This document shows positions 1 through 64,000 of a stretch of DNA of 64,000 nucleotides, one piece after another (positions within the stretch are counted from its first letter, which is position 1; each line of letters begins with the position of its first letter). Below the pieces are notes generated by a model. The model ran no database searches. It was not told where the DNA came from and saw only the letters and a program-made list of their open reading frames with translations. Both the position numbers and the translations under genes were made by a program. Source of the DNA: Campylobacteraceae bacterium (lineage in GTDB: Bacteria; Campylobacterota; Campylobacteria; Campylobacterales; Arcobacteraceae); the NCBI GenBank assembly GCA_013215945.1, contig JABSOM010000015.1, forward strand, positions 1-64,000, in the 5' to 3' direction.

Positions 1-73
1 AGGTAGTTCAGCTGGCTAGAACGCTGGTCTCATAAGCCGGAGGTCGGGAGTTCAAGTCTCCCTCTTGATACCA
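1..73 (+). tRNA. tRNA with CAT anticodon (Met, or Ile2), 5' end cut by window
   Basis: Cloverleaf with D-stem GTTC/GAAC, anticodon loop CTCATAA (anticodon CAT), a GGGAG/CTCCC T-stem with TTCAAGT loop and an encoded CCA at 71-73. The 3' acceptor strand TCTTGAT implies that the window opens at about tRNA position 5, so four bases are missing. The anticodon stem lacks the three G-C pairs of initiator tRNA, so this is elongator Met or the lysidine-modified Ile2 tRNA. The sequence alone does not separate these two. Confidence 0.93.
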
Positions 74-107
74 TTTATAAGTTTAACTTATAAACAACAT
101 TTTGGAT

Positions 108-184
108 GCTGGTGTAGCTCAGTTGGCTAGAGCAGCTGATTTGTAATCAGCAGGTCGTAGGTTCAACTCCTATCACTAGCTCCA
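108..184 (+). tRNA. tRNA-Thr (TGT anticodon)
   Basis: Complete cloverleaf: acceptor GCTGGTG pairs with CACTAGC (one G-U pair), D-stem GCTC/GAGC, anticodon stem CTGAT/ATCAG with loop TTGTAA-like and anticodon TGT, T-loop TTCAACT, discriminator T, encoded CCA. It lies 34 bases after the CAT tRNA and is probably co-transcribed with it. Confidence 0.96.
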
Positions 185-214
185 CTTTTACTAAATTTCT
201 TTAATACATTATTG

Positions 215-275
215 TATAAAACAGAGTATATTTAAGCCGCGAACTTGAAATATTTATTGTAAACTCTGTTTTATA
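215..275. terminator. Long inverted repeat after the tRNA pair, probable bidirectional terminator
   Basis: A perfect 13-base inverted repeat (TATAAAACAGAGT at 215-227, ACTCTGTTTTATA at 263-275) encloses a second short stem, ATATTT (228-233) with AAATAT (248-253). It lies between the plus-strand tRNA genes and the convergent minus-strand gene ending at 282, where a shared terminator would be expected. The uridine tract is part of the stem (TTTTATATA) rather than free after it, so termination strength is uncertain. Confidence 0.5.
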
Positions 276-281
276 TAAGAA

Positions 282-1034
282 CTAATAAAACTTTTTTCTT
301 TCATCGTATAAATGTTTATAAGGTTTTAATATATTCTTTTTAAAATAAAAATACAAAACCAATAAAATCATGTTTACTAAAAACAAAATTAAGATAATTA
401 TCTGAATATTTAGACTTTGTGCCAATTCTAATTCTTTATTAATTGGAATAATAACTTCTAAAATACCTCTGATATCTCCCAGTTTCCAGTCTTTTTTAGG
501 TGAATCTTCTCTTGTATTATGACAATTAACGCAGGTATTTTGTGTCATATAATCAGGCGTAGCAACTCTTAGCACTTTTTTATTATTTCGTGTAGTTATT
601 TCTATAATATCTTTTTGTTTATTATCTTTAAACTTTATCAAAGCACGTTTGGAAAAATCATCCAGTTTACGGTTTTCTGAACTTGGAAAAGGATAACTAC
701 TATAGAGATTAATCTGAGTACCATTTTTATCTTGACCTAACAAGACACTTAAATCTTTTAGCATGGTTGCTGGTAAAGGAAGTGTATTATTCAAATTTTT
801 ATGTATATAATCGATATTCATAGAGGGAGGAATTTTTTCTATTACATACTTTGTATAATATTGCCTTAACATTTTATATTGTTTAATAGTATTTAGTGCA
901 TAAACAGTACTGTTGCTAATAATGTTTTTTTTCGTTTGATTTGTTATATACAATGAAAGTAGTATTGCTGAAACTATTGTAATAATAACAAGAGGCGTAA
1001 ATATTTTAGTAAGTATTTGGGAATCACTTTTCAT
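282..1034 (-). CDS. DUF3365-type membrane haem sensor domain protein, stand-alone
   Basis: A 250-aa protein with an N-terminal membrane segment (about residues 11-31), a periplasmic region of about 175 residues and a second membrane segment (about 209-231), then only about 20 cytoplasmic residues. The periplasmic part ends in a CVNCH motif (Cys168, Cys171, His172), the c-type haem-binding CxxCH of DUF3365/Tll0287-like sensor domains. In relatives this domain usually precedes HAMP and histidine kinase or GGDEF modules; here the protein stops just after the second membrane helix. It may therefore be a truncated sensor or a subunit that signals through a partner. It starts at ATG with AAGGACTTCTT-like upstream sequence. 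No operon partner is evident: the next gene upstream starts at 2504 on the same strand, beyond a 372-base gap. The domain assignment is by motif and layout. Confidence 0.75.
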   Translation of the reverse strand: MKSDSQILTKIFTPLVIITIVSAILLSLYITNQTKKNIISNSTVYALNTIKQYKMLRQYYTKYVIEKIPPSMNIDYIHKNLNNTLPLPATMLKDLSVLLGQDKNGTQINLYSSYPFPSSENRKLDDFSKRALIKFKDNKQKDIIEITTRNNKKVLRVATPDYMTQNTCVNCHNTREDSPKKDWKLGDIRGILEVIIPINKELELAQSLNIQIIILILFLVNMILLVLYFYFKKNILKPYKHLYDERKKFY

Positions 1035-1179
1035 AAGAAGTCCTTATGTGTAAGTATAGGTAGATAAATAAATAATTTTATAAAATATTTATTTATCTAA
1101 ATAGATTAAGAAAAGGCTTATAAGCATCGTTTCTTAAAAATATATTGTGATTTTTACTTGTCTAATTCTAAACTTTTCA

Positions 1180-1311
1180 TTATGTACTTAAAATCAATTT
1201 TTGATACTCCTCTTGTGCAAGTACGATCAGTAGATTAAATCCACTAATACTTCTCTCCTAGCTATCATTACTAGCTTCTTTCTTATTGATCACATCAATT
1301 ACAATAAAGTT
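1180..1311 (-). pseudogene. Possible decayed coding remnant
   Basis: The 1035-1406 interval has no intact gene. On the minus strand one frame reads about 44 codons with one internal TAG, giving protein-like segments NFIVIDVINKKEASNDS and then SGFNLLIVLAQEEYQ before a TAA. The composition is much less A/T-simple than nearby spacers, and the phrase resembles the middle of a receiver-type domain, but no start codon or complete motif remains. It may be the debris of a signalling gene that once stood with the truncated DUF3365 sensor. This is a weak call; chance is possible at this length. Confidence 0.25.
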
Positions 1312-1406
1312 TTAAAAATCTTTTATACTCACAAAAATTTGACACTTCAAACGCTTAGGTACTTTAAAAATAAACTAAAGATTTTTTGAATAGATGTTAA
1401 ACCATT

Positions 1407-2504
1407 TTAATCTTTAAAAGTATTTCGTATTTTTAAAAATTCTGATAATTTAGCAAAAAAGATATCCACTAGTCTGGGATCGAAATGTTTTGCTCTTTGT
1501 TCTTTAAAAAGATTAAATATTTTTTCATCGGGCCAAGCATCTTTATAACACCTCTGGCTTCCTAAAGCATCAAATACATCTGCAATTGCTGTTATTCTTC
1601 CATAAATATGTATGTCTTCACCTTTTAATGCTCTTGGATATCCTGAACCGTCATACTTTTCATGATGTTCATTTGCAACAATGGCAGCCACTTTTAATAT
1701 TGATTTATTAGAGCCTTTAAGCATATCATAACCTATACTTGCATGTTTTTTCATAATTACAAATTCAGCAGGAGTTAGTTTTCCTGCTTTATTTAAAATA
1801 TTATCGGGAATCCCTATTTTTCCAATATCATGCATAGGACTTGCTTGTTTTAGTATCTCTGCTTCTTTTTCTTCTAATCCATAATATAATGCGAAAAGTT
1901 TTGAATACTCAGCCACCCTCTTTACATGCATTCCTGTTTCTTGGCTTCTGGTTTCTGCAACAGAACCCAATCTAAATACAACCTCTTTTTGAGTCTCCTC
2001 GATTTCATCAATAAGTAAAACAATTTTTTCATTAGCAACTTTAAGTTCTTGCAAGTTCTCATAAGTACGAATAGCAGTAGTTAGTGCTATCTTTAATTTT
2101 TCAGACGTTAATTCGGCTTTTTCTTTATAATCATTAATTTCATAATCTTTTACTACTTTATAAGGCGGAATATCTGATGCCTGCCCTGTTCGTAAAATTA
2201 TTTGTATTACATTATTTTTTAACTCATTTCTAATTTTTCTGCTAACTTCTAGTCCTGCATCATCTGTTTCCATAATAACATCAAGTAAAATCAAAACAAC
2301 ATCAGAGTTTTTTTTAAGAACCTCAATAGTTTCTGCACCACTGTAGGTACTAATAATTTCTAATTTTTTGTTCTTATATTCGAATTTTTTCAATACACTT
2401 CTTGTTAATAAATGAACATCTTTTTCATCATCTGCAATAATTATTTTAAATTTTTTTTTGTCTTCCATTTTTTCTACTAAATTTTCTGTTTTAAAAAAAT
2501 CCAT
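1407..2504 (-). CDS. Response regulator with HD-GYP cyclic-di-GMP phosphodiesterase domain
   Basis: 365 aa. Residues about 18-140 form a receiver domain with acidic pocket Asp25/Asp26, phosphoacceptor Asp75 (LLDVIM) and a 'RTGQ...PPYKVVKDYEINDY' segment typical of this subfamily. A linker helix (about 145-180) leads to an HD-GYP domain with the His225-Asp226 pair (HDIGK), HHEKYDGSGYP (His280, His281, Gly-Tyr-Pro 288-290) and ADVFDAL. The known activity of the family is hydrolysis of cyclic di-GMP, controlled by phosphorylation of the receiver; the catalytic residues look intact. It lies directly downstream of the giant histidine kinase gene (stop at 2519, start at 2504, 14-base gap), so the kinase is its likely phosphodonor. 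That pairing is inferred from position. Confidence 0.9.
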   Translation of the reverse strand: MDFFKTENLVEKMEDKKKFKIIIADDEKDVHLLTRSVLKKFEYKNKKLEIISTYSGAETIEVLKKNSDVVLILLDVIMETDDAGLEVSRKIRNELKNNVIQIILRTGQASDIPPYKVVKDYEINDYKEKAELTSEKLKIALTTAIRTYENLQELKVANEKIVLLIDEIEETQKEVVFRLGSVAETRSQETGMHVKRVAEYSKLFALYYGLEEKEAEILKQASPMHDIGKIGIPDNILNKAGKLTPAEFVIMKKHASIGYDMLKGSNKSILKVAAIVANEHHEKYDGSGYPRALKGEDIHIYGRITAIADVFDALGSQRCYKDAWPDEKIFNLFKEQRAKHFDPRLVDIFFAKLSEFLKIRNTFKD

Positions 2505-2518
2505 AAAATGTTCCTTCT

Positions 2519-5500
2519 TTAAATTTTTATAATAAATTTTACACCTATGTTTTCAATACTATCGCAAGAAATACTACCCTTTAATTGGCTGGTAATAATA
2601 TTGTATATAATATTTAGTCCCAGTCCTGTTCCACCCTTATTTCTATTTGTAGTAAAAAAAGGATCAAATATTTTGCTCAAATTTTCTTTTTTTATACCTT
2701 TTCCATCGTCTTTGTAAACAATAATTGTTTTTTCATTCTCATTTTTTAAATCTATTGTAATAATTCCAATTTCATTATCTTCATAAGCATGATTTATGGA
2801 GTTAAAAATCAGATTTGTAATAATTTGAGAAATAGCTCCAGGATAAGAATTTAAATATATTTTGTTTTCTGCGTTGACTATGACTTTTATTTTTGTTTTT
2901 TTAATCACAGAATTTATACTTATTAAAATTTCATTAATATAATTTTTAAGTTCAAATTTTCGTTTTTCTTCGCTTGTTTGATCTACTGATATTTGTTTGA
3001 AACTTTTTATAAGATGGTTTGTTCTCTTCAAATTCGAGAATATCAAATTTGCTAGTTCAAGAGAATTTTGCGTATACTCTTGAAAATCACTTCTAGTCAT
3101 ATCTTCATTATCAAATTTTCTTATAATATCTTGCGTTAGCTCTAAAAAATGGCTTGATCCTGTAAGTCCAATACCTATAGGAGTATTAATTTCATGGGCT
3201 ACTCCAGCAACTAATCCACCTAAACTTGCCATTTTTTCAGATTCTACTAATTTATCTTGAGTTTTTTTTAGATTTTCTAAGGAAACTTGTAATTCATGGT
3301 TTGAATCTTCTAATGCATCTTTCGTAGAATTTAATTCTATAATATTTTCATTTAATTTTTCATTTGTTATTTCTGTTGAGTTCTTTGCTAAAGATAATTT
3401 TTTTGTAAAGTATAAGATAATAAGTAGTATAAGTAAAAAAACAGCAATTATTGTATAAATTATTGAATAATCTACAGCTGTATTTATTTTTGTTTTTATC
3501 CACTTCTCATTTATCTCGTCTTTTTCTTTTTGGCTAATTGTTGCAATGACTTTATTTATTATAGATAAAAGCTCGGGATGTGATTTTTTGATTAACATAT
3601 GATGAGAAAATTCTTCTTTCGAAAGTCCAACAATTTTTAAATTTTTATAATATTTTTTGATATTATATACTGTCACTGCTTCATGACCTACAAAAGCATC
3701 TGCATTTCCTTGTGAAACCATTGATAAGGCTTCTTTTATAGTTTTTGTATCTATTACTTTTATTCCAGGATAGTTTGATCGTATAAGAATATTAGAGGTA
3801 AAACCTTTTGGTAAAGCAAGTATTTTCCCATTCAAGGCCTCAAGGCCACTTATAAAAGAAGCATTTTCATTACTAACTATTGCAAAATTAAAGGCAATAA
3901 AACTATTGGATACTAAACCCATATTCTTAATTATTTTTGTATTTGCAACCCCGGGAATAAAATCTATTTCATTATTTTTGAATTTTCTTAAAACATCTGA
4001 CCATTTTTTTGTTTTAACATAAGAAAAATGTATATTTGTTTTATTATTTAATATTTTCATATAATCATTTAAAATTCCATCAAATTCTTTTCCTTCAATG
4101 ACAGATAAAGGAGACCAATCACTTTCAGAAAAACGTATTATAGGATTGTTTTTCATAAATAATTGTTCTTTTTTAGAGAAAATAATTTCCTTATTTAAAT
4201 AGTTAAAACGCTTGTATACTTTTTTTATATAAGAATAACTGTCTAAACCTTTAAAAAAATCTATTCGAGGAATTAACTGTTCTCTTTTAGAGTGTTTAAT
4301 TAATTTTTCTTCATCAAAATATACTTTAATATAACCAACTTTTCTCGGTATATTTGATACTTGATAATGACTGTCCTGAAGTGCATAATTTTTCAATGTT
4401 TCTTTTGAAGTGGAGGATAACAAAATTTTCTTATTATTAAAAACTTCTAATTTTTTAATATATTCTAGTTTCAATAATTGTTTAAGAATATTATCTATTT
4501 TATTTCTTTCATTTGTAAAAATAAACCTTGAGACAAGAGTAGAAATCAGAGAATTAATTTTTACTTTTGCTTCTATGTCTCTGTGTATATAATTAAAGAA
4601 AATATCTTTAAGTTCTCCATTATCTTTCAAGATTTTAAGATTTTTATTGAATATATTTTTAATATATTCATCTTTAAATGCTACTTTATACGCGTTTTTA
4701 TTAGGAAAGATAGCTTCAATTTTGTATTTATTGATACTATCATCGCTTAATCTTTTTAAATGCCATAAAAATATATTTTTATCTATAATTATGACGTCAG
4801 TTTTTTTGTCTAAAAAATCTTTTACTTGTTTTGCTTGATATTCATACTCTTTGTATGATTTTGTTCTTGTTTCTAAATTAAACAATGAAAAGTATTTTTC
4901 ACCTAAGTATTTATATGCCTCTTTAAATGCGATTATATTTTTATTTTTTAAATCACTAATAGTATTAAGAGTGATATTATCTTTAACTCTTGATACTGCT
5001 ATATTTTCAAAATTTATGAAATCATCTGAATAATAGTACCCATCATCTTTTTCTTTAACTGTTACTGCTATATCCAAGCTTGTATCGTTACTTAAAGCAT
5101 TTTGTAATTTATCATAAGATAAATTTGTTATATTTTTAATAGAAATTCTACTCTTTTTTAATATTTCATTGATTAAATCATATTCAATACCTTTTAAATA
5201 AGATTTATCTATTGAATAAGGCTCTCTTCCTTTACCAAAAGCTATATTAAGCTCTTGTTTTTCTTTAGGATTTAACCATTTTTTAGTGATTTTATCCATC
5301 ACTTTTTTAGGAATGGCATTGAGTGATTTTTGTATAATCTTTTGTAAAAGTAAATCATCTTTTCTAGAAAAAACATGTAAATCATTGGCTTTTATATCAT
5401 TTTGATATATACCTTTTAATAGAGGCAAAGATAATTCTCTTATCTTTGCCTCCGCTGCAAATTGTAATTCAAAAAAAGCATCAACTTCTGCATTTAATAC

Positions 5501-6742
5501 TTTTGAAATAGAATCTTCTAGGTTATTCGTTTCAATAATTTTGATATTAGGGAATTTTTCTTTTACGTATCTTATATTTCCATAACCTTTTACGATTGCT
5601 AGTTTTTTATGGTTTAGATCAGATAGTTTTTTTATATTTTGATTGTCAAACTTTACGTAAATAAAATCTTTTAAAGACATATATTTTTTACTGTATAAAC
5701 CAAAAGAACTTCTCTCTTTAGTAAAATATGTTGCAGGTAAAATATCAATTTTTTTATTTTTAAACTTTTTTAATAAAATATTCCAATCATCTTTTACAAT
5801 TTTATATCTTAAACCAGATATTTCAAATACTTTTAGAATAATTTCTCCTGAAAAGCCTTCTAGTTTAATACCGTCGCTGGAATGCATCATATCTCCCCAG
5901 TCATCAAGACCTAGAGTTAAAGCAGGAGAATTTTTAATGTAATTTAATTCTTCTTTTGTAAAATTTTTTTCTTTTCTTTTATAAAAACTTAAACCCTTAT
6001 CAATTGCCCACTTGTTTTGAATGTTTATTAAGTCTTTTTTTGAAATTAAACTCATTCCATAATTGATTTGATTCTCAAGATTTATATTCTTTTTATCGTT
6101 TTTTATAGCAGCATAAAACCACTTGTTAACAGCAAAATCCTCCAAAGATATCACTTCATTGTGTTTATATCTTTTTACCATATGAGACCATATGATTAAA
6201 CTGTCATCAATTATTGCATCCACTTCTTCTTTAAAAAATGAATCTATTAGTGTATCATTAGAGATAAAGGTCTTAATTTTTATTTTAGGGAAGTTTTTTT
6301 TAATATACGTTTCGAAATAAGAATTAGATATTAAACCCAAGCGTTTATTATCCAAAGCATCAATATTTATAATTTCTTTTATTTTATTAACTTTTATAAA
6401 TATTTGTGAGGTAGTTTGATAAATAGGTTTTATAAATTTTATATATTCTTTTCTTTCTTCATTCATAAATAAGCCAGAATGAATATCTACCTTACCTTTT
6501 TTTATCGCTTCAAGTGTTTCCGGCCAAGTCAAAGGAACAAATTCTATTTTCTGCTGTGTTTTAGAGGCCCAAAGTTTCCAATAATCAACCAAAATACCTT
6601 TGGCTTTATTGTTTTCATCAATAAAAGAATAAGGAATCATATTTTTAGTAATTGCTATTTTTATTACAGGAGAAGAAGCAAAAAGAATATTGATAAAACA
6701 TAAAAAACAAAATATAAATTTCATAAATAACCTTTTAATCAT
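2519..6742 (-). CDS. Giant sensor histidine kinase with several tandem periplasmic substrate-binding (SBP_bac_3) domains
   Basis: 1407 aa. An N-terminal signal peptide (about 1-23) is followed by repeated family-3 solute-binding modules. Three lie in about 27-720, each opening with a phrase such as 'IKIAITKNMIPYSFID', 'LTLGLDDWGDMM' or 'LNIAFGKGREPYSID'. A linker of about 130 residues follows, then a fourth module at about 870-1085 ('IIRFSESDWSPLSV'). Next come a membrane segment (about 1092-1114), a coiled coil (1116-1169), a dimerisation/phosphoacceptor domain with His1183 (AHEINTP) and an ATPase domain with N-box Asn1314, DDGKGI, IFDPFFTT and GGTGLGL. The layout is BvgS/EvgS-like but with more binding modules and without BvgS-type C-terminal receivers. 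The 3' end runs into the HD-GYP regulator gene. Each module probably binds an amino acid or similar small ligand; the ligands cannot be read from sequence. Confidence 0.88.
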   Translation of the reverse strand: MIKRLFMKFIFCFLCFINILFASSPVIKIAITKNMIPYSFIDENNKAKGILVDYWKLWASKTQQKIEFVPLTWPETLEAIKKGKVDIHSGLFMNEERKEYIKFIKPIYQTTSQIFIKVNKIKEIINIDALDNKRLGLISNSYFETYIKKNFPKIKIKTFISNDTLIDSFFKEEVDAIIDDSLIIWSHMVKRYKHNEVISLEDFAVNKWFYAAIKNDKKNINLENQINYGMSLISKKDLINIQNKWAIDKGLSFYKRKEKNFTKEELNYIKNSPALTLGLDDWGDMMHSSDGIKLEGFSGEIILKVFEISGLRYKIVKDDWNILLKKFKNKKIDILPATYFTKERSSFGLYSKKYMSLKDFIYVKFDNQNIKKLSDLNHKKLAIVKGYGNIRYVKEKFPNIKIIETNNLEDSISKVLNAEVDAFFELQFAAEAKIRELSLPLLKGIYQNDIKANDLHVFSRKDDLLLQKIIQKSLNAIPKKVMDKITKKWLNPKEKQELNIAFGKGREPYSIDKSYLKGIEYDLINEILKKSRISIKNITNLSYDKLQNALSNDTSLDIAVTVKEKDDGYYYSDDFINFENIAVSRVKDNITLNTISDLKNKNIIAFKEAYKYLGEKYFSLFNLETRTKSYKEYEYQAKQVKDFLDKKTDVIIIDKNIFLWHLKRLSDDSINKYKIEAIFPNKNAYKVAFKDEYIKNIFNKNLKILKDNGELKDIFFNYIHRDIEAKVKINSLISTLVSRFIFTNERNKIDNILKQLLKLEYIKKLEVFNNKKILLSSTSKETLKNYALQDSHYQVSNIPRKVGYIKVYFDEEKLIKHSKREQLIPRIDFFKGLDSYSYIKKVYKRFNYLNKEIIFSKKEQLFMKNNPIIRFSESDWSPLSVIEGKEFDGILNDYMKILNNKTNIHFSYVKTKKWSDVLRKFKNNEIDFIPGVANTKIIKNMGLVSNSFIAFNFAIVSNENASFISGLEALNGKILALPKGFTSNILIRSNYPGIKVIDTKTIKEALSMVSQGNADAFVGHEAVTVYNIKKYYKNLKIVGLSKEEFSHHMLIKKSHPELLSIINKVIATISQKEKDEINEKWIKTKINTAVDYSIIYTIIAVFLLILLIILYFTKKLSLAKNSTEITNEKLNENIIELNSTKDALEDSNHELQVSLENLKKTQDKLVESEKMASLGGLVAGVAHEINTPIGIGLTGSSHFLELTQDIIRKFDNEDMTRSDFQEYTQNSLELANLIFSNLKRTNHLIKSFKQISVDQTSEEKRKFELKNYINEILISINSVIKKTKIKVIVNAENKIYLNSYPGAISQIITNLIFNSINHAYEDNEIGIITIDLKNENEKTIIVYKDDGKGIKKENLSKIFDPFFTTNRNKGGTGLGLNIIYNIITSQLKGSISCDSIENIGVKFIIKI

Positions 6743-7116
6743 ATAATTTAGTTTAATGAATAATAAGATTTAAATAATACCTTATTAAATTGTTATACCC
6801 CTTGTATCTCTGTACTATATATTATAAGAATTTTTCATAAACTATATTATATAGAAAATAAATGTAGATATTTCAGATTTCTTTAAATTTTTATATTTAA
6901 TTGCTTTAAAATAATTTTTATACTGTGATATTCTCACTTAAAAAGTAAAGAGAAAAAGTAATTAAATAAATGGACTTTTATATTAAGACATTGAAATTGA
7001 TCTATTGATCTTATTTTTTAAATTATTAAAATATTTACAGTAAGTTGTTTCTTGATTTTTTGTACAAGGCCCTATTTTAGGAACCTTGTAGTTATGTGTA
7101 TTTACTTGTATTTAGC
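6743..7116. other. Non-coding interval between glyS and the giant kinase
   Basis: 374 bases of very AT-rich sequence without a supportable gene on either strand. It should contain the promoter of the minus-strand kinase near 6743-6850 (several TATA-rich hexamers, none decisive). An imperfect hairpin, ACAAGG (7064-7069) with CCTTGT (7084-7089) plus an inner CCTA/TAGG stem, sits 28 bases beyond the glyS stop codon. It has no T-tract on the minus-strand exit side, so it may be a Rho-assisted or 3'-end-protecting structure. Confidence 0.5.
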
Positions 7117-9132
7117 TTATATCGTGATTTCTTTAATATCTGCGATATTTCTAAATGCCAGATATACTAAAGCGATAAGATTTTTTCTGTTGTTTTTGAT
7201 ATTATCATCTTCGTGATTTACGAATACATTATCAAAGAATGCATCAAGAGCTGGTTTTAAAGCAAATAAGGCTTTTAACTCTTCTTCATAACATGTATAT
7301 TCCTTTGATACAATTGCACTGTATTCATCAAATAAAGTAAGTTCTTCTTTATCACTTAACAACGCTTCGTTGATGATAAGTTCTTTAGATAAGTCTAGGC
7401 CTTTTATTATGTTTGCCACTCTTTTAAACGTAGCTACATGGTTTTTAAAGTCACCTTCGAGTACAAATGGATTTAAAGCACATAGTTTTTTTGAAATTTT
7501 ATAAATATCTTTTTCGCCGCTTCCTAAAACTGCTTTTAAAACAGACGGATTAACTTCAAAGATTTTAAATAATCGTTCATTAAAAAAATCTAGAAGTTGT
7601 TTTTTATTTAAACCTTCATAGTTAGGAGATAAAGTATCAACAAGCTTGTTTAGATCAAAAGAGAGTTTGTGTTCAATTACAATTTTTACTATCCCTGAAG
7701 CTGCTCGTCTAAGCCCAAAAGGATCTTTTGATCCAGTAGGAATCTTATTAACAGAAAATAAGCCCATTAAATTATCCAGTTTATATGAAAGGGCAATAAT
7801 TGAAGAAAATACTGATGATGGTAAATCAGCGTCTTCTCCATCAGGAAGATATTGTTCTTTTATTGCAGTATAAATGTCTTTATTCTGCCCTGCTGCTTTG
7901 GCATAATAATATCCCATTAAACCCTGAAGCTCAGTAAACTCACAAACCATTTCACTCATTAAATCTGATTTAGCCATTAGTACTGCTTTTGTAATATCTT
8001 CTTTGTTTTCAATATTATAAGCATTGGATAGATAGTTTGCAATTTTTACTTCTCTTTGAAGTTTATCATGCATAGAACCCAAACCTTCAACAAAAACAAG
8101 TTTTTTCAGACCTTCATTTTGAAGCCCTATTCTTAAATCATTTTTGTAAAAAAACATTCCATCAGCAAGTCTTGGGCGTAGAACTTTTTCATTTCCTGCA
8201 ATAATATGAGAAAAATCATTTGTTTTACTGTTTGATACAACAATAAAATGATTAGAGAGGTTGTCGTTATTAAAAACAGCAAAATATCGTTGATGCTCTT
8301 TCATCGACGTTATAATTACTTCTTCGGGAAGATTTAAGAAGTCTTTGTCAAAAGTCCCTAAAAGTGCTGTGGGGTATTCTGTAATAGCCACCAATTCATT
8401 TAATAAACTTTTATCAATATCAATACTTAAATTATGTTTTGCTTCAATTTTTTTCATTTGTTCTAAAATAATCGATTTTCTTTCTTTTGCACATAAAATA
8501 ACACCATTTTGTTTTAACGCATCAAAATAATCACTGGCTTTGTTAAAAGAAAAAGGCTCGTAAGAAACCATTCTGTGAGGATATGCTGTATTAGAAGATT
8601 TTACACCAAATAGTTCAGCTTCTAGAACTTCTTCATCATGCATAAGACATAAAGATCGAATGGGTCTAATAAAAGAATCTTTTCTTGAACCCCAACGCAT
8701 AGATTTTCCAAAGTTAAGTTTTTTAATAAAAGTATTTATCATTTCATTTAATAAATCTTTAGAAGTTTGCCCTTCTACTTCTTTTTTAAAGTATAAAACA
8801 TCTCCTCTTCCTTTATCAATAGATGAAATTTCACTTATATCAACACCACATTTTTTTGCAAAACCAAGAGCAGCAGGCATTGCAATTCCATCTTTATAAG
8901 CAATACTAAGAGGAGCACCAATATTTTCAATTATCTGGTCTTCTTGTTTTAAAGCAAAAGATTTGTGCCAAAGAACCAAACGTCTAGGAGTATAATAAAA
9001 TTCAAAATCACAAGACAATTGTTTGTCTTTTAAAATATCAGACCATTTTTTTTCTATATTTGGAAGTTCTTTTAAAAATGGAATAGCAGGAAGTTCTTCA
9101 AGCCCTATTTCAATCAGTAGTGGTTTTGTCAT
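7117..9132 (-). CDS. glyS: Glycyl-tRNA synthetase beta subunit
   Basis: 671 aa, close to the usual 680-690 for the bacterial alpha2beta2 enzyme. It opens with the family signature 'LLIEIGLEELPAIPF' and carries 'GKSMRWG', 'FIRPIRS' and 'GMFFYKNDL' in their normal order, with the C-terminal anticodon-binding region 'DAFFDNVFVN'. The beta subunit binds tRNA-Gly and is required with GlyQ (not in this window) to charge glycine. The ATG has an AGAGAGGAAG ribosome site lying inside the end of the preceding 52-aa gene, so the two are translationally coupled. It is the last gene of the minus-strand ribA-rsmG-glyS operon. Confidence 0.97.
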   Translation of the reverse strand: MTKPLLIEIGLEELPAIPFLKELPNIEKKWSDILKDKQLSCDFEFYYTPRRLVLWHKSFALKQEDQIIENIGAPLSIAYKDGIAMPAALGFAKKCGVDISEISSIDKGRGDVLYFKKEVEGQTSKDLLNEMINTFIKKLNFGKSMRWGSRKDSFIRPIRSLCLMHDEEVLEAELFGVKSSNTAYPHRMVSYEPFSFNKASDYFDALKQNGVILCAKERKSIILEQMKKIEAKHNLSIDIDKSLLNELVAITEYPTALLGTFDKDFLNLPEEVIITSMKEHQRYFAVFNNDNLSNHFIVVSNSKTNDFSHIIAGNEKVLRPRLADGMFFYKNDLRIGLQNEGLKKLVFVEGLGSMHDKLQREVKIANYLSNAYNIENKEDITKAVLMAKSDLMSEMVCEFTELQGLMGYYYAKAAGQNKDIYTAIKEQYLPDGEDADLPSSVFSSIIALSYKLDNLMGLFSVNKIPTGSKDPFGLRRAASGIVKIVIEHKLSFDLNKLVDTLSPNYEGLNKKQLLDFFNERLFKIFEVNPSVLKAVLGSGEKDIYKISKKLCALNPFVLEGDFKNHVATFKRVANIIKGLDLSKELIINEALLSDKEELTLFDEYSAIVSKEYTCYEEELKALFALKPALDAFFDNVFVNHEDDNIKNNRKNLIALVYLAFRNIADIKEITI

Positions 9133-9268
9133 TTTCTTCCTCTCTTTTTTTCATTTCATCTAGTTTTTTCGTATGTTTATTAACTTGTAATTCATTAAAG
9201 CCTCTTACAAAGCCAAAGACAATAATAACAAAACCAATTACAACAATAATATCTAGTATATCTTTCAC
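9110..9268 (-). CDS. Small single-pass membrane protein (52 aa) overlapping the glyS start
   Basis: A 53-codon reading frame starts at GTG (9268) and ends at TGA (9110), overlapping glyS by 23 bases. A good ribosome site, AAAAGGA, lies five bases before the GTG. The product has a hydrophobic helix (about residues 3-21, ILDIIVVIGFVIIVFGFV) followed by a highly charged tail rich in Lys and Glu. Its position, 26 bases after the preceding hypothetical gene and overlapping glyS, fits a genuine operon member. I do not recognise the family; nothing suggests a catalytic role. Confidence 0.65.
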   Translation of the reverse strand: MKDILDIIVVIGFVIIVFGFVRGFNELQVNKHTKKLDEMKKREEENDKTTTD

Positions 9269-9294
9269 GTGGGTCCTTTTACAGAAAATTTTAT

Positions 9295-9681
9295 TTATTT
9301 TTTAAGATTTTTGTTTATGCTATTTTTATAAACAATACCATCAATTCCTAAGACAGCAAGTTCTTCTATTTCATGATCTTTTTCAATGATACATAAAACT
9401 TTTGTATCAAACATATAATGCTCAGCTATTTTTTGTACCTTAATCGCCAAGTCTTTTTCACATAAAAGATACTGTGCATTTAATGCATTTGCAAAAATAC
9501 TCTCTTCTATACTGGATACAAGAACAGAAAAATTTATTTGGTTCGTACTTGAGTATTTTAATAAATCTTTTTCATAAACAAATAAAACAGAACTGTTTGC
9601 TTTTGTATACGAGATTTCTTCTTTATTATTTACATAAACGAATCTTTCGTAAGCTAATAGTTCATGTCCAATAATAATCAT
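9295..9681 (-). CDS. Conserved-looking hypothetical protein, about 128 aa
   Basis: I place the start at the ATG at 9681, which overlaps the stop of the upstream gene in the pattern ATGA; an ATG at 9690 and a TTG at 9702 are further upstream in the same frame but would lie inside that gene. The protein begins MIIIGHELLAYERFVYV and alternates short hydrophobic strands and helices without signal peptide or membrane segment, so it is probably a small cytosolic alpha/beta protein. Two Cys residues occur apart and suggest no metal site. I do not recognise a family. Its conserved-operon setting (ribA-rsmG-PP0621-this-52 aa-glyS) is the only functional hint. Confidence 0.7.
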   Translation of the reverse strand: MIIIGHELLAYERFVYVNNKEEISYTKANSSVLFVYEKDLLKYSSTNQINFSVLVSSIEESIFANALNAQYLLCEKDLAIKVQKIAEHYMFDTKVLCIIEKDHEIEELAVLGIDGIVYKNSINKNLKK

Positions 9682-9887
9682 TGCAAACATTCTTTTGAAC
9701 AAAAATACTTTCCATTTGATAAAATAGCATCTTCTTTGCTTACAAAAGTTTTACATGTTGGGCAAGCATCCATTATTTCTTCATCTTTTTTCATAGATTT
9801 TTTAATTTCACTTTCTCTGCTTTTTTTAAAAAACACAAGATAAACAATGAAAATAACAGCTAAAAAAGCCAATGCTTTAAAAATCAT
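9678..9887 (-). CDS. PP0621-family small membrane protein with Cys4 zinc site
   Basis: 69 aa: an N-terminal hydrophobic helix (about residues 4-20), a charged linker, then CPTC and FCSKEC, a compact zinc-finger-like cysteine arrangement. This matches the small PP0621-type proteins found beside unrelated housekeeping genes in many proteobacteria; their function is not established. The start ATG overlaps the rsmG stop by four bases (ATGA) and the stop overlaps the next gene likewise, so it lies inside a translationally coupled run. Confidence 0.8.
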   Translation of the reverse strand: MIFKALAFLAVIFIVYLVFFKKSRESEIKKSMKKDEEIMDACPTCKTFVSKEDAILSNGKYFCSKECLQ

Positions 9888-10471
9888 TTTTGTCCTTTTA
9901 TATACAAATAATTTCTCTCATTTACTGGATATATTTTATAATTCTTAATTTTAGCATTTTCAAGCTCACTCTTGAGCATAGAACCTTTATAAAATAAAAA
10001 GGAAGTGTTTTCAGAGCTTAAATTTTTTGTTAATTCCATTAGTAGTGCTGTATTTGTTACTGCTCTTGAGGTAAATAAATCAACCTTAATCTCTTGTACA
10101 TTTTCTATTCTGTTGCAAATAATTTCAACATTTGCAAGTTTTAAAGAATTTTTTATAAAATTAAGAAAAGCAACTCTTTTTGCTCTGGGTTCAATTAAGT
10201 ACGCTTTAACCTCAGGTTTTGCCATTGCAAGAATTAAGCCAGGATAACCAGCTCCTGTTCCAATATCGGCAAAAGATTCAAAAGAATCTAAAAAACTTAA
10301 AGGATAAATAGAATCCATAATGTTTTTCTCAATTTTTTGCGTTTCTAATTCCGCACTTAAATTGTGAATCTTACCCCATTCTTGTAATGTCTGTATAAAT
10401 TTATTACAATTTTCATAAAATTTTTCATCAAAATTAAGATTGATTTTTTCACATTGATTTTTTAAATTCAT
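9884..10471 (-). CDS. rsmG: 16S rRNA (guanine527-N7)-methyltransferase RsmG
   Basis: 195 aa, slightly shorter than the E. coli protein (207). The S-adenosylmethionine site 'ADIGTGAGYPGL' is canonical for RsmG (formerly GidB), followed by 'YLIEPRAKRVAFL' and 'FTSRAV'. It modifies G527 of 16S rRNA in the 530 loop; loss of the enzyme gives low-level streptomycin resistance in studied species. It lies eight bases after ribA and overlaps the downstream PP0621 gene, as part of the minus-strand operon. Confidence 0.95.
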   Translation of the reverse strand: MNLKNQCEKINLNFDEKFYENCNKFIQTLQEWGKIHNLSAELETQKIEKNIMDSIYPLSFLDSFESFADIGTGAGYPGLILAMAKPEVKAYLIEPRAKRVAFLNFIKNSLKLANVEIICNRIENVQEIKVDLFTSRAVTNTALLMELTKNLSSENTSFLFYKGSMLKSELENAKIKNYKIYPVNERNYLYIKGQK

Positions 10472-10479
10472 TATATTCC

Positions 10480-11055
10480 TTATAAAAGATGACCCATTTT
10501 TTCTTTTTTAGTCTCTAAATAGCTTTTATTGTATTTGTTTACTTCTGTTATTGATGGAATGCGCTCAATTATTTTTATTCCAATAGATTCCATGTATTTT
10601 ATTTTTTTTGGATTATTTGTAATAAGTTTAATGCTTGAAATATTTAAATCTTTTAATATTTCTTCCACAATTAAATAATATCGTTCATCTTCATCAAAAC
10701 CTAATTCAAGATTAGCTTCAATAGTATTTCTACCTTGTTCTTGTAAACAATAAGCGTTAACTTTATTTACCAAGCCAATATTACGACCTTCTTGCCTGTG
10801 ATAGATAATAAGACCACCATTTTTAGAAATAAATTCTAAGGCTTGATGCAATTGATTTTGGCAATCGCATTTTAAGCTGCCAAAAGTATCTCCTGTTAGA
10901 CATTCTGAATGAACCCTTACATAAGGAGAATCAAGACGTTCAAAATCTTGGCTCATTATCGCCAGGTGTTCTTGGTTATTTTCTTTATATGCTTTAATTT
11001 TAAAAGTCCCAAACTTTGTTGGTAAACTTGCAAAACTAGATTTTTCTATGTTCAT
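10480..11055 (-). CDS. ribA: GTP cyclohydrolase II (riboflavin biosynthesis)
   Basis: 191 aa, full length for the single-domain enzyme (E. coli 196). It shows the zinc cysteines in 'SECLTGDTFGSLKCDC', the GTP-contacting 'YHRQEGRNIGL', and 'TNNPKKIKYMESIGI' near the C-terminus. It converts GTP to 2,5-diamino-6-ribosylamino-4(3H)-pyrimidinone phosphate, formate and pyrophosphate, the first step towards flavins. It is the first gene of the operon running down to glyS and is divergent from hemB with a 61-base shared promoter region. Confidence 0.96.
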   Translation of the reverse strand: MNIEKSSFASLPTKFGTFKIKAYKENNQEHLAIMSQDFERLDSPYVRVHSECLTGDTFGSLKCDCQNQLHQALEFISKNGGLIIYHRQEGRNIGLVNKVNAYCLQEQGRNTIEANLELGFDEDERYYLIVEEILKDLNISSIKLITNNPKKIKYMESIGIKIIERIPSITEVNKYNKSYLETKKEKMGHLL

Positions 11056-11090
11056 AAGTATTTAAACCTTATATTGTTAAAATAGGCGCA

Positions 11091-11096
11091 TATAAT
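11091..11096 (+). promoter_or_regulatory. -10 box of hemB promoter
   Basis: TATAAT, 20 bases before the hemB ATG, inside the short ribA-hemB divergent spacer. No convincing -35 hexamer is seen, which is normal for sigma-70 promoters of Campylobacterota. Confidence 0.6.
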
Positions 11097-11116
11097 ATCT
11101 AAAAAAGGTAAACAGA

Positions 11117-12091
11117 ATGTTTAAAAGATTTCGTAGACTTAGAATTAATGAAACTTTAAGAAATATGGTAAGTGAAACAAGCTTAAGTACGCAAGACTTT
11201 ATCTATCCATTATTTGTAGTTGAAGGTAAAAATATTAAAAATGAAGTAAGCTCAATGCCTGGTGTTTTCCAAATGAGTTTAGATTCGATTTTAAAAGAGT
11301 GTGAAGAATTAGTTGAGATGGGATTAAACTCCATTATTTTATTTGCAATACCTACCCTTAAAGACTCAATAGGAAGTGAATGTTTGGATGAAAATAGTTT
11401 AATTTCAAGAAGTGTACAAGCTATTAAAAAAGATTTCCCCAATATGTTTATTGTGAGTGATTTATGTTTTTGTGAGTATACAGATCATGGTCATTGTGGT
11501 ATCATTGATCCCAAAACAAATACAGTACACAATGATAAAACACTGGAGATATCTGCTCAACAGGCTTTAGTTCATGCAAGAGCAGGTGTTGATATGATTG
11601 CTCCTTCTGGAATGATGGATGGGATTATTAAAACCTTAAGAAAAGTTCTGGATGACAATGGTTTTGAAAACCTTCCTATTATGGCGTACTCAAGTAAATT
11701 CGCTTCTGGTTATTATGGGCCTTTTGGGGATGTTGCACAAAGTGCTCCTTCTTATGGCGACAGGAAAACGTACCAAATGAATCCAGGAAACCGCCTAGAA
11801 GCTATTGAAGAATCTTTGGCTGATGAAGCAGAAGGGGCTGATATCTTAATGGTTAAACCTGCCCTTTCTTTTCTAGATATTATTAGAGATATAAGAAATA
11901 GAAGTAATTTACCCTTAGCTGCTTACAATGTTTCAGGCGAATATGCTATGCTAAAACATGCAGGGAATGCTGGGTTAATTGATTATGAGCGTGTGATGAT
12001 GGAAACACTAATTTCTTTTAAAAGAGCCGGAGCTGATATTATTATTTCTTATCATGCAAAAGAAGCGTGTTTGCTTTTAAAAGGTAAATAA
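11117..12091 (+). CDS. hemB: Delta-aminolevulinic acid dehydratase (porphobilinogen synthase)
   Basis: 324 aa, normal length. Metal-site cysteines occur in '[15 protein letters not shown]'; the two active-site lysines are in '[16 protein letters not shown]' and '[11 protein letters not shown]'. The enzyme condenses two 5-aminolevulinate molecules to porphobilinogen in tetrapyrrole synthesis. It has its own promoter (TATAAT at 11091) and an AAAGGT ribosome site, and is followed by a terminator, so it is likely monocistronic. Haem demand is plausible here given the cytochrome c biogenesis gene at 43 kb. Confidence 0.98.
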
Positions 12092-12115
12092 CGTTTACCT
12101 CTTTGCTTTTATTTC
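12082..12115 (+). terminator. Terminator of hemB
   Basis: AGGTAAA (12082-12088) pairs with TTTACCT (12094-12100) around a five-base loop and is followed by a T-rich stretch CTTTGCTTTTATTTC. The stem includes the hemB stop codon. Confidence 0.65.
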
Positions 12116-12133
12116 TAAAGTAAGGAAAATTAA

Positions 12134-12164
12134 GTATATTTCATTTCGTTATAATGAAATATAC
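12134..12164. repeat. Perfect 12-base inverted repeat upstream of argF
   Basis: GTATATTTCATT (12134-12145) and AATGAAATATAC (12153-12164) are exact reverse complements with a seven-base spacer TCGTTAT. A TATAAT hexamer (12150-12155) straddles the spacer and right arm, so the element could be an operator over a promoter for argF, or simply a stem-loop. It lacks a T-tract, so it is not an obvious terminator. Confidence 0.6.
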
Positions 12165-12205
12165 AAAATTTAAAAGTGTTAATGTTTTATTAATCTATAT
12201 GCCTT

Positions 12206-12246
12206 ATACTAAAAAACATTGTTTCTTAGTATCTTTGATAACTAAG
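12206..12246 (+). promoter_or_regulatory. Possible alternative-hairpin leader of argF
   Basis: Two mutually exclusive stems share one segment. ATACTAA (12206-12212) can pair with TTAGTAT (12226-12232); alternatively CTTAGTATC (12225-12233) can pair with GAT-A-ACTAAG (12237-12246). The layout resembles an attenuator switch in the transcript leading to argF (start 12355). No T-tract follows the second stem, so if real it may act on translation or RNA stability. Inference only. Confidence 0.3.
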
Positions 12247-12354
12247 ATAATAAAAATAGGCACAAGTAAAAAACCCACCCTATTAAGAATATAATAATTG
12301 CAATTTGAATATAATGTCTTTTTTAATAAGATAAAGTACTTACAAAGGATTAAC

Positions 12355-13281
12355 TTGAAACATTTTTTAACATTAAAAGACTATTCAAAAGATGAAATTC
12401 TAGAAATATTAGAACTGGCAAGAAAAATAAAAATAGAAACAAAAAATAAAATTTTTAAAGATTATTTACCAAAACAAACCCTAGCAATGATATTTGAAAA
12501 GAGTTCTACACGAACAAGAGTATCTTTTGAAACAGGTATTTATCAACTGGGAGGTATTGGACTGTTTTTATCTTCTAATGATATACAATTAGGCAGAGGA
12601 GAACCTATGCGTGATACTTCTAGCGTCATTTCAAGAATGGTTGATATGGCAATGATAAGAACAACAGCACAAGCAAATATTGAAGAATTTGCAAAATACT
12701 CAAAAGTACCTGTTATTAATGGTTTAAGTGATGAATATCATCCTGTTCAGTTAATGGCTGATTATCTTACCATTCAAGAATGCAATAAAGATGAAAATTT
12801 AATTGTTGCTTATATTGGAGATGGAAATAACCTAGCACATTCTTGGCTAAATCTTTGTGCTAAAATTGGTTTTGAATTACGAATTGCTACGCCTATTGGT
12901 TATGAAGTAGATCAAGACATCTTAAAAGAAGCACTAAAAGATGCTAAATTATCAGGTGCTAAAATCACTATTTATAATGACCCAAAACTTGCTGTTAAAG
13001 GTGCAAGTGTTGTTACTACAGATACGTGGGTATCTATGGGACAAGAAGATGAGAAAGAAAAAAGAATCAAAGACTTTACAGGTTATATAGTTGATAATAA
13101 AATGATGCAAGAAGCACAAAATGATGCAATATTTCTTCATTGTTTACCAGCTTATCGAGGATATGAAGTAAGTGCTGAAGTTTTAGAATCAAAAGCAAGT
13201 AAAATTTTTGAAGAAGCAGAAAACAGACTTCATGCCCAAAAAGGTATTATGGTTTGGTTGGATTCAAAAAGAAACGACTAA
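12355..13281 (+). CDS. argF: Ornithine carbamoyltransferase
   Basis: 308 aa from a TTG start at 12355, chosen because AAAGGA lies six bases before it and the product then opens '[15 protein letters not shown]', the usual N-terminus; the frame stays open upstream to 12298 but that would add unrelated residues. Carbamoyl-phosphate site '[11 protein letters not shown]', 'HPVQ' and the ornithine-site 'HCLPAYRG' are all present. It makes citrulline from ornithine and carbamoyl phosphate in arginine biosynthesis; argG, the next pathway step, is at 25.8 kb. A 263-base leader with stem-loops precedes it. Confidence 0.96.
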
Positions 13282-13282
13282 A

Positions 13283-13308
13283 AAGGGCTAAGTATTAGCT
13301 CTTTTTTT
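13283..13308 (+). terminator. Terminator of argF
   Basis: GGGCTAA pairs with TTAGCTC (one G-U pair) around GTA and is followed by a run of seven T, starting two bases after the argF stop. Confidence 0.85.
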
Positions 13309-13425
13309 AAATGATTCATTATTTAAAACACTTATATCCAACTCAAATTTAAAAAAAAATTATAGAATACAGGTATTAAAACTGTATTTAAAACCCCCAT
13401 TAAAATAATTACCTAAAGGATTAAG

Positions 13426-14241
13426 ATGGAATTTTGGCAAAATATTTATACAAATTTTGACCCTGTAGCATTTAGTATATCTTCTGTATCTGTTCATTGG
13501 TACGGAATTATGTATGCAACTGCTCTACTATCTGCAATCTTTGTTGCAAAAGAATTGATTAAAAGAGATAATATTAATATAAAAGAGGCTGTTTTTGATT
13601 CCTATATTTGGTGGGTTGAAATTGGTGTTATTTTAGGTGCAAGAATTGGCTATGTTTTATTTTATGATACACAAACATCTTATTATTTAAGTCACCCTTG
13701 GCAAATATTCAATCCTTTTGTAAATGGCGAATTTACAGGAATTTCTGGAATGTCTTATCATGGAGCAGTAATTGGTTTTGCAATCGCTTCTTATTTATTT
13801 TGTAGAAAAAATAAACTGTCCATGCTTTTTTTAGCAGATATCTCAGTTGTTGGGATTTCTTTTGGTTATACTTTTGGACGTATTGGAAATTTTTTAAATC
13901 AAGAACTAATTGGACGTACAACTGATCTTCCTTGGGGAATTTATGTGGGAGACAGTTTAAGGCATCCCTCTGCTTTGTATGAAGCTTTTTTAGAAGGTTT
14001 TGTGATATTTGTTATCTTGTTTATGTATCGTAATAAAACAAAGTTTACAGGACAGTTATTTTTAATGTATGGATTTTTATACTCTTTAATGAGGATTATT
14101 GCAGAAATGTACAGAGAACCCGATATCCAATTGGGATTTTTGTTTAATACTTCTTGGTTAACAATGGGTATGCTTATTTCATTTATATTCGCAAGTATTT
14201 GTTTGATGATTATCTTAAAAGTAAAAAAACAAAAAGCCTAG
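13426..14241 (+). CDS. lgt: Prolipoprotein diacylglyceryl transferase
   Basis: 271 aa integral membrane protein with about seven hydrophobic segments. The family signature 'GRIGNFLNQELIGR' and the 'SYHGAVIG' and 'RHPSALYEA' motifs are intact. It transfers diacylglycerol from phosphatidylglycerol to the lipobox cysteine of prelipoproteins, the first step of lipoprotein maturation; the lipoprotein encoded at 49672 is a likely client. AAAGGA precedes the ATG. The stop codon lies inside a bidirectional terminator. Confidence 0.97.
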   Translation: MEFWQNIYTNFDPVAFSISSVSVHWYGIMYATALLSAIFVAKELIKRDNINIKEAVFDSYIWWVEIGVILGARIGYVLFYDTQTSYYLSHPWQIFNPFVNGEFTGISGMSYHGAVIGFAIASYLFCRKNKLSMLFLADISVVGISFGYTFGRIGNFLNQELIGRTTDLPWGIYVGDSLRHPSALYEAFLEGFVIFVILFMYRNKTKFTGQLFLMYGFLYSLMRIIAEMYREPDIQLGFLFNTSWLTMGMLISFIFASICLMIILKVKKQKA

Positions 14242-14254
14242 GCTTTTTGTTTTT
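14225..14254. terminator. Bidirectional terminator between lgt and the receiver-PAS gene
   Basis: A perfect inverted repeat, AAAAACAAAAAGCC with GGCTTTTTGTTTTT, with almost no loop. It has T-tracts on both strands and serves the two convergent genes, overlapping both stop codons. Confidence 0.88.
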
Positions 14255-15527
14255 AAGAGCCTATCTTAATTAAGGAACTTAGATCCTCAATTCTTTTTAA
14301 ATGATTATCAGAAATAGACTGTAAGACTTTAATAGATTCTTGCGCTTTAATTAACTTATCATCAAGCATCATTTCTCTTTTTTTTGATTTTTCATATTTA
14401 AAGTTAGCTGATTCCATGATTTTATGCAATTTAATCATTCTGTCTTTGTATGAAGCCTGTAAGGTATAATTTTTGGTATCAATTGCTTTTATTTTATTTT
14501 CAAGTCCTAAAACTCTTGCTTTCTCTTCGATTAGTCTGTTTCTTGATGTTTTTAATTGGGATTCAATATTAACAATAAATTCATTAATTTTTTCATTTTT
14601 TATTATTTCTTGTAAAGAATTTTCTTTTTTTGCTAATTCAAGTTTGCTACTTAATCTTGTTTCTAATGAGTTTTCATCTTCTAAGAATTTTGATTTTTGC
14701 TTTAAAATATATCGTTTGAGTGTTTGTTTTTCTTCTTCTTCTTTAGTAATTAAAAACCCAATATAAATAAATTCTATTAACATACCTTCTAGATCAAAAA
14801 TGGGAATGATAGTTGTTTTTGTATAAAAAGTACTTCCCTCTTTGGTAATATTTTTAAGTTTACCTCTCCATATTTTTTTTGAGTTAATACAGTCGTGAAT
14901 ATTTTTATAAAATTCACTTGATACAGCAGGATGTCTAATTATACTTCTATTAAAACCTAATAATTCATCTTCCTTATAATCAGAAACATCACAAAATAAT
15001 TTATTGACTTGAGTTATTATTCCCTCAGGATTTGTTTTACTAATAAGATTCTGTTTATCTAAAACAGCTTGAAAACTCTCTAGTTCGTTTTTTTGTTGTT
15101 TAATAAGTTTAATATTATTAATTTCAGAGAGGATATTTAAAATGATTTTTAACGTTGTTGTTAATTGCATGGGTTTTAAAATATAATCTGCAACTTTAAG
15201 TTTAATGGATTTAATGATATTTTCAGTATCTGAAAAAGCAGTTGATACTAAGATAGGGATTCTTTTGTCTTTTATTCTTACTTGAATCATAAAAGAAATA
15301 CCATCCATTTTCGGCATATTTAAATCAGTGATAATAATATCAATTGATTCTTGATATTTTAGATAAAGCTCAAGTCCTTCTTGTCCATTAGCTGCAGTAT
15401 AGACATTTTTGAAAAATTTTTGAAGGATTCCGCTTGTTTCTTTTCTAATAGTGTCTTCGTCTTCAAGATAAAGGATAGAAGAAGAGGAGAGTATACTATC
15501 CTTGAACTGACTATTAGCAGCAGCCAT
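14253..15527 (-). CDS. Response regulator with receiver, Aer-like PAS and long coiled coil
   Basis: I start it at the ATG at 15527 (424 aa), one base after the stop of the zinc-ribbon gene; the frame is open upstream but overlaps that gene. Residues about 15-135 are a receiver (phosphoacceptor Asp68 in IITDLNMPKMDG, LKPM for the switch lysine). About 165-270 is a PAS domain with 'SIIRHPAVSSEFYKNI' and 'KIWRGKLKN', which resembles the FAD-binding PAS of the Aer aerotaxis receptor. About 275-424 is predicted coiled coil. No output enzyme or DNA-binding domain is visible, so it may act by protein-protein contacts. It is the last gene of the 16.9-14.3 kb operon. Confidence 0.82.
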   Translation of the reverse strand: MAAANSQFKDSILSSSSILYLEDEDTIRKETSGILQKFFKNVYTAANGQEGLELYLKYQESIDIIITDLNMPKMDGISFMIQVRIKDKRIPILVSTAFSDTENIIKSIKLKVADYILKPMQLTTTLKIILNILSEINNIKLIKQQKNELESFQAVLDKQNLISKTNPEGIITQVNKLFCDVSDYKEDELLGFNRSIIRHPAVSSEFYKNIHDCINSKKIWRGKLKNITKEGSTFYTKTTIIPIFDLEGMLIEFIYIGFLITKEEEEKQTLKRYILKQKSKFLEDENSLETRLSSKLELAKKENSLQEIIKNEKINEFIVNIESQLKTSRNRLIEEKARVLGLENKIKAIDTKNYTLQASYKDRMIKLHKIMESANFKYEKSKKREMMLDDKLIKAQESIKVLQSISDNHLKRIEDLSSLIKIGS

Positions 15528-15528
15528 T

Positions 15529-15987
15529 TTACGACCTAATTTTTTTGTATTTTTCTGTAATACTATCGTCTTTATTTTTATAGCCATTTTTTTCAGCTAA
15601 TTTGTCTATTTTTATAATCAAGGGTTTTAATTCAAGATTGTGACGTTTTGCAAAAAATTTAATTTCTTCTTCTCTTTGTTCTTTGTTGCAGAAATAATAA
15701 AGTCTAACTAAAAAATAGTTTGACACTTCATCATCATGAGTATATCCATATTCAGCGGCAAGATTATTGATTTTATCTTTAACCAAATCAATTCTCCATC
15801 CATGTCTTGTAGCAAACTCTTCAATTTTAACATCTTTTTGTTCTTGTGTACAGAATATAAAAATATTTTTAATGAAAAGTTTTGGAATCTGAATTGCAAT
15901 TAATTGAAAATAATTTTCTTTACAATGCTTAGAACAAAAAGCTTTACTCATTGCAATTTTTTTATTACAAAATGGGCAATGTGACAT
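15529..15987 (-). CDS. Zinc-ribbon protein with two tandem 40-residue repeats
   Basis: 152 aa. The N-terminus carries CPFC (residues 4-7) and FCSKHC, a four-cysteine zinc ribbon of the kind seen in small DUF2116-like proteins. The rest holds two similar segments, 'FCTQEQKDVKIEEFATRHGW...NNLAAEYGY' and 'FCNKEQREEEIKFFAKRHNL...DKLAEKNGY', probably paired helical units that look like small helix-turn-helix modules. I do not know this architecture. Its ATG overlaps the stop of the 64-aa gene (TAATG) and its stop lies one base before the receiver-PAS gene, so it is co-translated with signalling proteins. Confidence 0.75.
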   Translation of the reverse strand: MSHCPFCNKKIAMSKAFCSKHCKENYFQLIAIQIPKLFIKNIFIFCTQEQKDVKIEEFATRHGWRIDLVKDKINNLAAEYGYTHDDEVSNYFLVRLYYFCNKEQREEEIKFFAKRHNLELKPLIIKIDKLAEKNGYKNKDDSITEKYKKIRS

Positions 15988-16181
15988 TATGATTTACCTT
16001 TAGTTATTATTTTATACGTTTTTGCTTTAGTAATATCTTGCAAGAATTTTGGGTCAATTTCATGTAATGCAACGATATCTATAAAGTTATCGTGCATAAT
16101 CCACCCTTTTCCCGTATCAACAATATCTTCGCTTTCAAACATATTTATTAATTCTTCTCTTGTTACTATTACTTCATCCAT
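15987..16181 (-). CDS. Hypothetical 64-aa acidic protein
   Basis: A short soluble protein beginning MDEVIVTREELINMF, with no cysteine, signal peptide or membrane helix. It lies 26 bases after the OmpR-like regulator and overlaps the zinc-ribbon gene start by one base. I do not recognise it. Coupled spacing on both sides makes it a probable real gene with a role linked to its operon. Confidence 0.65.
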   Translation of the reverse strand: MDEVIVTREELINMFESEDIVDTGKGWIMHDNFIDIVALHEIDPKFLQDITKAKTYKIITKGKS

Positions 16182-16207
16182 TATACCACCCTAAACAAAG
16201 TTTAAAA

Positions 16208-16909
16208 TTAATTTTTGACTTCATCAATAACATAACCTTTATTAGAATGATTTCTAATAATTTCATAGTATGTTTTTTGTCTGATTTTATTTACTATATT
16301 TCTCATAGTGTAAATAGACATGTTCTTACCTTTCCACACAACATTTCTAATAATATCATAATCTATAATATCACCTTTTTTAATAATTAAAAGTTTTAGA
16401 AATGATTTTTCTAGTCTTGTAAAGTCAATTAAAGCTCCACCTGCTTTGAAAAATTGATCTCTGTATTCATCAAAGTAAATTCCATGTTGGAAATCATACT
16501 TATCCCCTCTTTTTGTTTGGTTAAGACACATAATTACTGCTAATTTAATGTCCTTCAATCTCAAAGGTTTTGTAGTAAAAGTGTAAGCACTGTTATTAAT
16601 AGCTGTAACAATATCATCATTCACTTCATCACTAGATACAATGATTTTAGGTAAGGTTGGAGCTACTTGTGTTAACTCATTACAGGTTTCACTAAAAGAA
16701 TAACCATCTAAACTCGTATCAATCAATACAATATCAAAGTTAGAGCTAGAGGCTGCTTCTACTGCTTCTTTAGCATTAGACATAATTTTTATTTCTTTAA
16801 AGTATTCATCTAACTCTTTTTCAAATGAATTCTTTATTTCAAGGTCGTTACTTATAACTAATAATTTTGCGTTATAAAGTTTTCTTATGTTTTTTACTGT
16901 TTTTAACAT
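16208..16909 (-). CDS. OmpR-type response regulator (receiver plus winged helix)
   Basis: 233 aa. Receiver domain about 14-130 with 'LLVISNDLEI', phosphoacceptor Asp64 in 'DIVLIDTSL' and switch Lys114 in 'TTKPL'. The C-terminal part, about 145-230, reads as a winged-helix DNA-binding domain ('LEKSFLKLLIIKKGDIIDYDII', 'MRNIVNKIRQKT', 'IRNHSNKGYVI'). One acidic-pocket position is Asn (Asn21-Asp22), which may weaken Mg2+ binding. It heads a four-gene operon without a partner kinase. DNA targets are unknown. Confidence 0.85.
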   Translation of the reverse strand: MLKTVKNIRKLYNAKLLVISNDLEIKNSFEKELDEYFKEIKIMSNAKEAVEAASSSNFDIVLIDTSLDGYSFSETCNELTQVAPTLPKIIVSSDEVNDDIVTAINNSAYTFTTKPLRLKDIKLAVIMCLNQTKRGDKYDFQHGIYFDEYRDQFFKAGGALIDFTRLEKSFLKLLIIKKGDIIDYDIIRNVVWKGKNMSIYTMRNIVNKIRQKTYYEIIRNHSNKGYVIDEVKN

Positions 16910-17011
16910 GATTTACTCTTTCTCTTTAGTATGTAAATAATTATAACTAAAATAATAAAACTTGTCAAAGATTTATTATTTTAAAATAAACTTTTTGTAC
17001 ATTTAATGTTA

Positions 17012-19714
17012 TTATTTCAACTCACCCCAGCTTTTACCGACACAAACAGATACTTCTAAAGGAATTGACAAAGTAATAATTGATGACATTATATAACTTA
17101 AATCGGTTATTATTTCGTTAACTTTATTATCTTTTATTTCAAATATTAATTCATCATGAATTTGAAGGAGCATTCTAACATCAGAATTCTTTGAATATTT
17201 CTGATGTATCTTGTTCATTGATAATTTAATCAAATCAGCAGCACTGCCTTGGAAAACGGTATTTACAGCCTCTCTTAAAAAAGCAGCCTTTTGCATTCCA
17301 GCTACGGAAGTAAAATCAAATACTCTTCTTCTTTTTAACAAGGTCTCAACAAAACCATTTAACATAGCATCTTCTTCAATGGATTTTAAATAAGGTTTAA
17401 CGCTTGAAAATGCTTCAAAATAAGACTCTATATAAACTTTTGCTTCTTTACTGGTAATTCCAACTGTTTCTGCAAGTTTTTTAGCTCCCATTCCATAAAT
17501 AAGTCCAAAATTAATTGATTTTGCAATACTTCTGTATTCTTTTGCTTTTTCTTCGCCAAAGATATGAGCAGATGTTTGAGTATGAATATCAAGTCCTGAA
17601 TTAAAAGCATCTACAAGGGCTTTATCTTGCGAGAAATGAGCCAAAAGCCTTAATTCAATTTGTGAATAATCAATACCAACTAAAGAATAACCCTCTTTTG
17701 CTATAAAAGCTTCTCTTATGTGTTTTCCTGCTTCACTTCGTGTAGGTATGTTTTGTAAATTTGGGTTTTTTGAACTTAATCGTCCTGTTGCTGTTCCTGT
17801 TTGTAAAAAGGAGGTATGAATTCTTTGATCCTCACTTTTAAGACCAAGTGCTAATAAGGGCTCGATATACGTAGATTGTAGTTTGTAAGCTTCTCTATAC
17901 TGTAAAATTAAAGGTATGATTTCATGTGAGTCAATTAATTTGCTTAAAACAGATTCATTAGTACTGTAGCCTGTTTTTGTTTTTTTACTTGCTTTTAAAC
18001 CCAGTTTTTCAAATAAAACTTCTCCCAGTTGTTTGGGAGAATTTAGATTAAATACACTTCCCGCTATTGCAGATATTTTTTCATTTAAGTCTTTTATATG
18101 AATTGAATTTTTAATCTTTAATGTTTCTAAAATATCCGTGTCTATTTTAATACCTTCATTTTGCATGTCTGAAAGTACCTTGATAAAATAAAATTCGTGT
18201 TTTTTAGCATGTTCCAACAAATGTTCATTTTCTTTAAAATCTATTAATAAAGATTCATAAAGTTTATAAGTTAATAAAGCATCTTCACTGGCATATGCGC
18301 AGGCATCTTCTAAATCTACATTTGAAAAGTTCTCACCTTTTTTAACGGTATCTTTAAAAGCAATCATTTTATGATCAAAATATTTTAAAGCCATTGCATC
18401 TAAACCTACTTTGGAACCAGGATCTAACATCCATGACATAATCATGGTATCTGCATAAAGTGTTAATTCATAAGAAAAATTAAATTTTATAACATCGTAA
18501 TCGTATTTAAAGTTTTGTAAAATAAGTTTATGTTCATTTAACATTTTTATAGCTCTTAATGCGCAATCTTTTGAAATTTGATCAGGAACACCTAAATAAA
18601 AATGATCTATTGGTACATAATAGGCTTTTTTAGTGTCAAAACAAAAAGAAAAACCAACAATCTTGGCTTTTTTTGTATCTAAATCAGTTGTTTCAGTATC
18701 AAAAGCCACTAAAGAATCTTTTGGAATGGAGGCTATGGTTTCAAAAAGAGTTTTTTCATCGTTTAATAATATCTTTTGAAAAGATATACTTTCTTGTACT
18801 AAAGGAACTTCTGAAGCTTGGGCTTGATTATTAGGAATATTGGTTCTATAGTTTAATCCCATTTGAGAAACACGCGTAACAACAGCTTTTAACCCAAATT
18901 CAATTAAGGTATCTTCTATTTTTAAAATAGGATTTTCACTTGGTAAAACAAAATTTTCTATATCATCAATACTATGAGAATCTTTTTTTAGCGTTACTAA
19001 TTCTTTTGAAATATAAGCCATTTCTTTGCTTTCTTTTAAAAGTTTGATCCATCTTGGTTTTTCAATACTCTCAATATTTTTATAAATATTGTCCAGATCT
19101 CCAAATTGTTCAATTAAAGCTTGTGCTGTTTTAGCACCAACACCTTTTACTCCTGGTACATTATCAGCAGAATCACCTAAAAGTGCTTGATAATCTGTAA
19201 ATTGAGAGGCTTTGACTCCGTATTTATCAAAACATGTTTTTTCTGTTACTTCTACTTTTTTAATAGGATCAAATAAAAATACTTCATCGTCTTTTATTAA
19301 TTGGTATAAATCTTTGTCATGAGAAACTACTCTTACTTGAAGACCTTTTAAAACTGCATCGTGTGCAATAGATGCGATAATATCATCTGCTTCAAAACCA
19401 ACTCTTGCAGCTGTTTGAAAACCCATTTTTTCAATCCACTCAATTGCAACAGGAAGTTGAGCTATTAAATCTTCTGGCACTTCTCCTCTGTTTGCTTTAT
19501 ACAATGAATATATTTCATTACGAAAAGTAGGTCCTTTTGAATCAAGGGCAAATACAATATAGTCTGTTTGAAAATCTTTTCCTATATTTAAAATAAAATT
19601 CATAAATCCTGTTAACAAACCTGTTGGGAATCCTGTTTTTGATTTTAATGGAGGCAATGCATAATAAGATCTAAATAAAAACCCAAATGTATCAATAACT
19701 GTTATATTTTTCAA
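17012..19714 (-). CDS. polA: DNA polymerase I
   Basis: 900 aa with all three domains. A 5' nuclease occupies about 1-290 ('FEADDIIAS', 'SHDKDLYQL', 'GDSADNVPGVKGVG'). A 3'-5' exonuclease at about 330-490 keeps the acidic residues Asp339 and Glu341 (FDTETTDL), so proofreading should be active, unlike in Thermus. The polymerase domain at about 520-900 has 'GRLSSKNPNLQNIP', 'GIDYSQIELRLLAH' and 'QIHDELIFEI'. It fills gaps in repair and removes RNA primers. The gene is alone on its strand and divergent from the PAS kinase gene. Confidence 0.98.
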   Translation of the reverse strand: MKNITVIDTFGFLFRSYYALPPLKSKTGFPTGLLTGFMNFILNIGKDFQTDYIVFALDSKGPTFRNEIYSLYKANRGEVPEDLIAQLPVAIEWIEKMGFQTAARVGFEADDIIASIAHDAVLKGLQVRVVSHDKDLYQLIKDDEVFLFDPIKKVEVTEKTCFDKYGVKASQFTDYQALLGDSADNVPGVKGVGAKTAQALIEQFGDLDNIYKNIESIEKPRWIKLLKESKEMAYISKELVTLKKDSHSIDDIENFVLPSENPILKIEDTLIEFGLKAVVTRVSQMGLNYRTNIPNNQAQASEVPLVQESISFQKILLNDEKTLFETIASIPKDSLVAFDTETTDLDTKKAKIVGFSFCFDTKKAYYVPIDHFYLGVPDQISKDCALRAIKMLNEHKLILQNFKYDYDVIKFNFSYELTLYADTMIMSWMLDPGSKVGLDAMALKYFDHKMIAFKDTVKKGENFSNVDLEDACAYASEDALLTYKLYESLLIDFKENEHLLEHAKKHEFYFIKVLSDMQNEGIKIDTDILETLKIKNSIHIKDLNEKISAIAGSVFNLNSPKQLGEVLFEKLGLKASKKTKTGYSTNESVLSKLIDSHEIIPLILQYREAYKLQSTYIEPLLALGLKSEDQRIHTSFLQTGTATGRLSSKNPNLQNIPTRSEAGKHIREAFIAKEGYSLVGIDYSQIELRLLAHFSQDKALVDAFNSGLDIHTQTSAHIFGEEKAKEYRSIAKSINFGLIYGMGAKKLAETVGITSKEAKVYIESYFEAFSSVKPYLKSIEEDAMLNGFVETLLKRRRVFDFTSVAGMQKAAFLREAVNTVFQGSAADLIKLSMNKIHQKYSKNSDVRMLLQIHDELIFEIKDNKVNEIITDLSYIMSSIITLSIPLEVSVCVGKSWGELK

Positions 19715-19737
19715 TATTAATCCTTTTTATATTTTTT

Positions 19738-19743
19738 TATAAT
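19738..19743 (+). promoter_or_regulatory. -10 box for the PAS kinase-kdsB operon
   Basis: TATAAT, 31 bases before the kinase start, inside the polA divergent spacer. An AAGGTG ribosome site follows. Confidence 0.5.
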
Positions 19744-19774
19744 ATAATAATAACACTTAAAAATAAGGTGCCCT

Positions 19775-21232
19775 ATGTCTTTGGATATTAAAAAGTTAGA
19801 GCAATCAAATATTGAGCTAAGAGCCATTATAGATAGTTCTTGGGATGCAATTGGTATTATAAATGAGAAAAGTAAATTTATTTATATTAATAAAGCTTTT
19901 ACTCCAATTCTTGGTTTTTCAAAAGACGAATTATTGCAATTAAATTTTGAAAGCCTCATTCATCAAAAATATAAAGAAAAATTCTCTTCTTTAATACAAA
20001 ATTACAAAACAAATAACAACAAAGAACAACTAACTCTTCTGTGTCAAAGAAAAGATAAACAAAAAGTTTATCTACAAATAACCTTAACACGAATGGCTGA
20101 AAACAATTTTTTCATAATAAACGCCAAAGATATAACAGCAGAAATTTCAAAAGATCAAATTCTTGATGCTTATGTTTCTTCTGTTCAGTTAAATACAAAA
20201 GGTTTAATTACAAAAGGCTCAAATTCTTTTGTAAATCTGTGTATGTATGAAAAAGATGAATTTTTAGGGCAATCTCTTTTGTTTTTACATGAAAAAGATA
20301 AAAAAGAGGAGTATTTACAGCTCTGGGACAGTATTCAAAACAATACAGAATATCTGTGCAAATTGAATTATGTAAAAAAAGACGAAAATAAATTTATTGT
20401 TGATTTTAAGTCAAAAAAACAATTTAATAAATATGGTGATGTTATTGGATATACCATACTGCTTTTTGATAGAACCAGCGAAGATAATTTACAATCAGAA
20501 ATACAGCAAAAAGATCAAATTTTATTACAACAGTCAAAACTAGCCATTATGGGAGAAACAATACAAATGCTTTCTCATGAATGGAGACAACCCTTAAATA
20601 CTATTTCTTTATCAGTTCAAACTATGGATTTTGAATTAGAAATGAATGGAAATATTAAAAAAGAAGAGATCAGCGCCAATTTAATAAGTATTAAAAATAA
20701 AGTCGATGATTTATCCCAAACCATTGAAGAGTTTCAAAATATAATATCTTTAAATGCAACAGCAATAAAAACATGCTCAAAAGAAATTATTTCACAAGCC
20801 TTGAAAATTTTTGAGAATTCAAGTGATTTTGATCGTATTGATTTTGCAAAAATATTAAGTCAAACGCCTGATTATTATACTTATAAAAATGAGCTTTCTT
20901 CTATTTTAGTTAATTTACTTATTAACTCAAAAGAAGCTATTTTAAGGAATAATATTAAAAAAGGTGTTATTTTACTTAAAGAATATGTTTTACATGATAA
21001 AATTTATTTTGAAATTTCAGACAATGCGAAAGGTATTCCTTCTGATATCATAGACAAAATATTTGAACCTTATTTTTCCACTAAAGAAGAACAGCAAGGT
21101 GTTGGTTTAGGTTTATACAGATGTAAAATGCTTATTGAAATGCATTTAGGTGGAAGTATAAAGATTACAAATCACAATACAGGATTAAGAGTCACAATTG
21201 AACTTCCACTTAATTTAAAAGGAAATGAATGA
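19775..21232 (+). CDS. Cytosolic PAS-PAS sensor histidine kinase
   Basis: 485 aa without membrane segments. Two PAS domains (about 15-120 'IIDSSWDAIGIINEKSKF' and about 128-240) precede a short coiled coil and the phosphoacceptor motif LSHEWRQPLN. The ATPase domain has N-box NLLINSKEAI, DNAKGIP, IFEPYFSTK and GVGLGLY. The HEWRQP H-box is the HWE-like form abundant in Arcobacter-type genomes. Its last codons overlap kdsB by four bases, and a receiver-GGDEF gene follows kdsB; that receiver is a plausible partner. The signal sensed is unknown. Confidence 0.9.
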   Translation: MSLDIKKLEQSNIELRAIIDSSWDAIGIINEKSKFIYINKAFTPILGFSKDELLQLNFESLIHQKYKEKFSSLIQNYKTNNNKEQLTLLCQRKDKQKVYLQITLTRMAENNFFIINAKDITAEISKDQILDAYVSSVQLNTKGLITKGSNSFVNLCMYEKDEFLGQSLLFLHEKDKKEEYLQLWDSIQNNTEYLCKLNYVKKDENKFIVDFKSKKQFNKYGDVIGYTILLFDRTSEDNLQSEIQQKDQILLQQSKLAIMGETIQMLSHEWRQPLNTISLSVQTMDFELEMNGNIKKEEISANLISIKNKVDDLSQTIEEFQNIISLNATAIKTCSKEIISQALKIFENSSDFDRIDFAKILSQTPDYYTYKNELSSILVNLLINSKEAILRNNIKKGVILLKEYVLHDKIYFEISDNAKGIPSDIIDKIFEPYFSTKEEQQGVGLGLYRCKMLIEMHLGGSIKITNHNTGLRVTIELPLNLKGNE

Positions 21233-21957
21233 TAATAATACCAGCAAGATTAAACTCTTCTAGGTTTACAAATAAAGTATTAGTTGATATACTGGGACTT
21301 CCAATGGTAATTAGAACAGCAAGACAAGTTAGTGCTTTAGATGATGTATGCATAGCAACAGATTCAGAAGAAGTAATTCTTTTGGCAAAAGAATATGGTA
21401 TTAATGCAGTTATGACATCAACACAGCATAAAAGTGGAACAGATAGAATCAATGAAGCGGCACAAAACCTTAAATTAAAAGATGATGATATTGTAATTAA
21501 TGTACAAGGAGATGAACCTTTTATTGAAGAAGAAGTAGTACGTGCTGTTATAAATAGAGTGAAAGAAATAAAGAAAAATAAAGAAGACATAATGATGGTA
21601 TCGTGTTATAAAAAAATTTCTTCAAATTTAGCAGATGATCCAAATCATGTAAAAGTTTTATTAAATGCGTATAATAACGCGACTTATTTTTCTCGCTCAA
21701 AAATCCCCTACCACAGAGATCATTATGATGACTCTTTATACAATGGACATTTGGGTATTTATGGTTTTACGGTTAAAAGTTTAAACGAGTTTTGCAATTT
21801 AAAAAATGCACCTACTGAACATATAGAGAAATTAGAGCAATTAAGAGCTATTTATCATGAAAAAAAGATATCTATGGTAGAAGTTGAGTCTCAATCTTTT
21901 GGAATAGATACACAAGAAGATTTAGAAAATGCATTAAAATTATTTGGAAAGATCTAG
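21229..21957 (+). CDS. kdsB: 3-deoxy-manno-octulosonate cytidylyltransferase
   Basis: 242 aa. The N-terminus 'MIIIPARLNSSRFTNKVLVDI' has the nucleotide-binding RxxSxRxxxK pattern, followed by 'IATDSEE' and 'NVQGDEPFI' as in CMP-KDO synthetases. It activates KDO with CTP for the lipopolysaccharide inner core. Start overlaps the kinase stop (ATGA). Being sandwiched between a histidine kinase and a receiver gene is unusual; translational coupling suggests co-expression, not necessarily shared function. Confidence 0.95.
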   Translation: MIIIPARLNSSRFTNKVLVDILGLPMVIRTARQVSALDDVCIATDSEEVILLAKEYGINAVMTSTQHKSGTDRINEAAQNLKLKDDDIVINVQGDEPFIEEEVVRAVINRVKEIKKNKEDIMMVSCYKKISSNLADDPNHVKVLLNAYNNATYFSRSKIPYHRDHYDDSLYNGHLGIYGFTVKSLNEFCNLKNAPTEHIEKLEQLRAIYHEKKISMVEVESQSFGIDTQEDLENALKLFGKI

Positions 21958-21964
21958 GAGTATT

Positions 21965-23281
21965 ATGAATAAAGCTATTTTATCAAAAACAACTATTCTT
22001 TATGCCGAAGACGAAACCGATGTAAGAGAATTTACAGGTAGAACATTAAGCAGCATAACAAAAAAGGTTTATCTTGCTAAAGATGGACAAGAAGGTTTGG
22101 ATATATACAAACAGCATGATGACATTGATTTGATTATTACAGATATAAACATGCCTAGAATGAATGGTTTAGAGATGTGTGCTGCGATAAAAAAACTAAA
22201 CAAAGATATTCCTATTGTAGTAACAAGCGCATACAATGATCCTGCTTTTTTAAAACAAGCAATTGATATTGGAGTGTGTGAGTATTCTTTAAAACCCATA
22301 GATTTATATTTATTATTAGATGCTGTTGTTAAATCTGTTGAACCTATTTTTTTAAAAAAAGAGTTAAGTATTGTTCAAGATAATTTACAAGATAAAATAA
22401 TAGAATCTAATAAAAATATTAGTACTATTTTAGATGCTCAAAATAATCTTGTATTAATTATAAATAAAAAAGAGATATTGCACTCAAATAAAAAATTTCT
22501 TAATTATTTTAGTATTAAAACAATTGAAGAATTTAAAAATACTTACCCTGATTTACTTGATATATTTGAAAAAGATGAAGAATATTTTTCTTCACAAAAT
22601 CTTAGAGATGAAGAAAACTGGATAGATTATATATTAGAGAAAAAAGATTTAGAAATTTCTGTGAACATTAAAAACAATAAAAATAAAGAAAATATTTTCA
22701 CAATTAGTCTTGAAGAATACGATAAAATAAGGTCTCAATATATAATCACTTTCCAAAAGTTAAATCCAAAGAAGAAAAAAACAAATTTATTGGAACATCA
22801 AAGAAATTTTGACTCTTTAACAAATTTATACAATAAAAACAGATTTTTAGAACTTTTTGCGAAAGAGTTAAGACGAGATATACGATATAAAAATGAATTA
22901 ACACTTTTAATGCTTTCTTTGGATGATTTTGCTCACCTCTGCAATAATACTCTTAAAAAGAATAGTAATGCTTTATTGCTTGGACTTTCTTCAATTTTAT
23001 TAAAATCTTTACGTGAGCATGATATTTTAGCCCGGTATGAAGAAAACAAGTTTTTAATTTTACTGCCACAAACCAATATAAATGGTGCTATTGTAGTTGC
23101 TGAAAAAATTAGAATTGAAATAGAAAACTTACAAATAGAAGAACTTAACAGTGTAATAACAGCAAGTTTTGGTTTGAGTTTTTATGAAAACAATGACGAT
23201 ATTTATACGTTTATAAACAAAGTCACCACTGCTTTAGGAAGTGCCCAAGAAAAAGGAAAAAACAGAGTCGAAGTTTATTAA
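21965..23281 (+). CDS. Receiver-GGDEF response regulator with degenerate GGDEF site
   Basis: I start at ATG 21965, which follows a TAGGAG ribosome site; upstream in-frame ATGs fall within kdsB. 438 aa. Receiver at about 7-130 with 'TILYAEDETDVREF', a TDINMPRMNG phosphoacceptor segment and LKPI. A PAS-like segment spans about 155-260, then a GGDEF-fold domain ('DSLTNLYNKNRFLELF'). At the signature site the protein reads RYEENKF in place of RYGGDEF, so Gly-Gly and the catalytic acidic residue are altered. Diguanylate cyclase activity is unlikely; it may bind GTP or c-di-GMP as an effector or act as a scaffold. Confidence 0.85.
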   Translation: MNKAILSKTTILYAEDETDVREFTGRTLSSITKKVYLAKDGQEGLDIYKQHDDIDLIITDINMPRMNGLEMCAAIKKLNKDIPIVVTSAYNDPAFLKQAIDIGVCEYSLKPIDLYLLLDAVVKSVEPIFLKKELSIVQDNLQDKIIESNKNISTILDAQNNLVLIINKKEILHSNKKFLNYFSIKTIEEFKNTYPDLLDIFEKDEEYFSSQNLRDEENWIDYILEKKDLEISVNIKNNKNKENIFTISLEEYDKIRSQYIITFQKLNPKKKKTNLLEHQRNFDSLTNLYNKNRFLELFAKELRRDIRYKNELTLLMLSLDDFAHLCNNTLKKNSNALLLGLSSILLKSLREHDILARYEENKFLILLPQTNINGAIVVAEKIRIEIENLQIEELNSVITASFGLSFYENNDDIYTFINKVTTALGSAQEKGKNRVEVY

Positions 23282-23294
23282 TTAAAAAAACAAG

Positions 23295-24017
23295 CTAAAA
23301 AGAAAAACCTGCACCTAAATAATGTTTTCTTACAAGCTCATTGTTTTTAATTTCTTCTGCTTTTCCAGAAGCCAGTAAAGAACCACTTTTCATAACATAA
23401 GCCCTGTCACAAATTTCCAGTGTTTCTCTTACATTATGATCTGTAATTAAAACACCAATACCAATAAGTGTTAATTGGTGGATGATTTCTTGTATATCTT
23501 TAACTGCAATGGGATCAACGCCAGCAAAAGGTTCATCTAAGAGTAAAAATTTTGGTTTAGATACCAGCGCTCGTGCTATTTCAGTACGCCTTCTCTCCCC
23601 TCCTGATAAAGAAATACCTTTTCTTTGTCGTATAGGTTCTATATTAAATACTTCTAATAACTCTTCTACTCTTTTAATTTGGTCTTTTTTATCATCTGTT
23701 ACAATTTGAGCAGCTAACATTAAATTATCTTCAACAGATAAATCTTTAAAAATGGATGACTCTTGAGGTAAATAACCTATTCCTTTTAAAGCACGTTTAT
23801 GTAGAGGTAAATGCGTAATATCAACATTGTCAAAAAAGACTTTTCCACTGCTTGGTTTTACAAGACCACAAACGGTATAAAATGTAGTTGTTTTACCTGC
23901 TCCATTTGGACCTAATAAACCAACAATTTCACCAGAATTAACTTCCAATGATATGCCATGTAAAATATGTGTTTTTTTAATACTTTTTTTAATATCTTCA
24001 ATTCTTAAATTATGCAT
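23295..24017 (-). CDS. lptB: Lipopolysaccharide export ABC transporter ATPase LptB
   Basis: 240 aa. Walker [13 protein letters not shown] signature LSGGERRR and Walker [12 protein letters not shown] are in the LptB form. It powers LPS extraction from the inner membrane together with LptFG (not in this window). It overlaps tsaE by eight bases as the last gene of the S4-trpD-tsaE-lptB operon. Both this and kdsB, 1.3 kb away on the other strand, serve LPS. Confidence 0.95.
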
Positions 24018-24423
24018 TTATTGTATATTGCCTTTTATCATTGGATTTTAAAATATTAATACTCATGGTATTGAAACCATATTCTTTTAATATTTTCTCT
24101 AGTTTTTCATCGCCCCACTCTACAAAATGTAAACCTTCTTTTTCAAATTCTTCTAATAAACCCAAAGAAATAAATTCTTCAAGACTTTTATTGTATACGT
24201 CGTAATGAAAAACTCTGTCATCATAAATACTTTGAAGTAAAAAAGTAGGAGAAGTCACTTCCTCTTTTATACCAATACTTTTAACATATTCTTTTACAAA
24301 TGTAGTTTTACCACTGGCCAAATCGCCTCTTAATAAAATAATGCAATCTTCTTTAACTAAGTCTTTTAGTGTGTGAACAAGAATTGGAAGTTCTTTTAAA
24401 CCTAAGGTTAATACTTTTTGCAT
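24010..24423 (-). CDS. tsaE: tRNA threonylcarbamoyladenosine biosynthesis ATPase TsaE
   Basis: 137 aa with P-loop [12 protein letters not shown], '[12 protein letters not shown]' and 'FHYDVYN', and the C-terminal 'FVEWGDE' typical of TsaE (YjeE). It works with TsaB and TsaD to make t6A37 in ANN-decoding tRNAs. It starts immediately after the trpD stop and overlaps lptB, an arrangement of tsaE and lptB that I believe recurs in Campylobacterota. Confidence 0.95.
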
Positions 24424-25413
24424 TTATTCTTGTGTTAAAAGTTTTGAAACACGAACAAGCTGCTCAAGTTTTTCTTTTGCTCGCCCAGATTCTATAGCAT
24501 CTCTTGATATTTCTATACCTTCTTGTAAATCTCTTGCTTTTTCATCAACAACTAAAGCTGCTGCTGCATTTAATAAAACAATATCAAGTTTGGCACCTTT
24601 TTCTTTATTTCCTAAGATATCTCGTGTTATTTGTGCATTAAGTTTGGCATCGCCACCTATAATTAGAGATTTATCTTGTAATTTAAAGCCAAGATTTTGT
24701 GGATCAATAATAAAATCTTCAAGTTTTCCATTGTATATTGATGTTGCATAAGTAATATCAGAAATAGAGATTTCATCCATTTTATCACGGGAGGAAACAA
24801 CCATTGATCTTTTTACATCTAATAGTTCAAGAGCCGAAGCCATTTTATTGATAAAGGATTTATCAAACACCCCTAATAAATGTTTCGTTACATTTGCAGG
24901 ATTCGTAAGTGGACCTAAGATATTAAAAATTGTTCGGTGAGGGATGCTTTTTCTTATAGGCATAATATATTTCATTGCGGGATGATGATTTTGCGCAAAC
25001 ATAAATGTGAAACCAGTGTCTTCAAGCATAATAATTTGTTTTGATGCTTCTAGATTAAGATTAATACCTAAAGCTTCAAGCATATCAGCGCTTCCAGATT
25101 TACTTGTAATAGATCTGTTTCCATGTTTTGCTACAAAACAGCCACAAGCAGTTAATAAAATAGCAACAGTAGATGAGATATTAAAGGAATTTGACTTATC
25201 TCCTCCTGTACCTACTACATCAATAAGTTTTTCTTTTAAATCATAATGGACTTCAAGTGGAAGTAAATGTTCTCTCATAGCAGATGCAGCAGCAGCTATT
25301 TCTGCAGCATCTTCCCCTCTTTCATGAAGTTCTATTAAATATTCTCTTACTTCATCAACTGGTAGCCTATTTTCAAAAATATCATCAAATTTAAGTTTTG
25401 CTTTATTAAACAT
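24424..25413 (-). CDS. trpD: Anthranilate phosphoribosyltransferase
   Basis: 329 aa, normal length. The phosphoribosyl-pyrophosphate site DVVGTGGDKSNSFNIST-like region and the anthranilate-side AKHGNRS motif are intact, followed by 'GPLTNPANV'. It catalyses the second step of tryptophan synthesis. No other trp gene is nearby, so the pathway genes are dispersed; here trpD rides with tsaE and lptB. Confidence 0.95.
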   Translation of the reverse strand: MFNKAKLKFDDIFENRLPVDEVREYLIELHERGEDAAEIAAAASAMREHLLPLEVHYDLKEKLIDVVGTGGDKSNSFNISSTVAILLTACGCFVAKHGNRSITSKSGSADMLEALGINLNLEASKQIIMLEDTGFTFMFAQNHHPAMKYIMPIRKSIPHRTIFNILGPLTNPANVTKHLLGVFDKSFINKMASALELLDVKRSMVVSSRDKMDEISISDITYATSIYNGKLEDFIIDPQNLGFKLQDKSLIIGGDAKLNAQITRDILGNKEKGAKLDIVLLNAAAALVVDEKARDLQEGIEISRDAIESGRAKEKLEQLVRVSKLLTQE

Positions 25414-25439
25414 CTTTCATCCTTTTTTTCATAAGAAGT

Positions 25440-25685
25440 TTATATCTGGGTAACATATTCAGACATTTTTGATTTAGGCGTTGATTTAGTTTGTGGTATT
25501 TGTAAGACTTTAAAAATATCACTTTTTTCAAGATACTTTATTTCTATAGTATCTCCTATTTTAACTTCTTTTGCTTTTTTGACACTAAGACCATTTATTA
25601 GCACAACTTTATGTGCTAACATATCTTCTGCAACAGCTCTTCTTTTTGTAATATTTACGGCGTTTAAAAATTTATCTATTCTCAT
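25440..25685 (-). CDS. S4-domain RNA-binding protein
   Basis: 81 aa. 'MRIDKFLNAVNITKRRAVAEDML' followed by 'VLINGLSVKKAKEVKIGDTIEI' is a complete S4 fold, as in Hsp15 and RqcP-like proteins that bind rRNA or stalled 50S subunits. Which of these it matches cannot be decided. It heads the S4-trpD-tsaE-lptB operon (26-base gap to trpD) and is divergent from argG. Confidence 0.9.
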   Translation of the reverse strand: MRIDKFLNAVNITKRRAVAEDMLAHKVVLINGLSVKKAKEVKIGDTIEIKYLEKSDIFKVLQIPQTKSTPKSKMSEYVTQI

Positions 25686-25710
25686 AATAGAGATTATAGC
25701 TAATTTTAGA

Positions 25711-25716
25711 TAAAAT
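25711..25716 (+). promoter_or_regulatory. -10 box of argG promoter
   Basis: TAAAAT within TTTTAGATAAAAT, a 13-base phrase that also occurs at the dnaJ promoter (37839-37851). It is followed by the argG ribosome site CAGGAGA. Confidence 0.6.
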
Positions 25717-25752
25717 TTCGAAAATTATTTAATTTAAGTGCAGGAGAATAGT

Positions 25753-26988
25753 ATGAAGAAAAAAGAAGTTAAGAAAGTAGTTTTAGCCTACAGTGGAGGC
25801 CTTGACACTTCTATTATATTAAAATGGTTACAAGATGAGTACAAAGCAGAAGTAATAACATTTACAGCTGATTTGGGTCAAGGTGAAGAAGTTGAGCCTG
25901 CACGTTTAAAAGCGCTTGCAATGGGAATAAAAGAAGAGAATATTTTTGTTTTAGATATTAAAGAAGAATTTGTAAAAGATTATGTTTTTCCTATGTTTAG
26001 AGCCAATGCAATTTACGAAGGTGAATATTTATTAGGTACGTCTATTGCACGTCCTTTAATTTCAAAAAAACAAATTGAAATTGCAGAAAAAATGGGTGCA
26101 GATGCTGTATCTCACGGGGCAACTGGAAAAGGAAATGATCAAGTGCGATTTGAACTTGGATATTTGGGTTTAAACTCTGATATTACTATTATTGCTCCTT
26201 GGAGAGAATGGGATTTAAATTCACGAGAAAAACTTTTAGCTTACGCTAAAGACCATAATATTGATATTGATAAAAAACACTTAGATGAAAATGGAAACCC
26301 AAGTGTAAGCCCTTATTCAATGGATGCAAACTTGTTGCATATCTCTTATGAAGGTCTAAGTCTAGAAGATCCAAGCAAAGAACCTGAAGAAGCTATGTGG
26401 TTGTGGACAGTTTCTCCTGAAAATGCTCCAGATAAAGCTGAATACATAAGTATTTCATATAAAAATGGTGATCCTTATGCAATCAATGGAGAAGATTTAA
26501 GCCCAGCAACACTTTTGAAAACATTAAATGATTACGGGAACAAACACGGTATTGGAAGAATTGATATTGTTGAGAATCGTTATGTTGGGATGAAAGCCAG
26601 AGGGTGTTATGAAACACCAGGTGGAACAATTATGTTAAAAGCGCACAGAGCAATTGAATCTATTACCCTAGATAGAGAAGAAGCACACTTAAAAGATGAG
26701 TTAATGCCAAGATATGCAAAACTAATTTATAATGGTTTTTGGTTTTCACCTGAGAGAGAAATGTTACAAGCTTCTATTGATGCAACACAAAAATTTGTTG
26801 AAGGAACAGTAAGATTAAAACTGTACAAAGGAAATGTAATGGTTGTTGGTAGAGAATCAGAACAATCTTTATTCTCAGAAGAACACTCAACTTTTGAAGA
26901 AGATGAAGTATACAATCAAAAAGATGCAGAAGGTTTTATTAAATTAAATGCACTTAGATTTATTATTTCTGGTCAAAAAAGAAAATAA
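25753..26988 (+). CDS. argG: Argininosuccinate synthase
   Basis: 411 aa from the ATG at 25753, which follows an AGGAGA site; an in-frame GTG five codons earlier would include the ribosome site itself. PP-loop '[12 protein letters not shown]', '[12 protein letters not shown]', '[11 protein letters not shown]' and '[17 protein letters not shown]' mark the type-1 enzyme. It joins citrulline and aspartate using ATP in arginine synthesis, after ArgF. A strong hairpin follows it. Confidence 0.97.
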
Positions 26989-27003
26989 CCTTTTCTACTT
27001 AAA

Positions 27004-27033
27004 ATATAAAAGCATTACTTAATGCTTTTATAT
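27004..27033 (+). terminator. Terminator of argG
   Basis: ATATAAAAGCATT and AATGCTTTTATAT form a perfect 13-base stem with ACTT loop, 16 bases after the stop codon. The T-rich tract is within the stem. Confidence 0.7.
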
Positions 27034-27116
27034 CCCCTCTTTCTCTAAATATTCTTTCACTTTTTTTTTAAATTATTAAACTACAATGATGTTACTAAAC
27101 TGAAATTTTTCTTGGT

Positions 27117-27139
27117 TATACTAAAAAACGTTTATAAAC
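27117..27139 (+). promoter_or_regulatory. Promoter with overlapping palindrome before the first ATP-grasp gene
   Basis: A TATACT -10 box (27117-27122) is followed at the expected start-site position by the perfect palindrome GTTTATAAAC (27130-27139). The ATG at 27172 has an AGGAAAA ribosome site. The palindrome could be an operator, though AT-rich palindromes arise often by chance here. Confidence 0.4.
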
Positions 27140-27171
27140 ATACCTAAACGAATCCTTCAATAGGAAAAGTA

Positions 27172-28122
27172 ATGAGCAATAAAAAAATTGGTATTTGGAT
27201 GTATAAGAATTCAGGTGGTGAGTTAATTGAAAAAAAAATATGCAAAAAACTAAAAGACAGAAATATTGACACTTTAGTAAATTTGAACCTAAGAGAAGCA
27301 TTAGCCAAAAATGGACATATTTTACATAAAGGCATAAAACTAGATAAATTAGATTTATTTTTCTCTTACAATGCAAGTGAACAAACTCAATATCAAATGT
27401 ATTTATACAAAGCACTTAACAGAGTTATTCCTATGATTAATTCATTTGAAGCTTTTGAATTAAGTGAAGATAAATTTCATACTTCTTTTATACTAAGAAA
27501 AAATAAAATTAAAACTGCAGATTATAAATTATGCCATAGAGATGATACTCATCATTTAACCTCCATCATTAAACAATGGTCAAAAATGGTGTATAAACCA
27601 ACAGATGCTTGGGGAGGCAGAGGGCTTGCAAAAATTGATTCAAGTGAATCACTTGCTATGCTTATGCCTTTTTTAAATCAAATGGATTTAAGGTACTTTT
27701 ATGTTGAAAAATTTATTGATTATGATAATACAGATTATAGAATCGATATTGTTGATGGAAAATTTGTTGCTTGTTATGGACGAAAAGCCTCTTCTAATGA
27801 TTGGAGAACCAATATAAGCAGTGGTGGAAGTGTATTTTTAAGAGAAGCAAATGATGAAGTTGTTGAACTTGCTTTAAACGCGACAAAAGCAATAGGACTT
27901 GAGATAGCAGGTGTAGATATCATTTATGACAGAAAAAAAGAAGAGTATATTGTTTTAGAAATCAATGGAGTACCTGCATTTGCCACACCAGAACAAGAAA
28001 AAATGGGTCTAAATTTTAATGATAAAAAAATTGATTTAATTGTTGACTTAATTCTTAAAAAAGTTTCCAAGAAAAATAATGATTTAAATAAACCAATATA
28101 TAAAACACAAGTCGTAGCGTAA
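27172..28122 (+). CDS. RimK-like ATP-grasp ligase, copy 1
   Basis: 316 aa, soluble. An N-terminal pre-ATP-grasp domain covers about 1-100 and the ATP-grasp fold about 101-295. Visible ligands: Lys142 in MVYKPTD, a glycine loop GGRG (148-151), VEKFI (Glu179), Arg190/Asp192 in DYRIDIV, Arg212/Asn214 in WRTN, and Mg2+ ligands Asp249, Glu263 and Asn265 (LEINGVP). This is the RimK/LysX/glutathione-synthetase branch, whose members join an amino acid to a carboxylate through an acyl phosphate. The substrate is unknown. The protein is about three-quarters identical, without gaps over about 297 residues, to the one encoded at 29414. It has its own promoter and is separated from the following operon by 183 bases with a likely terminator. 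Confidence 0.87.
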   Translation: MSNKKIGIWMYKNSGGELIEKKICKKLKDRNIDTLVNLNLREALAKNGHILHKGIKLDKLDLFFSYNASEQTQYQMYLYKALNRVIPMINSFEAFELSEDKFHTSFILRKNKIKTADYKLCHRDDTHHLTSIIKQWSKMVYKPTDAWGGRGLAKIDSSESLAMLMPFLNQMDLRYFYVEKFIDYDNTDYRIDIVDGKFVACYGRKASSNDWRTNISSGGSVFLREANDEVVELALNATKAIGLEIAGVDIIYDRKKEEYIVLEINGVPAFATPEQEKMGLNFNDKKIDLIVDLILKKVSKKNNDLNKPIYKTQVVA

Positions 28123-28305
28123 AAACACCCAATAAAAACAATAAAAGAATATTGTTATTTTCATATACAAAGTTATAGCCAATTTTAAATATTAATATTT
28201 CTTTTTATTAAATAACTTAATTTATTACTTAAGAATAATATATTAAATTATATAGTAGTATTATATTTTAAACGTCAAAATGAATAATTGCAAGAAAGGA
28301 GAATC
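28123..28305 (+). other. Spacer between ATP-grasp copy 1 and the M20-led operon
   Basis: No gene. An imperfect stem, ACAAT (about 28139-28143) with ATTGT (about 28152-28156), followed by TATTTTC, may attenuate transcription after copy 1. Further on are several TATA-like hexamers (for example around 28250-28275), one of which probably starts transcription of the M20 gene. The rest is simple AT sequence. Confidence 0.35.
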
Positions 28306-29403
28306 ATGAAATATATACACGATCTTGAAAAAATTATAACTATCAATTCTTATACAAAAAATAAAGAAGGTGTTGATAAAGTAGGTGAAATAATGTCCTT
28401 ATGGCTTGAAGATATAGGTTTTGAAACTACAGTATATGAAAGAGACTTAATTGGTAATCATTTGTTGCATACAACTTCTAAAAAAGCCAATTTACCAAAG
28501 ATTCTGCTTTTAGGCCATAACGATACTGTTTTCCCGCCCAATACCTTTGAAGGTTTTAATAAAGATGAGCAATGGATATATGGGCCAGGAGTTTGTGATA
28601 TGAAAGGTGGAAATATAGTTGCTTTGCAAGCACTAAGAAATATCTATGAAACAAACAGAGCTATACACAATATTGATTTTTTACTGGTATCTGATGAAGA
28701 GTCAGGAAGTGATGATTCAAAAAATTTAAGCTCAAGTATTGCAAAAAACTACGATTACTGTTTTGTTTTTGAAGCTGCGGGAATTAAAGAAGAAGTAGTT
28801 AATGCACGTAAAGGTGTAGGTACGTTTACTATTGATATAGAAGGTTTGGCAGCACATGCTGGAAATAACTATGAAAAAGGAGTTGATGCCAATTTAGAGG
28901 CTTCTTATAAACTGCAAGAACTGGTAAAACTTACAAACCTAAAAAAAGGTACTACTTGTAATGTTGGAAAAATAAAAGGAGGTATTGGTGCCAATACTAT
29001 TTCTCCAAAAGCCAGCATTACTCTGGAGATAAGATACACCCAAAATGAAGAGAAGAACAGACTATTAAGTGCTTTACATGATATTTGTAATACTTCTTAT
29101 GTAGAAGGTTCAAAAGCAGTTTTAAGTGGCGCTATACAAAGAGATGTAATGGAGGCTAATGATAAACAAGAATTGTTAATTACTAAAATAGAGGCTATTT
29201 CTGGTGAAAAATTATTTTGCGAAAAAAGAGGTGGAGTAAGTGATGCAAATATAATTGCATCACAAGGGACTACTACCTTAGATGGTTTTGGCCCTTTTGG
29301 TGATGGGGACCATACAGTAAAAGAAAGAGCCTGTTTAAAATCATTTGAAAAACGAATAAATTTAATGACACAAATATTAAGTCATTTTCAAGTTAGTAAG
29401 TAA
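28306..29403 (+). CDS. M20-family metallopeptidase (carboxypeptidase G2/ArgE-like)
   Basis: 365 aa from the ATG at 28306, placed by the ribosome site AAAGGAG; an in-frame TTG six codons earlier covers that site. The two-zinc set appears intact: His71 (LGHNDT), Asp98 (VCDMKGG), general base Glu131 with Glu132 (SDEES), Glu156 (FEAAG) and the C-terminal His in GDGDHTVKE. The dimerisation-domain His184 (AAHAGN) is also present. Family members remove C-terminal glutamate or N-acyl groups from small substrates. No signal peptide, so it acts in the cytosol. It starts the tight operon with ATP-grasp copy 2, the ATP-grasp-HhH protein and the M14 enzyme, so it probably trims or deprotects a product of the ligases. 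That last point is inference. Confidence 0.88.
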   Translation: MKYIHDLEKIITINSYTKNKEGVDKVGEIMSLWLEDIGFETTVYERDLIGNHLLHTTSKKANLPKILLLGHNDTVFPPNTFEGFNKDEQWIYGPGVCDMKGGNIVALQALRNIYETNRAIHNIDFLLVSDEESGSDDSKNLSSSIAKNYDYCFVFEAAGIKEEVVNARKGVGTFTIDIEGLAAHAGNNYEKGVDANLEASYKLQELVKLTNLKKGTTCNVGKIKGGIGANTISPKASITLEIRYTQNEEKNRLLSALHDICNTSYVEGSKAVLSGAIQRDVMEANDKQELLITKIEAISGEKLFCEKRGGVSDANIIASQGTTTLDGFGPFGDGDHTVKERACLKSFEKRINLMTQILSHFQVSK

Positions 29404-29413
29404 AGGAATTATT

Positions 29414-30358
29414 ATGGACAGAAAAAAAATAGCTATGTGGATGTATTCTAATGGTGGTGGAGATATTATTCAAAATAAGCTTATAGATAAACTTAAAGAA
29501 AGATATATAGATGTTTTAAGCGATATTAATCTAAGAGAAGCCATTGCTAAGAATGGACATATAATCCATAATGGCATAAAACTTGATAAATTAGATTTAA
29601 TGTTTTCTTATAATGCGGGAGAGCAAACACAATATCAACTGTATATATATAAAGCACTAAACAATGTTATTCCAATGATTAATGAATACAATTCGTTTGA
29701 ACTAAGCGAAGATAAATTTCAAACCGCTTTTTTATTAAGACACAATGGGGTGCAAACAGCAGATTATAAACTTTGTCACAGAGATGATACCCATCATCTT
29801 AAATCTATTATGAAAAAATGGAATAAAATGGTGTATAAACCCACAGATGGATGGGGAGGTAGAGGACTTACTAAAATTGACTCACAAGAAACACTCGACA
29901 TGTTAATGCCTTTTTTAAATCAAATGGATTTACGCTATTTTTATGTTGAAAAATTTATTGATTATGATAATACGGATTATAGGGTAGATATTGTTAATGG
30001 TGAGTTTGTAGGGTGTTATGGAAGGAAAGCGGGTGGAAATGACTGGAGAACCAATATTACAAGTGGAGGAAGTGTATTTAATAGAGAAGCAAATGATGAG
30101 GTAGTAGCTTTGGCTAAAAAAGCTACTTTGGTTACAGGCTTAGATATTGCAGGTGTTGATATTATTTATGACAGAGAAAAAGAAGAATATATTGTGTTAG
30201 AAGTCAATGGTATTCCTGCTTTTGCTACACCTGAGCAAGAAAAAATGGGTTTAAATTTTAATGACAAAAAAATTGATTTAATAGTTGATTTAATTGAGAA
30301 AAAAACAATTAAAGTTGAAAAAGAACGAAGAAAAAGAAAAAATAGAAGATTAAAATAA
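29414..30358 (+). CDS. RimK-like ATP-grasp ligase, copy 2, with basic tail
   Basis: 314 aa, co-linear with copy 1: Lys142, GGRG 148-151, Glu179, Arg190/Asp192, Asp249, Glu263 and Asn265 are all conserved, and long stretches such as FELSEDKF, DYKLCHRDDTHHL and PFLNQMDLRYFYVEKFIDYD are identical. Differences cluster in the first 40 residues and at positions around 92-94, 207-208 and 236-241. The C-terminus differs completely: residues about 300-314 form a strongly basic tail (ERRKRKNRRLK). It lies 10 bases after the M20 stop with an AAAGGA site. The pair arose by duplication and the copies may use different acceptors. Confidence 0.87.
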   Translation: MDRKKIAMWMYSNGGGDIIQNKLIDKLKERYIDVLSDINLREAIAKNGHIIHNGIKLDKLDLMFSYNAGEQTQYQLYIYKALNNVIPMINEYNSFELSEDKFQTAFLLRHNGVQTADYKLCHRDDTHHLKSIMKKWNKMVYKPTDGWGGRGLTKIDSQETLDMLMPFLNQMDLRYFYVEKFIDYDNTDYRVDIVNGEFVGCYGRKAGGNDWRTNITSGGSVFNREANDEVVALAKKATLVTGLDIAGVDIIYDREKEEYIVLEVNGIPAFATPEQEKMGLNFNDKKIDLIVDLIEKKTIKVEKERRKRKNRRLK

Positions 30359-30364
30359 GGAAAA

Positions 30365-31876
30365 ATGATGAAAAAGTTACCAACAATAGGTTTTTTATAT
30401 ATGGATTACGTGCTAAGATTTTTTGATTATTCAAATTTTAAGGCTTGGCCTGAAAAAATTGAAGAAGTTACCTATCATTGGAAAAATGACAAAAAACGTT
30501 TCATTAAAGAAGTGAAAAGAAAGAAAATTAATATTTTAATTGGGAATATTCCCGCAACTGCCTACGATACTTTTGTTCAAATAGCCAAAGAATTGTCAGA
30601 TGTGCGTTTTGTTCCCTCTTTAGAAACACAGTTTCCTAATAAATCAAAAGAGAATGTAACGTTATTTTGTAAAAAGTACGATTTAGCTATTCCAAAAACA
30701 GAAATCTTTTATGATGAAAAAAAAGCTTTTGAGTATTTTAGAAAAAGTGCAACATATCCTCAGATAATAAAAAAATCCTATGGCCCTTCAAATTATGGAG
30801 GTTATTTTGTACATAAAGTGAATAATGTAAAAGAAGCTCTTTCTTTAGTTAAAGAAAAAAAATACTCTCCTGTTTATACGCAGAATGCTATTGATTTAAA
30901 GTACTCTGGAGATTTAAGAATAATGTTAATTGGACATAAGCCTGTTTGTGCTTTTTGGAGATTTTCAGGAGAAGGAGAATGGATAACCAACACTTCTCAA
31001 GGGGGTTCAATGTCTTATGAAAATGTTCCCATGTCTTCACTTGAATTAGCCGTTAAAGCATCAAAAGCTGCAAAAGCGGAGTATTGGGCTTGTGATATTG
31101 CAATTGATGCTAAAACAGATGAACCATATATTTTAGAATGCGCTACTGCTTTTGCTGCTTTTCCTTATATTAGAGATTGGATTTGTCAATATTTAATGTG
31201 GGATTTTTCACAAGGAAAATTTCCTAAACCTCATGTGCCTTTATTTTCTTGGGAAGAACTTGGCAAGATAAATCCTGATTTATTAAGAACTATGAGACAT
31301 ATAGGATTTTCTGCTTATAAACCATCTGCTGATGGAGAATGGTATATAAATGACAAAGAAGACAATTTCGACATGGAACGAACGCTTGAAAGCGTAGAAA
31401 GTGATCTTCCTGCTTCTATTAAACCAGAAGATTTGCCAATTGCCAAGGAACTGCTAAAAAATACAAAAGAATCAAAAGAAGTGTTTTTCACTAAAATTAA
31501 TTTAAATACAGCAAACTTGACAGATATCATGACACTTTATGCAATGGAAGAAGATTTAGCAATAGAAATTTTGGAATATCAAAAAGACAATATTATTACT
31601 GATCCTTCTGATTTACTTGATTTAGAAGCTATTGATGCACAATTGATTTCTTCTTGGAATGATGATTTTGAAGATATGCGCTTTAATTTAAATGATGCCA
31701 GTAAAAAAACCTTGACAAAAATCAAAGGTATTGGCTCAAAATTGGCAGCTATAATTTTAAATGAAAAAGAAAAGTTAGGTAAGTTTACTTCACTTGATGA
31801 TCTTAAACATATTGCGGGAATTGGAAAAAATAAATTTTCGGAACTTAAATCAAGATTTAAGATAGAGGATAAATAA
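30365..31876 (+). CDS. ATP-grasp enzyme fused to C-terminal ComEA-type helix-hairpin-helix repeats
   Basis: 503 aa. Residues about 1-95 are a divergent pre-ATP-grasp domain. Residues 96-290 are ATP-grasp with Lys136/Lys137 (IIKKSYG), SNYGGYF, Asp183/Arg185 (GDLRIML), Asn209 (NTSQGG) and metal ligands Asp244 and Glu258; the usual third ligand Asn is replaced (LECATA). A linker is followed by two ComEA-like units, 378-432 (INLNTANLTDIM, DPSDLLDL) and 439-500 (FNLNDASKKTLTKIKGIGSKLAAII, IAGIGKNKFSELK). Such units bind double-stranded DNA in ComEA and UvrC but also occur in protein-binding roles. No membrane segment. The stop is directly followed by the M14 start codon. I know of no standard family with this fusion. 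Confidence 0.82.
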   Translation: MMKKLPTIGFLYMDYVLRFFDYSNFKAWPEKIEEVTYHWKNDKKRFIKEVKRKKINILIGNIPATAYDTFVQIAKELSDVRFVPSLETQFPNKSKENVTLFCKKYDLAIPKTEIFYDEKKAFEYFRKSATYPQIIKKSYGPSNYGGYFVHKVNNVKEALSLVKEKKYSPVYTQNAIDLKYSGDLRIMLIGHKPVCAFWRFSGEGEWITNTSQGGSMSYENVPMSSLELAVKASKAAKAEYWACDIAIDAKTDEPYILECATAFAAFPYIRDWICQYLMWDFSQGKFPKPHVPLFSWEELGKINPDLLRTMRHIGFSAYKPSADGEWYINDKEDNFDMERTLESVESDLPASIKPEDLPIAKELLKNTKESKEVFFTKINLNTANLTDIMTLYAMEEDLAIEILEYQKDNIITDPSDLLDLEAIDAQLISSWNDDFEDMRFNLNDASKKTLTKIKGIGSKLAAIILNEKEKLGKFTSLDDLKHIAGIGKNKFSELKSRFKIEDK

Positions 31877-34465
31877 TTGAAACAACTTTATAGATCATAT
31901 GCTCAATCCACTGAGATATTTACAAAGTATGCAAAAGATTATGAAAAACACTTTACACTTGAAACTATCGGAAAAACATGGGAAAAAAGAGATATTAATT
32001 TAATTACCATATCAAGCGATATAAAAAATGCGCATAAAAAACCTGCTCTGTTTTTCACAGGAACTATTCATGCAAGAGAGTGGGTAGGACATGAATTAGC
32101 AATTGAGTTTACTAAATACATCCTAGAAAACTTAGAACATGATTTAATGCTGCAAGAATATTTAGAGAAAGCAACTATTTATATGGTTCCTTGTGCAAAT
32201 CCTGATGGTTATGAATATTCTAGAAATCATTTTTCTTTTTGGAGAAAAAACAGAAGAGTTAATGCTGATGGAACTTTTGGTGTGGATTTAAACAGAAATT
32301 TTCCCATTGGTTTTATTTCCAGTACAAAAACGAACTCCAATATTTATGGAGGTCCTAATCCTTTCTCTGAACCCGAATCGCAAGCCTTAAGAGACTTTGT
32401 TTTAGCACATAAGAATATAACCATTGCGCTTGATTACCATTCCCAAGGAAATGTTTTTTTCCCTGCTCATGATTTTAGGCATGAAGATACTCTAGATACA
32501 AGTGATATGAATATATTATGTGCAAATATGGCTGAAGAGATTAGAAAAATATCTGGCAGAGAATATGGGATTCATCAAGGAAAACCACCTGCTAAACTAA
32601 TTTCTGGAAGTGGAAGAGAATTTTATTATTCAAAAGGTATTATTTCAAGTGTGGTAGAAGTAGGAACACGAAATATAAGCGATTATATGGAAGATATGAA
32701 CGAAAACTTAAGAGAACATATTCCCGCATTATTAAGTGCGGTAAAAGAAGTGCCTAATTATAAAAAAGATTCGAATGTACTTAGAGTTAAAAGTTTTGAA
32801 GTAAGTGATATTGGATCTTCTCATGTTGATTTAATCTGGGAATATAAAAAAGATGAGAACATATATTTTGAAGTGTATAGAAGCAATGAAAATAAAAAGT
32901 TTTGTATGGATGCTAACTTACTTGCACAAACACAAAGCCATAGTTTTAGCGATATAAATCTGGAATCAAACAAAGATTATTTTTACAATATTCGTGCAGT
33001 AAACAAAAAAACAAAAGTTAAATCACCTTTTTTCCCTCAAATTAGAGTAAAAACTTCTTTGGAATTTGATGAGTTTTCGAGAACTTATTACGCCAGCGCA
33101 GCAACAACAGGTTATGTATCTGAAAACTTAAAAAACAATGACAAACACTTTGGTATTAATTCCTTATTTGTTGGTATTGATGAGAATAAAGGCATATCTT
33201 ATGCTCTAATTACTATTAATGTTAAAACATTGGCAGCTAATGCCATTATTAAATCGGCTAGTTTTAATCTTTATCCTATTAATAGAGTTTCTACTACTAT
33301 TGAAAAATATGGTGAATGGAATGTAGGAATTGTTAATCAAGATACTATGGGTGATATTACTAATTTTGATGATGTTAATGATATGGAAATTATATCTTAT
33401 ATTGGTCAAGCTACACAATCTTCCCAATTAACGCAAGGTATATGGAGAAGCTGGCACTTGTCCGGAATTGAGTGCCTTGCTTTGAAAAAATTTATAAAAA
33501 ATGATCAAATTGTATTACGAGTAGAAGGTCCCAAAGAGCTTAAAATTGCACGAAACAAACAAATGATGCAATGGGATATTGGCTATGGGAAATTTGGTTT
33601 TGGATTAACATACAGACCAAGAATAGAACTTACCTATCATGTAGATACTAATATTACTACGCTGTATCCAAAAGAAGTACATACGATATCTAATAAAAGT
33701 ATTTTAAATAATGTTGCCACCTGTGGTTTTGATGATCAAGGTAAAAAGATATATTCATTTTTTGAATTTAATTTATCTTCTTTGCCTGCTTATGATTATA
33801 CAATGATTACAAAGGCTTATTTTGAATTAAATTCAAAAGCAATTTACATAAAAGACGATATTCGCTTTCATTTAGAATTTATAGATGAAAATACAGGTAA
33901 AAGTTATAAATCAATTAGTAAGAGAGAAATTATTCAAAACATTGGTTACGATGTTAGTGCAAATGAACTCAAAAACAATCAAACTCAGTATTTTATGTTT
34001 GATTCTTTTGCACAAATAGAACTTAATAAAAAATTAAAAAACAAAGTAGATGTCTCTTTTATTTTAAAAGCCACTTCTTCAAAAAAGTTTATTAAAAACA
34101 AAACAATTTCATGGGAACTTTTAAACAATGATTTAGCACCCAAACTTATTATTGAACATATTACAAAAAGAAGATTTCCTATAAAAGAAGTAGAAAATGC
34201 AAAAATAATTAATGATAACGGAAAAGTGAAGATTATTTGGGAAAATCCAAAAGATAAAGAACTAAAAGGAGTTTTAGTTATAAAGAATCCATACAGAGCA
34301 CCCCTGTCACAGGTTGATGGACAAAAACTTTATGCAGGAAATGACGAGTTTACTTATGATGAGTTTGGTTCAAAGGATATTTCAAAATACTATGCTATTT
34401 TTACATATGATGATGTACCCAACTATTCAAAACCTGTTTTTATAAGATACGAAGCAAAAAAATAA
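31877..34465 (+). CDS. M14 zinc carboxypeptidase with FN3 and DNRLRE-like domains
   Basis: 862 aa from a TTG start that abuts the upstream stop; GAGGAT is the ribosome site. Residues about 1-292 are an M14 (carboxypeptidase A-like) domain: zinc ligands His65 and Glu68 (HARE) and His188 (YHSQ), substrate-binding Arg127, Asn139/Arg140 (DLNRNF) and catalytic Glu261 (VVEVGT). After it come an FN3-like domain (about 305-395), two beta-rich DNRLRE-like segments (about 400-590 and 600-780) and a C-terminal FN3-like piece. Those accessory domains normally sit on secreted proteins, yet there is no signal peptide, matching the cytosolic ligases. The expected activity is removal of C-terminal amino acids; the accessory domains may hold the target. 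A terminator follows. Confidence 0.85.
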   Translation: MKQLYRSYAQSTEIFTKYAKDYEKHFTLETIGKTWEKRDINLITISSDIKNAHKKPALFFTGTIHAREWVGHELAIEFTKYILENLEHDLMLQEYLEKATIYMVPCANPDGYEYSRNHFSFWRKNRRVNADGTFGVDLNRNFPIGFISSTKTNSNIYGGPNPFSEPESQALRDFVLAHKNITIALDYHSQGNVFFPAHDFRHEDTLDTSDMNILCANMAEEIRKISGREYGIHQGKPPAKLISGSGREFYYSKGIISSVVEVGTRNISDYMEDMNENLREHIPALLSAVKEVPNYKKDSNVLRVKSFEVSDIGSSHVDLIWEYKKDENIYFEVYRSNENKKFCMDANLLAQTQSHSFSDINLESNKDYFYNIRAVNKKTKVKSPFFPQIRVKTSLEFDEFSRTYYASAATTGYVSENLKNNDKHFGINSLFVGIDENKGISYALITINVKTLAANAIIKSASFNLYPINRVSTTIEKYGEWNVGIVNQDTMGDITNFDDVNDMEIISYIGQATQSSQLTQGIWRSWHLSGIECLALKKFIKNDQIVLRVEGPKELKIARNKQMMQWDIGYGKFGFGLTYRPRIELTYHVDTNITTLYPKEVHTISNKSILNNVATCGFDDQGKKIYSFFEFNLSSLPAYDYTMITKAYFELNSKAIYIKDDIRFHLEFIDENTGKSYKSISKREIIQNIGYDVSANELKNNQTQYFMFDSFAQIELNKKLKNKVDVSFILKATSSKKFIKNKTISWELLNNDLAPKLIIEHITKRRFPIKEVENAKIINDNGKVKIIWENPKDKELKGVLVIKNPYRAPLSQVDGQKLYAGNDEFTYDEFGSKDISKYYAIFTYDDVPNYSKPVFIRYEAKK

Positions 34466-34486
34466 GTAGGAAACTACTTATTTTTT
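34457..34486. terminator. Bidirectional terminator after the ATP-grasp/M14 operon
   Basis: AAAAAATAAGTAG and CTACTTATTTTTT pair around a GAAA tetraloop, with T-tracts on both strands, between the convergent M14 and dut genes. Confidence 0.88.
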
Positions 34487-34497
34487 AAATAAAAGAT

Positions 34498-35421
34498 TTA
34501 TTTACACATAGCGTAGTGATCGCCAAGTTTATCGTATAAATAATCAAAAGACACATCTTGCATTTTTTCCAGAATAGAAACCATTACAACATTGTCTTCC
34601 TCTCCATTCCAAATTTTTATATAAGAACCTTCTTTATACCCGTTGTCTTGTCTGAATTTGTTTAAACAGTTTTTTCCAATATAGAGTTTTTGTAACCATT
34701 TAAAAGAAAGTCCAGATATTTTGCAGGCTCTAAAAAATTGGTCAATAAATCGCTCAATTCCAGAGAACGAAGGAATATTTCCTGTTTGAATAGCAATGGC
34801 GATATAAGAAAGTTTTTCAGCCTCAGTTACCATTATTTTTGGATCTATTTCTTCATTGGCTTCATATATACAATGAGTATTAACCAAAGAAACAGCTCTA
34901 GGTACATTTGTTTCTTGCAAAATATAAGACATTAAAAAATGCCAAATATCAACTAATTCGACATGAATATTATTCATATCTGGTTTTGCATTAATATTTT
35001 TCCAATGTTTCCATGGAGTTGAGTCAATGAGTTCTGCTACTTCCATATGAATACATCTTAACCAATTGATTTCTTTTCCATGTTTATTAAGACCTAATTC
35101 CCAATTAGGACCATTGGTTGAATCATTTAATTGTTTTTGTAATAAAAACATTTCTTCTAGTTTGTGAGGAAAGCTTGAGGCTTCTTCTAATAAAGAAGCA
35201 AGGGGTAAACATTCTTCGACTAAGTTATCTAAAGCACCATTGCTGGGAAGCTCAATATCACCCTTTAACAAGTGTACAATCAATGAAATAGTGTATGGAA
35301 TTTCATCTTTTTCTTCCCAAACTAAAACATCTGAAGATGTTTTTCCAACGTATTTAGCAAAATCTTCAATACTTACAAACCCTAAAGATTTACTAACAAC
35401 TTTTAATTCTTCATATAACAA
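34498..35421 (-). CDS. dut: Dimeric all-alpha dUTPase with N-terminal helix-turn-helix-like extension
   Basis: 307 aa. The region from about residue 88 is the Campylobacter/phage-type all-alpha NTP pyrophosphohydrolase: 'LLQKQLNDSTNG', Glu127/Glu130 in HMEVAELIDSTPWKHWK and Glu155/Asp158 in VELVDIWHFLMS are the magnesium-binding sets. It hydrolyses dUTP to dUMP and PPi, keeping uracil out of DNA. The first 85 residues are extra relative to the roughly 230-aa C. jejuni enzyme and read like a Cro/C1-type helix-turn-helix ('SIEDFAKYVGKTSSDVLVWEE'), possibly an autoregulatory or scaffold domain. Monocistronic. Confidence 0.85.
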   Translation of the reverse strand: MLYEELKVVSKSLGFVSIEDFAKYVGKTSSDVLVWEEKDEIPYTISLIVHLLKGDIELPSNGALDNLVEECLPLASLLEEASSFPHKLEEMFLLQKQLNDSTNGPNWELGLNKHGKEINWLRCIHMEVAELIDSTPWKHWKNINAKPDMNNIHVELVDIWHFLMSYILQETNVPRAVSLVNTHCIYEANEEIDPKIMVTEAEKLSYIAIAIQTGNIPSFSGIERFIDQFFRACKISGLSFKWLQKLYIGKNCLNKFRQDNGYKEGSYIKIWNGEEDNVVMVSILEKMQDVSFDYLYDKLGDHYAMCK

Positions 35422-35474
35422 AATGTTCTCCTACAATTACTAGAAATTTAAGGCTAATTGTACAAAAACTTTAA

Positions 35475-37004
35475 TTAATTGTTACTTTCTTCAAGTTGTA
35501 TTTCAAAAACTGCACCATCTTCATTGTTATAAGCAGTTAAAAAACCTTTATTACGATCTTCAATAATTTTCTTGCTCATAAACAGTCCCAAGCCTGTACC
35601 ATTTTTATCGTCTTTCGTAGAGAAATAAGCATCAAATATTTTTTTAATTACTTTGTCATCAATGCCACCTGCATTATCTTGAATTTTAATTATTACATAA
35701 TTGTTTTGAACACAAGAATGAATAGTGATTTCTCTCTTGTCTTTTTTATTGCTAAGGAGTGCATCTTGAGCATTTTTAACAATATTAATTAACACTTGAA
35801 CTACCTCATTTACATGTATGGTCATTTGTGCATTCTCGTCATCATTGTGTATGATTAATTCAATAGAATCAAGCGTTAACATATAGGATAAAAAATCTTT
35901 TACTTTTAACACTAAATTTTTAACAATAATACTTTCTTTTTTAATATTTGGTTTAAGAAAATCCCTAAAATCATCTATTGTTTTTGACATATATTCAAGT
36001 TGCATATTGGAATCACTAACAACTTGGTCTAAAACATCATCAGGAATTTCTCCGTCCATCATTTTAGTTAAAGGTAATTTTTGGATCAAAATAGAAATAG
36101 CTTGAAGAGGTTGTCTCCATTGATGTGCAATCATAGAAATCATTTCTCCCACGGCTGCACTCTTACTTTGTTCAATAAACATTTCTTGTTGTTCTTCTAG
36201 CGCTTTTTCCAAAGATATATCATGTTCTATAATTTCATAAGAAAGCAAAAGACCTTTTTCATTTATTAAAGGAACAATATAAACATTCAAGTAATAAAAA
36301 GTACCGTCTTTTTTTCTGCATTTTAACTCTGTTTGATGTTTTTTTCCTTTTTTAAGTACAGTAATTAATTCTTTATAAAGAATATCTTCTTTTTTACTGT
36401 ATTTCAAAAAATCGTACATATTTCCTAAAAGTTCATCTTTTGAATACAAACTTAAGTCACAGTATGCGCTTGAGACATAGGTAAACTTGAAATTTTTATC
36501 TAATTTGCACAAAAGAATATTTTTATCGATTATCTCAATGTTTTTTGCGTGTTCTAATTCAAAATCTTCAGGTTCCATCTTTTTTAAATTGTTTGTATTG
36601 TTTTTAGTGTAAGAAACTAATATAAAAGAAATATTTTTCTCAAAAATAAAATTTATACGCTTAAATACTATATATGAGTCTATATTATTAATATACAATA
36701 CATCTAATATGGCTTTTTTAATATCATTATATATGGAAAAAACCTCTCCCGCGTTTAGGTCTTTTTCTCTAAAAAATTCAATTAGTTTAGAAGAAAATTC
36801 TTTGTTTATATAAAGTGTTTCTTCTTTTAATGCACGTATGTAATAATTTAGAAGAGGCAAAGCATAGTTTCTTAAAAAATCTTTTATAATAATTTGTTTT
36901 TTATGCAATAAAGTACATAAGCTTTCATTTTCTAGCCAATATTTAATAATGGTTCTTTGATTACCAGTAAGTACGCGTATAGGATTTATAAGTTCAGACA
37001 TCAT
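35475..37004 (-). CDS. Cytosolic PAS sensor histidine kinase
   Basis: 509 aa. An all-helical N-terminal domain (about 10-150) resembles RsbR_N/globin-like sensor folds; a PAS domain with PAC extension follows (about 160-275, 'LLCKLDKNFKFTYVSSAYC'). The phosphoacceptor motif is IAHQWRQPLQA and the ATPase boxes are NIVKNAQDAL, DNAGGID, IFDAYFSTK and GTGLGLF. Soluble. It starts at ATG ATG, the first ATG beginning right after the stop of the 57-aa gene, with an AAGG site. It is the last gene of recR-57 aa-kinase. No adjacent receiver. Confidence 0.88.
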   Translation of the reverse strand: MMSELINPIRVLTGNQRTIIKYWLENESLCTLLHKKQIIIKDFLRNYALPLLNYYIRALKEETLYINKEFSSKLIEFFREKDLNAGEVFSIYNDIKKAILDVLYINNIDSYIVFKRINFIFEKNISFILVSYTKNNTNNLKKMEPEDFELEHAKNIEIIDKNILLCKLDKNFKFTYVSSAYCDLSLYSKDELLGNMYDFLKYSKKEDILYKELITVLKKGKKHQTELKCRKKDGTFYYLNVYIVPLINEKGLLLSYEIIEHDISLEKALEEQQEMFIEQSKSAAVGEMISMIAHQWRQPLQAISILIQKLPLTKMMDGEIPDDVLDQVVSDSNMQLEYMSKTIDDFRDFLKPNIKKESIIVKNLVLKVKDFLSYMLTLDSIELIIHNDDENAQMTIHVNEVVQVLINIVKNAQDALLSNKKDKREITIHSCVQNNYVIIKIQDNAGGIDDKVIKKIFDAYFSTKDDKNGTGLGLFMSKKIIEDRNKGFLTAYNNEDGAVFEIQLEESNN

Positions 37005-37178
37005 TTAACCTTGGTTTTTTAAAGTAAAAAAACAGCAATCAATTCCACTTGAGCGCTTAACTATTACAGAAGGAATTGTTTTTGATTTAAAATTATAAGC
37101 TTTACAGCCATGGGGTTGTTTACTTTGCCAAGTTACAAAATAATATAAACATTTTTGGCATACTATTTTTCTATTCAT
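37005..37178 (-). CDS. Conserved-looking 57-aa cysteine protein between recR and the kinase
   Basis: A 58-codon frame starts at an ATG that overlaps the recR stop (TAATG) and ends immediately before the kinase ATG. The product has CQKC (residues 7-10), then 'TWQSKQPHGCKAYNFKSKTIPS' with a third Cys at 25, 'VIVKRSSGIDCC' and a basic end: five cysteines in 57 residues with a conserved look. I recall similar short 'PxGCxAYxFKSxxxPS' proteins in diverse bacteria, without an established role. Coupled translation to recR supports it being real. Confidence 0.75.
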   Translation of the reverse strand: MNRKIVCQKCLYYFVTWQSKQPHGCKAYNFKSKTIPSVIVKRSSGIDCCFFTLKNQG

Positions 37179-37750
37179 TAAATAACAACCTTACTTTGTA
37201 TGGCTTTTGCTAAAGATAAAATATCAACATTCTCTAAAGAAACACCTGTCGGTACGCCTTGTGCTATTTTTGTAAAACTGATATCAAAGTTTTGAAGTTT
37301 ATCTTCTATAAACAAAATAAAAGCGTCATTCGATAAAGAAGGAGTAAGTGCAAATAAAATATCATTTACTTTATTATTTTGCACATAAGAAAGTAATAAA
37401 GACAAACTTTCTTGCTCTAATTCTTCAATTACAAAATATTTTCCTTTAAACTGTTTTGATTCTTCTATTACAAAAATATCCTTAGCACTTTGTACCAAAC
37501 AGAGTATTTGTGCATTTCTTGTATCATCTAAACAAATCTCACAAATCTCATGCTCGCTCATACATCCACACTCTTGGCATTTTTTAATACTTTTAAGTGC
37601 ATTTTCAATGCTATGTGCTATTTTAATTCCTAAATAATTATCGTTCATTAAAATATGATACGCTAAACGTAATGCTGATTTTTTACCAATGCTTGGTAAA
37701 GCCTCAAAAGCTTCAACCAAATCATAAAATTTCTCTAATCCTTTTTTCAT
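37178..37750 (-). CDS. recR: Recombination mediator protein RecR
   Basis: 190 aa. A helix-hairpin-helix (ALPSIGKKSALRLA), Cys4 zinc site (Cys58, Cys61, Cys70, Cys73) and a Toprim region ending 'IAQGVPTGVSLENVD', as in RecR of the RecFOR pathway; the usual 'GxIxPxxGxG' segment of the Toprim domain is divergent, as is common in Campylobacterota. No ribosome site is visible: the ATG follows TATAAT by six bases, so the mRNA may be leaderless. Confidence 0.93.
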   Translation of the reverse strand: MKKGLEKFYDLVEAFEALPSIGKKSALRLAYHILMNDNYLGIKIAHSIENALKSIKKCQECGCMSEHEICEICLDDTRNAQILCLVQSAKDIFVIEESKQFKGKYFVIEELEQESLSLLLSYVQNNKVNDILFALTPSLSNDAFILFIEDKLQNFDISFTKIAQGVPTGVSLENVDILSLAKAIQSKVVI

Positions 37751-37756
37751 AGGCGA

Positions 37757-37762
37757 ATTATA
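37757..37762 (-). promoter_or_regulatory. -10 box at recR implying a leaderless transcript
   Basis: On the minus strand GATATAAT ends six bases before the recR ATG (37750), so the transcription start should fall at or within a base or two of the start codon. No Shine-Dalgarno sequence lies between. Confidence 0.5.
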
Positions 37763-37845
37763 TCAAATAATTTTTAAACATAAGTAAGATGCGTTTATTA
37801 TTTCTATATTATTCGTTTTATATCTTATTTTTATCTTATTTTAGA

Positions 37846-37851
37846 TAAAAT
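37846..37851 (+). promoter_or_regulatory. -10 box of dnaJ promoter
   Basis: TAAAAT within TTTTAGATAAAAT, identical over 13 bases to the argG promoter region. An AGGAG ribosome site follows, ahead of the TTG start. No HrcA-type CIRCE inverted repeat is seen. Confidence 0.6.
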
Positions 37852-37875
37852 CGCATAAAAACTAGGAGTTACTAA

Positions 37876-39000
37876 TTGATTAACAAAGATTATTACGAAT
37901 TATTAGAAATTAGTAAAAATGCAGATAAAAGTACTATTAAAAAAGCTTACAGAAATATGGCAAAAAAATATCATCCTGACAAAAATCCAGGAGATTCTGA
38001 AGCTGAAGAAATATTTAAAATGATTAATGAAGCATATCAAGTATTAAGCGATGATGAAAAACGCTCAATTTACGACCGACATGGAAAAGAAGGATTAGAA
38101 GGTCATGGACAACAAAGAGGTGGTTTCTCTGGTGGTTTTGATGACCTTGGTTCTGTTTTTGAAGAAATGTTTGGTTCTTCCTTTGGTGGTGGGGGTCAAA
38201 GACGTTCTGCCGCAAAAACATATAAATACAATCTTGATATTGCAGTTGAAATTAATATAGAATTTAATGAAGCAGTATTTGGCTGTAAAAAAGAGATTAA
38301 ATATACATTTAAAACAGCTTGTGAGCCTTGTAAAGGAACAGGGGCTAAAGATGCAAAACTAAGTACTTGTTCTACGTGTAAAGGACAAGGTCAAGTTCAT
38401 ATGAGACAAGGGTTTATGACTTTTGCGCAAGCCTGCCCTACTTGTGAAGGAAGTGGACAAAGTGTTAGTGCAAAATGTAAAAAATGTTTTGGTCATGGAT
38501 TTAAAGAAGAAAAAAGCAGTTTTGAAGTATCTATTCCAGAAGGTGTAAACGATGGAAACCGAATAAGAATTTCAGACAAAGGAAATATTGCACCTGATAA
38601 TACAAGAGGGGATTTATATTTACAAATATCAGTAAAAGAAGACAAACATTTTGTAAGACATGATGATGATATTTATATTGAAGTTCCTATCTTTTTCACA
38701 CAAGTTGCATTGGGCGCTAGTATTACCATTCCTTCTTTAAGAGGGGAATTAGAGCTTAAAATACCTGCTGGTACAAAAGACAAAGAACAATTTAACTTTA
38801 AGAACGAAGGGGTTAAATCGGTTCAAGGTTATGGCATTGGAAGTTTAGTCGTACAAATTAAAATTAAATATCCAAGTACTTTAAACACTGAACAAAAAGA
38901 TTTACTTGAAAAACTTCAAGAATCTTTTGGTGCACAAAGTAAACCACATGAACGTAATTTTGATTCAATGTTCGATAAAGTAAAAAACTGGTTTAAATAA
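37876..39000 (+). CDS. dnaJ: Chaperone DnaJ
   Basis: 374 aa from a TTG start with AGGAG seven bases before it. J domain 1-70 with the HPD tripeptide (33-35), a Gly/Phe-rich segment, four CxxCxGxG zinc repeats (CEPCKGTG, CSTCKGQG, CPTCEGSG, CKKCFGHG) and the C-terminal substrate-binding domain. It delivers unfolded proteins to DnaK and stimulates its ATPase. No dnaK or grpE neighbour. A strong terminator follows. Confidence 0.98.
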   Translation: MINKDYYELLEISKNADKSTIKKAYRNMAKKYHPDKNPGDSEAEEIFKMINEAYQVLSDDEKRSIYDRHGKEGLEGHGQQRGGFSGGFDDLGSVFEEMFGSSFGGGGQRRSAAKTYKYNLDIAVEINIEFNEAVFGCKKEIKYTFKTACEPCKGTGAKDAKLSTCSTCKGQGQVHMRQGFMTFAQACPTCEGSGQSVSAKCKKCFGHGFKEEKSSFEVSIPEGVNDGNRIRISDKGNIAPDNTRGDLYLQISVKEDKHFVRHDDDIYIEVPIFFTQVALGASITIPSLRGELELKIPAGTKDKEQFNFKNEGVKSVQGYGIGSLVVQIKIKYPSTLNTEQKDLLEKLQESFGAQSKPHERNFDSMFDKVKNWFK

Positions 39001-39014
39001 TCAATTTTATTAAG

Positions 39015-39049
39015 CTGAAAATTACACACTCCTGTAATTTTCAGTTTTT
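39015..39049 (+). terminator. Terminator of dnaJ
   Basis: CTGAAAATTACA pairs perfectly with TGTAATTTTCAG over 12 bases, followed by TTTTT; starts 15 bases after the stop. Confidence 0.92.
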
Positions 39050-39265
39050 CTAAAGTTATTATACTAATTAAAAATACATTCATCCTAATTTATCCACCCT
39101 ACTCTTTAAATTTTTTACAAATTAAAACTAAAATAATAATTTTATCTGCTCACTTTTAAACGTTTTTTCTTTCATATTTATCCTTTCTTAACACATTTGG
39201 CACTTTTTATTTACCAAGAAGTAGTGTTTTTAGTAAAAATAAGCAAGTTGTTTCCTCCAAATTGT

Positions 39266-39271
39266 TATAAT
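39266..39271 (+). promoter_or_regulatory. -10 box of the metallo-hydrolase promoter
   Basis: TATAAT, 24 bases before the ATG at 39296, with a GAAGGA ribosome site between. The preceding 39050-39260 stretch is gene-free AT-rich sequence. Confidence 0.6.
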
Positions 39272-39295
39272 ATGAATAGAAGAAGAAGGATTTAA

Positions 39296-39889
39296 ATGCA
39301 AATAAAGGTACAAGCAATGGGTGATTATCAAACCAATTGTTATATAGTAACTATTAATGATAAAGATTTAATTATTGACCCTGGAATGAATTCACTGCCC
39401 TGGATAAAAGAACAGGTGAACAATCCAATTGCTGTTTTAAATACCCATGGACATTTTGATCATGTTTGGTCCAATGATATTGTTTGTAAAACGTATAATA
39501 TTAAACTGCATACCCCTAAAAAAGATATTTTTATGTTAAGCATGGATTCTTATGGTTTGGGAATGCCACATTCTGCTGCTGATGTTGAAATAGAAGAAGA
39601 TGAAGAAATTGAAATACAAGGTATTAAAATTAAGTTTCATTTTTTTCCAGGACATACACCTGGTTGTTCGATGATTCAAATTGACAAAGATTTGTTTTCA
39701 GGAGATTTTATTTTTAAAGACAGTATTGGTCGCTGTGATTTTCCTTATTCAAATGTTGAAGATATGAAACATTCTCTTAAAAAAGTACTTTCTTGGGAAA
39801 AGGACTACAATATTCATCCTGGACATGGTATTTCTACTACATTAAAAGCAGAAAATAACTCTTTAGTGCAGTGGCTAAATTACCTATAA
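39296..39889 (+). CDS. Metallo-beta-lactamase-fold hydrolase (glyoxalase II-like)
   Basis: 197 aa. The binuclear metal motif THGHFDH plus 'FFPGHTPGCSM', 'FSGDFIF' and 'HPGHG' mark a glyoxalase II-type MBL enzyme of the short YcbL class. These hydrolyse thioesters such as S-D-lactoylglutathione, but many short members have unknown substrates. Cytosolic. It is followed 57 bases later by the GGDEF pair on the same strand. Confidence 0.9.
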   Translation: MQIKVQAMGDYQTNCYIVTINDKDLIIDPGMNSLPWIKEQVNNPIAVLNTHGHFDHVWSNDIVCKTYNIKLHTPKKDIFMLSMDSYGLGMPHSAADVEIEEDEEIEIQGIKIKFHFFPGHTPGCSMIQIDKDLFSGDFIFKDSIGRCDFPYSNVEDMKHSLKKVLSWEKDYNIHPGHGISTTLKAENNSLVQWLNYL

Positions 39890-39946
39890 GTGAAATTATA
39901 ATAAAATGCTATTAAATATTATTTGTTTGTCAATGAAAGGTAAATT

Positions 39947-40888
39947 ATAAAAAGAAATATTATTAAAGAACTTACTTGCCTAAAAACCAAAGATAAAGAA
40001 AAACTCTTAATCTTAGAAGAAAAAATAATTAATAATAAAAATATCAATGAAACCTACGGGCTTCTAAATGATTTTTTTCACAATAATTATTCAATAAATT
40101 CTTTTGAGCTTTTGATTAAAGATAAAAGTAAAGTAAAAAAAGAATTATTATTCAGTGTAAAACATGGTTCTATTTCAAAGAGTTCTCTCTTTCTTAGCTA
40201 CACTCTTAATAATGATGTTGATATCAGTTTTGATCTTTTCTATAACGATAAGATAAGTGTAGAAGAAATAGAAAACACCAGTGAAATACTTAAAAATCTG
40301 ACCTTGTTTTTGTCAAATATGGTATATACCATTTATTTAAACGATACCATTAAAAAGTTAAAACTTATTGACTATACAACAGGTTTGTACAATAGAAAAT
40401 ATTTAGTGCAACACTTAGAAAAAATGTTGCCTCTTGCTCAAAGAGAAAAACACGTGATTGGTTTTTTAAGTATTGGAATTGACCGTTTTAAAGCAATTAT
40501 TGAAGAATTCTCTTATGATATAGGAGAGGAAGTACTTATTAAACTGGCACATATGCTTGTTAAAGAAGTACGAACTTCTGATATCGTTATTCATCTGGAA
40601 GCAGATGAATTTTTGATTGTTTTGCCCAATGTTGATAATATAAATAATGCAAGTTTTATTGCACAAAAACTTGTAGACAAATTTTCAAAAATAGAGTTTT
40701 TACTTAAGAAAGGTGCAATATTAAAGAAAACTATTTGTGCGGGCGTTTCTTTATATCCAAATGATTCTGCTACAATTGAGGATATACTTAAAAATTCTGA
40801 TATTTCATTATTGGAAGCTAGAAATACTGGACGCTCAAAAGTTTTTCAATATTCAAAAGAGTTATCTTCAAGCCTAGAGCTTTTTTAG
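39947..40888 (+). CDS. GGDEF-fold protein with degenerate signature and a non-standard start
   Basis: The frame is open from a TAA at 39941 and contains no ATG, GTG or TTG until TTG 40112, which has no ribosome site. The 55 codons before that TTG align with the N-terminus of the paralogue at 40897. A GAAAGG site lies just before ATT (39944) and ATA (39947), and the ATA reading begins (I)KRNIIKEL, so I propose ATA (or ATT) as start, giving 313 aa. The N-terminal 150 residues look like a GAF-type sensor; the GGDEF fold follows ('DYTTGLYNRKYLVQHL'). At the signature it reads EADEF, so cyclase activity is doubtful. It could instead be a recent start-codon loss. Confidence 0.75.
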   Translation: MKRNIIKELTCLKTKDKEKLLILEEKIINNKNINETYGLLNDFFHNNYSINSFELLIKDKSKVKKELLFSVKHGSISKSSLFLSYTLNNDVDISFDLFYNDKISVEEIENTSEILKNLTLFLSNMVYTIYLNDTIKKLKLIDYTTGLYNRKYLVQHLEKMLPLAQREKHVIGFLSIGIDRFKAIIEEFSYDIGEEVLIKLAHMLVKEVRTSDIVIHLEADEFLIVLPNVDNINNASFIAQKLVDKFSKIEFLLKKGAILKKTICAGVSLYPNDSATIEDILKNSDISLLEARNTGRSKVFQYSKELSSSLELF

Positions 40889-40896
40889 GAGAAAAA

Positions 40897-41856
40897 ATGA
40901 AAAGTATATTAGAACTAATTAAAAAATCTGCAAATGATGAAAGAGCCTTTGTTGCACTGGAACGTATATATGGACTTAATGATCAATTGATGTATGCAAG
41001 AAATATAACAGAAAGTGCTGATTATATTTTCACATGGTTAAGTATTCATTTTAATGTAGACAATTTAACCTTTTCACTCTTTGATATTGATGATAATACA
41101 AAAAGTATTATTTATAAAAAAGGTGAAGAATTTTATCTTGATGATGAACTTACTATGTTTTTTATTATAAATACGCATACGAACTTAAATGCAATAGTTT
41201 CTTTTAATACCAACTCAAAAGTACACTTTGAAATACTACAGCGTAATTATTCTGTGATTGAAGCTGCTTTTAGCCAAATTGCACCTATTATTCAAAGTGG
41301 AATCCTTAAGAAAAATTATGTAGAATCACAAAGTATTGATTCTGTTACTAATGTATACAACCGACAATACTTAACAAAACATGTAAAAAAACTTTTATCT
41401 TTATCAAAAAACAAAACATCAAGTATTTATTTTTTAATGATTGGTATTGATCATTTCAAAGCAGTTATTGATGAATTTGATTACGACGTAGGAGATAAGG
41501 TTCTAATTGAACTTGCAAAAGTGATTCATGGGAATATTTCAGAATTTGATGTTGTTGCTAGATTAACAGGAGATGAATTTTTAGTTTCTTTAATCAATAC
41601 ATCTTCTAAAAATGAAGTGGAAAAAACAGCGCAAAAAATCATTGAAGAATTTTCTAAAATTGAAATTACAGTTCATGAAAAATACATTCTTAAAAAAACA
41701 ATTTGTATAGGGCTTACCTTATATCACACGTATGAATCCATTGATGATGCGATAAAAAATGCGGATATGGCACTTTATGAAGCTAAAAATACAGGAAGAA
41801 GTACCCTACAACATTTTACAGAGATAAAAGAAGAGGATACAATTGATTTATTTTAA
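40897..41856 (+). CDS. GAF-like/GGDEF protein, probable diguanylate cyclase
   Basis: 319 aa, eight bases after its paralogue, with an AGGAG site. The N-terminal sensor (about 1-150) matches the upstream gene in outline; the GGDEF domain ('DSVTNVYNRQYLTKHV', 'IGIDHFKAVIDEFDYDVGDKVL') has TGDEF at the signature, a mild change in which the key Asp-Glu are retained, so c-di-GMP synthesis is possible. No transmembrane helix. Two adjacent paralogues, one with a worse active site, suggest a catalytic/regulatory pair. It overlaps the 3' end of convergent cmoB by nine bases. Confidence 0.87.
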   Translation: MKSILELIKKSANDERAFVALERIYGLNDQLMYARNITESADYIFTWLSIHFNVDNLTFSLFDIDDNTKSIIYKKGEEFYLDDELTMFFIINTHTNLNAIVSFNTNSKVHFEILQRNYSVIEAAFSQIAPIIQSGILKKNYVESQSIDSVTNVYNRQYLTKHVKKLLSLSKNKTSSIYFLMIGIDHFKAVIDEFDYDVGDKVLIELAKVIHGNISEFDVVARLTGDEFLVSLINTSSKNEVEKTAQKIIEEFSKIEITVHEKYILKKTICIGLTLYHTYESIDDAIKNADMALYEAKNTGRSTLQHFTEIKEEDTIDLF

Positions 41857-42762
41857 AGTTTTTGCTTTAATATAAACTCTTTTTGGCGCAGGATAACCTT
41901 CTATGGTTTTTGATGAGTCATTGGGATCTAAAAAATCTTCCAAACTTTGATCAAAAGACCAAGGTGTTTTTCTTTGTTCTTCATTAGAAGTAACAGTAGT
42001 AGCTAAAACTTCTATCTCTCCAAACCCTGCTCTGTTTAACCAATTTTTTAAAGCTTTTATACTTGGTATAAAATAGATATTTGGTATTTTAGAATACCTA
42101 TCATGAGGTGTTAGACTTACTTCTTCTTCTGAATCTATCATAAAAGTATCAATTAAAATTTCTCCACCTTTATTTAATCCTCTGTTTAAAGATTTTAGTG
42201 TTCCAACAGGATCTGGTCTGTGATACAAAACACCCAACATAAAAATAAAGTCAAATTTATGATTGTATGCTTCTAAATGCTCAACCCCTAACATTTCATA
42301 TTCAATATTACTTTTATAAAAATGATTGATAAATTCAAACTGTAACATAGGCAAAGGAGCAGGGTCAAAACCAATAATTTTTTTAGGCTTATCTTCTAAC
42401 ATTCTAAACATGTAATACCCATTATTACAGCCAATATCTGCAACAACTTTGTCTTTTAAATTAAAAAAAGGACGTATTAAATCATATTTAATATTGCTTT
42501 GCCATTCAGAATTAATTTCCAGTCCAAAAAGATTGAAAGGTCCTTTTCTCCAAGGAATCAATGTTTTTGCAGTTTCTAATAATGCAGCATGCTCTTCTTC
42601 GTTTAATTCATCTGCTTTTCCAATACAAACACTGTCCTTAAGACTAATGTCTTCACTACTAATATTCATTTCTTTTAGACGGTTTAATTGATCAACCCAA
42701 GGTTTGACATTTTTCCATTCTAAACATTTAACTTTTTTTAATTTTAATTTCTCTATATCCAT
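41848..42762 (-). CDS. cmoB: tRNA U34 carboxymethyltransferase CmoB
   Basis: 304 aa. 'PWRKGPFNLFGLEINSEWQSNIKYDLI' is the CmoB-specific N-terminal pattern, then the S-adenosyl site 'VADIGCNNGYYMFRM', 'GFDPAPL' and 'MLGVLYHRPDPV'. It uses carboxy-S-adenosylmethionine (from CmoA, not seen here) to make cmo5U34 in tRNAs. No ribosome site precedes the ATG; a TATACT box ends six bases before it, as at recR, so translation may be leaderless. Confidence 0.95.
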   Translation of the reverse strand: MDIEKLKLKKVKCLEWKNVKPWVDQLNRLKEMNISSEDISLKDSVCIGKADELNEEEHAALLETAKTLIPWRKGPFNLFGLEINSEWQSNIKYDLIRPFFNLKDKVVADIGCNNGYYMFRMLEDKPKKIIGFDPAPLPMLQFEFINHFYKSNIEYEMLGVEHLEAYNHKFDFIFMLGVLYHRPDPVGTLKSLNRGLNKGGEILIDTFMIDSEEEVSLTPHDRYSKIPNIYFIPSIKALKNWLNRAGFGEIEVLATTVTSNEEQRKTPWSFDQSLEDFLDPNDSSKTIEGYPAPKRVYIKAKTLK

Positions 42763-42768
42763 TTTGGA

Positions 42769-42785
42769 AGTATAGCCAAAGTATA
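42769..42785 (-). promoter_or_regulatory. Two TATACT -10 boxes at cmoB
   Basis: On the minus strand TATACT occurs at 42785-42780 and 42774-42769. The nearer one ends six bases before the ATG (leaderless geometry); the farther one would give an approximately 10-base leader. Neither offers room for a good Shine-Dalgarno sequence and none is present. Confidence 0.4.
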
Positions 42786-43020
42786 TAAATCTTTGCCATT
42801 ACTTTTAGGGAATAAGTAAACACACATTATGTATAAATTGAGTAAAATCAATCCTTTGAAACCTAAGTTTAGTTATAATTGTCTTTTTAGAACAATGAGT
42901 TAATTCTTCATTAATTATTTGTTATTAAAATCATCTTGATACTAAATAAATACACGCTATATACACAATAATTTTATATAATTGATTTTATTTAGATGAT
43001 ATATATACAAAGGACTATAT

Positions 43021-45741
43021 GTGAGCAAAATCACTGATATTTTTTTCTCTTTTAAACTAGCGCTCTCCTTACTGGCAATCTTAGCTATTGGTGCAGGAGT
43101 TGCAACTTTTATTGAAAATGACTATGGAACTTCTACTGCAAGAGTATTAGTATTCAATCATCTTTGGTATGAAATGGTTTTCGTACTTATAAGTATTAAC
43201 TTATCCTGTATTATGTACAAAAGAAAAATGTGGAAAGTCCCTGCTAGGTTTTTAATACATTCTTCTTTTCTTGTCATTTTATTAGGTGCTGGAATTACAA
43301 GATACATGGGATACGAAGGTATTATTCATATAAGAGAAGGAGAAACGTCAAATCTTATGATCTCTCAAGAACCTTATTTACAAGTTAGAATAAAACTAAA
43401 AAACAAAGGTTTTTACAAAGAATTTCCAATGGAATTTGGAGCAATTGGCGACAAACACTTCTCTCACGATATTAGTTTTGATGAAAAAATTCTAAATGTT
43501 ACTCTTAATAACTTTTTTTATGTTAAAAAAGGAAAAGATGACATGAGTATTTTAACCGTTGATGCTACATTAAATGGTATTACAAAAACAGTTAAATTAC
43601 CAGGGAAAAGAGGAATTCAAGGAGTACCAAGAACAGTAAGTTTTGGTGACACCTTAATTACAATGGAATATGGTTCAAAAACATTAAAACTGCCATTTTC
43701 ACTTCGTTTAAATGACTTTCAACTTGAACGATACCCAGGAAGTATGAGTCCTGCTTCTTATGCATCTGAAGTTACTGTAATTAAAAAAGGTGAAAAACCT
43801 TATGATTACAGAATATTTATGAACAATACGTTAAAAGAAGGAAACTTTTTATTTTTCCAAAGCTCTTTTGATCCCGATGAGAAAGGTACTGTTTTGTCTG
43901 TTAATAATGATCCTGGAAAATGGCCAACATATTTTGGTTATATGATGTTAATTCTTGGTTTTACACTCAACCTATTTGATAAAAAATCACGTTTTAGTAA
44001 ACTTACTAAAATGGTAAAAGAAAAAAATATTGCTTATGCGCTAATTTTATCTTTACTGTCTTTTTCTGCATTGGATGTTAAAGCAGAAACACTTCCGTTT
44101 GTACAACAAGAAGTATTCATAAAATATGCAAAAGACTTAAATACAAATGCAAAAGATATATCACAAAACTTTGCAAAATTAACTGTACAAAGTAATGGTG
44201 GAAGAATGAAACCACTTGAAGCTCTAAATAAAGAAATAGTAAATAAACTCTCAGGAAGAGACAATTTATTTTCTTTAAATTACAATCAAATAGTATTGGG
44301 TATGTTAAGCAGACCAGAAATTTGGAGAGATGTAAAAATGATCTCCATAAAAACACCAAAACTTAAAAAAATACTTGGTCTTGATGTAAAAAGTAAATAT
44401 ATCGCATTTTCAGATGTATTTAAAGATGGAAAATATTTATTACAAGAAGAATCACAAACAGCTAGTATGACAAGTCCTAATGAACGTGGAACTTACGAGC
44501 GAGATATTATAGCAGTTGATGAACGCTTAAATGTAGCTTATATGGTTTTTAATGGAGATATGTTCAAAATCTTTCCACAAGAAAAATCATCAAAAGAAAA
44601 TAATAAATGGTATGCTCCTCTAGAAGCATTTACCTCTTTTAAAGGCATGAACCAAACAGCAGTGCAAACCCTTGTTAATGGGTTTATTACAAATACTGCT
44701 AATGCAAATTATACAGAAGCCGATAAATATTTGGCTTTAATATCACAATATCAGTATAAAGTTGGTTTTGATGTTGTATTAAGTAAAGCAGCAGTTGAGA
44801 GAGAAATATTTTTAGATAAATTAGACATTTTCTTTAAATTAACGATAGCATATATGGTATTTGGTGTGATTATTCTTATCACTGCATTTATTGTGATCTT
44901 TAATCCAAAAATCAATGCCAAAAAAATTACCTTATTCTTTACAATCATCACTATAGCACTATTTTCTATCCATACCTTTGGAATGGGATTAAGATGGGTA
45001 GTATCAGGACATGCTCCTTGGACAAATACGTATGAGTCTATGTTATATATTTCATGGTCTTCTATGTTTGCAGCAGTTGCTTTTTTCAGACGCTCTCTGC
45101 TTGCATTAAGTTCAGCCATTATAATGGCAGGAATATTTATGTTTACAGCCCATTTAACAGGTGTTAACCCTCAAATAACAAACTTAGTACCTGTACTTAA
45201 CTCTTATTGGTTGACTATTCATGTATCAATTTTAACTGCATCTTATGGTTTCTTTGGTTTGGGAGCTTTTGTTTCTTTTTCTTCATTGATCTTATTTATT
45301 TTTAGAAATGAAAAAAGAAAACACTTTGATGGAATTATTAAACACTTAGCAGCTATTACAGAGATTGCTTTAATTATTGGTTTAACACTAATTTCAATTG
45401 GAAACTTTTTAGGAGCTATTTGGGCAAATGAATCGTGGGGAAGATACTGGGGTTGGGATCCAAAAGAAACATGGGCTTATGTATCCATTATAGTATATGC
45501 CATTGTTATTCACTTAAGATTTATTAAGTCTTTTAATAATCCTTTTGTATTTTCAAGTGCTGCCCTACTCGCTTTTTCGTCTATTATAATGACTTATGTA
45601 GGCGTTAACTTCTATTTATCAGGATTACACTCTTATGCAACAGGTGACCCTATACCTATTCCTACATGGACGTACTATACTTTTGCTACCATTTTATTAA
45701 CTATAATTCTGGCATCAAGAAAACGAAATCTAAATAATTAA
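43021..45741 (+). CDS. ccsBA: Fused cytochrome c biogenesis protein CcsBA (ResB-CcsA)
   Basis: 906 aa from a GTG start behind AAAGGA. The N-terminal half is ResB/Ccs1-like (membrane segments near 12-28, 48-62, 78-92, a large periplasmic region, another near 305-320). The C-terminal half is CcsA with several membrane helices and the haem-binding WWD motif at about 806-820 (WGRYWGWDPKETWAY), with flanking His residues. System II cytochrome c synthesis: exports haem and ligates it to CxxCH. The fused form is typical of Campylobacterota and Bacteroidetes. Its clients would include the CxxCH sensor at 282. Confidence 0.96.
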   Translation: MSKITDIFFSFKLALSLLAILAIGAGVATFIENDYGTSTARVLVFNHLWYEMVFVLISINLSCIMYKRKMWKVPARFLIHSSFLVILLGAGITRYMGYEGIIHIREGETSNLMISQEPYLQVRIKLKNKGFYKEFPMEFGAIGDKHFSHDISFDEKILNVTLNNFFYVKKGKDDMSILTVDATLNGITKTVKLPGKRGIQGVPRTVSFGDTLITMEYGSKTLKLPFSLRLNDFQLERYPGSMSPASYASEVTVIKKGEKPYDYRIFMNNTLKEGNFLFFQSSFDPDEKGTVLSVNNDPGKWPTYFGYMMLILGFTLNLFDKKSRFSKLTKMVKEKNIAYALILSLLSFSALDVKAETLPFVQQEVFIKYAKDLNTNAKDISQNFAKLTVQSNGGRMKPLEALNKEIVNKLSGRDNLFSLNYNQIVLGMLSRPEIWRDVKMISIKTPKLKKILGLDVKSKYIAFSDVFKDGKYLLQEESQTASMTSPNERGTYERDIIAVDERLNVAYMVFNGDMFKIFPQEKSSKENNKWYAPLEAFTSFKGMNQTAVQTLVNGFITNTANANYTEADKYLALISQYQYKVGFDVVLSKAAVEREIFLDKLDIFFKLTIAYMVFGVIILITAFIVIFNPKINAKKITLFFTIITIALFSIHTFGMGLRWVVSGHAPWTNTYESMLYISWSSMFAAVAFFRRSLLALSSAIIMAGIFMFTAHLTGVNPQITNLVPVLNSYWLTIHVSILTASYGFFGLGAFVSFSSLILFIFRNEKRKHFDGIIKHLAAITEIALIIGLTLISIGNFLGAIWANESWGRYWGWDPKETWAYVSIIVYAIVIHLRFIKSFNNPFVFSSAALLAFSSIIMTYVGVNFYLSGLHSYATGDPIPIPTWTYYTFATILLTIILASRKRNLNN

Positions 45742-45747
45742 TTTAAA

Positions 45748-45780
45748 AAGACTTAATATTGTATATTAAGTCTTCTTCTT
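45748..45780 (+). terminator. Terminator of ccsBA
   Basis: AAGACTTAATAT and ATATTAAGTCTT form a perfect 12-base stem with TGT loop, followed by CTTCTT; six bases after the stop. Confidence 0.8.
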
Positions 45781-45806
45781 AAAAACAATTTTAATCACTT
45801 TTTTGA

Positions 45807-45812
45807 TATAAT
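45807..45812 (+). promoter_or_regulatory. -10 box of the M20-like/Mla operon
   Basis: TATAAT in GATATAATTGCG, 22 bases before the TTG start, with AAGGA between. Confidence 0.6.
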
Positions 45813-45833
45813 TGCGAAAAATAAGGACATTAT

Positions 45834-46970
45834 TTGAAAAATATTCTTGATATTTTTGAAGACTTAAAAGAAATAGAAAAATGTTCAAATAATCACACTT
45901 CTTTTTTGCAATATTTAAAAAACTGCTCAAAAGAATATCAATACAATTTTACAAAAGATGAAAACAACAATATTCTATGTAAAATAAAAAACTCTAAAGC
46001 TAAATTATGTTTACAAGTACACTATGATGCGCTAGACAGTAAAGATAATACGTATATTGGCTTAAATACAATTGTTTATTCCTGTATGTTCTTTCTAATG
46101 GCTAATCATAATGATTGTGAATTTTTATTTATAGAAAATAAAAATACTAAAGCAGCCCAAATAGATATAGAACTTAGCTCTACTTATATACTTAGTTTAA
46201 ACTCACAAAAAATAAGAAACACTATTTATGCAAAACATTATAAAAATAAAATTATTAAAAATAAAAACAATCTTGATTTATATGAAATAAGTCTTTTTAG
46301 CAAAGAAAATAAAAAAAGTGATCTTATAAGATTATTATCATCTACTATTAAAGAAGCCAAAGCTAAACTTTTAGATTTTAATACACAGGATTTGCCCTTT
46401 GGAGCAAAAGCAATTATCGCGTGCCATATAAGTCCTTTAAAAACACACAATAATATGTTAATAGAAAAAGTTGATGCAAAAAGCGAATATATGAATATTT
46501 ACAGTGATGAAATCATTGATTTTATGCTTAATTTTTCTAATAGTAAATTTAATTATGATAATTCTCAAGAGCACATTCACCTAAGTGCTGTTAGAACCGA
46601 TCATGAATGTATTGAAGTTCAAATTACTTTCTCATCGGTGCAAGTACTTCTTCAAAAAGTATTAAAAACTTGTGAAACCTATGGTTTTGAAACTAAAAAT
46701 GAAAAAATATATTTTACAGAAGAAAAGAATAATGTTTTCGAAAAAAATATTTTAGAAACTTATAATAAATATTTGTTTAATTCTTCTAATCAAAATCTTC
46801 CTAGTGGTCTTGAGACTAATTTATTAAAAGTAAAATATCCTCACATAAAAACAGCATCTTTAGCTTTTAATCTTTATCTTTTACATTTAAAAGACGCGAA
46901 TACAGATGATTTTAACTTAGGTAAAATCAATGAAACACTTAGAGATATCATAAGGTACTGTAATGATTAA
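45834..46970 (+). CDS. PepD-like M20 homologue without metal ligands
   Basis: 378 aa from TTG (ribosome site AAGGA). The sequence follows the aminoacyl-histidine dipeptidase (PepD, M20) plan: 'KLCLQVHYDALDS' in place of the first His-x-Asp motif, then 'IGLNTIVYSCMFFLMA' where PepD has GADNGIG, 'FLFIENKNTKAAQ' where it has VDEETG, 'LSLNSQ' for LDSE, and 'SGLETNLL' for the late signature. The metal-bridging Asp is Asn78 and the later His is missing, so two-metal catalysis should be lost. It overlaps the mlaE-like gene by eight bases, so it is expressed with the lipid transporter; whether it is a structural or binding subunit is unknown. Confidence 0.75.
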   Translation: MKNILDIFEDLKEIEKCSNNHTSFLQYLKNCSKEYQYNFTKDENNNILCKIKNSKAKLCLQVHYDALDSKDNTYIGLNTIVYSCMFFLMANHNDCEFLFIENKNTKAAQIDIELSSTYILSLNSQKIRNTIYAKHYKNKIIKNKNNLDLYEISLFSKENKKSDLIRLLSSTIKEAKAKLLDFNTQDLPFGAKAIIACHISPLKTHNNMLIEKVDAKSEYMNIYSDEIIDFMLNFSNSKFNYDNSQEHIHLSAVRTDHECIEVQITFSSVQVLLQKVLKTCETYGFETKNEKIYFTEEKNNVFEKNILETYNKYLFNSSNQNLPSGLETNLLKVKYPHIKTASLAFNLYLLHLKDANTDDFNLGKINETLRDIIRYCND

Positions 46971-48045
46971 TATTGATATCAATGGTATTTGGGAAAAATA
47001 CACCTTAAATGAAAAAATTTTTCTATTAGAAAAAAGCTTGAAGAATATCAGCAATAATACTGTCACTTTTTCATTCACTAATCTGGAAAAGATTGACTCC
47101 AGTGGTATTATTTTACTTATTCAATATATCACAAAACTTGAAAAAAATCATTGCGCGATAGAAATAATAAATATTTCTAAAAAACATAAAAAAATGTTGG
47201 ATTTTTATAGTTTAAACTATGAAAAACATTCTTATTCAAAAGAAAAAAAGAAAAATATCTTTCATAATATTACGCTTAGTATTTTAGAATTTTACAATAA
47301 CTTTCTGGGATTTTTATATTTTGTAGGAAGATTGAATTTTTATCTTTTTTATTCTTTATTGCATCCCTCAAAAATACGCTTTAAAGCTGTAATTTACCAC
47401 ATTGAAGTAGCTGGTTTTAGAATTATTCCTATAATTGCGATTACTATGCTTTTAATATCTTTTGTTACTGCTTATCAAGGTGCGATTCAACTAGAAACTT
47501 TTGGTTTAAGTCTTCAAATAGTTGAAATGACAACTATGTCTATGTTTAGAGAATTTGCACCTTTTATAGCTGCTATTATTGTAGCTGGCCGTTCTGCTTC
47601 TTCTTATACTGCCCAAATTGGAGCAATGAAAATAACAGATGAAATTGACGCCATGAGAACCATGGGTTTTGCACCTGATATTTACCTTATTTTACCCAGA
47701 GTATTTGCACTTGTTATCATTATGCCATTAATCGTATTTTTTGCAGATATGGTCTGTTTATTAGGAGAATTTTTATTGGCAAAGTTTTATTTATCCATGA
47801 GTTTTTCTGAGTTTATTACAAGAATATATAATTATGTAGAAGTCAGACATTTTTTATTAGGCATGGTAAAAGCTCCTTTATTTGGCCTAATTATTGGTAT
47901 TATTGGTTGTTATCGTGGGTTGCAAGTAAGAGGAAGTACAGCTTCCATTGGAATGCTTACTACTAAATCTGTTGTAGATTCTATTCTTTGGTTAATAGTT
48001 GTTAATTCAATTATCTCTTACCTTTCTATTACAATTGGATTTTAG
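46963..48045 (+). CDS. mlaE: MlaE-family ABC transporter permease with N-terminal STAS-like domain
   Basis: 360 aa. Residues about 1-95 resemble a STAS/MlaB domain ('FSFTNLEKIDSSGIILLIQYI'), fused to an MlaE permease of five or six membrane helices with 'SFVTAYQGAIQLETFG', 'AGRSASSYTAQIGAMKITDEIDAMRTMG' and 'RGSTASIGMLTTKSVV'. In E. coli MlaB and MlaE are separate; here they are one chain. Together with the next genes it should move phospholipids between inner and outer membranes. Confidence 0.92.
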   Translation: MINIDINGIWEKYTLNEKIFLLEKSLKNISNNTVTFSFTNLEKIDSSGIILLIQYITKLEKNHCAIEIINISKKHKKMLDFYSLNYEKHSYSKEKKKNIFHNITLSILEFYNNFLGFLYFVGRLNFYLFYSLLHPSKIRFKAVIYHIEVAGFRIIPIIAITMLLISFVTAYQGAIQLETFGLSLQIVEMTTMSMFREFAPFIAAIIVAGRSASSYTAQIGAMKITDEIDAMRTMGFAPDIYLILPRVFALVIIMPLIVFFADMVCLLGEFLLAKFYLSMSFSEFITRIYNYVEVRHFLLGMVKAPLFGLIIGIIGCYRGLQVRGSTASIGMLTTKSVVDSILWLIVVNSIISYLSITIGF

Positions 48046-48786
48046 ATGATTCAAGTAAAAAATATAAGTACTGTATTTAATAAAAATATAATACACGATA
48101 ATATAAGTTTTGACATTAATGATAAAGAAATATTTGGAATTTTAGGTGGAAGTGGGAGCGGAAAGTCAACCTTGTTAAGGCAAATGATTCTTCTTGAGCC
48201 AATACAAGGTGGACATATTAATATATTTGAAAAAGATATTAAAAAACTTAATTTTAAGCAGAGAGAAGATATTTGTAAAAAATGGTCAGTGCTTTTTCAA
48301 TTTGGTGCTTTATTTTCTTCAATGAATGTAATTGATAATATCTCTGTATTATTAAAAGAACATACCTCTTTGCCTCAAGACTTAATATATGACATTGCTT
48401 ACACAAAAATAAAAATGGTAGGTCTTGATACTAAAACAGCCTCTTTAATGCCTTCACAATTAAGCGGAGGAATGAAAAAAAGAGTAGCTCTTGCACGTGC
48501 TTTGGTATTGGATCCTAAAATACTTTTTTTAGATGAACCAACCTCTGGATTAGACCCTTCAAGCGCAAGAGCTTTTGATGAACTGATATTAAATCTAAGA
48601 GACTTACTTGATTTGAGTGTAATCATAATTACGCATGATTTAGATACAATTAAAAGTACCTTGGATCGTTTTATTATTTTGGATGAAAACAAAATCTTAT
48701 TTAATGGTTCTTATGAAAAAGCATTAAAAGAAAATAATTTAAAGATAAATAAATTTTTAAAGAATAAGGATATATTTGGAAAATAA
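48046..48786 (+). CDS. mlaF: MlaF-type ABC transporter ATPase
   Basis: 246 aa. Walker A GGSGSGKSTLLR, signature LSGGMKKRVALARAL and Walker B ILFLDEPTSGLDP, with the MlaF-typical 'FQFGALFSSMNVIDNI'. The ATG follows the permease stop directly. It energises the MlaE/MCE lipid transporter. Confidence 0.94.
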   Translation: MIQVKNISTVFNKNIIHDNISFDINDKEIFGILGGSGSGKSTLLRQMILLEPIQGGHINIFEKDIKKLNFKQREDICKKWSVLFQFGALFSSMNVIDNISVLLKEHTSLPQDLIYDIAYTKIKMVGLDTKTASLMPSQLSGGMKKRVALARALVLDPKILFLDEPTSGLDPSSARAFDELILNLRDLLDLSVIIITHDLDTIKSTLDRFIILDENKILFNGSYEKALKENNLKINKFLKNKDIFGK

Positions 48787-49675
48787 AGTTTCATACACAA
48801 TAGTTGGTATATTTGTACTCTCATTTTTTATTGGGATTATTTTATTTATATTATGGTTAGCACGCTATGATATTGACAAAAGCAACTTAAAATATTATAA
48901 AATATATGTAAAAGATTCCATTAGCGGTTTGCAAAAAAACTCTATTGTTTCATATAAAGGTTTGGATATTGGGCAAGTAGAATCCATTAAAATTGACAAA
49001 ACAAATATTGAACAAATTGAAGTCTTATTATTTGTAAGTGATTATACTATTATAAAAAAGAATTCTTATGCTGTCATTGAAAGCAAGGGAATTACAGGAA
49101 ATAAATACATAGAAATAATGGGAGGAACTCATGATTCAGATGTACTAGAGCTTAATAGTAATGGATTTGGTATTATTCCATTAAAAAAATCTTTTATCAA
49201 TAAAATCACCTCTGATGCAGGAGATATCGTTAGTAAATTTGATGGAATTTTAGAAAAATTAAATGTATTAATCAGTAAAAAAACTCTTTTAAATGTTGAA
49301 GAAATCGTTGAAAATATTAATATATCAACAAAACACTTATATAAAGAACAAATAAATTTTGATCTACTTCTTGAAAAAATTGATAGTATTTTATCAAAAG
49401 AAAATATATCAAATATTTCTATTGGTTTAAACAATATGAAAGAAGCAACGCAAGAAATAAACTCTTTAATGAAAGAAGATATCAAATCTTTGATTAATCA
49501 AATTAAAACTACCTTGAAAAATGCCAACAATAATTCAAATAATATTAATGCTACTTTAGATAAGTTTGAGAATTTAATGTTAAATGTTGATGAGAAAATT
49601 GATACTATTTCAAACGATATGGGAAAAGTTTTTCAAGTAAGAGATATTAAATATGGTCCAGGAGAAATAAAATGA
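48776..49675 (+). CDS. mlaD: MCE-domain protein (MlaD-like)
   Basis: 299 aa starting at TTG within the end of mlaF (ribosome site AAGGATATA). An N-terminal membrane anchor (about 5-28) is followed by one MCE domain (about 36-120, 'KDSISGLQKNSIVSYKGLDIGQVESI' and 'GITGNKYIEI') and a long helical tail (about 150-290) rich in Ile, Asn and Lys. MCE proteins form periplasmic hexamers through which lipids pass; the longer tail resembles PqiB/LetB-type helical barrels more than short MlaD. Confidence 0.9.
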   Translation: MENKVSYTIVGIFVLSFFIGIILFILWLARYDIDKSNLKYYKIYVKDSISGLQKNSIVSYKGLDIGQVESIKIDKTNIEQIEVLLFVSDYTIIKKNSYAVIESKGITGNKYIEIMGGTHDSDVLELNSNGFGIIPLKKSFINKITSDAGDIVSKFDGILEKLNVLISKKTLLNVEEIVENINISTKHLYKEQINFDLLLEKIDSILSKENISNISIGLNNMKEATQEINSLMKEDIKSLINQIKTTLKNANNNSNNINATLDKFENLMLNVDEKIDTISNDMGKVFQVRDIKYGPGEIK

Positions 49676-50262
49676 TTCGTATACTACTTTTAACAAGTTT
49701 ATCATTATTGTTTAGTTCATGTCTTAGTATTACCCAGGAAGTGTCTTCTTATGACACTTATTCTTTGATGTTAAATAATAAAACATTGTTTAAAAACAAA
49801 ATAAAAGAAAGTATAGAAATAATTGAGCCCAAATCCTTAGGTAGTTTAAACAGTCTCAATATTGTTTATAAAAATGAAAATCTTTCTCAAGAAAATTATG
49901 CTTTGAGCAAATGGAGTGATAAACCATCAAAAATGTTGCAAAGCATGATTATTGAAAACTTAAGTAATGAGTATTATTTGGTTAAATCTTCTTATATAAA
50001 AGCACAAACCACGTACAGATTACAAGGTTTAATATTAGATTTTAAACAGTTTTATATAAATAATAAAAGTTATGTATCAATAAAAATCAATAATTATTTA
50101 GAAAATAAAGCAAACAAAAAAACAGTATTTAAACAGTTCTCTTATGAAAAAGAAACCCAAGGAGAGAATGCGAATAGTACAGTAGTGGATTTAAATCTAT
50201 TAAGTAATCTATATGTAAAAGACCTAAACCTATGGATAAAAGAAGAGTTAAATAATAATTAA
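49672..50262 (+). CDS. ABC-type transport auxiliary lipoprotein (PqiC/LptE-like)
   Basis: 196 aa. Signal peptide ending LLFSSC gives a lipid-modified Cys17. The body resembles the ABC_trans_aux (DUF330-type) lipoproteins that accompany MCE transporters, with 'YALSKWSDKPSKMLQSMIIENL' and 'YRLQGLILDFKQFY'. It overlaps the MCE gene by four bases. Likely role: outer-membrane anchor of the lipid bridge. It is the last gene of the operon and convergent with the EAL gene. Confidence 0.87.
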   Translation: MIRILLLTSLSLLFSSCLSITQEVSSYDTYSLMLNNKTLFKNKIKESIEIIEPKSLGSLNSLNIVYKNENLSQENYALSKWSDKPSKMLQSMIIENLSNEYYLVKSSYIKAQTTYRLQGLILDFKQFYINNKSYVSIKINNYLENKANKKTVFKQFSYEKETQGENANSTVVDLNLLSNLYVKDLNLWIKEELNNN

Positions 50263-52190
50263 CTCAGTTTTAAATCTTCTGGTTTTCCAAAATAAAAACC
50301 TTGAGAATAATCAATTCCAATCTCTTTTAAGATATTAAAGATTTTTTCATTCTCAACATATTCAGCTATGGTTTTAATATTTTGTTTTTTTGCAAAAATT
50401 GCAATAGTTTCTACAAGGTTTCTAGAAGAATCACTGTATTCTATATTTTTAATTAAAGAGCCATCAATTTTTATTATATCAGGTTCGTAAAGTAAAACTC
50501 TCTCAAAAGATGAATAACCACTTCCAAAATCGTCTAAGGCTATTTTCACTCCTTCTTTTTTCACCCTTCTAATAAACTTTTTAATAACAGTAAAGTCTTT
50601 TGCTTCTTCATCTTCTAATAGCTCAAAAACAATTTTATGGGAATGTTCTTTGTATTTCTCTAACAAAGAGTATACAAGCTCTCTCGTAAGCTCTTTTTCA
50701 ATATCAAGGGCAGATAAATTAATTGAAATACTTGTATTTATTTTTTCCAGAATTTTGAATGAATTTTCCAATACTCTTCTAGTAATTTGAGAGTAAAACT
50801 CACTCTTTTTTGTTACATTCAAAAACTCACCAGGAGAAAGTACTCTGTTGTTTTCATCAATAAGCCTTACTAAAGATTCATATTTTTCAATTTTTTCAGT
50901 TTTATTATTTATAATGGGTTGAAAATAAGGAATAATATTATAATTATCCAGTGCAATTTTAACCATTTGTATTATTTCTGTATTTTTTGCTAGTTTTAAT
51001 CCTCTTATAGAAGCATCGCTTGAGTTAAAAGCACTTTTATTTCCAACTATAGCTTCTTCTAAACCTTGAGTAACGTCTTCAAATAACATATATTTTCCAA
51101 AAGAATAAGAAAGAACAATATTTAAATCATATTCCGTTTCATCAATAAAAAGCACTCTTGAATTAATAATATCAACAAAATTATCAAAATACACTTTAAG
51201 GTTTTTCTGTGTTTCCATATAATCATTAAAAGCACAAATAACTGCAAACCTTCCTTTTCCAAGAGCATATACCTTAGAAAACATTTCTTTATGCTCAGAA
51301 TTTAATAAAAGATTTTCTTTGAAATTTTTTTCTATTCTTTCTATTAATTCAGAAGAATAAAACTTTTCCAAAATTTTATACTCTTCTATAGAAATAAGAG
51401 CCAGAACAGATAAATTATTGCTCTCAATTTTACTTTTTAGTTCATCCTCGTCACTTACAAAATCATCTATGCAATGAGAAAAACATATATACTCAGTAAG
51501 CGTATTATTTATATCATGTACAGGAACAATATAAACTTTATTGCAAAAACTATCCTTTTGTTTTGTACTAAGACGTAAAATACCCTTCCAGTTCTTATTA
51601 TTAATATTATTCCAAATCATATTAAATTCATCATTTGATATAAGTTTATGCTTTAAATTAATTAAGTTCGTATCAATTAATTCTTTTCTTGAGTATTGAC
51701 TTAAGGAGCAAAAATTATCATCTGCATAAGTAATAATACCTTTTTGATTTATTTTAAACAAAGAAATGTTTTTATTTGAACTGTCGTAATATTCACCTAA
51801 AACTTTACTATTGATCTTTAAATAACTATTTATAATGGGAGAAATTTTATCAAAAAACTCTTTTTTACTGGAAGAATCAAGCAAATAAGCATCTAGCTTT
51901 AATTCTATACTTTTTAAAAGCTCACTTGTATCTAAATCATAATTCAGAACAAATAATAATTGTTTTTGTATATGTTTCTGTTCTTTTTCTAAAAAAGAAA
52001 AGAGAGAGGAACCTTTTTTATTTTCACAAATAATAAGATCAATACGATTGTTTTTCATAAGAGAAAGTGCATCTTCATAAGAATTACACTTAAGTATATT
52101 CTTAAAATTTCTAGAGATTGTATTAAACATACGAGAGTTTTTAAAATCTCCTAAAAGTAATATTAATAAACAATCTGTATTTTTAAGCAT
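50259..52190 (-). CDS. Receiver-like/PAS/degenerate GGDEF/EAL protein, probable c-di-GMP phosphodiesterase
   Basis: 643 aa, soluble. About 5-125 is a receiver-like domain without the phosphoacceptor Asp (IICENKKG). PAS at about 142-240 is of the Aer-like type ('INNKNWKGILRLS'). The GGDEF domain (about 255-395) reads GKGRF at its signature and is inactive. EAL at about 402-640 keeps the metal and catalytic residues: Glu438 (ESL for EAL), Asn491, Glu523, Asp553/Asp554 (LDDFGSGYSS), Lys574 (KIDGS) and Glu610 (AEYVEN). Hydrolysis of c-di-GMP to pGpG is expected. A TATAAT box at 52231-52226 (minus) precedes it. A degraded paralogue lies at 53452. Confidence 0.88.
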   Translation of the reverse strand: MLKNTDCLLILLLGDFKNSRMFNTISRNFKNILKCNSYEDALSLMKNNRIDLIICENKKGSSLFSFLEKEQKHIQKQLLFVLNYDLDTSELLKSIELKLDAYLLDSSSKKEFFDKISPIINSYLKINSKVLGEYYDSSNKNISLFKINQKGIITYADDNFCSLSQYSRKELIDTNLINLKHKLISNDEFNMIWNNINNKNWKGILRLSTKQKDSFCNKVYIVPVHDINNTLTEYICFSHCIDDFVSDEDELKSKIESNNLSVLALISIEEYKILEKFYSSELIERIEKNFKENLLLNSEHKEMFSKVYALGKGRFAVICAFNDYMETQKNLKVYFDNFVDIINSRVLFIDETEYDLNIVLSYSFGKYMLFEDVTQGLEEAIVGNKSAFNSSDASIRGLKLAKNTEIIQMVKIALDNYNIIPYFQPIINNKTEKIEKYESLVRLIDENNRVLSPGEFLNVTKKSEFYSQITRRVLENSFKILEKINTSISINLSALDIEKELTRELVYSLLEKYKEHSHKIVFELLEDEEAKDFTVIKKFIRRVKKEGVKIALDDFGSGYSSFERVLLYEPDIIKIDGSLIKNIEYSDSSRNLVETIAIFAKKQNIKTIAEYVENEKIFNILKEIGIDYSQGFYFGKPEDLKLS

Positions 52191-52253
52191 AGTAATACAA
52201 TCCCTAGAATATATTTATTTTTGTTATTATATCAAAATTATTATAAAACAACC

Positions 52254-52290
52254 TTGACAGTAATATAAAATAAACTTATATTACTGTCAA
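52254..52290. promoter_or_regulatory. Perfect 15-base inverted repeat containing consensus promoter elements on both strands
   Basis: TTGACAGTAATATAA (52254-52268) and TTATATTACTGTCAA (52276-52290) are exact reverse complements with a seven-base spacer. By symmetry each strand reads TTGACA, 17 bases, TATATT, which is a near-consensus sigma-70 promoter. It lies between the small membrane protein gene (ending at 52362) and the EAL gene (starting at 52190). It may be a bidirectional promoter, an operator, or a terminator for the small gene; the minus-strand exit reads GGTTGTTTTA, a weak T-tract. Confidence 0.6.
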
Positions 52291-52361
52291 TATACTTTAA
52301 GTAGGTAGATGTAACTATTTATTATTTAATAATAACAGATATAGTAAAAAAATTTGCATAG

Positions 52362-52703
52362 TTATTTATTTTCAGCTCTTGATATTTCTTCTTTATACTT
52401 ATATACCATATAATCAAACATTTTTGCATCAACATTTTTTTGTATAAATAAATACATTTCAAAAATTTTATAACTTATCCTAAAACAAGCAGTAAAAGGA
52501 ACCAGATATGCCAACAGTGTTGTATATGTACGATAAGGATAATAAAAATCCAACTTATTTTTTAGTTCTTTTAATTCTTCACTTTCTTCTTGCAACTTTG
52601 ATTTGTCTGCTGTTGAAATGACTTTAAATGCCAATAATAAGTTCGCTACAAACATTAGTGCATTTAAATTCCAACCTAAGATAAATATTTCTTCGTATGA
52701 CAT
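52362..52703 (-). CDS. Hypothetical small membrane protein, 113 aa
   Basis: Two hydrophobic segments (about 7-28 and 58-78) separated by a charged helix (ADKSKLQEESEELKELKNKL), with a charged C-terminus. ATG with GGAG site and a minus-strand TATAAT box at 52734-52729. I do not recognise a family. It shares a divergent promoter region with the DUF2461 gene. Confidence 0.7.
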   Translation of the reverse strand: MSYEEIFILGWNLNALMFVANLLLAFKVISTADKSKLQEESEELKELKNKLDFYYPYRTYTTLLAYLVPFTACFRISYKIFEMYLFIQKNVDAKMFDYMVYKYKEEISRAENK

Positions 52704-52728
52704 TGTATCTCCATGTTTTAATTATCAA

Positions 52729-52757
52729 ATTATATCAAATACTTCTTTGGATATAAT
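52729..52757. promoter_or_regulatory. Divergent -10 boxes between the 113-aa and DUF2461 genes
   Basis: GATATAATTT occurs on both strands: minus -10 at 52734-52729, plus -10 at 52752-52757. Each is followed at normal distance by a ribosome site (GGAG, AAGGA) and ATG. Confidence 0.6.
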
Positions 52758-52782
52758 TTATTCTTCAAAATAAGGAAAAAAA

Positions 52783-53469
52783 ATGCTATTTAATGGTTTC
52801 AAAAAAGAAGCATTAGAATTTTTAGAAGAAATAAAACACAATAACAACAAAATATGGTTTGAAGAAAACAGACATCGTTGGAAAGAAGTCATACTAGAGC
52901 CAAATATTGCTTATATTGAAGAAATGGGTGAACATTTAATTGCTTTGGTTCCAAATATTAAAGCAATTCCTAAAGTATCAGGCTCATTATTCAAAATCTA
53001 CAGAGATGTACGCTTTTCAAAAGATAAAACACCTATTAAAACAAAGATAGGATTAATGTTTTGGCAAGGCAATGCACACAGAATGCAATCTGCTTCATTT
53101 TATATGCAATACACCTCTAGCGAAGTTTTATTAGCAAGTGGAATAAGAACCTTTAAAAAAGACTTATTACAAGCCTATAGAGAATATATTAAAATAGAAA
53201 AAAATGCACAAGAATTAGATTCTATATTAAAAGATTTATCATGCAAAGGAATAAAAATTTCTCCAACATATTATAAGCGTTATCCTCTAGGTTTCAAAAA
53301 AGAAGATGATTTGGCTTATCTTTCTTTGTACAATTGTCTTTTTGCTTATAAAACCCATAAACCAAATAAAACGTTTTTTTCAAAAAAAATTATTACATCT
53401 AATTATAAGTTTTATGAAGAATGTTTGCCCTTGCATAATTGGTTATATGAACTAAGCCTTGTATCCTAA
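52783..53469 (+). CDS. DUF2461 (TIGR02453) family protein
   Basis: 228 aa. 'FLEEIKHNNNKIWFEENRHRWKE', 'FKIYRDVRFSKDKTPIKTKIG' and 'FYMQYTSSEVLLASGI' are the family signatures. Members occur widely in bacteria and fungi, have a conserved basic pocket and no established reaction. Cytosolic. Its 3' end overlaps the convergent degenerate EAL gene by 18 bases. Confidence 0.9.
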   Translation: MLFNGFKKEALEFLEEIKHNNNKIWFEENRHRWKEVILEPNIAYIEEMGEHLIALVPNIKAIPKVSGSLFKIYRDVRFSKDKTPIKTKIGLMFWQGNAHRMQSASFYMQYTSSEVLLASGIRTFKKDLLQAYREYIKIEKNAQELDSILKDLSCKGIKISPTYYKRYPLGFKKEDDLAYLSLYNCLFAYKTHKPNKTFFSKKIITSNYKFYEECLPLHNWLYELSLVS

Positions 53470-54663
53470 AATTCTTTTTCCTTGTGAATAAGGAATTTTT
53501 AATTCTTGTAAAATAACAATATTTTTTTCATTTTTTACATAAGGTGCTATCATTTTAATATTTTGTGCTCTTGCAAATTCATTGGCTGTTTTTAAGAACT
53601 GTTTAGAAAAATAATTCGTATACAAGCTATTAATTAAGCTCTCATCAATTCTTATAATATCAGGATCAAATAAAAGAAGGCGCTCAAAAGAAGCAGATGA
53701 ATGAATGAATTTATTCAAAGAGAACTTAACACCGAACTCTTTTACTTTTAGGATAAAACGTTTGATAAGGGAAAAATCATTTATTTTATTTTCTTCTAAT
53801 AAATTAAATACAATATTATGACAGTATTTTTTATTCTCATAAAGTAAAAGATAAATATAAGCCCGCATTTCAATGTTTTCTATATCACTTAAACACAAGT
53901 CAATATTTAAGTATCCTTTCGTATTTGTAAGTATTTTAAAAGAGTATTCAAGTAGATCTTTTGATACGCCTTGTTTTTCATCTTCTTTATGCATTAAGAG
54001 TAGATAATTATAAGGACTAAGAATATTGTTATTACTGTCTTTTAAATCAAGAAAATATTCATAATATTCTGCTTTATTATTCCTATTATTGATAATAGGA
54101 ATACAATAAGAAAATAAAGAATAAGATTTAAACCTTGTTTTATTTTTAATTAACGTTTTTTTGATGCTTGGATAATATTTAGGTATATAAGAAGAATCAT
54201 TGGCATAATAAACATTTTTTTGTCTTTTCCGTACTTCTTTTAAACCTTGTTTTGCATCAGCAAATAGTTTATACTTGCCTATTGCATAAGATAAATCTAT
54301 ATTTAAATCATACTTTGAATTTTCAATTAACAAATAAGATTCATTTACTTTTTCAACAAATTCATCAAAAAAACCAAGTAATTCTTTTTTTAAGGTATTA
54401 AATGAACATAAATCACATATTAATGCAAAGATACCCTCACCTAAAATATATGTTTTATCAAACAATTTTTTATGATTTTGAAGTTCTAGAAGTTTTTTTG
54501 AAAAACAGATTTCTATGTCCATAATTTTATCTTTGGCATAAAATTGTTTTATCATATTAAAGTCTTTTACAGATACAAGTACTAATAAGGACAAATTTAC
54601 TTTTTCTATACTATCTTTGAGCTTATTTTCGTTGTTTTTATAAATATTATTTATTTTAGCCAT
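53452..54663 (-). CDS. Degenerate GGDEF-EAL pseudoenzyme, paralogue of the 50.3-kb protein
   Basis: 403 aa, lacking the receiver and PAS parts of its paralogue but co-linear from 'NLSLLVLVSVKDF' onward. Compared with the EAL protein: Asn491 position is Asp (NIDLCLS), Glu523 is Asn (VFNLLEE), Asp-Asp is Asn-Lys (SLNKFIHSSAS), Lys574 is Arg (RIDESLI) and Glu610 is Pro (IAPYVKN); only the first Glu remains, in EYF. The GGDEF signature reads GEGIF. The frame is intact over 400 codons, so the protein is kept, probably as a binding or regulatory partner. Confidence 0.85.
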   Translation of the reverse strand: MAKINNIYKNNENKLKDSIEKVNLSLLVLVSVKDFNMIKQFYAKDKIMDIEICFSKKLLELQNHKKLFDKTYILGEGIFALICDLCSFNTLKKELLGFFDEFVEKVNESYLLIENSKYDLNIDLSYAIGKYKLFADAKQGLKEVRKRQKNVYYANDSSYIPKYYPSIKKTLIKNKTRFKSYSLFSYCIPIINNRNNKAEYYEYFLDLKDSNNNILSPYNYLLLMHKEDEKQGVSKDLLEYSFKILTNTKGYLNIDLCLSDIENIEMRAYIYLLLYENKKYCHNIVFNLLEENKINDFSLIKRFILKVKEFGVKFSLNKFIHSSASFERLLLFDPDIIRIDESLINSLYTNYFSKQFLKTANEFARAQNIKMIAPYVKNEKNIVILQELKIPYSQGKRILGYKA

Positions 54664-54727
54664 TACAATACCCTATTTTCTATGTAAAGGATATCAATAA
54701 ATCACTTAAAATAAAGTTAAAAGTTAT

Positions 54728-56035
54728 TTACTTATTATTTAAAGTATTTGAAGAAATTATATTTTTTGGTTTTACTCCCATATTTAAAAATTCTTCACTG
54801 CGTTTAATTAAGTTTCCATTTCCTTGTGATAACTTATTAGTGGCAGCTTCATAAGATTTTTGTGTTCTATTTATATGCAGTCCGATATCTTCCATATCTT
54901 TTACAAAAGAATAAAACTTATCGTATAATTGTCCCGCTTTTTTAGAAATTAGCAGGGCATTTTCATTTTGATGCTCATAACGCCAGATATTTTCAATTGT
55001 ACGTAAACTAACATACAAAGAAGAAGGAGAAACCAGCATAATATTATGTTCAAAAGCATTTTGAAATAAAACAGAATCTTTTGAGGTTGCGAGCATAAAT
55101 GCACCTTCAATTGGAATAAACAAGAGCACAAAATCCAAAGAATTTACGGCTTTTATATCTTCGTACTTTTTAGAACTTAAGTCCTTAATATGTTTTGAAA
55201 TAGACTTTATTAACTCTTTTTCGTAGAATACTTTGTCTTCTTTTTTATCATGTTCAATATATTTACTATAAGAAAGCAATGAAACTTTAGAATCAATCAC
55301 TATGTCTTTATTTTGAGGTAAATGTACAATTACATCTGGTCTTAGGCGTTTCCCGTCATTTGAAGTATAAGAACCTTGGGTGCTGTATTCTATACCTTCT
55401 CTAAGACCCGTTTGCTCCAAAATTTTAGACAATATCATTTCGCCCCAATCCCCTTGGGTTTTATTTTCACCTTTTAAAGCTTTTGTTAAATTGATTGCAT
55501 CATCCGATATTTTTAAATTTAAATCTTTTAGTGTTTTAATCTCGTTTAACAAAGACGATCTTTGTTTTGTTTCTTCTATATAGATTGCATTAACTCTTTG
55601 GTTAAAGCCTGCTAATTGTTCTTTTAAGGGTGTAAGAACTAAGGATAAATTATCATTGGATTTTCTTGTATTTTCATCAAAAATTTTTGAAGAAATTAAT
55701 TCAAATTCTTTTTTGATTTCTAATTTAGATTCTTCTAATAATAAGAGTTTTTGAGCATAAGAATTTTGTTCATTTTCTTGAATCTTATTATAGTACTTTT
55801 CTTTTTCTTCATATTTAGAAGATAAAGCTTCTATTTCAAAGTCTTTTTCTTTTAATAAAGAAGCAGACTTATTTAACTCTTGTTTATAGGTATTATGTAG
55901 ATTTTGTATATTTAGTTCATATTCAAAAAGTTTTTTTTGTATTTTTTTGTCATACAACAATTTAAAAAGAAGACAAATAAGCAAAAAAGAAAATACTAAA
56001 ACAAGTGCTAAAATAAGAAAGTCATTTTTAAGCAT
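54728..56035 (-). CDS. rmuC: DNA recombination protein RmuC
   Basis: 435 aa from the ATG at 56035, which overlaps the M48 gene's end; an earlier in-frame start (56086) would read through more of that gene. N-terminal membrane anchor (about 7-26), a long coiled coil (about 30-180), then the RmuC nuclease-like domain with 'GDWGEMILSKILEQTGLREG', 'LRPDVIVHLP', 'IVIDSKVSL' and 'LFIPIEGAF'. The DxK arrangement in VIDSKV fits a PD-(D/E)XK fold. RmuC limits inversions between short repeats. Confidence 0.95.
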   Translation of the reverse strand: MLKNDFLILALVLVFSFLLICLLFKLLYDKKIQKKLFEYELNIQNLHNTYKQELNKSASLLKEKDFEIEALSSKYEEKEKYYNKIQENEQNSYAQKLLLLEESKLEIKKEFELISSKIFDENTRKSNDNLSLVLTPLKEQLAGFNQRVNAIYIEETKQRSSLLNEIKTLKDLNLKISDDAINLTKALKGENKTQGDWGEMILSKILEQTGLREGIEYSTQGSYTSNDGKRLRPDVIVHLPQNKDIVIDSKVSLLSYSKYIEHDKKEDKVFYEKELIKSISKHIKDLSSKKYEDIKAVNSLDFVLLFIPIEGAFMLATSKDSVLFQNAFEHNIMLVSPSSLYVSLRTIENIWRYEHQNENALLISKKAGQLYDKFYSFVKDMEDIGLHINRTQKSYEAATNKLSQGNGNLIKRSEEFLNMGVKPKNIISSNTLNNK

Positions 56036-57281
56036 TGTCTGTATTAACACCTTTATCTGCTTTATTGTCGTCTTTGTGAATATCATGTCCCAGTTCTTTA
56101 AAACGCTCAGTTAATGGCGGATGTGAATAATAAAAGAAAATATATAAAGGATGTGCTAAAGGAAAAGATTTGTTTTCATTTGCAAGTTTTAATAAAGCAT
56201 TCACTAGGTCTTCTTTACTTTGTAGTTTTGAACCAAATTCATCTGCTGCATATTCATTGTGTCTGGAAATCAAGGAAATTAAAGGCATCAAAAAAAATGA
56301 AAAAATAGGTGAAAACATTAAAAATACAATAATTATAGAGTAAGGTTCATTGTTTAGTTTCATTTGTAAAAATAATTCTTCACTTAAATTTCCAAAAAAA
56401 GCAAAAAATACAAACATAATTAAACCCATGATTCCTATATTTTTAAGAATGTCTCCATTTTTAAAATGTCCTAATTCATGGCCTAAAACAGCCAATAATT
56501 CATTGTGACTTAATTTTTCTATCAAAGTATCGTATAAAACAACTCGTTTAGTACTTCCTAATCCTCCAAAATAAGCGTTTAATCTATTATCACGTTTGGA
56601 AGCATCAATTGAGAAAACACCTGAACTTTTAAAATCAACCGCTTGTAATAATTTTTCAATTTTTTCTTCAAGCTCTTTGTCTTTTAAAGACTCAAATTTA
56701 TCAAACATTTTATCTCTAATAATAGGATATAACATATTAATTAAAATAATTACAGAGAAAATAAAAACAAAACCCCAAATCCACCAAAAAGCCAAATGTT
56801 CAATAATCAGTGAAATTCCGGCAATTACAGCAGATCCAAAGACTAAAAATAAAAGCGTACTTTTAATGGTGTCTTTTATATACAAAGAAACCGTCATATT
56901 GGAAAATTCATATTTTTTATCCAAAGAAAAAACTTTATATATTTCAAAAGGCATAGATAAAATAGAATTTATAATAATAAATATATTCACAAAAATCACT
57001 GCTTTAAGCCACAAACTCTCAATTACTATACTTGAATCTAAAAATTCAAGACCAAAAGAAATCCACGCAAAAAAGATGATAAATTCATAAAAAGAGGAAA
57101 GAATCGTCATTTTTTCTTTTTCAATCGCGTAATTCCCAGCTATTTCATATCTTGTTTCATCCAAGATAACAGGTTTTAATTTTTTTGCTTTTTTTATAAA
57201 AGCAACTTGCATAAATGAAGTATAAATATTTACTGTAAAATATATACAATAAGCAATAATAAAATATTCTAACACATACAA
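56028..57281 (-). CDS. M48 family zinc metallopeptidase (Ste24/CAAX protease-like)
   Basis: 417 aa with several membrane helices (near 5-25, 62-82, 92-110, 142-162, 166-186, and two more after the active site). Active-site HELGH (His268, Glu269, His272) and a downstream third ligand Glu in HNEYAADEFG. 'NAYFGGLGSTKRVVLYDTL' is the family signature before it. Probably an inner-membrane quality-control protease. The last bases overlap the rmuC start. Confidence 0.93.
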   Translation of the reverse strand: MYVLEYFIIAYCIYFTVNIYTSFMQVAFIKKAKKLKPVILDETRYEIAGNYAIEKEKMTILSSFYEFIIFFAWISFGLEFLDSSIVIESLWLKAVIFVNIFIIINSILSMPFEIYKVFSLDKKYEFSNMTVSLYIKDTIKSTLLFLVFGSAVIAGISLIIEHLAFWWIWGFVFIFSVIILINMLYPIIRDKMFDKFESLKDKELEEKIEKLLQAVDFKSSGVFSIDASKRDNRLNAYFGGLGSTKRVVLYDTLIEKLSHNELLAVLGHELGHFKNGDILKNIGIMGLIMFVFFAFFGNLSEELFLQMKLNNEPYSIIIVFLMFSPIFSFFLMPLISLISRHNEYAADEFGSKLQSKEDLVNALLKLANENKSFPLAHPLYIFFYYSHPPLTERFKELGHDIHKDDNKADKGVNTDNA

Positions 57282-57334
57282 TCCTTAGGTATTTTTTGTA
57301 TTATAGCAAAGCTAAATAAACAATGCTTATGATT

Positions 57335-57817
57335 TTAGTTTTTTAACGTTTTTTGTAAAAATAATTGTGCTTTATTTATGTTTTTTGAATCATCAGAGAA
57401 CATAATTATTTCGTAGTTTCCTTTAAAAGCATTTTTATTTAAATTAAGACTTCCAAACATTAATACATCCTTGTCAAATAAAATAAAAGAAGCATTCATT
57501 CTTGTTCTAATTAATTTCACATCTATCTTATTTTTTCTTAATAAGTTTACAATACTGCTCTTATTGTTTTTATTAAAGTCTAAATACACTGTAATATCTA
57601 AGTTTTTTCTTTTTTTTGCTCTAATTAAATCTATAGCAATCTTTTTGTAGTTAAACTCATTCATCACAATTAAAATGCTTTTTCTAGAAATATTGATTTC
57701 TTTTAATAATCTTGCACTTACCGCTTCTTTGTCACCAGGAAGAAAAAAAAGTTTATCGCTTGCATTAATATTAGTAAAAAACACAACAAACAGTAAAAAA
57801 CTTATTAAAAGTCTCAT
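57335..57817 (-). CDS. Secreted PLD-superfamily-like protein lacking the HKD residues
   Basis: 160 aa. Signal peptide about 1-19. The fold resembles Nuc-type phospholipase D proteins: 'SILIVMNEFNYKKIAIDLIRA', 'DITVYLDFN', then 'MNASFILFDKDVLMFGSLNLN'. In active members the last segment has His-x-Lys before the Asp and GSxN; here Asn108 and Ser110 occupy the His and Lys positions, so nuclease or lipase activity is unlikely. Overlaps the YbgC gene stop by four bases. Confidence 0.72.
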   Translation of the reverse strand: MRLLISFLLFVVFFTNINASDKLFFLPGDKEAVSARLLKEINISRKSILIVMNEFNYKKIAIDLIRAKKRKNLDITVYLDFNKNNKSSIVNLLRKNKIDVKLIRTRMNASFILFDKDVLMFGSLNLNKNAFKGNYEIIMFSDDSKNINKAQLFLQKTLKN

Positions 57818-58179
57818 GCTAAAACTTCATACATATCATCAGGAATACGAAAAGGTTTTAAATCTTTTACATAAACAGCTAGAATACTTGCTTTAAACAG
57901 TAAAACATCATCTCTATAGATATCTTGTTGTAATAGCAAAGAAGTAAATTTTCGTTTAACTAAGGTAGTTTTTACTTCAATTATATCTCCTAAAACAGCA
58001 GGTTTTATGAAATCACATTCGATTTTTTTTACAACAAAAAATTCATTATTATTTTTTTGAGGACTTAAGTTCTTTGAGAAAAAAAGCTCTGATCTGGCTC
58101 TTTCACAGAATTTTATATAATTCGTATGATAAACAACTCCACCGGCATCGGTATCTTCATAATATATTCGTATTTTCAT
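57814..58179 (-). CDS. ybgC: YbgC-type acyl-CoA thioesterase
   Basis: 121 aa hot-dog fold. 'YYEDTDAGGVVYHTNYIKFCERARSE' contains the catalytic Asp of the 4-hydroxybenzoyl-CoA thioesterase/YbgC family. It hydrolyses acyl-CoA or acyl-ACP and in proteobacteria is linked to envelope phospholipid metabolism with Tol-Pal; here no tol genes are adjacent. First gene of a two-gene unit with the PLD-like protein. Confidence 0.93.
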   Translation of the reverse strand: MKIRIYYEDTDAGGVVYHTNYIKFCERARSELFFSKNLSPQKNNNEFFVVKKIECDFIKPAVLGDIIEVKTTLVKRKFTSLLLQQDIYRDDVLLFKASILAVYVKDLKPFRIPDDMYEVLA

Positions 58180-58240
58180 TAAAATAATCCTATTTCTATT
58201 CTTGTCTTCAGTATACTATTCTAGGGTTAAGATAAGCTAA

Positions 58241-60151
58241 TTAGATACTAGGATTGTTATTAATAGGTAATTTTATTTTAAACACACAGCCTTGATGCAC
58301 TGTTTTTTCGTAATCGTAAGTGATGTTATTGACTTCTATACTGCCTTTAAACTGTTTTGATATAATTTCTCTGCCTAAATATAAACTAGTACCTGTACCC
58401 AAATGTTGTTTTTTAGTTGTAAAATAAGGCTCAAAGATTCTTTCCAGAAACTCTTTTTTAATGCCCAAAGCATTGTCTTTTATGCAAATAATGGCAAAAT
58501 CGTTTTCTTTAATAATATCAATAAAAACAAAACGTTTATATTCTTTTCCCCCATGAACAAAAGCTTCTTTTGAATTGTTCAAAATATTTAAGAAAATTTG
58601 CATTAATTCTATTTCATTCCCCGTAATATTTACATCTTCTAGGTTTAAAATCAGTTTTATATTCGACTCTTCATATTTTGAGAAAATTAGTTTTTGTGTT
58701 TTAAGAAAGGTTTTTTTTAAATTGAAAATAATGTTTTCATTTTTTGCTTTAAAAAAATCTCTAAAAGTATCAATAGTTTGTGATAATTGTTTCGTATTGC
58801 TTAAGATGATACGAATAGATTCTCTAAATTGTTTTTCATCTAAAAATTTATATTCATGCTGTAGCTCCATTCCACTGGCAGCTACAGAAATTGCTGATAA
58901 GGGTTGTCTCCATTGATGTGCAATATTTTCAAGCATTTCACCCATAGATGCTAATTTTAAATTAAGAGATAAGGTTTTTTCTCTGTTTTTAACTTCTGTT
59001 AAATCTAAAATTGCAAGTATTTTGAATTTTTTCTTTGACGAAATAAAAATATCTTCTTTTAATAACATACAAAATGTTTCTGCATTTTTTTTGACACCAA
59101 AAACTTCATAAGAATCTCTGTACTTCTTTATACTGTTTGTTAAAACTAAACCTTGCGATTGTTTTGCAATAAAATAAGCAGGTTTTTTACCCAAAACTTC
59201 TACTTTAGAATCAAAACCAAATAGTTTTAAACATTCATAGTTGATTTCGGTACATTTATCATTTTCAAATACAATCAGGGCTTCAAGAGTGGAGTTAATA
59301 AGTGCATGAAACTCATTTATGCGCGTATTTAAAGCTTCTTTTGTGAGTAATAATTTATCGTTGTGTGCCTCTAATTCTAAGGTCCTTGTTTTTATTTTTG
59401 CTTCTAAACCCAAATTATTGTCTTGTAATTCTTGAATTAATATTTTATTTTTAAAAAAAAGTTCGTTAAAAGCACTTGCCATGTCGCCAATCTCATTTTT
59501 ATTGTTTAATGTTATCTTAGTGTATAAAATACTGTTATTCATATTTTTCATTTGTTTTGAAATAATACGAATAGGATGAATGATTAACTTATTTAACAAA
59601 GTATTGATTAAAATAAAAATGATAAGGATTAAAGAAAACAAAAAAACATACACAAATAATTCAATTTTACTCATTAAAGATACAAATTCATCTACTGAAT
59701 AATAAATAACTAATTTTCCCCATGTTTTATTGATAGCTCTAATGTCATATTCAAAAGCAATGGCTCTTTTTCCATGGTACATAAACTGATATTCATCAAA
59801 ATATAAAGTATTTTTTTTATCAAAATACTTTATATCAAAAGAGGAAGCTTGTTTGTTTTGATAGATTAAAACATTCTGTTCATCAAAAGCAGCAATATGA
59901 AGTATTCCATCAAGACTTTGCAAATCCATACAGGTTGCTTTAATAGAGTCATATTGTTTTAAAATAAAATCATTGATTAAAATGCCAGAACTTAACTTCA
60001 TAAAACTTTGAACAGAAACATTTATATTAGCAAAAACTTTCGCTTCTAATTCTTTTTTCAATGGATTCAAAAAGAGCACAAAAATAAGACATAAAATAAT
60101 AAATAACAATAATAAACTATAGGAAAATTGCTGTTTTAGTGTATTTTTCAT
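58241..60151 (-). CDS. Membrane sensor histidine kinase paired with a periplasmic binding protein
   Basis: 636 aa. Membrane segment about 12-30, periplasmic sensor about 31-160 (Cache-like), second segment about 164-187, HAMP about 188-242, coiled coil, PAS about 283-388 and phosphoacceptor His412 in IAHQWRQPLSA. The ATPase domain has NILNNSKEAF, DNALGIK, IFEPYFTTK and GTGTSLYLG, where GTGLGL is changed to GTGTSL. It lies four bases after the binding-protein gene, so ligand-loaded binding protein may be its signal. Confidence 0.88.
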   Translation of the reverse strand: MKNTLKQQFSYSLLLLFIILCLIFVLFLNPLKKELEAKVFANINVSVQSFMKLSSGILINDFILKQYDSIKATCMDLQSLDGILHIAAFDEQNVLIYQNKQASSFDIKYFDKKNTLYFDEYQFMYHGKRAIAFEYDIRAINKTWGKLVIYYSVDEFVSLMSKIELFVYVFLFSLILIIFILINTLLNKLIIHPIRIISKQMKNMNNSILYTKITLNNKNEIGDMASAFNELFFKNKILIQELQDNNLGLEAKIKTRTLELEAHNDKLLLTKEALNTRINEFHALINSTLEALIVFENDKCTEINYECLKLFGFDSKVEVLGKKPAYFIAKQSQGLVLTNSIKKYRDSYEVFGVKKNAETFCMLLKEDIFISSKKKFKILAILDLTEVKNREKTLSLNLKLASMGEMLENIAHQWRQPLSAISVAASGMELQHEYKFLDEKQFRESIRIILSNTKQLSQTIDTFRDFFKAKNENIIFNLKKTFLKTQKLIFSKYEESNIKLILNLEDVNITGNEIELMQIFLNILNNSKEAFVHGGKEYKRFVFIDIIKENDFAIICIKDNALGIKKEFLERIFEPYFTTKKQHLGTGTSLYLGREIISKQFKGSIEVNNITYDYEKTVHQGCVFKIKLPINNNPSI

Positions 60152-60155
60152 AAAT

Positions 60156-61253
60156 TCAAAAGCTTTTTATGGTTTCAACATAAGAAACCTTATTATTTAC
60201 GAACTTTACTATAATTTTATCTTTATTTACGGGGTCACCATTTATATCAAAACTTATATTTCCTGTAGCACCTTTAAAGTTTTTGGTTAAAAGTAAAGCT
60301 TTTTGTATTTTTAAAGGATCAAAAGATTCTGTTCTTTTGATGGCATCCATTAAAAGCATCACCGCATCATAAGTCAGAAGTGCTCCAGAACCTTGAATTT
60401 TTGTTAATTGAGGCAATATTTTTTTTGATATTTCATTGTTATTGTCTTTATGCCAATGGGTTACAAAATAATTTCCATTAATCTTATTGGAATATTCATA
60501 CATAATCTTACTCCAAGAATCAAAACCAACAAATATTTTTGACAGCCCCATATCATAAGCTTGTTCAATCAATAAAGCACTTTTAAAACTTTTCTCACTT
60601 AAAACAACAATATCGGGTTTTTTTTCTTTGATAACAGCAATAATATTTTTAAAATTACTGGTACTTTTATTATATTTTAGAACATCTAAAATATTAATAT
60701 TAAAATTCTTAAAACTTTTTTGAATTTCTTTATTTAGAGAAATAGAATGGTTACTGGAAATATTTTCTAAAACAATAACCGTTTTTGCTTTTAAAGAAGT
60801 AGAGATAAATTTGGCAAGAGCTTTGCTTTGTGAGATATCCACATAACACACTCTAAAAATAAAATTTCCTATTTTACTCAAAGCTGGATTGGTTGAAAAG
60901 TTAGAAATCATAGGAATTTTTTTATCCTGTAATATCTTAGCCATTGCAATACTATGAGAACTCCAAACAGAACCAATAACAGCAGAGACTTTTAACTCGT
61001 CTGCTTTTAGGGCAGCTTGCATGGAGCCTAAAGCCGTACTTTTGTTATCTAGTTCATGAAGAATAATTTGTTTTCCTAAAATACCGCCGGTTTTGTTTAT
61101 CAAATTTACAGTAATTCTAAGAGCTTCAATAGAATAAAAATTTCCTTTTGCTGCTTTTCCAGTATGAGAAAAAATACCGGCAATATGCAAAGAATCCTGG
61201 GCAAAAAGTGATTTTAACAATAAAGTAAATAGAAAAAAATATTTTAGATACAT
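60156..61253 (-). CDS. Periplasmic branched-chain-amino-acid-type binding protein (Peripla_BP_6)
   Basis: 365 aa. Signal peptide about 1-18 (ends LFAQ), then 'SLHIAGIFSHTGKAAKGNFYSIEALRITVNLINKTGGILGK', the LivJ/AmiC-like opening, 'VIGSVWSSHSIAMAKIL' and 'VLSEKSFKSALLI'. No transporter genes follow; the next gene is a histidine kinase. It may therefore act as a sensor subunit, as LuxP and similar proteins do, rather than in uptake. The ligand, possibly an amino acid or amide, is unknown. Confidence 0.88.
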   Translation of the reverse strand: MYLKYFFLFTLLLKSLFAQDSLHIAGIFSHTGKAAKGNFYSIEALRITVNLINKTGGILGKQIILHELDNKSTALGSMQAALKADELKVSAVIGSVWSSHSIAMAKILQDKKIPMISNFSTNPALSKIGNFIFRVCYVDISQSKALAKFISTSLKAKTVIVLENISSNHSISLNKEIQKSFKNFNINILDVLKYNKSTSNFKNIIAVIKEKKPDIVVLSEKSFKSALLIEQAYDMGLSKIFVGFDSWSKIMYEYSNKINGNYFVTHWHKDNNNEISKKILPQLTKIQGSGALLTYDAVMLLMDAIKRTESFDPLKIQKALLLTKNFKGATGNISFDINGDPVNKDKIIVKFVNNKVSYVETIKSF

Positions 61254-61490
61254 CTTAAAAACTCCTTTTACTATAGATATAAAAGATTAATAATTTTATT
61301 ATGAGAAAGTATAATGATATTAAATTAATTTAATATAAGTTTTTAAAAAAAATATTGTCTTTTTTTAGAAAACTGTTTTTTTTGTGGATTCTTTTGTAAC
61401 AAAAAACCAATAATTCCTAGCTTTGGCTTTTTAATTCTATTTTATTAGAGCAAATTTTATATACTGTTATATATAAAAAGAAGGTTCAAT

Positions 61491-62189
61491 ATGAAAGAAT
61501 TTCAAGAAGAAATAATACAAACATTTAATGAAATGTATTTAGTAGAAACACTCAATTTAAACAATAAATGTATTTTAGACTTAGGTTGCGGCAATGCCAA
61601 AATCACTAAAGAAATAAAAAATAATGGATTTGATAGAAGTATATATGCTTGTGAAATAGATATAATACAACATAAGAAAAACTTACTTAATAATGATGGT
61701 ATTATTTACAAACCTTATGGTGCAGAAGAATTAGGCTTCAATGATGAGACTTTTGATATGGTATTCATGTTCAAATCTTTTCATCACATACCTAAAAATT
61801 TAATGAAACAGGCTTTGAGTGAAATAAAAAGAGTTTTAAAACCCAATGGATTATTATATATTTCTGAGCCACTTTTTAAAGGAAAACACAATGAATTAAT
61901 TGCTATGTTTCATAATGAAAAAGAAGTAAGAGCAGAAGCTTTTTTAAGCATAGAACAAGCGGTGAAAGAAGAAAAATTTAAACTCTTTCAAGAGATATTT
62001 TTTAATGCTGAAATAAGTTATAATTCATTTGAAGAATTTAGTCTTAAACATATTAATCAATCCTATAACAACAATGAATTAAAAGAAGAACTTTACTTAA
62101 AAATCAAAGAAAAATATCTTGAATATTCTAAGAATGATAAAGCAGAATTTCTAAAACCTTTTAGGGTAGATATTTTACAAAAAATCTAA
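61491..62189 (+). CDS. Class I S-adenosylmethionine-dependent methyltransferase
   Basis: 232 aa. Motif I ILDLGCGNAKITKEI, an acidic ACEID ribose-binding end, 'FDMVFMFKSFHHIP' and 'EIKRVLKPNGLLYISEP', the UbiE/methyltransf_11 pattern. The C-terminal third is helical and probably defines the substrate, which I cannot name. ATG with AGAAGG site after TATATAAA-rich sequence. It is followed by ligA with its own promoter. Confidence 0.87.
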   Translation: MKEFQEEIIQTFNEMYLVETLNLNNKCILDLGCGNAKITKEIKNNGFDRSIYACEIDIIQHKKNLLNNDGIIYKPYGAEELGFNDETFDMVFMFKSFHHIPKNLMKQALSEIKRVLKPNGLLYISEPLFKGKHNELIAMFHNEKEVRAEAFLSIEQAVKEEKFKLFQEIFFNAEISYNSFEEFSLKHINQSYNNNELKEELYLKIKEKYLEYSKNDKAEFLKPFRVDILQKI

Positions 62190-62211
62190 GCCTAGAGTAA
62201 AACATTTTAGA

Positions 62212-62217
62212 TACAAT
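62212..62217 (+). promoter_or_regulatory. -10 box of ligA promoter
   Basis: TACAAT within TTTTAGATACAAT, differing by one base from the argG and dnaJ promoter phrase; 27 bases before the ligA ATG. Confidence 0.55.
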
Positions 62218-62235
62218 AAAAAAAATCAATTATGA

Positions 62236-64000
<1,765 letters not shown>

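Follow-up and report, generated by a model that had tools for sequence, protein, structure and literature searches.

RimB is the known S6 eraser. In the RimABK system of Pseudomonas, it is the dedicated enzyme that removes the glutamates added by RimK, a RimK-branch ATP-grasp glutamate ligase (PMC11957791), and in the RloABC system of Pseudomonas aeruginosa a cytosolic ATP-grasp protein is encoded in an operon with a poly-glutamate-cleaving enzyme (PMC12239564). Only S6 (RpsF) and a Legionella protein were found named in the literature as polyglutamylated bacterial proteins (PMC12239564). In eukaryotes, multiple ATP-grasp writers (TTLL) and M14 erasers (CCP) act on the glutamate tails of tubulin. 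The writer/eraser principle is therefore already known from RimK/RimB and TTLL/CCP. A LysX-fold ligase is combined with an M20 hydrolase in the LysX/ArgX-LysW pathway, and the NAGGN osmolyte trio, comprising ATP-grasp/GNAT, amidotransferase and M42 peptidase proteins, provides a further case of an ATP-grasp peptide ligase sharing an operon with a peptidase. The locus described here resembles each of these systems in the respects just named and differs from each in others.

The locus lies in a window of 64,000 nucleotides, the whole stretch analysed, from a Campylobacteraceae bacterium (Table 1). A sequence-only reading had described five open reading frames, comprising three RimK-like ligases (the second a near-copy of the first, the third a helix-hairpin-helix fusion), an M20 peptidase and an M14 carboxypeptidase, with all active sites intact except for one metal ligand of the third ligase, and with no signal peptides. 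All five frames and the gaps between them were found as described, and Pfam agreed on every family, PF08443 (RimK) being above cut-off in LigA, LigB and Lig-HHH. The M20 gene starts at ATG 28306 with AAGGAG immediately upstream, whereas the mechanical reading frame opens at TTG 28288; the M14 gene starts at TTG with GAGG upstream. The intergenic gaps are 10 (M20-LigB), 6 (LigB-Lig-HHH) and 0 bases (Lig-HHH-M14), and a 183-base AT-rich gap separates LigA from this tight operon.

Table 1. Coordinates of the genes and of the operon start at the locus.
Feature	Position	Strand	Description
LigA	27172-28122	+	RimK-like ligase, extra paralogue of LigB; outside the conserved unit
M20 ribosome-binding site (AAGGAG) with its spacer	28296-28305	+	Start of the cassette operon; direct sequence reading
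M20	28306-29403	+	M20A metallopeptidase, carboxypeptidase G2-like; cassette gene 1; predicted eraser; Pfam Peptidase_M20 and M20_dimer
LigB	29414-30358	+	RimK/LysX/MptN-branch ATP-grasp ligase; conserved in cassette; predicted writer; Pfam RimK
Lig-HHH	30365-31876	+	ATP-grasp core (1-300) and C-terminal helix-hairpin-helix (HhH) region; Pfam RimK and HHH_3
M14	31877-34465	+	M14 carboxypeptidase (1-295) and beta-domain tail; predicted acidic-specific eraser; Pfam Peptidase_M14 E 2e-56

The conserved unit was found to consist of four genes: M20, the RimK-like ligase LigB, the ligase-HhH fusion and the M14 carboxypeptidase. This cassette is intact and in the same order in 64 of the 68 testable loci (from 81 contigs), amid many unrelated flanking contexts. 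Its carriers are sulfur-cycle bacteria, mainly Campylobacterota, and beyond that phylum include Thiomicrorhabdus, Desulfuromonadales and Photobacterium. Among 299 Campylobacterales genomes, all four genes are present in 81, none in 206 and a part in 12, giving pairwise Jaccard values of 0.90-0.96, a statistic that takes no account of phylogeny. In seven genomes (G053, G066, G079, G011, G016, G126 and G290) the four genes are all present but unlinked; since they are kept together even so, the link between them is functional and not merely positional. Order and co-occurrence are conserved over families and phyla beyond chance. The homologues are not scattered singly, which the sequence-only reading had named as a result that would count against it, and all genes of the locus are under purifying selection. 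The conserved order that was to be looked for in five genes holds for M20-LigB-Lig-HHH-M14 but fails for LigA, which is not conserved outside the genus. LigA is 74% identical to LigB, bearing out the description as a near-copy, and is missing from other cassettes save for independent extra copies. Its dS to the sister genome is 0.95, compared with 0.11-0.15 for LigB, Lig-HHH, M14 and argG. LigA is thus a horizontally exchanged, genus-level paralogue outside the conserved unit, and the idea of three ATP-grasp enzymes acting as a unit has to be given up because only two ligases are conserved.

The cassette ligases belong, by sequence, to the RimK/LysX/MptN branch, and their best scores are to glutamate-adding families (NCBIfam). 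MptN is the top NCBIfam model for all 43 ligases scanned, ahead of RimK and CofF, with 137-142 bits against an equivalog cut-off of 350; LigB itself scores 137 bits with MptN, 126 with rimK_fam and 100 with LysX, all under cut-off. With TIGR00768, LigA and LigB reach 126-131 bits, just under the cut-off of 143.4, whereas the RimK S6-ligase equivalog PRK10446 gives 47-51 bits against 331. Membership of the glutathione synthase family, named in the sequence-only reading as another result that would count against it, is not supported: the ligases score 46-49 bits, and the best value in the whole genome is 48.9, against a cut-off of 299. The best score with the NAGGN synthetase is likewise 19 bits against 569. 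A Pfam scan revealed no other RimK-family gene of comparable strength in this genome. The metal ligands E263/N265 of LigB are invariant in relatives. The loss of a metal ligand in Lig-HHH is real: Ala260 stands where RimK/LysX enzymes carry Asn and is invariant in 111/111 relatives, as is the E258-A260 pair in the relatives, while the rest of the nucleotide site is intact. The idea that Lig-HHH has lost the RxN motif's catalytic Arg as well was considered and rejected because Thermus LysX carries the same WITNT sequence. The best Foldseek matches of the Lig-HHH AlphaFold model are ArgX-LysW, LysX and RimK.

The closest PDB relative of M20 is carboxypeptidase G2 (CPG2; E 6e-29), a glutamate-releasing, folate-glutamate hydrolase. 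With PRK06133, M20 scores 195 bits, under the cut-off of 349. The ligands of the two-metal site and the equivalents of CPG2 His229/Asn275/Arg288 are conserved in 90 relatives, the conserved lid residues being common to M20A carboxypeptidases in general; such dimerisation-domain His/Asn/Arg lid residues of M20A enzymes have been described (PMC6271292). From its distant relationship to CPG2, M20 is probably an enzyme that removes glutamate.

The M14 enzyme is of the A/B type (CPA/CPO-like), and its AlphaFold model (pLDDT 86) matches CPA2/CPO/CPA4 in Foldseek. The zinc site HxxE...H, Arg145 and Glu270 are retained, the HAREW, DLNRN and DYHS motifs and the catalytic Glu being invariant in 83 relatives. 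The S1' position (CPA 255) is occupied by Arg247, which aligns with CPA4 Ile255 and CPB Asp255; the residue is Arg in 82/83 relatives and Lys in 1/83, and T, I, D and D in four unrelated bacterial M14 controls. Arg255 confers acidic specificity, and frog CPO with Arg255 cleaves Glu-Glu, not Phe-Ala (PMC9925722). The Arg at S1' is therefore probably a mark of CPO-type specificity for acidic C-termini, and M14 is predicted to be an eraser. Like human carboxypeptidase O, which has the M14 fold, Arg at 255 and mostly no prodomain (PMC9925722), the cassette enzyme lacks a prodomain; unlike it, it is bacterial, has no signal peptide, carries about 570 fused beta-sandwich residues and, in most cassettes, has CPA Tyr248 replaced by Lys or His. 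The signal peptide is absent, as had been claimed, because the frame is closed directly upstream by an in-frame stop, which is that of the gene before it, and the N-terminus is the start of the catalytic domain; relatives likewise begin at the catalytic domain. In the tail, two DNRLRE-like beta domains are preceded by one FN3-like domain and followed by another. This tail resembles domains usual outside the cell.

A candidate acceptor was sought within and around the cassette. Small ORFs (at least 15 aa) in the cassette gaps, compared between loci, gave only local matches among close relatives, and a graspetide/RiPP ATP-grasp system was rejected since, at the loci examined, the gaps held no conserved small ORF that could serve as precursor. 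When the neighbours at about 140 loci were clustered, no constant one emerged, only lineage-specific housekeeping genes, namely argG, trmD/rimM/rplS, dUTPase and a hexapeptide-repeat protein resembling gamma-carbonic anhydrase, together with response-regulator-like proteins too general to judge. The argG gene lies directly upstream of the cassette in Arcobacteraceae, to which this adjacency is mostly limited; elsewhere the cassette stands beside unrelated genes such as trmD/rplS. PADLOC gave no anti-phage defence match for any of the five genes, and phage records gave no match that would indicate a phage origin.

The genes, their conserved order, their co-occurrence when unlinked, the active-site conservation and the Arg at the M14 S1' position were established directly. 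On this basis there is, in our estimation, about an even chance that the four genes form one cytoplasmic system by which an acceptor encoded outside the cassette reversibly receives glutamate or a comparable acidic residue. ATP would activate the carboxylate at the acceptor's carboxyl end or side chain as an acyl phosphate, to which the ligase would join the amino group of glutamate. Lig-HHH would act either as another ligase, its chemistry altered, or as a scaffold docking the acceptor via its HhH region, M14 would trim C-terminal acidic residues, and CPG2-like M20 would remove the last or branch-point glutamate. We infer the direction and division of labour of the enzymes, and glutamate as donor is suggested by ligase family and peptidase specificity. 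Against this reading stand the replacement of CPA Tyr248 in most of the M14 enzymes, the likeness of the M14 tail to domains usual outside the cell, and the finding that the cassette is accompanied by no conserved small ORF or additional gene. The acceptor may be a protein, a cofactor or a free oligopeptide. The earlier proposal of a bacterial add-and-remove system thus survives as a single system, shorn of its first ligase, LigA, and is made more specific, to glutamate, by the acidic-type S1' Arg of M14. As to its being undescribed, no published description of this four-gene combination was found, in a literature search that did not extend to the Aravind-group amidoligase survey, which may list the neighbourhood; the bacterial glutamate ligase/eraser pair RimK/RimB, however, had been overlooked (PMC11957791).

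The known systems depart from the cassette in several ways. RimB is a retropepsin-like aspartic protease whose family (PF05618) was not found in this genome, whereas the cassette erasers are M20 and M14 zinc exopeptidases and one of its two ligases is HhH-fused. In RloABC the retropepsins are secreted and the transmembrane transglutaminase is inactive; the cassette encodes neither kind of protein. Relative to TTLL/CCP, the M14 enzyme is of the A/B type and may not be CCP-like, the ligases are RimK-branch and not TTL-type, and no tubulin-like target is known. The NAGGN trio differs in its GNAT, amidotransferase and M42 components, all lacking from the cassette. Modification of the S6 tail with M14/M20 in RimB's place would accord with a RimK-branch ligase, glutamate-removing enzymes and a missing RimB family, but is very improbable, as S6 of this genome ends in ...CEVALKKAAK, without an acidic tail, and the S6-ligase scores are far too low. 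A LysX/ArgX-LysW amino-group-carrier pathway, with M20 as a LysK/ArgE-like release enzyme, is highly unlikely too: the Lig-HHH model is nearest to ArgX-LysW/Glu, LysX and M20 are a known pair and the upstream argG would hint at arginine synthesis, yet LysW (TIGR01206) was not found in the genome, LysZ/LysY/LysJ genes are absent from the cassette, M14 is an additional component and the argG adjacency is largely a feature of one family.

That the neighbours are functionally unrelated is barely credible. Arcobacteraceae retain flanking genes too, so local synteny alone is weak evidence, but this reading is contradicted by the intact cassette in unrelated contexts and other phyla, by co-occurrence of unlinked genes, and by G076, in which only a broken Lig-HHH remnant is found and the other cassette genes are absent. 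Glutamylation of a pterin-/folate-like or other carboxylated cofactor, trimmed by M20 and M14, is improbable; the tetrahydromethanopterin ligase MptN as best model and the folate-hydrolysing relative of M20 speak for it, whereas the MptN scores are far under cut-off, the neighbourhood holds no cofactor gene, and the large M14 tail and HhH region are left unexplained. Rather unlikely, but a genuine possibility, is a pathway needing no protein target, in which an acidic oligopeptide in soluble form, or poly-alpha-glutamate, would be made by the ligases as an osmolyte, a reserve or a signal and recycled by the two carboxypeptidases. Both in vitro and in vivo, RimK enzymes form poly-alpha-glutamate as a free product (PMC11957791), the cassette lacks an acceptor gene, a pair of exopeptidases fits complete recycling, and the named carriers are mainly marine/vent lineages (habitat inferred from names alone). 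Conversely, the 570-residue M14 tail and the HhH region suggest macromolecular docking, exporter and regulator are missing from the cassette, and so is the known NAGGN osmolyte synthetase from the genome.

Within reversible glutamylation, a more specific version is doubtful and put forward tentatively: a dedicated, RimB-independent (poly)glutamylation writer/eraser for a macromolecule other than S6, in which two ligases and two zinc carboxypeptidases would divide among them chain initiation and elongation, trimming and the removal of branch points, in the manner of TTLL/CCP on tubulin, HhH leading Lig-HHH to a nucleic-acid-bound target. If true, a four-gene module with another eraser pair, carried by hundreds of genomes, would widen bacterial reversible glutamate chemistry; alternatively, the cassette would point to a new oligo-glutamate metabolite in organisms dominating vents and marine redox zones.

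Four genes, coding for an M20 metallopeptidase, a ligase (Lig; LigB in the window), a putative ligase with a C-terminal helix-hairpin-helix (HhH) region (Lig-HHH) and an M14 metallopeptidase, form a conserved unit. The M20-Lig-LigHHH-M14 order, with M20 at times divergent, was found to recur across the mapped loci (40 from the order, 80 on contigs of GTDB and one on a single Photobacterium record), and all four genes were present in 64 of the 68 loci on contigs long enough to judge. Among the carriers are Arcobacteraceae, Sulfurimonas, Sulfurovum, Hydrogenimonas, Nitratifractor, Thiomicrorhabdus, Desulfuromonadales, Desulfuromusa and Photobacterium. Lig-HHH relatives are encoded in 342 stretches of GTDB r220. 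Because the genes around the cassette vary from family to family—argG and dUTPase in Arcobacteraceae, and what we take by eye from their sequences to be trmD, rimM and rplS in Sulfurimonas relatives—the order is more than inherited background. That the conserved four-gene system is real is nearly certain.

Genes of the window at and beside the cassette
Gene	Position	Strand	Status
LigA	27172-28122	+	ORF confirmed
M20	28306-29403	+	ORF confirmed
LigB	29414-30358	+	ORF confirmed
Lig-HHH	30365-31876	+	ORF confirmed
M14	31877-34465	+	ORF confirmed
dUTPase_2	34498-35421	-	

Co-occurrence, which persists even where the genes are unlinked, is the best argument for joint action of the four proteins. 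Across 299 genomes of the order, Lig-HHH was present in 88, M14 in 88, Lig in 85 and M20 in 87; 81 had all four, 206 none and 12 some, several of these 12 being fragmented assemblies. Pairwise Jaccard indices were 0.90-0.96, as raw counts that ignore kinship. Seven genomes (G053, G066, G079, G011, G016, G126 and G290) have all four genes with at least one distant or on another contig, and in G076 the sole remnant is a broken Lig-HHH. Partial sets (Lig and M20 in G009, locus L174; M14 only in G176, L175; M20 only in G037, L176; M14 and M20 in G001) may trace the order in which genes were lost, or may come from fragmented assemblies. A full cassette M14 is absent from G300 and G301, both of the window genome's genus; the set was therefore lost or gained within the genus.

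The genome holding the window is 3.24 Mb, and its nearest relative among those fetched is Arcobacter sp. NORP36. An AT-rich gap of 183 bases and a clear ribosome site precede M20, and the tight spacing proposed in the sequence-only reading was confirmed (gaps of 10, 6 and 0 bases). M14 starts with TTG directly after the in-frame Lig-HHH stop, which excludes a signal peptide, as had been proposed; its relatives too start at the catalytic domain. The dUTPase_2 protein, whose gene adjoins the cassette conservedly in Arcobacteraceae, has ~86 additional N-terminal residues ahead of its dUTPase domain.

LigB is a RimK-branch enzyme whose ATP-grasp metal ligands Glu263 and Asn265 are invariant among relatives. 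Its best NCBIfam models, all below cut-offs, were MptN (137), rimK_fam (126) and LysX (100), families matched by 43 of 43 ligases scanned. A place in the glutathione family, which that reading had raised, was not borne out: glutathione synthase and S6 ligase models score 46-56. Enzymes known from this branch couple the carboxylate of an acceptor to the amino group of an amino acid, which is nearly always glutamate. RimK does so with glutamate (PMC11957791). The first 330 residues of Lig-HHH are strongly conserved, and its AlphaFold model best matched ArgX-LysW, LysX and RimK in Foldseek. Asp244 and Glu258 are retained; all 111 relatives compared carry Ala260 in place of the Asn that serves as second metal ligand. 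The sequence of the C-terminal region of Lig-HHH varies, but most members are HhH-like there (HHH_5 matches in 32 and HHH_3 in 25 of 47 scanned); a 381-aa version gave no HhH match. In some Sulfurimonas relatives (loci L051, L060, L142, L145 and L149) a lone Lig-HHH lies directly 3' of an EF-P-like gene, with dnaE next in some; this is probably one inherited arrangement.

LigA shares 74% identity with LigB, and the two group together with the corresponding pair of NORP36. Between the window genome and NORP36, LigB is 99.7% identical (dS 0.11) whereas LigA is merely 78% identical (dS 0.95); dS is 0.13-0.15 for argG, Lig-HHH and M14, and somewhat higher (0.33) for M20, next to LigA. A dS so far above that of its neighbours indicates that LigA was probably exchanged or replaced, though still under purifying selection (omega 0.15). 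This divergence of 22% (dS 0.95) is that between LigA of the window and L076:4815-5765, in two genomes with 94-100% identity across the other cassette genes, a pattern that points to horizontal replacement of a single gene. Three ligases are indeed present here, but the proposed three-ligase unit is limited to this genus, with LigA a side branch. In Arcobacter sp. 31_11_sub10_T18 (L082:12232-13731), an intact cassette is followed by a divergent second ligase and by a piece of Lig-HHH 145 aa long, perhaps a decaying second copy. A Sulfurimonas MAG (L111:6576-8480) has two tandem ligases from different Lig-tree branches; extra ligases therefore arose independently more than once.

The closest solved relative of M20 is carboxypeptidase G2, which frees C-terminal glutamate from folates. 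Among M20 relatives, neither the metal site nor the equivalents of His229, Asn275 and Arg288 vary. Because such residues mark M20A exopeptidases generally (PMC6271292), glutamate specificity of M20 is putative. In M14, the zinc site of A/B carboxypeptidases and the equivalents of their Arg145 and Glu270 are present. Apart from the metal ligand lost in Lig-HHH, the cassette enzymes are intact. Position 255, which sets C-terminal specificity, is hydrophobic in CPA, Asp in CPB and Arg in the acidic-specific CPO (PMC9925722). By alignment to CPA4 and CPB it is Arg247 in M14. Of 83 relatives, 82 have Arg there and one has Lys, and the Photobacterium enzyme also has Arg; four unrelated bacterial M14 enzymes have Thr, Ile, Asp and Asp, both Asp from uncertain alignment. 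The M14 S1' site is thus of the acidic type. CPA2, CPO and CPA4 topped the Foldseek ranking; the CPA Tyr248 equivalent is substituted, mostly by Lys or His. The model has additional beta domains up to residue 862, with an fn3 match in 40 of 48 relatives and a weak NCBIfam DNRLRE match.

Systems already known in bacteria include RloABC and the pairing of RimK with RimB, a retropepsin (PMC11957791, PMC12239564). A genome search found no RimB family in the window genome, and a search of the accessible literature found no description of the M20 and M14 eraser pair, the HhH-fused ligase that lost a metal ligand or this taxonomic range, which are apparently undescribed. Ribosomal protein S6 is an unlikely acceptor because the window genome's S6 lacks an acidic tail. 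No acceptor gene was found in the cassette on comparing its gaps and neighbours between loci, and a macromolecule other than S6 is a doubtful target. The product may instead be a cofactor, or oligo- or poly-glutamate in free form; free poly-alpha-glutamate is a product of RimK in vivo (PMC11957791). The chance that the cassette adds and removes glutamate or acidic residues on some acceptor is put at about even, and higher once free-oligopeptide and cofactor versions count too. We infer glutamate as donor, the direction of the reactions and the roles of the enzymes. Overall, the likeliest reading of the combined evidence is that the cassette would be a cytoplasmic system adding and removing glutamate.

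Follow-up and report, generated by a model that had tools for sequence, protein, structure and literature searches.

The window analyzed here, a stretch of 64,000 nucleotides from a Campylobacteraceae bacterium, carries on its forward strand five genes in the order RimK-like ligase copy 1 (positions 27172..28122, 316 aa), M20 peptidase (28306..29403, 365 aa; a TTG start at 28288 is possible too), RimK-like ligase copy 2 (29414..30358, 314 aa), an ATP-grasp ligase with a helix-hairpin-helix (HhH) tail (30365..31876, 503 aa), and an M14 zinc carboxypeptidase (31877..34465, 862 aa, with the catalytic domain at about 31877-32800). The genes from M20 to M14 are separated by 10, 6, and 0 nt and make up a four-gene cassette. 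Copy 1, which is 74% identical to copy 2 and located between argG and the M20 gene, is an additional copy that few relatives have; second RimK-like genes also occur at the loci L001, L016, and L036. The names rplS, trmD, rimM, argG, efp, and carbonic-anhydrase-like were assigned by reading the translations. Both RimK copies retain the full Asp/Glu/Asn metal triad, and copy 2, the cassette member, has a canonical metal site. Among the NCBIfam models, the RimK-like ligases scored best with MptN, an enzyme for a small cofactor. The basic tail that the initial annotation had pointed out at the end of copy 2 is present, but only 4 of 66 RimK-like ligases (window included) possess one, defined as a charge of at least +6 in the last 15 aa.

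The fused ligase is encoded by an uninterrupted open reading frame. Its RimK-like ATP-grasp region (30674..31141, plus strand) comprises residues 104-259, with D244, E258, and the start of an ECATAF motif. This region matched PF08443 (RimK) with an E value of 2.2e-13 and 50.7 bits, compared to a Pfam cut-off of 21, and the same model was found with an E value of 0.01 or below in 40 of 40 relatives. The tail matched HHH_3 (PF12836) in two stretches with an E value of 6.1e-22, the best one at residues 440-498, and its 77.9 bits versus a cut-off of 27 identified it as a ComEA-type HhH module. The profile search placed both domains on one reading frame of 503 aa, as had been proposed; the view that this combination of a ligase with an HhH module is unusual is supported as well. 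The protein remained below the cut-offs of the equivalog models for RimK S6 ligases, TIGR00768 (59.4 versus 143.4 bits) and NF007764 (19.1 versus 331 bits). In the model of the whole protein, with a mean pLDDT of 76.7, the tail at about residues 381-500 was predicted confidently and residues 295-338 and 363-374 poorly. A structure search with the catalytic fold returned as closest solved structures ArgX with LysW, LysX, and RimK, enzymes whose substrates are protein carriers or S6. An alignment of 40 relatives contained more than 100 invariant columns, all of them within residues 53-323, and the nucleotide loop, D244, and E258 were invariant.

The Asp/Glu/Asn metal triad of the fused ligase is incomplete, with D244 and E258 present and the Asn absent. 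In 81 of 81 sequences, comprising the window copy and the best 80 of 139 relatives, ECATAF was invariant and the Asn was missing. The initial annotation had described the Asn as replaced and had considered a shifted function of the catalytic part. Its absence is confirmed, but the profile alignment shows a two-residue gap at this position and not a clean substitution, so that the Asn may either have been replaced or fall within this gap. The loss is indeed invariant in the family; since the nucleotide loop and the Asp and Glu positions are also invariant, an active enzyme nevertheless appears more likely than a dead one. PurK also does without the Asn at this metal site, yet is active.

The tail is composed of two units. 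HhH unit 1 (31496..31672, plus strand, residues 378-436) is degenerate, acidic, and free of GIG, and HhH unit 2 (31676..31864, plus strand, residues 438-500) is of the canonical ComEA type, basic, and equipped with two GIG hairpins. The full-length comE model TIGR01259 was not reached (56.2 versus 152.35 bits, tail only). An AlphaFold model of the isolated tail had a pLDDT of 92.6, and a PDB fold search with it listed ComEA (8dss) at the top (probability 1.00, Foldseek E value 2.6e-3), followed by Tex and PsbU, with weak E values because the HhH domain is short. A PsbU model matched 12 of 40 relatives of the fused ligase. Two ComEA-type units are present as predicted, with INLNTA at residues 378-383 and FNLNDAS at residues 440-446. 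The GIG hairpins expected in both units were located in unit 2 (residues 455-457 and 485-487); in unit 1 of the window copy, AME and AID stand at the respective positions, and GIG was found in unit 1 in 0 of 67 copies from the window and the best 80 of 139 relatives. The median net charge of unit 1 per 60 aa was −12.4 in two-unit tails and −6.1 when it was the only unit. Unit 2 contained a GIG-type hairpin in 36 of 36 cases at a charge of +4.5 per 60 aa. Tails of a third type, HHH_5, were slightly basic (+1.9) and had one hairpin in 11 of 11 cases. Where it is present, the basic unit 2 with its GIG hairpins could still bind DNA or RNA; because unit 1 is acidic and free of GIG, nucleic acid binding is possible in some lineages and not family-wide. 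A nucleic acid association of the complex, which had been suggested for this locus, is not supported as a general property, since 31 relatives possess only unit 1.

The closest solved relative of the M20 peptidase is carboxypeptidase G2. The M14 protein aligned with carboxypeptidases A and T and was by sequence most like CPA4 and CPT. The Arg of its GSGRE motif, Arg247, aligned with the CPA4 residue equivalent to position 255 of carboxypeptidase A, with the numbering counted along the CPA sequence. This residue was Arg in 65 of 66 proteins and Lys in the remaining one, based on an alignment that ends just past that position and is one residue short ahead of the catalytic Glu. A short-fragment PDB search for an alignment of M14 with carboxypeptidase O (CPO) gave nothing useful. 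Arg255 of CPO confers specificity for acidic C-terminal residues, according to PMC9925722. Judged by these comparisons, M20 and M14 would point to C-terminal glutamate. The M14 protein, with its catalytic domain starting from residue 1, also contains Fn3- and DNRLRE-like stretches, and no obvious signal peptide was seen on M14 in the relatives. Such stretches are usually extracellular and unusual for a cytoplasmic enzyme.

Of the best 80 of 139 relative loci, 44 were flanked by at least 3 kb on either side, and in 38 of these the M20, RimK-like, and M14 genes were located at most four genes away from the ligase gene. The other six were L027, L078, and L080, where the ligase gene stands alone, L058, with a disrupted cassette, and L044 and L063, where the missing genes are actually present and had been miscalled. 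At L058 (5210-13922), the M20, RimK-like, and M14 genes are in fragments, with transposase-like genes situated between the RimK-like and the ligase gene. The list of neighbors covered 78 of the 80 loci, with L038 and L041 dropped by the simple gene caller. Within these 78, rplS was immediately upstream of the cassette in 16 loci, and argG adjoined the cassette in Arcobacteraceae-type loci, 14 times directly and 4 times with intervening genes. Seven named stand-alone HHH_5 forms of the ligase had efp upstream, one of them with an intervening gene. The rplS and efp neighbors hint at translation; lineage synteny accounts for them equally well. At L109 (G256:C7:94000-104000), a lone M14 gene occupies the interval from argG to the carbonic-anhydrase-like gene, which gives the impression that the rest of the cassette was lost.

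The fusion occurs well beyond a single genome. A scan of named genomes yielded 139 relative loci, the best 80 of which came mostly from Campylobacterota; also among these 80 were Thiomicrorhabdus (L065), two Desulfuromusa bins, and one Desulfuromonadales bin, and the latter three may contain misassigned contigs. An orphan fusion or an assembly artifact was rejected on the basis of these 80 loci and the copies in whole genomes. In 298 Campylobacterota genomes, the ATP-grasp/HhH ligase and M14 were each found in 32 and the RimK-like subfamily was found in 31; all three were present in 30, one or two in 4, and none in 264. Consequently, 30 of the 34 genomes with any of the three genes carry all of them, counts that include related and thus nonindependent genomes. 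The remaining four were G037 with a ligase fragment containing stops, G256 with M14 only, G218 with ligase and M14, and G105 with the RimK-like gene (and M20) on a short contig. Each of the three genes was found in 16 of 59 Campylobacterota genera. Outside this phylum, in Photobacterium sp. DA100, a divergent M20 gene lies next to those for the RimK-like ligase, an ATP-grasp ligase with an HHH_5-like tail, and M14; this whole cassette resides on a 2.1-Mb replicon, the sole plasmid record matched. A wide spread in Gammaproteobacteria was rejected because, among 369 genomes, only the centre genome itself was found. With no relative of the whole fused protein or of the tail alone in viral contigs, and with one plasmid record, an origin from phages or plasmids was also rejected. 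The fused ligase had no match among the PHROGs phage families, and PADLOC identified no defense system.

All 81 sequences surveyed for their tail, again the window copy and the best 80 of 139 relatives, share the catalytic domain. Both HhH units are present in 36 of them (window copy included), unit 1 only in 31, plus L032, which the script overlooked, and an HHH_5-type tail in 11, with Photobacterium as a 12th case; L027 has a canonical unit after a lysine-rich linker, and L066 stops before the tail. The unit-1-only tails matched HHH_3 at an E value of 0.5 or below in 4 of 8 cases, all below the curated cut-off; it is mainly their alignment with the first unit of two-unit tails that identifies them as HhH. 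The HHH_5 match of L070 (3.8e-11) was clear, that of L079 (1.5e-4) weaker. In a tree, the HHH_5-tailed forms were a single clade with a support of 100/100, the two-unit tails fell into two separate parts, and L027 was nested among the unit-1-only forms, indicating repeated loss or replacement of units. The number of changes is approximate because the tail labels of the tree are imperfect, with the two-unit L041 labeled as one-unit and L001 and L032 unlabeled.

The rplS-side cassette of G009 and G129 consists of M20, RimK-like, and M14 genes; the ligase gene is gone, and the RimK-like and M14 genes are about 35 nt apart. Elsewhere in these genomes, an HHH_5-tailed ligase gene is located about 30 nt past efp. 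This argues for a ligase that is needed, with a tail and a position that can be changed. Two assemblies, paired by record names, contain two differently tailed ligases each (L047/L078 and L050/L027). Tail exchange and relocation may be read as one catalytic part with a changing aim. At L074 (8385-14541), an HHH_5-tailed cassette occupies the slot between argG and the carbonic-anhydrase-like gene that is used by the two-unit cassettes of Arcobacteraceae. At L016 (14796-16162), the second RimK-like gene is followed by a gene for a free-standing 145-aa protein made of two HhH units with no ligase domain.

The cassette can be compared with several known systems. In bacteria, a ligase/protease pair controls polyglutamylation of RpsF, with the protease removing glutamate, as described in PMC11957791; the likeness to this RimK/RimABK system of Pseudomonas and Escherichia coli is that of a RimK-type ATP-grasp ligase acting against a glutamate-removing protease. 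The cassette differs by two ligases, the HhH tail, and metallo-carboxypeptidases in place of the retropepsin-like RimB. PF05618, the family of RimB, had no match in the genome of the window. S6 of this genome ends in LKKAAK and has no acidic tail, which makes the E. coli target unlikely, and S6 is not favored as a target. The LysX/ArgX systems with LysW share the nearest solved fold with the catalytic part and are also known to have an M20 hydrolase partner, but the fused ligase is far below the LysX cut-off. The gaps of the cassette contain no small carrier gene, and a degenerate DNA pattern for a C-terminal EDWGE followed by a stop, the motif of a LysW-like carrier, gave no match in the genome of the window. 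ComEA is similar by the HHH_3 match and the nearest fold of the tail, but the tail here is fused to a ligase, has a degenerate unit 1, and lacks a membrane or uptake context. The tubulin TTLL ligases with their CCP deglutamylases, and human CPO, provide the parallel of an ATP-grasp writer, an M14 eraser, and a basic position 255, but the cassette is bacterial, its M14 is closest to CPA4 and CPT, and no tubulin is involved. PsbU of photosystem II, listed by the fold search, is an HhH domain that does not serve to bind DNA, but it is lumenal, stands alone, and belongs to an unrelated context. The best-supported reading, a cassette that writes and erases glutamate with an HhH-docked ligase, would work like RimBK or TTLL/CCP but lacks defining features of the known systems, with no PF05618 protein, no acidic S6 end, and no LysW-like end. 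No description of the cassette was found in the open-access papers searched, which does not prove its absence from the wider literature; a 2009 survey of ATP-grasp amidoligases may mention part of it.

The fusion, the cassette, the co-occurrence of its genes, the exchange of tails, and the relocation can be combined into a tentative explanation, to which we assign a little less than an even chance: the four-gene cassette of marine Campylobacterota would be a writer and eraser of glutamate with the HhH tail as a docking module. Judged from their families, the RimK-like and the ATP-grasp/HhH ligases would activate a carboxylate with ATP to form amide bonds to amino acids, the acceptor being a macromolecule and the added residue glutamate or another acidic amino acid. 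M20 and M14 would take off C-terminal acidic residues again, as suggested by their nearest relatives and the basic residue at position 255 of M14. The tail would bring the ligase together with its acceptor or with a partner. Most likely, the degenerate unit 1 is a protein-binding one, like PsbU, and a canonical unit 2 or an HHH_5 tail may add or change the target. The glutamate reading is preferred because of the retention of the cassette, the co-occurrence, the relocated tail, the ArgX/LysX/RimK fold, the similarity of M20 to carboxypeptidase G2, and the basic M14 residue, and because PMC11957791 describes a comparable ligase/protease pair. The MptN scores, the nonacidic end of S6, the Fn3- and DNRLRE-like stretches of M14, the weak HhH matches of the unit-1-only tails, and the edge of the alignment at position 255 were counted against it. 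A more far-reaching version, in which RimK-like ligase, M20, and M14 form a glutamylation engine served by an ATP-grasp subunit and retargeted by evolutionary swaps of the HhH tail of this subunit, is doubtful; the two differently tailed subunits in each of two assemblies indicate that one cell may serve two targets.

The cassette may instead serve a small-molecule pathway, in which the ligases build a peptide-like cofactor, an osmolyte, or a storage peptide, M20 and M14 recycle it, and the tail only holds the enzymes together. The similarity of the RimK-like ligases to MptN, the action of carboxypeptidase G2 on folates, and the release of single amino acids by both M20 and M14 agree with such a pathway, which we regard as possible but somewhat doubtful, because a tail for docking to nucleic acids or proteins would be odd on a soluble metabolite enzyme, the exchange of tails and the relocation to the efp side suggest changing targets, and the structural neighbors of the fused ligase use protein acceptors. 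A tail that binds DNA or RNA and thereby holds the ligase on the nucleoid, the ribosome, or tRNA would agree with the basic unit 2 and its GIG hairpins, the slightly basic HHH_5 tails with their single hairpin, and the positions next to rplS and efp. This is unlikely in view of the acidic unit 1, which lacks the hairpins in all copies and is the sole unit in 31 relatives, and the adjacency to rplS and efp may be plain lineage synteny.

A role of the ATP-grasp/HhH protein as an inactive or regulatory subunit, which recruits the canonical RimK-like ligase, would explain the family-wide absence of the Asn and the free-standing HhH pair behind the second RimK-like gene at L016. The extreme conservation of the catalytic domain, including nucleotide loop, D244, and E258, and the example of PurK make this quite improbable. 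A self-carrier with the C terminus of the tail as acceptor, considered because many Arcobacter copies end in GE, was rejected since only 20 of 78 copies end in E or D and 36 of 78 in K.

If the glutamate writer-eraser reading is true, Campylobacterota and a few other bacteria would have a reversible protein glutamylation that is separate from RimK and S6, and its construction would resemble that of the TTLL/CCP pair of eukaryotes. With G009 and G129, where the gene was naturally deleted and relocated, the role of the HhH tail becomes open to a direct test.
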